Source: a virus
Length of the DNA: 24,143 nucleotides
Strand: one strand, 5' to 3'
Virus record (IMG/VR): IMGVR_UViG_3300048780_000322
Location: 1 to 24,143 of that record
The notes below the pieces were generated by a model. That model had not been told where the DNA came from, did no database searches, and saw nothing but the letters and a program-made list of their open reading frames with translations. The position numbers were made by a program, and so were the translations under genes. Shown here one piece after another: positions 1-24,143 of this stretch. The first letter of the stretch is position 1; each line of letters starts with the position of its first letter.

Positions 1-240
1 GAGCGGGGAATCCTTCCCAGTTTTCAAGGAAGCCTCTAATAATTTGATGGCCTTTAATGTGTACGCGAGATCGTCGTATTTTTCGGCGAGGGATTCGTAA
101 AGCAGTTCGAGTGGCGACAATTTTTCAAAATCATCAGACTTGCCGGCGTGCTCTCGCGCTCCCTTTTCGAACTTCGCGCGAAAATCTTTGGAGATCCGCC
201 GGACCATCTCATTCAATTCTTTTTCCTTCTCTTTCTTCAT
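1..240 (-). CDS. Small charged hypothetical protein, C-terminus cut by window edge
   Basis: An open frame reads from the ATG at 240 leftward to base 1 without a stop, giving 80 codons and continuing outside the window. The product is highly charged and helical. It starts MKKEKEKELNEMVRRI, and a later stretch reads SPLELLYESLAEKYDDLAYTL. This pattern, a basic N-terminal helix followed by a PLELL...E...Y.YTL helix, is seen in small phage proteins of unknown role; I recall the pattern but cannot name a family. An AAGGAA purine run abuts the start codon. Upstream lies a 460-nt noncoding stretch. Coding is supported by the open frame and the coherent amphipathic helices. Confidence 0.6.
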   Translation of the reverse strand, partial: MKKEKEKELNEMVRRISKDFRAKFEKGAREHAGKSDDFEKLSPLELLYESLAEKYDDLAYTLKAIKLLEASLKTGKDSPL

Positions 241-367
241 TTCCTTAATGTTCGGGTTGATAAGCGACTTCCCCGCCGGTCATTTTTAGATCGGTCGGTT
301 CGGTCGCAATTCCTATATGTTCGGTATAGATGTTTGCGATGGCTCAGCTTAAAAGTAATTCTCTGAG

Positions 368-424
368 TCGGGGGATGTACTGCCAACGATTTATAAAGTC
401 GTCAGTGCTATAGCTTCCCCCCGA
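368..424. repeat. Strong 57-nt imperfect hairpin
   Basis: TCGGGGG at 368-374 is the perfect inverse complement of CCCCCGA at 418-424. Inside, ACTG and CAGT, then ACGA and TCGT, can pair again around a loop containing TTTATAAA. The result is a long nested hairpin on either strand. No T-tract follows, so it is not a simple terminator. Confidence 0.5.
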
Positions 425-530
425 TTCAAAGAACTACTCCGGCGCGCGGGGAAGTCGTAGAAGCCGCGCCACTCTTTTACATCGCCCGAGTCAGTTTCCC
501 TTCCAGCGATGCCGCGTAGGATGCGGAAAT

Positions 531-658
531 AAAAAACCCTTTGGCGTGTTCGTGAGGTTCTCAGCCTTATAAGAGCTGATAGCAGGATCTAGCTTTCGCT
601 GGAAACCTACTCCTCCCGAACAACCCAAAAGGTTGTTGATGTTGTCCGGTAACACGCC
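531..658 (-). ncRNA. Candidate structured RNA with closing stem and T-tract
   Basis: Read on the minus strand, GGCGTGTT (658-651) pairs perfectly with AACACGCC (550-543) and encloses about 100 nt. Inside, CCGGACAAC pairs along nine positions with GTTGTTCGG (one G-U). AGGTT pairs with AACCT. There are also an AGC-GAAA-GCT tetraloop hairpin and a CAGC/GCTG hairpin. The closing stem is followed by AAAGGG and a TTTTTTATTT tract, as at a small-RNA 3' end. I do not recognise a known family: it does not match SRP RNA, RNase P RNA, tmRNA or a hammerhead core. Transcription is inferred. Confidence 0.4.
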
Positions 659-702
659 GTCCCTTTCAGGACCTCTTCATCATGAAGGATCCATGAAAAA
701 GG

Positions 703-1341
703 TCAAGGGGCCTGAATTGAGGGGGTGTGGATAACGTCCTTCGCGAGTACGACGCTAATTTCGTCGAGCAATTTCCTCACATTGTCCATATTTGTCCCTA
801 AGCTATCGAAGCCAGCTCCAAGACTGCCGTTCGGTCCTCTTTGGTTATACGGGGTCCTTACCAATCTGTTGAGTGTCCCTTCAACATTGCGCAAACCCTG
901 AGATGCCTTGGCGGCGAGCGAAGCGGAATCAGGAAGTCGACGGGATACATATGCAACAAGGTTGTTCCAATCATCTGGAATTAATTGGATAGCATCTGTC
1001 TCTGAACGAGTTTCCGTTCGAAAATGCGCAGCCCAAAACTGGACGTGATTAACGGCTTCTCGTAAGACCGCAATGGCGGCATGACGCTGGGTGGCGAGAT
1101 CAGAGTGAATCTGTTCTTCGAGTTTCTTGAGACTGGCCCGCGCGACGACTGATTGTTCTGCGGCTGAATCACTGAGCTTGTGAGTCCAATGAACGTATCG
1201 CCAGTTGAAGATGAGAAGTGCGACGGTCGTGATGGCCGCTAAGAAAGACGAGATCGCCGCCCAGGCGGTACTCGTCAGCCCCAAGAACTTGTCCGGGGGC
1301 GCCAGAACGGTGACTTGAATCGGATCAGTGATCATGTTCAC
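703..1341 (-). CDS. Single-pass membrane protein with coiled coil, unknown function
   Basis: This 212-aa protein has one clear hydrophobic segment at about residues 23-46, followed by an amphipathic, coiled-coil-like region at about 57-100 and a soluble helical C-terminus. No enzymatic motif is visible. The GTG start at 1341 overlaps the TGA stop of the upstream gene in a GTGA, so translational coupling is likely; an ATG six bases further in is an alternative start. The two genes form an operon. The small-membrane-anchor plus coiled-coil architecture resembles many uncharacterised envelope proteins, so no function is assigned. It ends just before the structured noncoding stretch. A perfect DnaA-box-like TGTGGATAA at 725-733 falls within its last codons and is probably coincidental. 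Confidence 0.7.
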   Translation of the reverse strand: MNMITDPIQVTVLAPPDKFLGLTSTAWAAISSFLAAITTVALLIFNWRYVHWTHKLSDSAAEQSVVARASLKKLEEQIHSDLATQRHAAIAVLREAVNHVQFWAAHFRTETRSETDAIQLIPDDWNNLVAYVSRRLPDSASLAAKASQGLRNVEGTLNRLVRTPYNQRGPNGSLGAGFDSLGTNMDNVRKLLDEISVVLAKDVIHTPSIQAP

Positions 1342-1547
1342 CTGATTATTCTTTCGAGGATCATACGTGCCAACCCCACGCTATCGGCAATGACCGAAGT
1401 GAGCCTGGGTGATGGGCGGCTGATATTCTCATCGCGCGCGAGCCGAACCGCCGCAATGATGGATGCGGAGATCGCAAGTGTCGAGGCGAACCGGTCTGTC
1501 ATCCGGCGTTGCTCCTCGTAAGCGTTCGCCCGCTTCATCTCGCCCAT
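1338..1547 (-). CDS. Small helical hypothetical protein
   Basis: The 69-aa product starts MGEMKRANAYEEQRRM and continues with an Ala/Ser/Ile-rich helix (about residues 21-36) and a second helix ending MILERIIR. It has no recognised motif. I chose the ATG at 1547 because a TTG seven codons upstream lies across a TATAAT box; an ATG three codons further in is also possible. Its TGA overlaps the GTG of the downstream membrane-protein gene, which argues that both frames are used. It is likely the first gene of a two-gene operon driven by the promoter just upstream. Confidence 0.6.
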   Translation of the reverse strand: MGEMKRANAYEEQRRMTDRFASTLAISASIIAAVRLARDENISRPSPRLTSVIADSVGLARMILERIIR

Positions 1548-1553
1548 GTAAGG

Positions 1554-1590
1554 ATTATAGGCGAACAAAAGGCAAAAGTGTCAGTGGAAA
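1554..1590 (-). promoter_or_regulatory. Candidate sigma70-type promoter
   Basis: On the minus strand a perfect TATAAT (1559-1554) lies 19 nt downstream of CTGACA, which matches five of six bases of TTGACA. The spacer is slightly long. Transcription would begin at about the ATG at 1547, leaving little or no leader for the two-gene operon 1547-703. Confidence 0.4.
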
Positions 1591-1870
1591 AGATCATGGA
1601 ATAGCCACTCGCAAAAACGGATTGCGCTGTCTGCGGCGAGTCCATAGATGACAATTTGGCCGACGATTTTATGGGGATCGAGTTTCTTCCGACGCCCCTT
1701 TGAGGACGTAGAAAATGGGCGTGTTTGCGATGCCAACGGTATCTCCTACTCTCCTGGCCGAGAGAAGATGATGTTTTCGTCCGGTAAAACGATGCCCTGC
1801 CAGGCGGGCTATAGAGTTACGTCACTCGTCAATTCGTGAGAAAAACGAGTGGGCCTTGCGTGGGAAAAGC

Positions 1871-1893
1871 TGGGTAAATCACTTGGGTAAATC
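1871..1893. repeat. Two-copy direct repeat TGGGTAAATC
   Basis: TGGGTAAATC occurs at 1871-1880 and again at 1884-1893, a 13-bp period. Two copies are too few to call iterons, but the arrangement suits cooperative protein binding. Confidence 0.4.
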
Positions 1894-2056
1894 TTAGATT
1901 TCGAGAATCTGATTTGGGTCTGGGAGTGCGCGCGTCTAGCGCGTCGTCCTATATGACCGAGTATAGTGTATCACATCGATGAGACTAGGGAGGCGAGTTG
2001 CGCGGAACTCCAATGGCAAGAAAAAACGGCCGCCTTATTTAAGGGTTCAAGCCGTG

Positions 2057-2072
2057 TAAAAGACGTCTTTTA
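2057..2072. repeat. 16-bp perfect palindrome, possible operator
   Basis: TAAAAGACGTCTTTTA is fully self-complementary with no loop, which is typical of a binding site for a dimeric regulator rather than an RNA hairpin. It lies in noncoding DNA downstream of the transglycosylase-like gene. Confidence 0.45.
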
Positions 2073-2157
2073 GCTTTGAATAAAATCTCGGTCAGTTCGA
2101 CCTGGGCGCGGCCTCATAAACACGCCTAGTAGATGAGCCGTTGGATGGGGCAATTCA

Positions 2158-2586
2158 TTACAGAAGGTTTTGGATGCGGGCGCACGTCCACCTTCCCAAA
2201 AATCCATTACTTATCATCCAATCGGCGACTTTGATTGCACTCATGGGATTCATCGGGGTTGAATGGATGACACCAGCACGGGGAGCGAAGTCCGCCCACG
2301 TCGAGGTCCCGTTGAATTGTAAAATCCCGAAGCTGATCTGGTGGTTCGAGTCCATCCTCGCTATGTTCGTATTTTCGCTCTCGCATTTGATGAGTTTTCG
2401 TAAAATATAAGGGTTAACCGTTCTAGCGGTCATTTCGTCTATCTCGGCTTGACTGTAAACCCTCGGCGTTGAGGCTGTAGTGACCGTGGCGGGGTTTTCT
2501 GCCAGAACGTGGGGAATGACGTTATATCGGGCTACTGGGACTAAAAACAGGGAAAATATGAGTGCGGCGATGCATAGTGTTTTCAA
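2158..2586 (-). CDS. Exported lytic-transglycosylase-like protein
   Basis: This 142-aa protein begins with a classical signal peptide: a Lys followed by a hydrophobic run at about residues 4-18, with likely cleavage near LAENPA. The mature part, ILRKLIKCESENTN...ISFGILQFN...W, follows the pattern of small SLT-like peptidoglycan hydrolases, in which the Glu after Cys in KCESE would be catalytic and GILQFN is the second conserved block. The start is TTG with no clear Shine-Dalgarno site; no in-frame alternative lies upstream because a TGA is close. The protein would cut peptidoglycan outside the membrane, either in phage lysis or in local wall opening. It stands alone, divergent from the methyltransferase gene. 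The family call rests on motif pattern only. Confidence 0.65.
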   Translation of the reverse strand: MKTLCIAALIFSLFLVPVARYNVIPHVLAENPATVTTASTPRVYSQAEIDEMTARTVNPYILRKLIKCESENTNIARMDSNHQISFGILQFNGTSTWADFAPRAGVIHSTPMNPMSAIKVADWMISNGFLGRWTCARIQNLL

Positions 2587-2776
2587 AGTTGTGAGCGTGT
2601 CCTGTCACTACCGCTCCGCCCTGTTGGGCATCCGGTCAATTTAATGCCGGAGGATTGATTTGGCGACCATTTAAGTCTGCCAAAGCTGCCGGGAATTGCA
2701 AGGACGGCTGTCCACACCCGTTGAGCGAAGTTTCAACCCGGTTATACACAACGTCAATTGCCGGAGGGCGAAGAAA

Positions 2777-3460
2777 ATGCGAGGATGGTGTGTCGGAGGG
2801 AACTTGAAAAAGGCGAGAGAATTCGTGAACACCGCGCCGGGTGATGATCTGCTGGATTTTGTTGGCGCGAAACGGTTTAAGACGATTCTCGTTGATCCTC
2901 CCTGGCAGTTCCAGAACCGGACGGGGAAGATTGCGCCCGAACATAAGCGACTAGCACGATATGGGACGCTGAAGCTGGACGACATCAAGGCGATGCCCGT
3001 TGCAAAGATCGCCGCTCCCACCTCACATCTCTATCTCTGGTGTCCAAACGCGCTTCTCCCGGAAGGGATTGAAGTGATGAAGGCGTGGGGATTCAAGTAC
3101 AAAAGCAATCTGGTATGGCACAAAATCCGCAAAGACGGTGGTTCGGACGGTCGCGGCGTGGGATTTTATTTCCGCAACGTGACGGAACTCATCTTGTTCG
3201 GAGTGCGAGGACCAGATGCCCGGACGCTGAAGCCGGGACGAACGCAGGTCAATTACCTGTCCAGTCGGAAACGGGAGCACTCCCGCAAGCCGGACGAACA
3301 GTACAAGATCATTGAAGCGTGCAGTCCGGGACCGTTCATTGAACTCTTCGCGCGAGGCGAGCGGAAGGGATGGACGATATGGGGAAATCAGGCTGACGAG
3401 TCCTATACGCCAACCTGGAAGACCTATTCAAACCATTCACAAAGCGTCGCTGCCGATTAA
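2777..3460 (+). CDS. MT-A70 family DNA adenine-N6 methyltransferase
   Basis: This 227-aa enzyme probably transfers a methyl group from S-adenosylmethionine to adenine N6 in DNA. The catalytic DPPW motif is at residues 40-43 (KTILVDPPWQF). Conserved MT-A70 blocks follow: LYLWCPNALL near 86-94, NLVWHKIRKDGGSDGRG near 111-127, a T-E-L-I-L-F-G-V-R-G strand, and the C-terminal SRKPDEQYKIIEACSP...ELFARG...GWTIWGNQ. The ATG at 2777 was chosen over a TTG 27 codons upstream because GGAGGG lies eight bases before it. It converges with the BglII-type endonuclease gene; their stops share the bases TTAA, so they form a restriction-modification pair in which this enzyme would protect the recognition site. 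Length is normal for the phage/bacterial members. Confidence 0.85.
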   Translation: MRGWCVGGNLKKAREFVNTAPGDDLLDFVGAKRFKTILVDPPWQFQNRTGKIAPEHKRLARYGTLKLDDIKAMPVAKIAAPTSHLYLWCPNALLPEGIEVMKAWGFKYKSNLVWHKIRKDGGSDGRGVGFYFRNVTELILFGVRGPDARTLKPGRTQVNYLSSRKREHSRKPDEQYKIIEACSPGPFIELFARGERKGWTIWGNQADESYTPTWKTYSNHSQSVAAD

Positions 3461-4047
3461 GCCTTTGGGTCATATTTCTTCTTGGTAATCCCGAACGCGA
3501 GAACCGGACAACCTCCGGGCGCGTTGTTGTTCATTTTCGGAATGAGCTTTGACATGTGTGTGGTTGACTGGCCGGCGGCGGTCTTCTTTCCGACTTCAAT
3601 GAACAACTCCTGAAGCTCATCGGCTCTCGTGATGATGATTCCCACACTGAGAACATTCAAGTCAAACAGCAGACGGAACGACGTAAGGTCGCGGTCAAAG
3701 AATGGGTCTTTGTTGTTCCATTCGGTTTCAATGGCAACGCGGTCCTTGTAGTAGTCAACGTGATGGGTCGGTGCAAGCGTTTGAATTCCGTCCGCCGTGA
3801 CGCTGATCTCGAAACTCTTTTCGACCCAGCCTCGGCCATAGAAAAGATCGTCAATGGATTGAGAGATGGGCGATTTTCTACCGCCGGGTTTTAAGATATG
3901 GCTTCTCTTTAGGGAAAATTCGGTGAGCACGGCGATCAAGTCGTTCCAGTGGTCCCGAAAATCAGTCTTCAAAATAGCGCAGGCGTGATGGCGTTCTTCA
4001 ATCTGATAGGTGTCGCGGATCTCTTGCGGTAGAAGATTGATACCCAA
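3457..4047 (-). CDS. BglII/BstYI-family type II restriction endonuclease
   Basis: This 196-aa protein shows the catalytic core of the BglII/BstYI endonucleases. HHVDYYKDRVAIETEWNNKD places D98, E107 and E109 with the same spacing as D84, E93 and Q95 of BglII. The third position is Glu here, as in BamHI. DPFFDRDL, the R-L-L-F-D-L helix and SVGIIITR follow, and a Thr-Thr-His plus NNNAPGGCPVLAFGIT block ends the fold as in the family. The start is TTG at 4047, preceded by AGGGGG six bases away, with an in-frame stop just upstream. Its TAA overlaps the methyltransferase stop. It would cut double-stranded palindromic DNA, perhaps RGATCY or AGATCT by family analogy; specificity cannot be read from the sequence. 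Such a system can exclude competing phages or stabilise its carrier. Confidence 0.82.
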   Translation of the reverse strand: MGINLLPQEIRDTYQIEERHHACAILKTDFRDHWNDLIAVLTEFSLKRSHILKPGGRKSPISQSIDDLFYGRGWVEKSFEISVTADGIQTLAPTHHVDYYKDRVAIETEWNNKDPFFDRDLTSFRLLFDLNVLSVGIIITRADELQELFIEVGKKTAAGQSTTHMSKLIPKMNNNAPGGCPVLAFGITKKKYDPKA

Positions 4048-4130
4048 CGGCTGCCCCCTGAACTAATGCGTTTATTGTAAGCCGTTTAATCCGTTTTATT
4101 TTCTCTATAAGAAATGGAATAAAGTCAGTT

Positions 4131-4164
4131 AATAAAAGCCGCCCATTTATTGATTCTGGGCGGC
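4131..4164 (-). terminator. Intrinsic terminator of the DUF932-HNH-Zn operon
   Basis: On the minus strand GCCGCCCA and TGGGCGGC form a perfect 8-bp stem around an 11-nt loop and are followed directly by TTTTATT. The upstream stem arm lies inside the last codons of the small Zn-protein gene, so the gene end and the terminator are merged. Confidence 0.85.
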
Positions 4165-4335
4165 GAAGTGCTGTTTGAGGCTTTCAAGTTGGATCGCGAG
4201 GCAATCCTCTGGATGCCGGTTATGGAAGTGGTACTGATGGAGTTCACCATCAACTTCTATTCTGACCGGGGCGACTTCTTCAGGGAAGATCGCCCCATAG
4301 CAACAGTCGCAATAGGTGATTCCCTCGATGAGCAT
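4147..4335 (-). CDS. Small putative zinc-binding phage protein
   Basis: The 62-aa product has CDCC at residues 9-12 and a distal YHFHNRHPEDC, giving a C-x2-C plus H-x-H...C ligand set typical of compact zinc-binding phage proteins of unknown role. The ATG at 4335 has AAAGGAG five bases upstream. A longer frame starting seven codons earlier would run into the end of the HNH gene and lacks such a site. It begins one base after the HNH stop, so it is the last gene of the DUF932-HNH operon, and its last codons form half of the terminator stem. Confidence 0.75.
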   Translation of the reverse strand: MLIEGITYCDCCYGAIFPEEVAPVRIEVDGELHQYHFHNRHPEDCLAIQLESLKQHFAAQNQ

Positions 4336-4336
4336 G

Positions 4337-4531
4337 TCATCTCCTTTGGACCACAAGGTGATAATCAGGGTCGAGATATTTGGTGTTTATCTCTTCCACG
4401 ATTCGTTCGGGCGGGAAGTTGGCGAAGAGCATGTGCCACGCCAGGTGTTTCTTGTGCGGCAGGAGGGTGATGTTCTGCGGTTCCCTCTTGCCGCCCAAAG
4501 ATTTCGGTTTGCGATGGTGGTGGGTCATCAT
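4337..4531 (-). CDS. Mini HNH-type protein
   Basis: This 64-aa protein has the order H-H-R-K-P-K-S-x-G-G ... N-I-T-L ... H-L-A-W-H-M-L-F, the pattern of very small HNH-like proteins with a metal-binding fold. Full HNH nucleases are larger, so it may be a nicking enzyme or a nonenzymatic DNA-binding relative. GAGGAGG lies four bases before the first ATG (4531) and seven before the second (4528), so either may be used. It follows the DUF932 gene within ten bases and runs to one base before the next ATG, which makes a tight operon. Catalysis is not established by the sequence. Confidence 0.7.
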   Translation of the reverse strand: MMTHHHRKPKSLGGKREPQNITLLPHKKHLAWHMLFANFPPERIVEEINTKYLDPDYHLVVQRR

Positions 4532-4540
4532 GCGGCCTCC

Positions 4541-5254
4541 TCAGTTGAGAGAAAAGAATTCGCCGAGTGATGCGGTCGCCCGGAACTGCGGCAGGGGGTC
4601 GAGCACCTTGAATGCGCTGGTAAACGCATTCTGCAAGCTCCAGGTGTTCCGTGGTTCAAAGGCGGAATACTGGGGGTTGAAGTAGTGGTCGCCGACGAGC
4701 CGCGCGAGATGCTTGGGAGCATCCAGCTTGTCGCCGATGAACGCATCGTAGATGAGGGACTTTGCCCGGTCGTCGGTGAGCTGATTCTGTTTCCAGCGTT
4801 CCACCTGTTCGGTGAGAGGTTTGAAGTTCCGCTGAATCCTATCGATGCCGAGAGCGATGGAATCCATGACCTGAAGGTTCTTGGTGTGCTTGGCCTGGAT
4901 GGCGAAGAACTCGCCGTGAAATGCCATGTTGTCGCACACGAAAACCTTGAGGCCGGAAACCATGCCGAACCGCATAGACTTGTCGTTCGCGTTGCGGATG
5001 CCGATGGAAAAGCGGAAATCATCCGATGAGGTGGCGAGGTCGAGAATCCCAAAGAGCTTCATACCGTCGTCCGACACCGCGTATTCGTCGTGGATGACGG
5101 AGAGCTGCCGGCGTGCGAGTCCTTCGAGAACTTCGTCCACAAGAACCGAGTGTTGGATGGGTTTGAAGGTGTCCGTCGCTTCGGGCGGAAGGATGGTGAC
5201 GAGTTGATCGCGCGTGAGCTTTTCGGCTCCGCAATGGGCCATGAGACCTTCCAT
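4541..5254 (-). CDS. DUF932 phage/plasmid-like protein
   Basis: This 237-aa protein fits the DUF932 (phage/plasmid-like) family found in phages and plasmids. Typical marks are an early HSVLVDEVLEGL block, the strand FRFSIGIRNANDKSMRFGM, the signature VFVCDNMAFHGE at about residues 105-116, and a C-terminal NTWSLQNAFTSAFK helix. The biochemical role of the family is unresolved; members often lie among DNA-processing or defence genes. AAGGAG six bases before the ATG gives a confident start. It leads a three-gene operon with the mini-HNH and Zn proteins that ends in a strong terminator. About 135 bp separate it from the gene upstream, room for a promoter that I cannot identify. Confidence 0.8.
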   Translation of the reverse strand: MEGLMAHCGAEKLTRDQLVTILPPEATDTFKPIQHSVLVDEVLEGLARRQLSVIHDEYAVSDDGMKLFGILDLATSSDDFRFSIGIRNANDKSMRFGMVSGLKVFVCDNMAFHGEFFAIQAKHTKNLQVMDSIALGIDRIQRNFKPLTEQVERWKQNQLTDDRAKSLIYDAFIGDKLDAPKHLARLVGDHYFNPQYSAFEPRNTWSLQNAFTSAFKVLDPLPQFRATASLGEFFSLN

Positions 5255-5389
5255 GACATTCTCCTTTTCAGTTGTGAAGTTGCTGGTGGAGCGCCGGACT
5301 GGTTTGTCCTGACTGCATGAGCGCCCCGCGCCGGAGGTGTATCAGTGTCGGGTCGAAGCAACACCTACTTCATCTCCAGCGCGCGACGT

Positions 5390-5644
5390 TCAGTTCTTTC
5401 TAAGAATCTCTATTCGCTTAATGACCGAGGTGGGTATCATCGAAATATCGTTGTAGGAATCGTCGGATGAGTCGTAGGTCGCGGCGATCACGATGAACCT
5501 CTTGGTCTTGTGAATGACGTATCCGATGCTGACGTAATCAACGTCATACTTTTCCTTGCCCCACTTCGCGGCTTCAATGACATCCATCCATTTACTGCCG
5601 CTCGCTATGTCCGTCCATGTGATCTTTTTGAGTATCATTGCCAT
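5390..5644 (-). CDS. Small phage protein, unknown function
   Basis: The 84-aa product begins MAMILKKITWTDI and carries a central VDYVSIGYVIHKTKRFIVIAA strand pair and a C-terminal MIPTSVIKRIEIL. This W-D...GYVI...IP...I..L layout is common in small phage proteins that sit beside lysis or metallophosphoesterase genes. I cannot assign a function. The ATG at 5644 is five bases after GGA; a second ATG at 5638 overlaps the TGA of the upstream metallophosphoesterase in an ATGA. Either start gives coupling to that gene. Confidence 0.6.
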   Translation of the reverse strand: MAMILKKITWTDIASGSKWMDVIEAAKWGKEKYDVDYVSIGYVIHKTKRFIVIAATYDSSDDSYNDISMIPTSVIKRIEILRKN

Positions 5645-6399
5645 GTATATCCGTCGGGGGAAGTGAACTGATTTTTGACTGAGATTACCTTGTAAAGATT
5701 GAACGCACCGTCGTCCCTGATATAGAACACTCCGAACCCATTCACCCACGCAGTTGGTTTGTCCCTATTCCATGCCGGGCGGATGTTTGCAAGGCAGGGA
5801 ATGGCGTATCCGGCGTGCATCTCGTCGAGCCCTACTGGAGAGACTTTAGTGAAGGTCTGGTCGGTGTGCTTGTCGCCATAAGCGATGTTGCGGTTGTAAA
5901 GTTCGACGACTTTCTTTGCATGATGAACAGATCCGTAGCCGCCCTTGTCAATGTCACCGTGGATGAAATGGAGTTTTCCTATCTTCATCACTCCGCGCGG
6001 CGGAATCACCTTGATCTTCAGTTCCTCAAAGGGGAGATTGTTCTCCGGTTCGATGAAGCCTTCAAGAGTGGGCATATGGTCGATGAAGCGCGATGCCCAC
6101 TCTTCATGGTTGCCGAAAAAATAGTAGATCTGACAATCCTTGCCGACTATCTTTCTATGACGGCGGAGGATTTTCTCGAACGCCTCGTAGTCCTTCTTTA
6201 GCCGTTTGCCTTCAAGCGCGCGGAACTCACCTGACTCTATCGCGTGATGGCTGATGGCATCCATGTCCAACATGTCGCCAAGGTAGACGAGAAACTGCCA
6301 GCGACGGGATGCCATATATCTCTCAACATTGTTTAAGAGCACCGGATTATCATTCGGAAACTGTAGGTCTGCCAGGATGATTCCGGCTTGTGCTTGCAT
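5635..6399 (-). CDS. Phage metallophosphoesterase (calcineurin-like)
   Basis: This 254-aa protein has the calcineurin-like metallophosphoesterase motifs in order: ADLQFP near residue 10 (DxQ in place of the usual DxH), LGDMLDMD near 40-47, FFGNHEEW near 94-101, HFIHGDI near 144-150, and a later GDKHTD. The fold uses two metal ions to hydrolyse phosphodiesters or phosphomonoesters; phage members may process nucleic acid ends or nucleotides, but no substrate is evident. The ATG follows directly on the TAA of the holin-like gene. The leader has a CCACC-type, nearly G-free sequence and no Shine-Dalgarno site. It overlaps the small gene downstream. Confidence 0.82.
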   Translation of the reverse strand: MQAQAGIILADLQFPNDNPVLLNNVERYMASRRWQFLVYLGDMLDMDAISHHAIESGEFRALEGKRLKKDYEAFEKILRRHRKIVGKDCQIYYFFGNHEEWASRFIDHMPTLEGFIEPENNLPFEELKIKVIPPRGVMKIGKLHFIHGDIDKGGYGSVHHAKKVVELYNRNIAYGDKHTDQTFTKVSPVGLDEMHAGYAIPCLANIRPAWNRDKPTAWVNGFGVFYIRDDGAFNLYKVISVKNQFTSPDGYTWQ

Positions 6400-6621
6400 T
6401 TAAGCGGTGGGTTGCGTGGGGGCGGCCGGGGATGCGATAGGCTGCTTCGTGTAGAAGCGGATAATGAGATTCACGAACGGGGATAGCGCGAGAAGCGCTG
6501 TGGTGATCTGGGTGAACAAGGCTTGATCGAGAGTCCAACCAAAGAACGTCGCGACGGTGACGATAACGGTGACGCCATTGAACCACACGGTTTTACTGGC
6601 GTACCACGGTTTTGTATTCAT
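6400..6621 (-). CDS. Small two-span membrane protein, holin-like
   Basis: This 73-aa protein starts MNTKPWYASKTVWFN and has two hydrophobic segments, at about residues 14-28 and 35-53, before a short Pro/Ala-rich cytoplasmic-type tail. The KPWY.SKT.WFN opening is frequent in phage membrane proteins annotated as holin or holin-like. A role in membrane permeabilisation during lysis fits its place between the papain-like peptidase and the metallophosphoesterase, but is inferred from size and topology only. The leader is G-free with no Shine-Dalgarno site. Confidence 0.65.
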   Translation of the reverse strand: MNTKPWYASKTVWFNGVTVIVTVATFFGWTLDQALFTQITTALLALSPFVNLIIRFYTKQPIASPAAPTQPTA

Positions 6622-6625
6622 TTGA

Positions 6626-7516
6626 TTATGTGTTGCTGTTCCGACCTTTTATGAGGGAAAGGATCTTCTGATAGAGGGCGACGATCTGCGTGAGAATTGA
6701 GATCTTCTGTTTAAGCTGCGCGACGACCTCGGGCGCGAGGTCCATGAACGTCCACGCCTCCCGGACAAATGGAATATAGTTTGCTCCGAAATATCCGTTG
6801 CCGTTCTGTCCCCACTCGGCTGACCATGAGTTCCTGAAATAGATATAGTTCTCGTCATATCCATATGCGAGGATGGCGTGTCCGGATACGACGGTCGCCG
6901 GCGGTCTGAGCGGAAGAATGTCGGCAGCGGCCCATGATGTCGTTCCGTTCGCCGCTGTCCACCATTCATTCCCGACGTTCACGCCGAGAAGGACGACCTT
7001 ATTTTGATAGATCGCCTGCTTCAGTCCGGCGATGGATAGATCGGTGACGGAGACATATGATTTGACGAGACGATTCTTCGCAACATCAAATGCGGCCTGT
7101 GGGATGAGCGCCGCGTTCGCGTAGGTGGGAGTGTCGAGCGTAATGTCATTCGGGAACTGAGCGTTGTCCGAAACGCCATATTGCTTTGCTTCTTTCAGTG
7201 CTTGGCGGTAATATGTTCCGTCTCCTGCCACGCCGTCATCCCTCTTGCAGAGCGCATAAAGGAAACGGGGAGAGTAGTCGTATGAATATGCGCCGCTGTC
7301 CGTGTACATCATTCCTGCGGCGGTCGCGTGGCCGACACACGACGGCTCTTGCGCTTGCATAAGAACGGGAACGATGGAAAGGTCGGTTGAGTATGAGGCG
7401 GGGATGGCCGCCGCCGCACCGACAATCTTATTTACTTTTTCAAGGGTGAAATCTCTCTTGTCTCGCGGGGACGGAATATGCCCGAGGTTCGTGAAGGCTT
7501 GCATTCCCTTAATCAT
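6626..7516 (-). CDS. Papain-like (C1 family) cysteine peptidase
   Basis: This 296-aa protein has a complete papain set: Q54 (oxyanion) six residues before C60 in QAQEPSCVGHATAAG, H213 in VVSGHAILAYGYD, and N229 in YFRNSWSAEWG, followed by the G-x-G-Y-F end strand. A preceding YSTDLS...PVLMQ segment resembles the entry to the mature domain. The C-terminus carries a Leu/Ile-rich helix (VVAQLKQKISILTQIVALYQ), possibly a membrane or oligomer contact. I chose the ATG at 7516 because the 47 codons upstream are not protein-like. No signal peptide is seen. It would cut proteins; its place beside the holin-like gene and the tail genes suggests lysis, virion maturation or host-surface attack. It is divergent from the plus-strand gene at 7630. 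Confidence 0.85.
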   Translation of the reverse strand: MIKGMQAFTNLGHIPSPRDKRDFTLEKVNKIVGAAAAIPASYSTDLSIVPVLMQAQEPSCVGHATAAGMMYTDSGAYSYDYSPRFLYALCKRDDGVAGDGTYYRQALKEAKQYGVSDNAQFPNDITLDTPTYANAALIPQAAFDVAKNRLVKSYVSVTDLSIAGLKQAIYQNKVVLLGVNVGNEWWTAANGTTSWAAADILPLRPPATVVSGHAILAYGYDENYIYFRNSWSAEWGQNGNGYFGANYIPFVREAWTFMDLAPEVVAQLKQKISILTQIVALYQKILSLIKGRNSNT

Positions 7517-7629
7517 GTAATCTTTTCGGGAAATGTCGAGGAATGGCCTGGGGATAACTCGGCTTGCAATACCGCCGCATCGGTATAGAGTGAGAGAGGA
7601 ATAAAGGTCGAAATCTACTTTATAAAGAA

Positions 7630-8271
7630 ATGGGAAATGCAATAGTAATCGCCGCATTGATTCAAGCGCTCACGCAAGAAGTGAGTCTGCTTGAACAGGA
7701 ACTGGCACAGATGCAGGCGTCAAGCACGGTGGCAACGAGCACGTATGTCCCACCGGTGACGATCAGTATGACAGTTCAATCAACGCCGGTCGTCGAGCCG
7801 GTGACACAAACAATAACGCAGAACAATATGCCAGAAGAGATAGGGACCGCTCCCGCTCCGCAATCGATCTCCGTGACGTTCGCAACGTCAAGCGAGAATG
7901 AAGGATTGGTGACGGTGAAGAACACATTAGGGGTTCCGGTGAGAATTGTGAATCTTAATGTTGACGGAACACTGGCGGGATTCACGATTGGAGAAATGTA
8001 CGGAAAGGGATATGTATATCCTCCGTCGTTCACCGATACGCACGGAGAGACCTTCAGCGTGTTCACCTGTACGGGATTGGGTTCGCTCGGAATGGCGAAT
8101 CTTGGTTCGGGTGGAATTGTTGACCCTTGCGTGAGACGGGACGCGCACCTTCCGAAGAATGAGCTCCAAGCTGGCGAGACGATGATTCTCCGGTATACGG
8201 GAAACCCGACGAAGGTAACGTATCAAGCGGGAAGCATCGTGGATCTATCGGGAAACGACGTTCAGTTCTAG
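7630..8271 (+). CDS. Lone plus-strand beta-rich protein, possibly surface-exposed
   Basis: The 213-aa product begins with an uncharged hydrophobic helix (MGNAIVIAALIQAL) running into a Glu/Leu-rich coiled segment, then a Thr/Pro/Val-rich linker to about residue 75, then a beta-rich domain that includes VTVKNTLGVPVRIVNLNVDG and two cysteines (FTCTG, DPCVR) that could form a disulfide. The composition suggests an anchored extracytoplasmic protein, but no lipobox or charged signal-peptide start is present. It is the only plus-strand gene inside the virion module, divergent from the peptidase and converging with the 622-aa virion gene on a shared CTAG. This is the usual setting of an independently expressed cargo gene. 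Function unknown. Confidence 0.65.
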   Translation: MGNAIVIAALIQALTQEVSLLEQELAQMQASSTVATSTYVPPVTISMTVQSTPVVEPVTQTITQNNMPEEIGTAPAPQSISVTFATSSENEGLVTVKNTLGVPVRIVNLNVDGTLAGFTIGEMYGKGYVYPPSFTDTHGETFSVFTCTGLGSLGMANLGSGGIVDPCVRRDAHLPKNELQAGETMILRYTGNPTKVTYQAGSIVDLSGNDVQF

Positions 8272-10136
8272 GAAGAAGCTTTCTTTGCAGCGTTCGCTTT
8301 TCGGGTAGCGGCGGCCTTAGTGGCCGTCGCTTTTGCTTTTGCTGCTGTCGCGGCTTTATATTGCGCGTCGGATTGGACGCCCGATGCTCCAAAGAGTAAA
8401 TGCTGTATCGGATTCCCCTTGAGAAGGTTCGGAATGAACGCGGGTTCGCCGCGCGATGTAAAGAAGTCCGTTGCATATTTCTTGAAGTCCGTATTGAGAA
8501 GGTCGTTGACCTCGTTCGCTCCGGGGACGTTCCGCAATCCCATCGCCGCCCCAGCGCCATATTGATATGCCTCATTCGCAAGGTTCCCTTTGTTCTGCTT
8601 CGCGGTGAGGAATCCTGCGAGAGCCGGAGAGATGGCGGCAATGTATTCCATATTGATCCACGTATTGCCGATCCTGATGAAGTGATTGCCGTAATTATCC
8701 GAGCGGAAGTTTTGAGCAGGTATTTGGCTCGCGATGAGCGCCGAAACGCCTATCGTGCCGCCGATCCTCAAAATATGCTGTGTACCGTTGGCGAACTGTG
8801 CCATGCCTTCGTATTGCGTGTGGAGATCGTCGGACGCCATCTTTATCCTTCCTTGGTAGATGTCCATGACGCTCTTCGGAAGTCCGACGCCGGCGTTGTC
8901 GATGCCGTTTGCGATGACGTTCGCTGGGATCTTCGCCATCGGCTCGATGAAGTCGCCAAGCCGGAATCCCGGAATGACCTTGTTGAGCATGTTCTTCGCG
9001 CCGGTGGCGAGACGTGAGGCGAACGTGTCGTTCGTGGAGGTAATGCGGGCTGCCTGTTCCTGCGCCATCTGGCGCACCATCGCGCCCTCGGCGGTCTTCG
9101 GTTGGATGCGCGCAGAGTCCTTCAACACTTCGGCGGCGCGCGTCTTTGCCGCATCGCCCTTCAGCCCTTCGGTATCAGCGATCTTGTCCGATGCCAAGCC
9201 CACCATATCGAAGAATGTTTTCTGATAGAACTTTGTGAAGGCGAAATTGTGTTCCCAGTCGATTGCGATCTTGTTTGAAATTTGCGCGGTCTTACCGATG
9301 ACCTTGCTCGCGGTATCCAGTATCTTCCCTCCGGTGGTCTGGGAATTCGTGACCTTGAAATTCTCGCCTCGGTTCAAAACATGGGTGTCGTCGAGGGATT
9401 CCATCGAAGCGGTATTATCACCCGTCTTGAGAAACGTCTGCCATGCTTCGCTGTTCGCTTGTTTGACGAGATCTGGGTTGGTCGTGTCCTTGCTCATGAC
9501 CGCAAGCCGGCGCGTGAATCCATCCATGACGGTATTCATCACGGAACTTACGGCGGTCTTGATCGGCGTCGCGGGGTTCATAAGAAGGTTGTTTCTGCCG
9601 ATGATAGCGAGGTTCTGGCCGATGGACTGGCCAACGGTTTTCGTTTTCGCCGATTCTACATAACCCTTAAGATCACTTTGCGCCTTGAGGAACTCGTCGC
9701 TCACGCCGGACATCTTTGGGTTCTTTTCCTTGAGGTCGGCGGCGGTCTTGGCGAGCTCGCTTATCTTCTGGGCCTGTTCGGAGGTGACGGTAGCGCCGAT
9801 TTTCTTGGAGGCGTAGTCCTGAAGGAACTCCTTTTGCTCTTCGGGGTTCAGGATATGGTCGAGCTTTTGAATACGGGAAACCATATCGCGCGCGACGGGC
9901 GATTGTAACCCTCCTACCTGCCGGATGAAATTGATCATTCCTGCTTCCTGATTCTTGAGGGCAAGCTTGCTTTCAAAAAGTGCGTTGACGGATTCCGCGC
10001 TGTCCTTTCCCACAATGTCAGAAAATACTTGGCGGCGGGATGGCGAATCCATCTCAGATATTTTCCGCAAATCAAGCTCACGCGATTTGATCGCTTTGAG
10101 TAAGGTGTCTGAAACTGGTTTTGGAAGACAGATCAT
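8268..10136 (-). CDS. Large internal/ejected-type virion protein (622 aa)
   Basis: The product starts MICLPKPVSDTLLKAIKSRE. It is mostly alpha-helical and has a long region with NNLLMNPATPIKTAVSSVMN, an aromatic KIAIDWEHNFAFTKFYQKTFF stretch, and hydrophobic segments around TIGVSALIASQIP and YIAAISPALAGFLT. It ends in a Lys/Ala-rich tail. I recall a family of large phage proteins with the same MICLPK opening in Patescibacteria-type phages, often beside other huge virion proteins. Internal proteins ejected with the DNA in podoviruses have this helical, partly amphipathic make-up. The ATG overlaps the TGA of the preceding gene (TGATG) with no Shine-Dalgarno site, so it is translationally coupled. 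The role is inferred. Confidence 0.65.
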   Translation of the reverse strand: MICLPKPVSDTLLKAIKSRELDLRKISEMDSPSRRQVFSDIVGKDSAESVNALFESKLALKNQEAGMINFIRQVGGLQSPVARDMVSRIQKLDHILNPEEQKEFLQDYASKKIGATVTSEQAQKISELAKTAADLKEKNPKMSGVSDEFLKAQSDLKGYVESAKTKTVGQSIGQNLAIIGRNNLLMNPATPIKTAVSSVMNTVMDGFTRRLAVMSKDTTNPDLVKQANSEAWQTFLKTGDNTASMESLDDTHVLNRGENFKVTNSQTTGGKILDTASKVIGKTAQISNKIAIDWEHNFAFTKFYQKTFFDMVGLASDKIADTEGLKGDAAKTRAAEVLKDSARIQPKTAEGAMVRQMAQEQAARITSTNDTFASRLATGAKNMLNKVIPGFRLGDFIEPMAKIPANVIANGIDNAGVGLPKSVMDIYQGRIKMASDDLHTQYEGMAQFANGTQHILRIGGTIGVSALIASQIPAQNFRSDNYGNHFIRIGNTWINMEYIAAISPALAGFLTAKQNKGNLANEAYQYGAGAAMGLRNVPGANEVNDLLNTDFKKYATDFFTSRGEPAFIPNLLKGNPIQHLLFGASGVQSDAQYKAATAAKAKATATKAAATRKANAAKKASS

Positions 10137-12025
10137 CAGCAGGTTATATGGTTAATGAAATCATCAAGCGTCATCTTTGTATAGGCTCTTCCAGATTTAA
10201 TGGCGCTATCCAATTTGGGTGCGTTCGATGTGACCTCCTTGTCCATCATCGTCTTGACGCGTTCTCGGCCGAGCGATTCGATCTTTGAGTTTTGAATCTC
10301 GCGGATATAGTTGTCCGGGCTGAACGGGTCGGCATTGCGGAGAATCTGGATCTCCTGGCCGGCGCGCGTGGAATGGAGCGACGCAAGCTTTGTCGCAAGG
10401 TCGAGGTCGCCCTTCCCTGATTCCTGCAAGGCAAGATAGATGGAGTTCATGAGTAATCCTTTCGGCGCTGGCTTATTTCCCTTCAATACTTCAAGCGCCT
10501 CGTCGGGATTCTTTGAAACATAATCCGCCGCTGCCTTGAGCTGCTCGGCATTGTTCATCTGCTTATAGTTCGAGATGTTCGCTCTGTCGGATTCCGAGAG
10601 ATTGTCGAGCGACGCTTTCATTCTCGTTTCGAGACCGCTTGTTTTCGTTTCTCCGGTCCCGACGGGAAGTTGCGCGCGGGAGACTTTTACCGGCGCGGAT
10701 TCAACCTTGGCAGGTTGTTCTACTGGCGCGATAGGTTCGGTGGGCGTTGCGGCTGGCGGTTCCGTCGGCTTTTCACTCGCGATGATGTCTTTGATTGGCG
10801 CGGCGGGTGGAGCGGTCTTTGCTGTGTCGGGGACTGGAGCTTTATTCACTTCGTCGGCTTTGCTTTGTACATCTTCAATGATGGCTTTTTCCTGTGTCGG
10901 GCTGATTTCGCCTTTCGCGTCCATCGCACCAGTCACTTTCCCGTAAATATATCCTCCAAGCACGATCTGGCCGGCAAGCGTCCCGACATTATGAACCGAT
11001 GAAGCAAGATTATCTTTTGCCTGTTGGGAGATTGGAAGCGCAGAAAGCAATTTGTCGGCGGTGAACCCTCCGACCTGTCCGGCCTTATCAAATACGATTC
11101 CCGTGAGGTCGGCGGCGGGTTTGATGATTGGAAGCTGTGAGGCAATACTGAACGGCTCTGAAACCGGCAATAATGCGGTGGAAGCGGCCGATGTCAGAAA
11201 ATTAAGCACGCTGGCAGTCCGTTGCGAAAGGGATTGGTTTGGAGCAATGACAGACTGAGCGCTTGAAGCGAGATTCTTAAGGTTGGTATCGATTCCCTGC
11301 TTCGCGTTGCTGACGATGGAGTTCAAAGTTTGAACCGGATGGATAATCGCATTTCCCCCGAGCGCATTGAAGACTTTGTTCTCGGTTGCGGGAGTGAAGG
11401 CATTTCTAATGAACGATGCTGCGTTGTCGAGGATCGAGGGTTTTGGTTGCTCGTTCGGCTGAGTGTTGGGCTGAATGCCTGGCTGTCCAAGGTTGGGTAC
11501 TGCGCCGCCTTGTTCGGGAAGCGTGATGCCCTTTGCTTGTGCCATTTGCTTCCATCCGTCCACGAGAGAGATGTTGCCGTTGTGAACTGCTTGTGCGATG
11601 GAGTTCTCAAGGCCATCGGTGTTCGTCGGATTTGAACCGCCATATTTCTGGTTTGGATTCTGTGCGGGTTCAAGACGAAGATTCGTCTTATTGTTCGATC
11701 CGCCGAGTTCGAGTGGCATGATGTGGTCGAGCTCCTCGTATGCTGTTCCTCCGATTGCGCTCTTGATTCCCTGGCTCACTGACTCTTTCATGCGTGGATC
11801 CTGTAATGTTGCCGGGTCAATTTTCTGCGGTTTCGTCGGGTCGAATGTCGGCGCGACGCGGTCGCTCAAAAGCTGACTGGCCTTCGCCTGGGGATTCTCG
11901 TATGTCAAAAGAGGTTTTCCTGATGCAGGGTCGGTGATGTTTGAAGCTCCATATCCGTCGCCGAGAGAACCGCTAAAGGCTGAAGCGGGAAGAGAGGTGC
12001 TTGGCGCGCCGGAAGGCGCAGTCAC
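10136..12025 (-). CDS. Large virion-associated protein with HNH motif; true N-terminus upstream
   Basis: From the GTG at 12025 the frame codes 629 aa, but clear coding continues upstream to 12217 without any start codon. Near residues 99-117, EELDHIMPLELGGSNNKTNL is an HNH nuclease motif (D-H...G-G...N..N-L). Hydrophobic segments lie near 270-300 and 345-365, a Pro/Thr/Ala-rich linker near 385-450, and a charged helical C-terminus ends DDFINHITC. A position between head-tail genes and the 622-aa protein suggests an ejected or tail-associated protein whose HNH domain may cut host DNA or process the genome on entry. The stop overlaps the next ATG. Start-less extension: see findings. Confidence 0.65.
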   Translation of the reverse strand: MTAPSGAPSTSLPASAFSGSLGDGYGASNITDPASGKPLLTYENPQAKASQLLSDRVAPTFDPTKPQKIDPATLQDPRMKESVSQGIKSAIGGTAYEELDHIMPLELGGSNNKTNLRLEPAQNPNQKYGGSNPTNTDGLENSIAQAVHNGNISLVDGWKQMAQAKGITLPEQGGAVPNLGQPGIQPNTQPNEQPKPSILDNAASFIRNAFTPATENKVFNALGGNAIIHPVQTLNSIVSNAKQGIDTNLKNLASSAQSVIAPNQSLSQRTASVLNFLTSAASTALLPVSEPFSIASQLPIIKPAADLTGIVFDKAGQVGGFTADKLLSALPISQQAKDNLASSVHNVGTLAGQIVLGGYIYGKVTGAMDAKGEISPTQEKAIIEDVQSKADEVNKAPVPDTAKTAPPAAPIKDIIASEKPTEPPAATPTEPIAPVEQPAKVESAPVKVSRAQLPVGTGETKTSGLETRMKASLDNLSESDRANISNYKQMNNAEQLKAAADYVSKNPDEALEVLKGNKPAPKGLLMNSIYLALQESGKGDLDLATKLASLHSTRAGQEIQILRNADPFSPDNYIREIQNSKIESLGRERVKTMMDKEVTSNAPKLDSAIKSGRAYTKMTLDDFINHITC

Positions 12026-12100
12026 CGGGACAATGGGTAAAGACGGCGCTACGGGGCTTATAGGGGCAAGGGCGGGGGCGGTAGGGGCTGCGGTCGGACT

Positions 12101-12208
12101 TGAGAATCCCGGAAGATTTATGTATTTGCCAGAGCCGCCAGAAGACGGCGCGGGAGAAGCACCACCTTGCGATTGACTATTGGTCGTTGAGAATCCGGGA
12201 AGATTTAT
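12101..12208. repeat. In-phase 21-bp direct repeat coding INLPGFS
   Basis: 12101-12121 and 12188-12208 are identical at 20 of 21 positions and lie exactly 87 bp (29 codons) apart. Read on the minus strand in the frame of the HNH gene, both encode INLPGFS in a Gly/Ser/Pro-rich context, which supports translation of this upstream stretch. Confidence 0.75.
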
Positions 12209-12220
12209 CCTGAGTGGTCA

Positions 12221-13252
12221 TCATAAGCCGAAGTAGTACCACGGTTTGCTAGAACTGGACTTTGATGTCCCTGTGTCGGGATAAGCCTTATAGACAGACT
12301 GTGATATTTGGTCAGGATTGATGTCTGGATATTTCGTTTGAAGCTGAAGAATGAATTGTTCTCTTGTTTCGGCTGGAGTGGTTGCGGTACCGTTTATCGT
12401 CTTCGGATTTGAAAGGTCAGACTGGAAGGAATTTACACGAGTCTGTTCAGCCTTTGTTAAACCTGTCGTTGGGTCAGGAGTGGAAGTGGCTGAAGGAGCT
12501 TTCGGACTTGCTGGGATAATCGCTTTAAATGTCTGAGTGGTCGGGTCCCATTGATAGGTCGCGCCGGTCGTGCTTCCCTTGATAGTCTTGGGCGCTGCGG
12601 CTGCGGTTTTCGTTGCTGTCGCTGCTTCTGTGGCAAGTTGTTTTGCCTGTGCTTCGAGAGCGGCAAGTTTGGCTTTGTTCGCGGCGGTGTTCTGAGTATT
12701 GTCCGCCGTTTCGCGCGTGACGAGATCCGTGACCTCTTTCAGTTTGTTGGCATATTCGGTCTGATAGTTCTTGATGTCGGCATTCGCAAGTGTGGTCACG
12801 GTGTTATTCCTTCCCACGCGCGAAGATTCGTCGAGCCACGGGTTGTCGTTGATGTCGCCTTGGGCTTTTGCGAGGTCATTCTGCCTTCCGGTGATCGTGT
12901 TTTGAAGCTGGTCAAGCCCGGCGGCTGAATATGCTGAGTTGTAGAGATCGCTTTCAGATTGTGTCGGCGCGGCAGTTAGGGTTCCAACCGCATCGCTATA
13001 CGACTTGTATCCCAGAGATTGGGCTACTTGGTCTTCGGCAGTTTGGACATCAGTCGGTGCGGCGCTTGTGTCCGGCATTCCGGCTGCGGAACGAAGCCCC
13101 GCGATGCGGGTGTTGTATGCATCGATGCTTTCGCCTGGCGCAAGGGCGTATTGGTTCGCGGTGATGCCGGTCTGCGGATCGGCTGAAGTATTTCCGTTCG
13201 GGAGATTGACTACCGGGGCTGTGGGAGCTGTAGGAATGGCGGTTGGGTTCAT
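12221..13252 (-). CDS. Ala/Thr-rich coiled-coil virion protein
   Basis: The 343-aa product opens with a Pro/Ala/Thr linker and then ALAPGESIDAYNTRIAGLR. A long helical coiled segment covers about residues 115-225; it contains INDNPWLDESSRVGRNN, a block I recall from phage virion proteins near the tail. An Ala/Thr-rich stretch is followed by YQWDPTTQTFKAI and a C-terminal helix YPDINPDQISQSVYKAYPD. No enzyme motif is visible. It lies between the adaptor-like protein and the HNH virion protein, so a tail-tip or internal role is likely. It ends in a TGA that is followed at once by a second in-frame TGA. Confidence 0.65.
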   Translation of the reverse strand: MNPTAIPTAPTAPVVNLPNGNTSADPQTGITANQYALAPGESIDAYNTRIAGLRSAAGMPDTSAAPTDVQTAEDQVAQSLGYKSYSDAVGTLTAAPTQSESDLYNSAYSAAGLDQLQNTITGRQNDLAKAQGDINDNPWLDESSRVGRNNTVTTLANADIKNYQTEYANKLKEVTDLVTRETADNTQNTAANKAKLAALEAQAKQLATEAATATKTAAAAPKTIKGSTTGATYQWDPTTQTFKAIIPASPKAPSATSTPDPTTGLTKAEQTRVNSFQSDLSNPKTINGTATTPAETREQFILQLQTKYPDINPDQISQSVYKAYPDTGTSKSSSSKPWYYFGL

Positions 13253-13253
13253 A

Positions 13254-14012
13254 TTAGAGGTTGAAGTTTCCTATCGGGCTTTCGTTGTTCATTGAACGAT
13301 TATTGTTGAACAGGTCAATACTGTTGAAAAATGGGCGGTTCTGAGAACCCTTCTCCGCGCGACGTTCGCCGATGGGCTTCCACACGTTGTCAAGAAGCAT
13401 CATTCCCCGCGCCTCTTGGTCTTTGGCCCCTGCGGTGTTGTTCTTCTTGTCGCTTGCCAATGCTTCGGAGTAGGCGAGAAGAATGATCGCAGAGTTGCCG
13501 GAGTTCTCCTGGTTGTCTGTTGACGGAGAGAAAGGAAGGAGGTCGGTGGAATTGACTAAGGTCGGCGCGCGGAGCTTGCCGGAGATGTCCACTTCCTGCC
13601 CGACTGACACCGCAGAGGGGTTGAAGAAAATGAACCGTTCATGCTCCGTCCAGATGTTCGAGGTGTCGTTCGGATAGTCGGCAAGAAACTTCTGGAAGTC
13701 TGCAAAGAGGACCTTCTTGAACTCTGCCGTTCCCTGGTTGATCGCGGGAACCTCAAATCGGAACGCGCTTTCGTCCTCAAAGGTATTCGGGTAGTCCACA
13801 TATCCCGCCGTGATCATGTCGCTCGTGAGTGTGAACTTATAGGTCTTCTCGGTGAACGTCCAAGGTTTGTAATCCCACGCGCGCTTGGCGGCGTTGTTAA
13901 TATACCCGTCGATGTCAGCCTGGGAAAAGAGCTGGTTCGTCCCGTCGAGTACGTCCGTAACGCTGGTATTTAGTTCTCGGCAAAGCGCGATTTCTGATTC
14001 TGAAAGGATCAT
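13254..14012 (-). CDS. Head-to-tail adaptor-like protein
   Basis: The 252-aa product begins with a helical part, FSQADIDGYINNAAKRAWDYKPW at about residues 28-50, and continues with a beta-rich middle in which FTLTSD...GYVDYPNTFEDES follows. This arrangement (helices, then W-x-F...YxxYPxxF) resembles podovirus adaptors such as T7 gp11 and P22 gp4, which join portal and tail. The C-terminus is helical again. It precedes the coiled-coil protein by one base and follows the spike-like gene, which fits a tail-connector position, although the usual adaptor-before-nozzle order is not kept here. The leader has AACCCACCACA before the ATG, without Shine-Dalgarno. The family assignment is by pattern only. 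Confidence 0.6.
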   Translation of the reverse strand: MILSESEIALCRELNTSVTDVLDGTNQLFSQADIDGYINNAAKRAWDYKPWTFTEKTYKFTLTSDMITAGYVDYPNTFEDESAFRFEVPAINQGTAEFKKVLFADFQKFLADYPNDTSNIWTEHERFIFFNPSAVSVGQEVDISGKLRAPTLVNSTDLLPFSPSTDNQENSGNSAIILLAYSEALASDKKNNTAGAKDQEARGMMLLDNVWKPIGERRAEKGSQNRPFFNSIDLFNNNRSMNNESPIGNFNL

Positions 14013-14070
14013 TGTGGTGGGTTAATTTAAGTGTAGAGGTTTCATATTCAATGTCTAGGTGTGCATAGAA

Positions 14071-14586
14071 TCAGTGATTAAGGATGAGATAGTTCAAGCT
14101 TGAGGTGTCGGTGGAACTGCTGCTTGAGAACGTCACACTTCCGGCGGACTGGGAAAAGATGTTTATCTCTCCCAGTGTTCCCCCAGCAAAATTGCGAGAA
14201 AAGATAATAACAGAAGAAGTGGTTATCGCCGAGTTGGTCACGGTCACCACTCCGCCGCCGCCTAAACGTCCCGAAGTGCCGAACACCATTGATGGTGCGG
14301 AGAGCGCGATGCTGTTCCACTGGTTATTGATGTAGAGGTAGAGATAATACACGCCACCCGTGTAGACGAATTGGATCTGTTCCTGAAAGGTCTGGGGGAC
14401 GGCGGTAGGAGCGGCCGAAAGGTACTGCTGAGTGCTTTGGAGCTGAAGCAGGACAGGGACGAACTGTGCGAGAGAATAGCTTTGCGTGACAGGAGTGGGC
14501 GCACCTCCCTCGGGTTCGGTGGCGGCTGAATCTTCTGATTTGATGGCACCGTTTGAAAGTGCCGCTGAGAATTCGGGTTCCGTCAT
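14071..14586 (-). CDS. Tail spike/fibre-like protein
   Basis: This 171-aa protein has an acidic, Pro/Gly-containing N-terminus, a central helix (LAQFVPVLLQLQSTQQYL), an aromatic patch FVYTGGVYYLYLYINNQW, and a C-terminal beta domain with VTVTNSAITTSSVIIFSR followed by GGTLG and a SSTDTSSLNYLI end. The last block follows a common phage tail-spike C-terminal domain pattern (VTVxNxxIxxxSxVxxSR...SxDTSxxNYxI). Its ATG overlaps the TGA of the nozzle-like gene in an ATGA, so the two proteins are made in a coupled way. It likely contacts the host surface or caps the tail. Confidence 0.65.
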   Translation of the reverse strand: MTEPEFSAALSNGAIKSEDSAATEPEGGAPTPVTQSYSLAQFVPVLLQLQSTQQYLSAAPTAVPQTFQEQIQFVYTGGVYYLYLYINNQWNSIALSAPSMVFGTSGRLGGGGVVTVTNSAITTSSVIIFSRNFAGGTLGEINIFSQSAGSVTFSSSSSTDTSSLNYLILNH

Positions 14587-16277
14587 GTTTGGTTATAGCC
14601 GAGATCATTGAACACCCAGTACGACGTGAGGAGTTCGAGTCCGAGATTCGCGGCGATGCCATCAAATACAACCTTGATAAGGAATTGTTTGCCCTTGATG
14701 CTGTTCACACTGAAGAAGATATTTTTGAGCTGCGCGAGATTGGTGATGGTCTGGCGCTTCACAAGCACGAACGGCTGTACCTGGACGGCAAGCCCGTAAG
14801 CGGTGTAGTTCGTGGTTGAGCGGTCAAGCGTCCATGTTTCATGGCTTAATCCTTCATTCGCAATCGCGGTGATGTGCGCGACGAATCCGGCATTGTTGCC
14901 TTCAAGAATAGTCACTTCATCTCCCACCTGCGCGTCATACGCTCCAGATGCGGTCGCGTCCACGACGAGTTGGTTGTAGGCAGTGGAGGCGTTGCTCGTC
15001 GTGATGTGTCCCCAAAGCTGGCGCTTGAAATTATAGATTGAGAGCGAGACATTGAAACTGATTGCCGGGGCATCGGTGATGGAGTTTAAAATCCCCAAGT
15101 TCAAAACCACGGCTTCAACGGTCTTATCGGTCGGCCCGAAATAGAGACGTTGGTATTTGATTCTCCCAAGTCCCAACTCTTCGGAAACGAACATCGCGGT
15201 TGAGGGAGGTTGCGCGACGAGCGCGGCGACATGATTCACACCTCCCGCCGTATACCCTATCGTGATGCGATTGTATGATGAGTCGAGAAATACCGAGTAG
15301 ACGAAAAGGTTATAGGTTTCACCCGTAGGAACGGGGATGTACGCCCATGCCTTTCGCGCGATCATATACAGATAGACACCCGGCTTCATCTTTCCATATT
15401 GCTTCGTATTGCCGGAAGTGGTCGTGATGGTAAAGACGAGCATATCGTTCACGAGAAGCATCTGTTGGGGAAGCACCCAAGTATTGTCGTAATTGTTGAA
15501 CGAAAGCAGGTCATCAAAGACCCCAAACAATTCGCTCACAGTTGTTCCATTCGTGACGAGGACTTGACGTTGTGTCTTCACGACCCAGTTTTCACCGTAG
15601 GTTGCGATGGCGAGTATTTGTCCGGGCGTCCATTTCCACGGCACTTTCGAGCGAAGGGAGTTTCCATCCCATAAGATGATCGCACCTTGATTGTAGAGAT
15701 TTGCTCCGATGAGAATCCCCGTCGGACCGGCCTTAATTGAGGCGATTGTCATATTGGAAGGAAGCGTGAACGCATTATCACTATAGGTCCCGTCGCTGAA
15801 AACGCAGGCGACTTTGTTATTGTTCGCGATAAGAATGAGGTCTTCGTACCACGTCATCGGATGATTCCCGCCGTCGAGGCTTTGGAAGGTGTCGTTCCAT
15901 GTCGTGCCGTCGTATTTGCCGAGGTGGTTGTTTGAGGTTCCGCAGGAATAGAAAAGATTTCCATACTGGTCTGCCATCATGCCCGATCCGAAGCCTCCCG
16001 GAGAATGGACGTTCGTGAAGTCGTACGCGCCGGGCGTTGTCTCCTTCCATATCTGGCCGGAATTGTCCTGGAGGTAGAGATAATTGTTCAGGACGGCTTG
16101 ATGCCGCACCTCTCCCAACGTGCTGAAGGTGGTGCTGTTCGCCTTATCAACCATTGAATACATCGTGGCAATGCCAAACTTGGAAGGAATGAATCCTTGG
16201 GAATAGAAATTCGTCCCGAGAATCGGGAGATCCGAGAATCCGTCAAAAGCTCCAAATGGGACGACGCGAAGTGCCAT
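14583..16277 (-). CDS. Nozzle-like tail protein, beta-propeller character
   Basis: This 564-aa product consists largely of beta strands with repeating turns such as YGNLFYSCGTSNNHLGKYDG, YEDLILIANNNKVACVF, TGILIGANLYNQGAIILWDG and ENWVVKTQRQVLVTNG, a blade-like periodicity in the first 330 residues. A beta-sandwich C-terminus follows. Podovirus tail nozzles (T7 gp12, P22 gp10) have such propeller cores, and the gene lies with the adaptor-like protein, so this role is the best guess. The leader is G-free (CAATCTCAAATAAC) and there is no Shine-Dalgarno site. Full length is plausible, with no break or frameshift seen. Homology to a named nozzle is inferred. Confidence 0.65.
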   Translation of the reverse strand: MALRVVPFGAFDGFSDLPILGTNFYSQGFIPSKFGIATMYSMVDKANSTTFSTLGEVRHQAVLNNYLYLQDNSGQIWKETTPGAYDFTNVHSPGGFGSGMMADQYGNLFYSCGTSNNHLGKYDGTTWNDTFQSLDGGNHPMTWYEDLILIANNNKVACVFSDGTYSDNAFTLPSNMTIASIKAGPTGILIGANLYNQGAIILWDGNSLRSKVPWKWTPGQILAIATYGENWVVKTQRQVLVTNGTTVSELFGVFDDLLSFNNYDNTWVLPQQMLLVNDMLVFTITTTSGNTKQYGKMKPGVYLYMIARKAWAYIPVPTGETYNLFVYSVFLDSSYNRITIGYTAGGVNHVAALVAQPPSTAMFVSEELGLGRIKYQRLYFGPTDKTVEAVVLNLGILNSITDAPAISFNVSLSIYNFKRQLWGHITTSNASTAYNQLVVDATASGAYDAQVGDEVTILEGNNAGFVAHITAIANEGLSHETWTLDRSTTNYTAYGLAVQVQPFVLVKRQTITNLAQLKNIFFSVNSIKGKQFLIKVVFDGIAANLGLELLTSYWVFNDLGYNQT

Positions 16278-16278
16278 G

Positions 16279-16518
16279 TTATTTGAGATTGAATGACGTT
16301 ATGTTGATTCCGACGACGCGGAAGAAAAGGTAGGTGATAATCAGACCCGCCAACGTAAAGAGGAACCACTTAATCGCGGTCTCCGTCCACTTTGCGGCGA
16401 AATGCTCCTGAGACGCCTTAATGAATGTGTCGAGTTTGATCTCAACCCGATCAACCGCCTCCGAAGTGTGTTTGATGTCGTCTTGCATATGGGCGATGGT
16501 TATATTAACGTCTTCCAT
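16279..16518 (-). CDS. Coiled-coil membrane protein, XhlA/holin-partner-like
   Basis: The 79-aa product has an N-terminal amphipathic coiled region (INITIAHMQDDI-type heptads, residues 4-40) and one hydrophobic segment (AIKWFLFTLAGLIITYLFF, about 48-66) with a short tail. This is the layout of XhlA/hemolysin-type proteins that work with a holin, but it would also suit a virion-associated membrane protein. It is placed between two tail genes, not in the lysis cluster at 6400-7516. It begins one base after the LamG protein stop and its leader lacks a Shine-Dalgarno site. Confidence 0.6.
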   Translation of the reverse strand: MEDVNITIAHMQDDIKHTSEAVDRVEIKLDTFIKASQEHFAAKWTETAIKWFLFTLAGLIITYLFFRVVGINITSFNLK

Positions 16519-16519
16519 T

Positions 16520-18841
16520 TCATTGGTATTTGTCCGTATAGTCGGTGTTCTGTTTTTCGTATTTATCGGAATAGGTCGTTCCTTGCGGGGTGTACTTGCC
16601 GGAATAGGAAGTTCCCTGATGGGTGAACCGGCTTGCGAACACGGACTGAAGACCGTTTATAAATAGTTTGATTCGAGCGATCGCGGAAACGGCAAGTGTA
16701 CGAACGAAGGTGCGTTGTTTGGAAAGTGAAACGGCACTTGTAGCGCTCTGTATGATGGCTCGGAGAAGAAGTCTGCCCTTGCTGAGTGTGACGGAGATCG
16801 CGGCGGTGACGGCCAAGGTGACATTGTGCATTCCCGCTTTTGAAAGCGAGACGACTGCGCTTACTGACTGGGTCAGAGTTTTAAATGACAGCCGCCCTTT
16901 AGCGAGCGTCACTATGGCGGTAGCAGATTGTGTGATGGCTTTAAGGAACAATCGGCTAGCCGTCATGGTCGCACTCGCCGTTGCGGAGATAGTCAGAGTT
17001 GCGAACTTGAGAAGCCCCTTCGCGAGCGAAACGACTGCGGTTGCTGATTTGGTGATGGTGCGGTAAAACGTCGCTTGTTTTGCAAGGGAGACCACTGAAG
17101 TGGCCGATTGCGTGAGTGTCCTATATGCTATCTTGAGGCGCGCGAGAGAAACTGATATGGTCGCCGTGACGCTGATGGCGACGGCCTTAATCCAATTCTT
17201 TGAAATGGACGCAGTTGCGGCTGCCAATTGGGTGATGTTCTGCGTGTAGGTGATAGGGGTTGAATAGGTAACCTTGAGGACTGGAGTATTGAATCCCCAA
17301 TAATTTGCCTCCGCTGGTGCGCCATTTCCTATATCATATGTCGCCTCACGGACGGAAAAGAACGTATTGCCCGTTTTACTTATTTGCGCTATCCCCGAAG
17401 AATTGAGTGTCCATGTGAAAACACCCGATGCGGCGAGCGAAGTCTGTCCGATCGCGGTTGAAAACGCAATTGTACCCCCTTTATTAAAATCCGTACCAGA
17501 GACCGTCGTTCCTCCAGTGCTGGAATAGATGTTGTAAGCCTCGGTATTCGTTCCCCCGCTTGAAATAGCCGCACCGGTAAGCGTTAGCGTGGCGGCGGCG
17601 ATGTAAACACCCGACCCCAGTGAAGACGTATCGAACACCAAAAATCCACGTTCAATGAAGTAATTGGTTCCATTCCATGCTGATTGTACGTATGCAGGCG
17701 CGCTTCTTTCCGTACCAGCGCTAGCAGCATGAATAGTCGCCCAGGGCGTTCCTTGGTCATATACCGAACCGTATGATGTTGCGGAGAAAGATGCCATATT
17801 CCGTGTCAGAGTGACGCTGGCTAGTGCGGATACAGCAAGTGAGACGGTTTTCAATAATCCCTTCGCCAGCGTGACAGATGCGGTTGCTGTGACGGAGAAT
17901 GCCCGATATGCGGAAAGGAGTCTTGAAAGGGAGACCACTGAAGCGGCTGATTGTGTGAGCGTCCTATAAGCCGTCTTGAGGCGGGAAAGAGCAACACTCG
18001 CGGTAGCGGCAATCGTTATACCAAGAACCTTTGTCTTTGCCTTTGAGAGGGATATGACGCTCGTCACGGATTGCGCAATCGCTCTAAAGTAGCTTGACTG
18101 TCTAACGAGTGATATAGAACCTGTTGCTGATTGCGTGATGGCCTGATTGTAGGTGGTCGAGGAAGAAAAAGGATATTGAAGACCCGCCCCGCCGTTGTAT
18201 AGTTGCGTTATTTCGGTGCTAGTAAGCGCTCTGCTCCAAACACCAAGCTCATCTATGAGTCCACTGAATGCACGAAACTTTGTGGTGTGGTTAGAGTCAG
18301 TTTCATATCCTACACTCGCTACACCAGAGTACGGACTCGCAGGAGTATTAGTAGCACCAGTCGTTTGAACCCCATTTTTGTAAAAGTATAAAGTTCCCGA
18401 ACGCCTTATCATCGCAACGTGAACCCATACGCCATTTGACAGCGTGATGCTTGGGTCTTCCCAAGCAACCGACCCAAAAAGACCAATCAATTTACTTCCA
18501 CCACCCCCATAGTTTGCGCCAACGCCAAGCCCCCACCCCGCAGAGTCATCGCCGTTGTAAAAAATAAATCCGTTGTCCGTAGCTTGAGGAATAACCGGCT
18601 TGATCCATCCCGCGACCGTAAAATTGTCTACGACAGAGGTGGGGTTTGCGGAAAGAGCAACTGTTTCGGGGGTAGTGTCTGTTTTTAAGAAATTACCAGC
18701 GCTGCCTATAATTCCAGTTCCCCATTTTGTTCCCGAACCAGCGAACGTCCCGGTGTTTCCATTACCCGTTGCATCGCTAACGGTAGTACCCGTATTTTCA
18801 TCAAACTTCCAATATGCAGCTATATTATCGGTAAGTGCCAT
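16520..18841 (-). CDS. 773-aa LamG-domain fibre protein with 16 short repeats
   Basis: Residues 1-225 form a LamG/concanavalin-like lectin domain: it opens NIAAYWKFDENTGTTVSD, has a core HVAMIRRSGTLYFYKNGVQ, and ends with the canonical DELGVWSRALTSTEITQLYN. Residues 231-350 are six 20-aa repeats. Residues 351-531 form a separate beta domain that includes RGFLVFDTSSL, in the style of DNRLRE-type modules. Residues 532-732 are ten more 20-aa repeats. The C-terminus has three 11-aa repeats of the type QGTxYSxKY. The repeats follow YRTLTQSATSVVSLAK. The protein is probably a tail fibre or surface adhesin with a carbohydrate-binding tip, on the outside of the virion. An ATG with AAAG upstream starts it; a hairpin lies before it. 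Confidence 0.78.
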   Translation of the reverse strand: MALTDNIAAYWKFDENTGTTVSDATGNGNTGTFAGSGTKWGTGIIGSAGNFLKTDTTPETVALSANPTSVVDNFTVAGWIKPVIPQATDNGFIFYNGDDSAGWGLGVGANYGGGGSKLIGLFGSVAWEDPSITLSNGVWVHVAMIRRSGTLYFYKNGVQTTGATNTPASPYSGVASVGYETDSNHTTKFRAFSGLIDELGVWSRALTSTEITQLYNGGAGLQYPFSSSTTYNQAITQSATGSISLVRQSSYFRAIAQSVTSVISLSKAKTKVLGITIAATASVALSRLKTAYRTLTQSAASVVSLSRLLSAYRAFSVTATASVTLAKGLLKTVSLAVSALASVTLTRNMASFSATSYGSVYDQGTPWATIHAASAGTERSAPAYVQSAWNGTNYFIERGFLVFDTSSLGSGVYIAAATLTLTGAAISSGGTNTEAYNIYSSTGGTTVSGTDFNKGGTIAFSTAIGQTSLAASGVFTWTLNSSGIAQISKTGNTFFSVREATYDIGNGAPAEANYWGFNTPVLKVTYSTPITYTQNITQLAAATASISKNWIKAVAISVTATISVSLARLKIAYRTLTQSATSVVSLAKQATFYRTITKSATAVVSLAKGLLKFATLTISATASATMTASRLFLKAITQSATAIVTLAKGRLSFKTLTQSVSAVVSLSKAGMHNVTLAVTAAISVTLSKGRLLLRAIIQSATSAVSLSKQRTFVRTLAVSAIARIKLFINGLQSVFASRFTHQGTSYSGKYTPQGTTYSDKYEKQNTDYTDKYQ
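16646..17248 (-). repeat. Ten tandem 20-aa (60-bp) repeats, block B
   Basis: Residues 532-732 of the LamG protein divide into ten units, the first 21 aa and the rest 20 aa long. The consensus is an aromatic residue, then RTLTQSATAVVSLAKG and three variable residues. DNA copies are diverged, so this is an old protein repeat rather than a recent DNA tandem array. Confidence 0.8.
17792..18151 (-). repeat. Six tandem 20-aa (60-bp) repeats, block A
   Basis: Residues 231-350 of the LamG protein hold six units of the same 20-aa repeat as block B. The two blocks are separated by a 181-residue nonrepetitive beta domain. Confidence 0.8.
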
Positions 18842-18856
18842 GTTCTTTATTCAAAG

Positions 18857-18878
18857 AGGGGCAGATGATTCCGCCCCT
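18857..18878 (-). promoter_or_regulatory. GC-rich intergenic hairpin before the LamG gene
   Basis: AGGGGC and GCCCCT form a perfect 6-bp stem with a 10-nt loop in the gap between the 121-aa gene and the LamG gene. On the minus strand only CTTT follows, so it is at most a weak terminator. mRNA processing or stability is an alternative role. Confidence 0.45.
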
Positions 18879-18884
18879 GCGTCA

Positions 18885-19250
18885 TCATGTCTGCTGTAAC
18901 TTGATCGTGAACTGAATCTTGTCGCCTGCCGCGAGAACAACTCCAGTGAAGTCGCCTTTGACGTAGAGGTTGCCCGTCGAGGAAGCGTCGAAGAGTCCGG
19001 CGTTCGTTATCGTCTCGCCGGAGACGGACGTGAGGGTTGAGACGTTCTGCAAAGTGTCGTTCGTGACGGTCGTTGTGACGATCGTCTGAGTCGATGCCGC
19101 GCGCTCTGCGGTGACCTCGGTAAAGAGAGTCGTGTCAGTCACGCCTGACGTTCCTGCGCCAGTTCCCCAACCAACATACGGAGTGGTGACTGCCGTATTG
19201 GTATTCGCTATGAGTTTTGCCCGCCCTGTGTTTGTAAGGACCGTAGCCAT
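18885..19250 (-). CDS. Phage fibre/collar-type structural protein
   Basis: The 121-aa product starts MATVLTNTGRAKLIA. The pattern YVGWGTGAGTSGVTDTTLFTE, then ...TNDTLQNV..., then ITNAGLFDASSTGNLYVKG and GDKIQFTIKLQ is typical of small phage structural proteins annotated as tail fibre or collar. Its first 14 codons overlap the end of the 70-aa gene upstream. The leader CAATCTCAAACA is almost G-free; the same CAATCTCAAA precedes the nozzle-like gene. It is likely part of the mature virion, near the tail. It follows the decoration-like and 70-aa genes in the head-proximal order. Confidence 0.7.
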   Translation of the reverse strand: MATVLTNTGRAKLIANTNTAVTTPYVGWGTGAGTSGVTDTTLFTEVTAERAASTQTIVTTTVTNDTLQNVSTLTSVSGETITNAGLFDASSTGNLYVKGDFTGVVLAAGDKIQFTIKLQQT

Positions 19251-19420
19251 TGTTTGAGATTGCTTAGTTTGATTTTTATGTATGAGACGACCTTTTGAAT
19301 CCGATTGCCGCCGACGATCACGCCGAGATCTTCGCGCTTGCCGTTGGCGCGAATGATCGTTGCCTCGAACGTGAACTGCTGTCCGGTTTGCGTATTCATG
19401 GTGGAGTAATTGAGGGGCAT
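19208..19420 (-). CDS. Small hypothetical protein in virion module
   Basis: The 70-aa product includes FTFEATIIRANGKREDLGVI and a basic C-terminal helix. No motif is recognised. The ATG at 19420 has AGGA six bases upstream, inside the 3' arm of a strong hairpin; an in-frame ATG at 19399 is an alternative. The last 43 bp overlap the next gene. Because the site is sequestered, expression may depend on translation of, or RNA folding after, the gene upstream. Confidence 0.55.
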   Translation of the reverse strand: MPLNYSTMNTQTGQQFTFEATIIRANGKREDLGVIVGGNRIQKVVSYIKIKLSNLKQWLRSLQTQGGQNS

Positions 19421-19423
19421 CAC

Positions 19424-19448
19424 CCGTCCTGCCCGAAGGCAGGAACGG
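19424..19448 (-). promoter_or_regulatory. Strong TTCG-loop hairpin overlapping a ribosome site
   Basis: On the minus strand CCGT-T-CCTGCC-TTCG-GGCAGG-ACGG forms a 10-bp stem with one bulge and a stable UUCG tetraloop. The AGGA next to the start at 19420 is part of the 3' arm. There is no T-tract after the stem, so a translation or RNA-stability role is likelier than termination. Confidence 0.6.
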
Positions 19449-19459
19449 ATGAAGTGCGA

Positions 19460-19957
19460 CTAGAGTGTCGCGTACTGCGGGAAGAACTCGCCAACGGTGT
19501 TGACGTACGCTGCGTTCGGAACGACGGTCGCATCGTCGAGATTCGTGGAGCCGCCAACAAAGTTACCAGTGCCGGTGGGATTCACGATGACGAAGCCGAT
19601 TGCTACGTAGCCATCAGCGACCGAAGGGAAGACAACCGCGCCGAGAGTCGCTGCCTCGGTTCCCATCTGCGTCGCAAGCGTGCCTGCGGCATTGACGGAG
19701 AACACAAAGACATTGAACTTGGCGTTTGTGACGGTGCCGGCGAGGGCCGCGCAGTCAGCCGTGGTCTTGGAATAGACCTGGCCGTCGATCATGAAATAGA
19801 TCGTGTTCGCGAACTTCGCGAGCGCCGATGTAGATCCATGGATGGCGAGACCTCCGGTGACGAGCAGAGCGTTCACTGTTGCACGCTGCAACTTGTCGAA
19901 TAATCCAGAGAGTTCGGTCTCCATGTTCGGGAAGTTGATTGATTTTGTTCGTGCCAT
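19460..19957 (-). CDS. Capsid decoration-like structural protein
   Basis: This 165-aa product begins with an N-terminal helix (ELSGLFDKLQRATVNALLVTGG), then a beta domain with AKFANTIYFMIDGQVYSKT, TNAKFNVFVFSVNAAGTLA, ADGYVAIGFVIVNPTGTGNF and NLDDATVVPNAAYV. I have seen this pattern in small phage structural proteins immediately after the capsid gene. Position directly downstream of the major capsid gene suggests a head decoration or stabilising protein. The 20 nt before the ATG contain no G and no Shine-Dalgarno site. It lies between two hairpins (19986-20022 and 19424-19448). Confidence 0.65.
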   Translation of the reverse strand: MARTKSINFPNMETELSGLFDKLQRATVNALLVTGGLAIHGSTSALAKFANTIYFMIDGQVYSKTTADCAALAGTVTNAKFNVFVFSVNAAGTLATQMGTEAATLGAVVFPSVADGYVAIGFVIVNPTGTGNFVGGSTNLDDATVVPNAAYVNTVGEFFPQYATL

Positions 19958-19985
19958 TTGAATAGATTGATTGATTGCGACCTTT

Positions 19986-20022
19986 ACTCCAATCCCCGCT
20001 TGTTTAGGGCGGGGATTGGAGT
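19986..20022. promoter_or_regulatory. 14-bp perfect inverted repeat after the capsid gene
   Basis: ACTCCAATCCCCGC (19986-19999) and GCGGGGATTGGAGT (20009-20022) are exact complements around a 9-nt loop. It sits between the capsid stop (20031) and the decoration-like gene. Neither strand has a T-tract after the stem, so it may shape mRNA decay or partial termination and thus protein ratio. Confidence 0.65.
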
Positions 20023-20030
20023 GCTAGTGA

Positions 20031-20642
20031 CTAGGTCCAGGAGCCGGTGCAGAACAGTTCTGCCGCGAACTTGCGGCGGTTGTCCTTCGTGACAGCGCCA
20101 TAGACGTAAAGGTCTTTGTACGCTGCACCGAAGTTACCAATGAGCTGCTCTTCAATTTCCGCTTCAAGAACTTTGTCCGCAAACGTCTTCCAGTTCTTCT
20201 GGATGGCGAGTGCGTGATAGCCGTTCGTGTTGTCTCCGGTGAGACGGGCCGAGCTGAAGACCTTGAAGCCTGCGAGCATGGTGATGAAGCCTTTCTTCAC
20301 CAATTCCTCGTAAGCTGCGGGGACGTTCAGCACGACACCAGTCGCCTGCGGGATAGCGTCTGCGATTTCGGTCGGGAGCACAAGATTGCGCTCATCTTCC
20401 GGAACCTCGTTTGCGTCGAGCATCTGGCGAAGCTGGAGCATGGTGACGAGCAGGTTCGACTTCGTGATCGCGAGCGGGGTTACCGCTTCGATCGCGTAGG
20501 TCGCGCCTGCACCGATCACGCCGCCCGTGTACTGGGTGACTTCGTTCAGGTCGTCGGTGATCGTGATAGCGGTCGTGGACGAATAGGTCGCGACGCGATA
20601 CCACTGGGTGTGACCGAGGGCTTTGAAGCCACGGCCGACCAT
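20031..20642 (-). CDS. Major capsid protein, C-terminal part only
   Basis: The 203-aa frame includes an inserted small beta domain at its start (GRGFKALGHTQWYRVATYSS...TITDDLNEVTQY...GAGATYAIE) and then an HK97-fold capsid C-terminal part: LLVTMLQLRQMLDANEVPEDERNLVLP, then ...YEELVKKGFITMLAGFKVFSSARL, then WKTFADKVLEAEIEEQL. The frame stays open upstream for 21 more codons (VTGSSTTFTSAM is clearly protein-like) to a stop at 20706-20708 without any start codon. Capsid proteins are normally 300-400 aa, so about the N-terminal third to half is missing. The truncation point meets the opposite-strand cassette at 20708. It could be a prophage remnant or an assembly join. Confidence 0.7.
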   Translation of the reverse strand: MVGRGFKALGHTQWYRVATYSSTTAITITDDLNEVTQYTGGVIGAGATYAIEAVTPLAITKSNLLVTMLQLRQMLDANEVPEDERNLVLPTEIADAIPQATGVVLNVPAAYEELVKKGFITMLAGFKVFSSARLTGDNTNGYHALAIQKNWKTFADKVLEAEIEEQLIGNFGAAYKDLYVYGAVTKDNRRKFAAELFCTGSWT

Positions 20643-20707
20643 CGCTGATGTGAACGTCGTGCTGGAGCCGGTGACGTTAGGGGAGCTGCTTGAAAGGACA
20701 GCTCGTT

Positions 20708-20872
20708 ATGGCAAAGCCGAACATCGTGTACGTCATCCAAGAGGAAGGCGACAAAAAGTATTGGCACCGAGCCGGCGTCGCGTTCGTCAATCGGGACGGC
20801 TCGCTCAACCTGAAGCTCGACCTGTTCCCGAACCTGCAAATGCAAGTCCGCGAACAGAAGGACGAGAAGTGA
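20708..20872 (+). CDS. Small conserved phage/plasmid protein (54 aa)
   Basis: The product starts MAKPNIVYVIQEEGDKKYWH and includes GVAFVNRDGSLNLKLDLFPN, a pattern (GVAF.N.DGSLNLKL) common in small mobile-element proteins of unknown role. AAAGGA lies nine bases before this ATG, which is why it was chosen over a TTG 18 bases upstream. It starts the plus-strand cassette with a zinc ribbon and a CHC2 protein. The stretch directly upstream is antisense capsid coding, so no promoter of its own is evident. Confidence 0.75.
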   Translation: MAKPNIVYVIQEEGDKKYWHRAGVAFVNRDGSLNLKLDLFPNLQMQVREQKDEK

Positions 20873-21015
20873 TCCATTTTGAATGTGGAGGAGAGGTCAT
20901 TTCCAACAGCCCTTTCCTCCCATATTTTTGTCTTCGCTGTCGAAAGGTCACGTGGAAAGTTCACGTTGTGGCATTCCACGTCTTGAAGTTTCTGCATTCA
21001 CCGAAAGACAACTGA
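20869..21015 (+). CDS. Mini zinc-ribbon protein
   Basis: The 48-aa product starts at GTG overlapping the previous TGA (GTGA) and reads MIHFECGGEVI...PYFCLRCRKVTWKV. One Cys-Gly-Gly and a C-L-R-C pair suggest a small zinc-binding unit, although the fourth ligand is not clear (a His follows later). The overlap and the same strand show it belongs to the cassette with the CHC2 gene. Function unknown. Confidence 0.6.
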   Translation: MIHFECGGEVISNSPFLPYFCLRCRKVTWKVHVVAFHVLKFLHSPKDN

Positions 21016-21025
21016 GGAGGGCGAT

Positions 21026-21583
21026 ATGCTCGACTTTAATTGCATCAAGGAAATCAAACTCACTGATGTTCTCGCGCGCTATAAGATCGCATTACGCTTC
21101 AAGGGCGATTACGCGGTATGCGCGTGTCCGCTCCCGAGCCACAAAAAGGGAGATAACACGAAAAGCTTTTCGATCAACCTGGCGGGTAATTACTTCCGCT
21201 GTTTCTCTGATTCCTGCAACGCGAACAACGGCGGCAAGCGCGGCGGGGATGTCATCAACTTCGTCGCGCTGATGGAAGGCTGCCGGGAGAAAGACGCGGC
21301 GCAAAAACTGGCCGACTGGTACGGGGTACAAAATGAAACGCCCCAGCACATAGCCGAGGCGTCGAAAGAAAAACCGAAAACCGAACCACAAAAGACCTAT
21401 CCAGAGTCTAACGGTTCGGGTGATAGCGTCAAGTACACCGAGAAGGTCAGAGTATGGTTCGATGAGCTATGGCCGCGCCGGGACGGTGAGAGCGATTTAG
21501 ACTGGCGCAAACGAGTTCTCCGGGCTGTCATAACGGAGCTGATTCGGAACTATAAGTCCGGGAAAGCTGGTCGGACTCTATGA
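21026..21583 (+). CDS. CHC2 zinc-finger protein, stand-alone primase-type
   Basis: This 185-aa protein contains a DnaG-type CHC2 zinc finger at residues 27-74: CACPLPSH, about 20 residues, then FRCFSDSC, and a closing GGDVINFVALMEG. In DnaG the finger binds single-stranded template DNA. Here the TOPRIM catalytic core that should follow is absent; the rest is a charged linker (EKPKTEPQK) and a helical C-terminus ending VITELIRNYKSG. GAGGAGG lies six bases before the ATG, so the start is firm. It is the last gene of the plus cassette and its final 56 bp overlap the RGRP-type gene on the other strand. It may recruit a primase or replisome part, or be a truncated primase. Confidence 0.78.
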   Translation: MLDFNCIKEIKLTDVLARYKIALRFKGDYAVCACPLPSHKKGDNTKSFSINLAGNYFRCFSDSCNANNGGKRGGDVINFVALMEGCREKDAAQKLADWYGVQNETPQHIAEASKEKPKTEPQKTYPESNGSGDSVKYTEKVRVWFDELWPRRDGESDLDWRKRVLRAVITELIRNYKSGKAGRTL

Positions 21584-21728
21584 CCTTCAATGGTCTGCCC
21601 CTACGTTTTTGCGCGGGGGTTTTTTCTACTTGTAAAATGGCAAGCTCGGCGTCGATCCGCTCGCGCTCGCTGAGTAAAAGTTCAACCGCCTGCTGCTTGA
21701 GCTGGGCAACTTGTTCGAATGTGGTCAT
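21528..21728 (-). CDS. Small helical protein with RGRP AT-hook-like motif
   Basis: This 66-aa product starts MTTFEQVAQLKQQAVELLL, a long amphipathic helix, and continues to KRRGRPLK, an AT-hook-like DNA-minor-groove motif. AAAGGAG five bases before the ATG supports the start at 21728. The 3' end overlaps the CHC2 gene of the opposite strand by 56 bp, and the terminator-like hairpin of the plus cassette lies inside it. It is the last gene of the minus group that begins with the HerA-like ATPase. A DNA-binding or regulatory role is inferred from the motif only. Confidence 0.65.
   Translation of the reverse strand: MTTFEQVAQLKQQAVELLLSERERIDAELAILQVEKTPAQKRRGRPLKVIESDQLSRTYSSESAPL
21598..21626 (+). 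terminator. Probable intrinsic terminator of the plus cassette
   Basis: CCCC (21598-21601) and GGGG (21615-21618) enclose a short loop and are followed by GTTTTTTC on the plus strand. The stem is short, so efficiency is uncertain. It is placed 15 bp after the CHC2 stop. Confidence 0.45.
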
Positions 21729-21764
21729 TCAATCTCCTTTGTGCGTCGCAGGGAAAAGGGTTAA

Positions 21765-22187
21765 TTACCCGATGACTTTCTCAACTAACGTACGTGCCTC
21801 ATCGACCGTTTGCGCAGAGAGCACGTCAAAGAGGGCTTTGCGGAACTTCATGCGTTTCACATTGCGCTGTTCGATCGCTTCCTGTTGGATCGATTCCAAC
21901 TCGGCTTTTCCATTGTCCTGCGGTTCGTAGTCAATGGCGATCATGCCATCGTCCACGTGATAGCCCATGCTCCTCAATTGCCCGAGTGCATCGGAGAGCT
22001 TAGTGCGCATCGACCGGACGGCTTCAAAGAGATTACGCGTGCGGGAACGGGCTTCGGCCCTGGGCGCAAGATCGCGCTTGATCGAATCAAAATACCCGTC
22101 AAAGTCTTTCTCGAATCGACGCTCGGCCTCGCGGATGAGATCCGCAAATGCTTTGCGCTGTTCGTCGGTGATATGTTCAGTGTTCAT
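21765..22187 (-). CDS. Helical hypothetical protein
   Basis: The 140-aa product is nearly all helical and charged. It begins MNTEHITDEQRKAFADLI and includes RNLFEAVRSMRTKLSDALGQ and a short strand DDGMIAIDYEP. I do not recognise a family. The leader (AACTAATCACACAATC) has no G and no Shine-Dalgarno site, like the virion genes. It lies between the Zn-cluster protein and the RGRP-type protein and likely shares their transcript. Confidence 0.65.
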   Translation of the reverse strand: MNTEHITDEQRKAFADLIREAERRFEKDFDGYFDSIKRDLAPRAEARSRTRNLFEAVRSMRTKLSDALGQLRSMGYHVDDGMIAIDYEPQDNGKAELESIQQEAIEQRNVKRMKFRKALFDVLSAQTVDEARTLVEKVIG

Positions 22188-22201
22188 GATTGTGTGATTA
22201 G

Positions 22202-22759
22202 TTAATTGTTTTTGCTGAATTGATCAGCGGATTCGGTTGCTCCTGGAAGCGAAGTCGCGTTCATCACGTCCATGATGGCCGCGTCGATGTCTCCCATATA
22301 GCCGCCGAATTCGTTTACCACTTCATGCAGTTTGTCAGTCAAGGTCTCAATGCGACCCTGAAAATCGGCAATATCAACTTCGCGATGCTTGATGAGTTTG
22401 AGTACCAGCTTCGCTCGGTCTTGCGCCGAAATCTCCGAACCTTCCGGTTCTTCGTAAATGATCTTCGGTTCTTGGTCCATGGTTGTAGTGGTTAGCGCAC
22501 GGTTATTCTCTTGGTCGTCGTCGATTGATACGGACATGATCCGATAACAGTCGTTGCAAAATCCGGAGTCTGGATGATCAGAGCAACGAAAACAGACCGT
22601 CTTATTGCACCAATCGCAGACAATGAAATTCGTGTCGGGAGTCGGTTCAACTTCTATGCGTGGAACGCCCAACCGTGAATACCTGAAGACCTCAAAGCCT
22701 CCTTCTACCGGCTCCTTACAGACGGAGCAGATCTCAGCGTTCGTTGTTTGAGTTGTCAT
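22202..22759 (-). CDS. Treble-clef/RING-like zinc protein, unknown role
   Basis: From the ATG at 22759 the product is 185 aa. An N-terminal zinc cluster has CSVCKEP at residues 11-17, a later IVCDWCNKTVCFRC and CNDCY, giving eight Cys/His ligands in a RING- or FYVE-like pattern. The C-terminal half is an acidic linker and a helical part (EISAQDRAKLVLKLIKHREV and onward). A GTG at 22885 would add 42 residues with no Shine-Dalgarno site; AGGGAAAAG lies about 13-18 bases before the chosen ATG. It follows the HerA-like gene and may be co-transcribed. Bacterial members are usually nucleic-acid- or protein-binding; the function is unknown. Confidence 0.65.
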   Translation of the reverse strand: MTTQTTNAEICSVCKEPVEGGFEVFRYSRLGVPRIEVEPTPDTNFIVCDWCNKTVCFRCSDHPDSGFCNDCYRIMSVSIDDDQENNRALTTTTMDQEPKIIYEEPEGSEISAQDRAKLVLKLIKHREVDIADFQGRIETLTDKLHEVVNEFGGYMGDIDAAIMDVMNATSLPGATESADQFSKNN

Positions 22760-22901
22760 GGAATAGGTTCTTTTCCCTGCTTCCGCAACAGTGATCGTCA
22801 AATGTCCGTCCGCTCGGCGGTGGCTTATTGAGATCACGAAATGATTATGCGCCGGTCTGGCGTGAATTCGCGTGGTGATTATCACTCACTAGAGACGCCA
22901 G

Positions 22902-24143
22902 TTACGCTGAAGACGCAAGGAATCTATTTATCTTTTCAATCACATCTTTCCGCTTTGTCCCGTAGCGTTGGAGGGAGTGCTTGATGAGCTTAGTGGGGTT
23001 GGCTTCATCGCCACGTTTTTGGATCGTGGGCCAGCCGACTATTCTCCGGGCGGTGGGAGCGTCGGTGATGGTGCGGCAGTAAAACTCGTATCGCGGGAGT
23101 GAAGTAATGTGCGTGGCCTGGATCTGTTCCTCGTTCCAATTCTCCTGAATTGCCTTGGCGTCCTCGCCGGAAACATTGAAGGTGATCTGGGTTGGGCAGT
23201 TTGAGAACACGTCTTTCGCGAACGGGAGCTGGTACATTCCCTGTGATGCCAAGACGAGCGTGATGGCATATTTGCGACTTTCAGCAAGGAGAGTTCCGAA
23301 CCTGCCGCCGTGGATGAAATTATGCACCTCGTCTGCGACGAGCATAAAGGGCGGCCGGGATTTCTGCTTTTCTCTCTTGAGCGCAGAGATAGATACCATT
23401 GAAACGATCAGTGAACCAAGGATCTGCGCGATCTCCTCTCCGAGCCGTCCTTTTGAAAACCGGCACACGACGATCTTCTTTGTGTTCATGATCTCAAGGA
23501 AGTCGAGAGATTGCGGTTGCCCGATGATGGGGATAATGGGCGGCCGGAGGAGCTTGCCCACTTTATTGATCGGCGGAGAGAACTTTGACATCTGCTCCGA
23601 GTCCCGAAGTTTCTCGTCGTACTGCTCTTTGAACATTTGAAGTAAGGGATTCTCGGTTGCGGCCAAAATCTTCTCTCTGAACTTGTCGTCGGCCATGAAG
23701 CGGAAGATGTGGACCGGCGTCGGATGGTCATAATATTCGCACACGGCGTCAATGGCGTTGATGATGACGCGCGCGGATTCGTCGCCCCATGCTGAACCCG
23801 CAAGGGATTTGAATGTTGTAAATAATGACTCTTTGCCAAGCTCTAATTCCTCTGGCGAATTGAAGTGGAGCGGATTGAACGGCGGCACGAGCGACGCATC
23901 GGGGTCTATCCAGATGAAATCCCGCATCCGGCTTTTGGGAATGAGCTTTGCGATCTGGTCGGCGGTGTCGCCGTGAGGATCAATAAAAAGTCCGCCGTTG
24001 CCCTGGCGGATGTGTTCGATGAACAAGTTGACGAGCAGGGTGGATTTGCCCATGCCGGACATCCCCTCGATATTGATATGCCTGGTGGAGTCGATGAAGA
24101 ACTCCTGATTAGTGATGGAATCTCTGCCGAGTGAGATTTGCAT
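22902..24143 (-). CDS. HerA/TraD-like P-loop ATPase (type IV coupling or packaging type), N-terminus at window edge
   Basis: This 413-aa protein has a Walker A GMSGMGKST at residues 27-35, a GLFIDPHGD block at 51-59, PPFNPL near 87-92, Walker B FMLVADEVHNF at 266-276 and an LASQG sensor at 298-302. These are the marks of the HerA/FtsK/TraD superfamily, with the conjugative-coupling signature IDPHGD...FNPL. Members move DNA through a membrane pore or into a capsid using ATP. The ATG lies on the last three bases of the window, so whether the real protein is longer cannot be seen. A membrane or VirB8-like N-terminal part could be missing. It heads a minus group with the zinc protein, the helical protein and the RGRP protein. 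Confidence 0.85.
   Translation of the reverse strand: MQISLGRDSITNQEFFIDSTRHINIEGMSGMGKSTLLVNLFIEHIRQGNGGLFIDPHGDTADQIAKLIPKSRMRDFIWIDPDASLVPPFNPLHFNSPEELELGKESLFTTFKSLAGSAWGDESARVIINAIDAVCEYYDHPTPVHIFRFMADDKFREKILAATENPLLQMFKEQYDEKLRDSEQMSKFSPPINKVGKLLRPPIIPIIGQPQSLDFLEIMNTKKIVVCRFSKGRLGEEIAQILGSLIVSMVSISALKREKQKSRPPFMLVADEVHNFIHGGRFGTLLAESRKYAITLVLASQGMYQLPFAKDVFSNCPTQITFNVSGEDAKAIQENWNEEQIQATHITSLPRYEFYCRTITDAPTARRIVGWPTIQKRGDEANPTKLIKHSLQRYGTKRKDVIEKINRFLASSA

Follow-up and report, generated by a model that had tools for sequence, protein, structure and literature searches.

A capsid gene broken against an early operon in a metagenomic phage record: a probable artefactual join

Genes on the two sides of the break

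The stretch analysed here (the window) is one entire IMG/VR virus record of 24,143 bp. The record is a metagenomic contig classed as linear and is therefore probably a fragment. DNA and protein searches with the break region and the capsid protein matched no phage in the named collection, and relatives were drawn from other IMG/VR contigs and from four contigs of metagenome-assembled genomes, which bear the labels Thermoanaerobaculia, Woesebacteria, Paceibacterota and 'bacterium'. Two features lie far from the break. An MT-A70-type adenine methyltransferase (plus strand) adjoins a BglII-type restriction endonuclease (minus strand) at 2696-4047, a phage-borne restriction-modification-like pair that also occurs together in G002, G007 and G008. 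A papain-family (C1) cysteine protease, an unusual enzyme for a phage, is encoded at 6626-7657 beside a holin-sized gene in the lysis region and is kept in G002, G008 and G017.

The late (head and tail) block occupies 12532-20676 on the minus strand and is colinear, up to the break, with the relative L002 (94.5% nucleotide identity over 8.2 kb). It ends within the gene for an HK97-type major capsid protein (20031-20676, minus strand), of which the C-terminal ~212 codons remain, comprising an inserted beta domain and the C-terminal half. This assignment draws on 98.6% amino-acid identity to L002, on alignment, on a fold match to Che8 gp6 and on the profile phrog_267 (E 2.7e-12), which is matched by 67/67 full-length relatives and places the fragment in that branch of the HK97-type family. 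From its first ATG the frame spans 20031-20642. The first-pass annotation had the frame open for another 21 codons above this ATG (RAVLSSSSPNVTGSSTTFTSA), and so it is, up to a TAA at 20706-20708. Its description of the extension as protein-like is right for 12 codons, NVTGSSTTFTSA, which align with relatives, and wrong for the upper nine, RAVLSSSSP, which alignment with full-length relatives reveals to be leader sequence read backwards.

The same annotation had predicted that 100-200 residues of capsid N-terminus are missing, and alignment puts the loss at residues 1-148 of the full-length relatives. By alignment and structure model, the lost part holds an N-terminal helix, E-loop-like strands (44-87) and a long helix (103-126); the window copy is without the N-arm, E-loop and spine helix that, with the A and P domains, make up the complete HK97 fold. 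The short protein would probably be unable to form a shell. The model of a full-length relative (pLDDT 85), built from 67 sequences in place of a poor one built from 16 (pLDDT 51), matches HK97-fold capsids, the best being the major capsid gp6 of Mycobacterium phage Che8 (PDB 8e16), the nearest solved relative of the full-length capsids in both sequence and fold. In contrast to gp6, members of the family have an additional domain of ~80 residues inserted, similar to phage fibre domains, and the window copy differs further in its missing first 148 residues. The inserted beta domain (about residues 137-215 of L003) splits the family's match to gp6 and resembles tail-fibre domains (phrog_2712 and, weakly, the pyocin side fibre PDB 25ve). 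Just past the capsid stop, a perfect 14-bp inverted repeat, ACTCCAATCCCCGC / GCGGGGATTGGAGT (19986-20022), is apparent by eye, with no T-run on either strand.

The right-hand block opens on the plus strand with the leader of an early operon (20677-20707), recognized by comparison of leaders and by an exact 27-base match to L040, a record of another phage. As first read from the sequence, its ribosome-binding site AAAGGA and the ATG at 20708 open a plus-strand frame. This is the operon's first gene, a small conserved ORF (20708-20872, plus strand) with 94% amino-acid identity in G003 and homologues in G005, G006 and G008. It is followed by a CHC2 zinc-finger protein (21026-21583, plus strand; Pfam PF01807, the DnaG-type primase zinc-binding domain), whose counterparts in relatives are 36-73% identical and hold the same operon position. 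A VirD4/TraG-like ATPase (22902-24143, minus strand) at the right end of the record marks the block, which is colinear in relatives. Such an ATPase is also present in the early region of G003, G004, G005, G008, G009 and G010, with DNA transfer, packaging or motor function as candidate roles; relatives also encode a distantly related second copy (21-26% identity), located about 1.5 to 3 kb farther outward.

The plus-strand genes had been said to leave no room for a promoter, and the operon indeed stands without its upstream region. In L040 the sequence leading into the leader reads TTATCCCCA, kept upstream of the leader in several relatives, and next, closer to the leader, a -10-like CATGCT; this conserved, promoter-like stretch, presumably the promoter in the relatives, is missing upstream of 20677, and a promoter scan at the break gave no signal above chance. 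Folding of the leader at 20677-20707 places the ribosome-binding site in a hairpin loop or close to one, as it does for the leaders in G003, G006 and G017. We rejected this hairpin as a cause or signal (folding z only about -1.2 to -1.3).

Position of the junction

Comparison with L002 and L040 fixes the break in the minus-strand capsid gene at 20677-20679, inside the proposed interval of 20643-20690. L002 reads GTGACGTTA before the break and CCGGAGG after it; it tracks the window through this sequence to 20679, then diverges as CCGGAGGCATCG and stays open as capsid up to its contig end, which the window does not. On the other side, an IMG/VR pattern scan with 20 bases from the right of the break matched a single record, L040, which reads CATGCTTA before the joint and GGGGAGCTGC after it. 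The 27 exact bases common to the window and L040 run from the TTA at 20677 to 20703, and in L040 they form the native leader of its early CHC2-primase operon. Neither L002 nor L040 is the window's own strain; they serve as proxies for the two sources. They overlap by three nucleotides only, TTA, and the join is therefore placed at 20677-20679. The junction itself was absent from every other IMG/VR record returned by the scan: it occurs in no relative, and each side continues differently elsewhere.

Microhomology of at least 3 nt has about a 5% chance of occurring at a random join. No k-mer of 14 nt or longer is repeated around the break within the window. The tetranucleotide composition of the right block fits that of the left (L1 0.165 against a mean of 0.194 for left windows), a comparison of low power because the right block is just 3.4 kb.

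The interval between the blocks in relatives

Both blocks are present, in the window's gene order and strands, in four relatives (G003, G006, G009 and G010), where the CHC2 operon and the capsid gene lie about 11-16 kb apart. The interval holds the portal, the terminase (found in each of them, with a weak signal in G003), the capsid N-terminus and early genes. In G006 the VirD4-like ATPase comes first, then the CHC2 operon, about 8 kb in which most genes are small, the small and the large terminase (phrog_1482, phrog_5653 and Pfam Terminase_3), a 558-aa protein, a 227-aa protein, the 362-aa capsid and tail genes; the other three are colinear with it. The 558-aa and 227-aa proteins, which no family model matched, are putatively the portal and the scaffold from their positions. 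A search of the window record found no relative of the terminase or of the portal-position protein, in keeping with the first-pass view that both are absent. Identity to the window differs by block (63% for the capsid and 92% for VirD4 in G003; 75% and 70% in G010), a difference that would also be expected from natural mosaicism.

The wider set of capsid loci agrees with the comparison that the first-pass annotation had proposed, in which related genomes should show a longer capsid preceded by portal and terminase. The N-terminus (148 residues more) is reached in 94 of 96 related loci, the other two (L002 and L027) running off contig ends. The capsid frame has 362-391 codons in every relative unless a contig end cuts it, and a portal relative lies upstream on the same strand in 64/64 capsid loci with at least 4.5 kb upstream. 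On these counts the window's break is far from a chance matter. Seen against the four relatives, the missing part is an internal block between colinear flanks.

The notion that the capsid gene had been cut by an inserted opposite-strand cassette does not survive this comparison. In the four relatives the CHC2/VirD4 block has the same side and the same strand about 11-16 kb away; the supposed cassette is therefore no insertion, and what the window lacks is the stretch that separates two otherwise colinear blocks.

Origin of the join

Either the join is very recent or it has no biological origin, as the truncated capsid is still under purifying selection: against L002 it shows dS 0.10, dN 0.008 and dN/dS 0.08, and the neighbouring late genes show dN/dS of 0.06-0.27. 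Such constraint should not last long in a phage lineage that has lost its portal and terminase.

The likeliest origin of the join is an artefact of assembly or of the library (or else a dead-end deletion of very recent date), and we do not take it for a working gene arrangement. With moderate confidence we favor the reading that the record joins two blocks of one phage type, normally about 11-16 kb apart, and that the join arose outside the cell. The late block, which breaks off within the capsid gene, lies to the left of 20677; the early CHC2/VirD4 block, which sets in within its leader, occupies the record from that position. The join could have formed as a chimeric DNA fragment during library amplification or, alternatively, when assembly or scaffolding software bridged two contig ends that shared a short overlap; the joined record would then not describe a working genome. 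In favor of an artefact are the visibility of both parents in other records, with an overlap of just 3 nt; the genes found between the flanks in the four relatives; the near-universal capsid N-terminus and upstream portal; the uniqueness of the junction, with the leader pattern found only at its native place in L040; the lack of decay after loss of essential genes; and the linear, fragmentary nature of the contig. Against it, real illegitimate recombination likewise leaves short microhomology. The lack of longer repeats near the break and the mere 3 nt common to the proxies count against a repeat-driven de Bruijn misjoin by k-mer collapse, which we set aside. A union of two unrelated genomes was also set aside, the like composition giving no sign of one, at the low power noted above. 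Simulation of viral metagenome assembly has documented chimeric contigs well, with joins mainly between related viruses (PMC3901335). As in those cases, two genuine phage segments are joined here without support in relatives; unlike them, the segments here keep a colinear order, and a single genome could have supplied both.

A true and very recent internal deletion, with about 11-16 kb lost through illegitimate recombination at TTA, is a serious but doubtful alternative. It would have left a defective genome, copied only with an intact helper phage. The microhomology fits this, as do the like strands, order and composition on both sides, the lack of any repeat on which a k-mer assembler could go wrong, and the very fact that the junction was assembled into a contig, for which some reads must support it. 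But the deletion costs the capsid N-terminus, portal and terminase, no second record has the junction, and no relaxed selection is seen. The loss of an internal block at short microhomology between intact flanks resembles, at the level of sequence, defective (internally deleted) phage genomes. We consider it improbable that this is a genuine helper-dependent deletion phage, one that retained its genes for tail, lysis and early functions but shed packaging along with most of its head module, and that became frequent enough for assembly from a metagenome.

It is very improbable that the arrangement is normal for the lineage, with a short capsid divergent from the early operon and head genes elsewhere. 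The open frames on the two flanks are intact, and each block consists of real phage genes, but the closely related late block of L002 runs through the capsid past the break, the retained part is without N-arm, E-loop and spine helix, and a normal short capsid is refuted for all sampled relatives by their frame lengths and by the 94 of 96 loci that reach the N-terminus. Insertion of a mobile cassette is equally hard to credit: the abrupt end within the capsid gene, followed by a gene on the opposite strand, suggested it, but the block is a conserved early one, placed and oriented with respect to the capsid as it usually is, the capsid N-terminus does not reappear past it, and no repeats mark the edge.

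The record should accordingly not be taken to represent a phage whose capsid gene is short or one with a divergent capsid/primase arrangement, and gene-neighborhood or genome-size inferences drawn from it would be wrong. The real genome would exceed the record by about 11-16 kb and, in addition, by any sequence past both ends.
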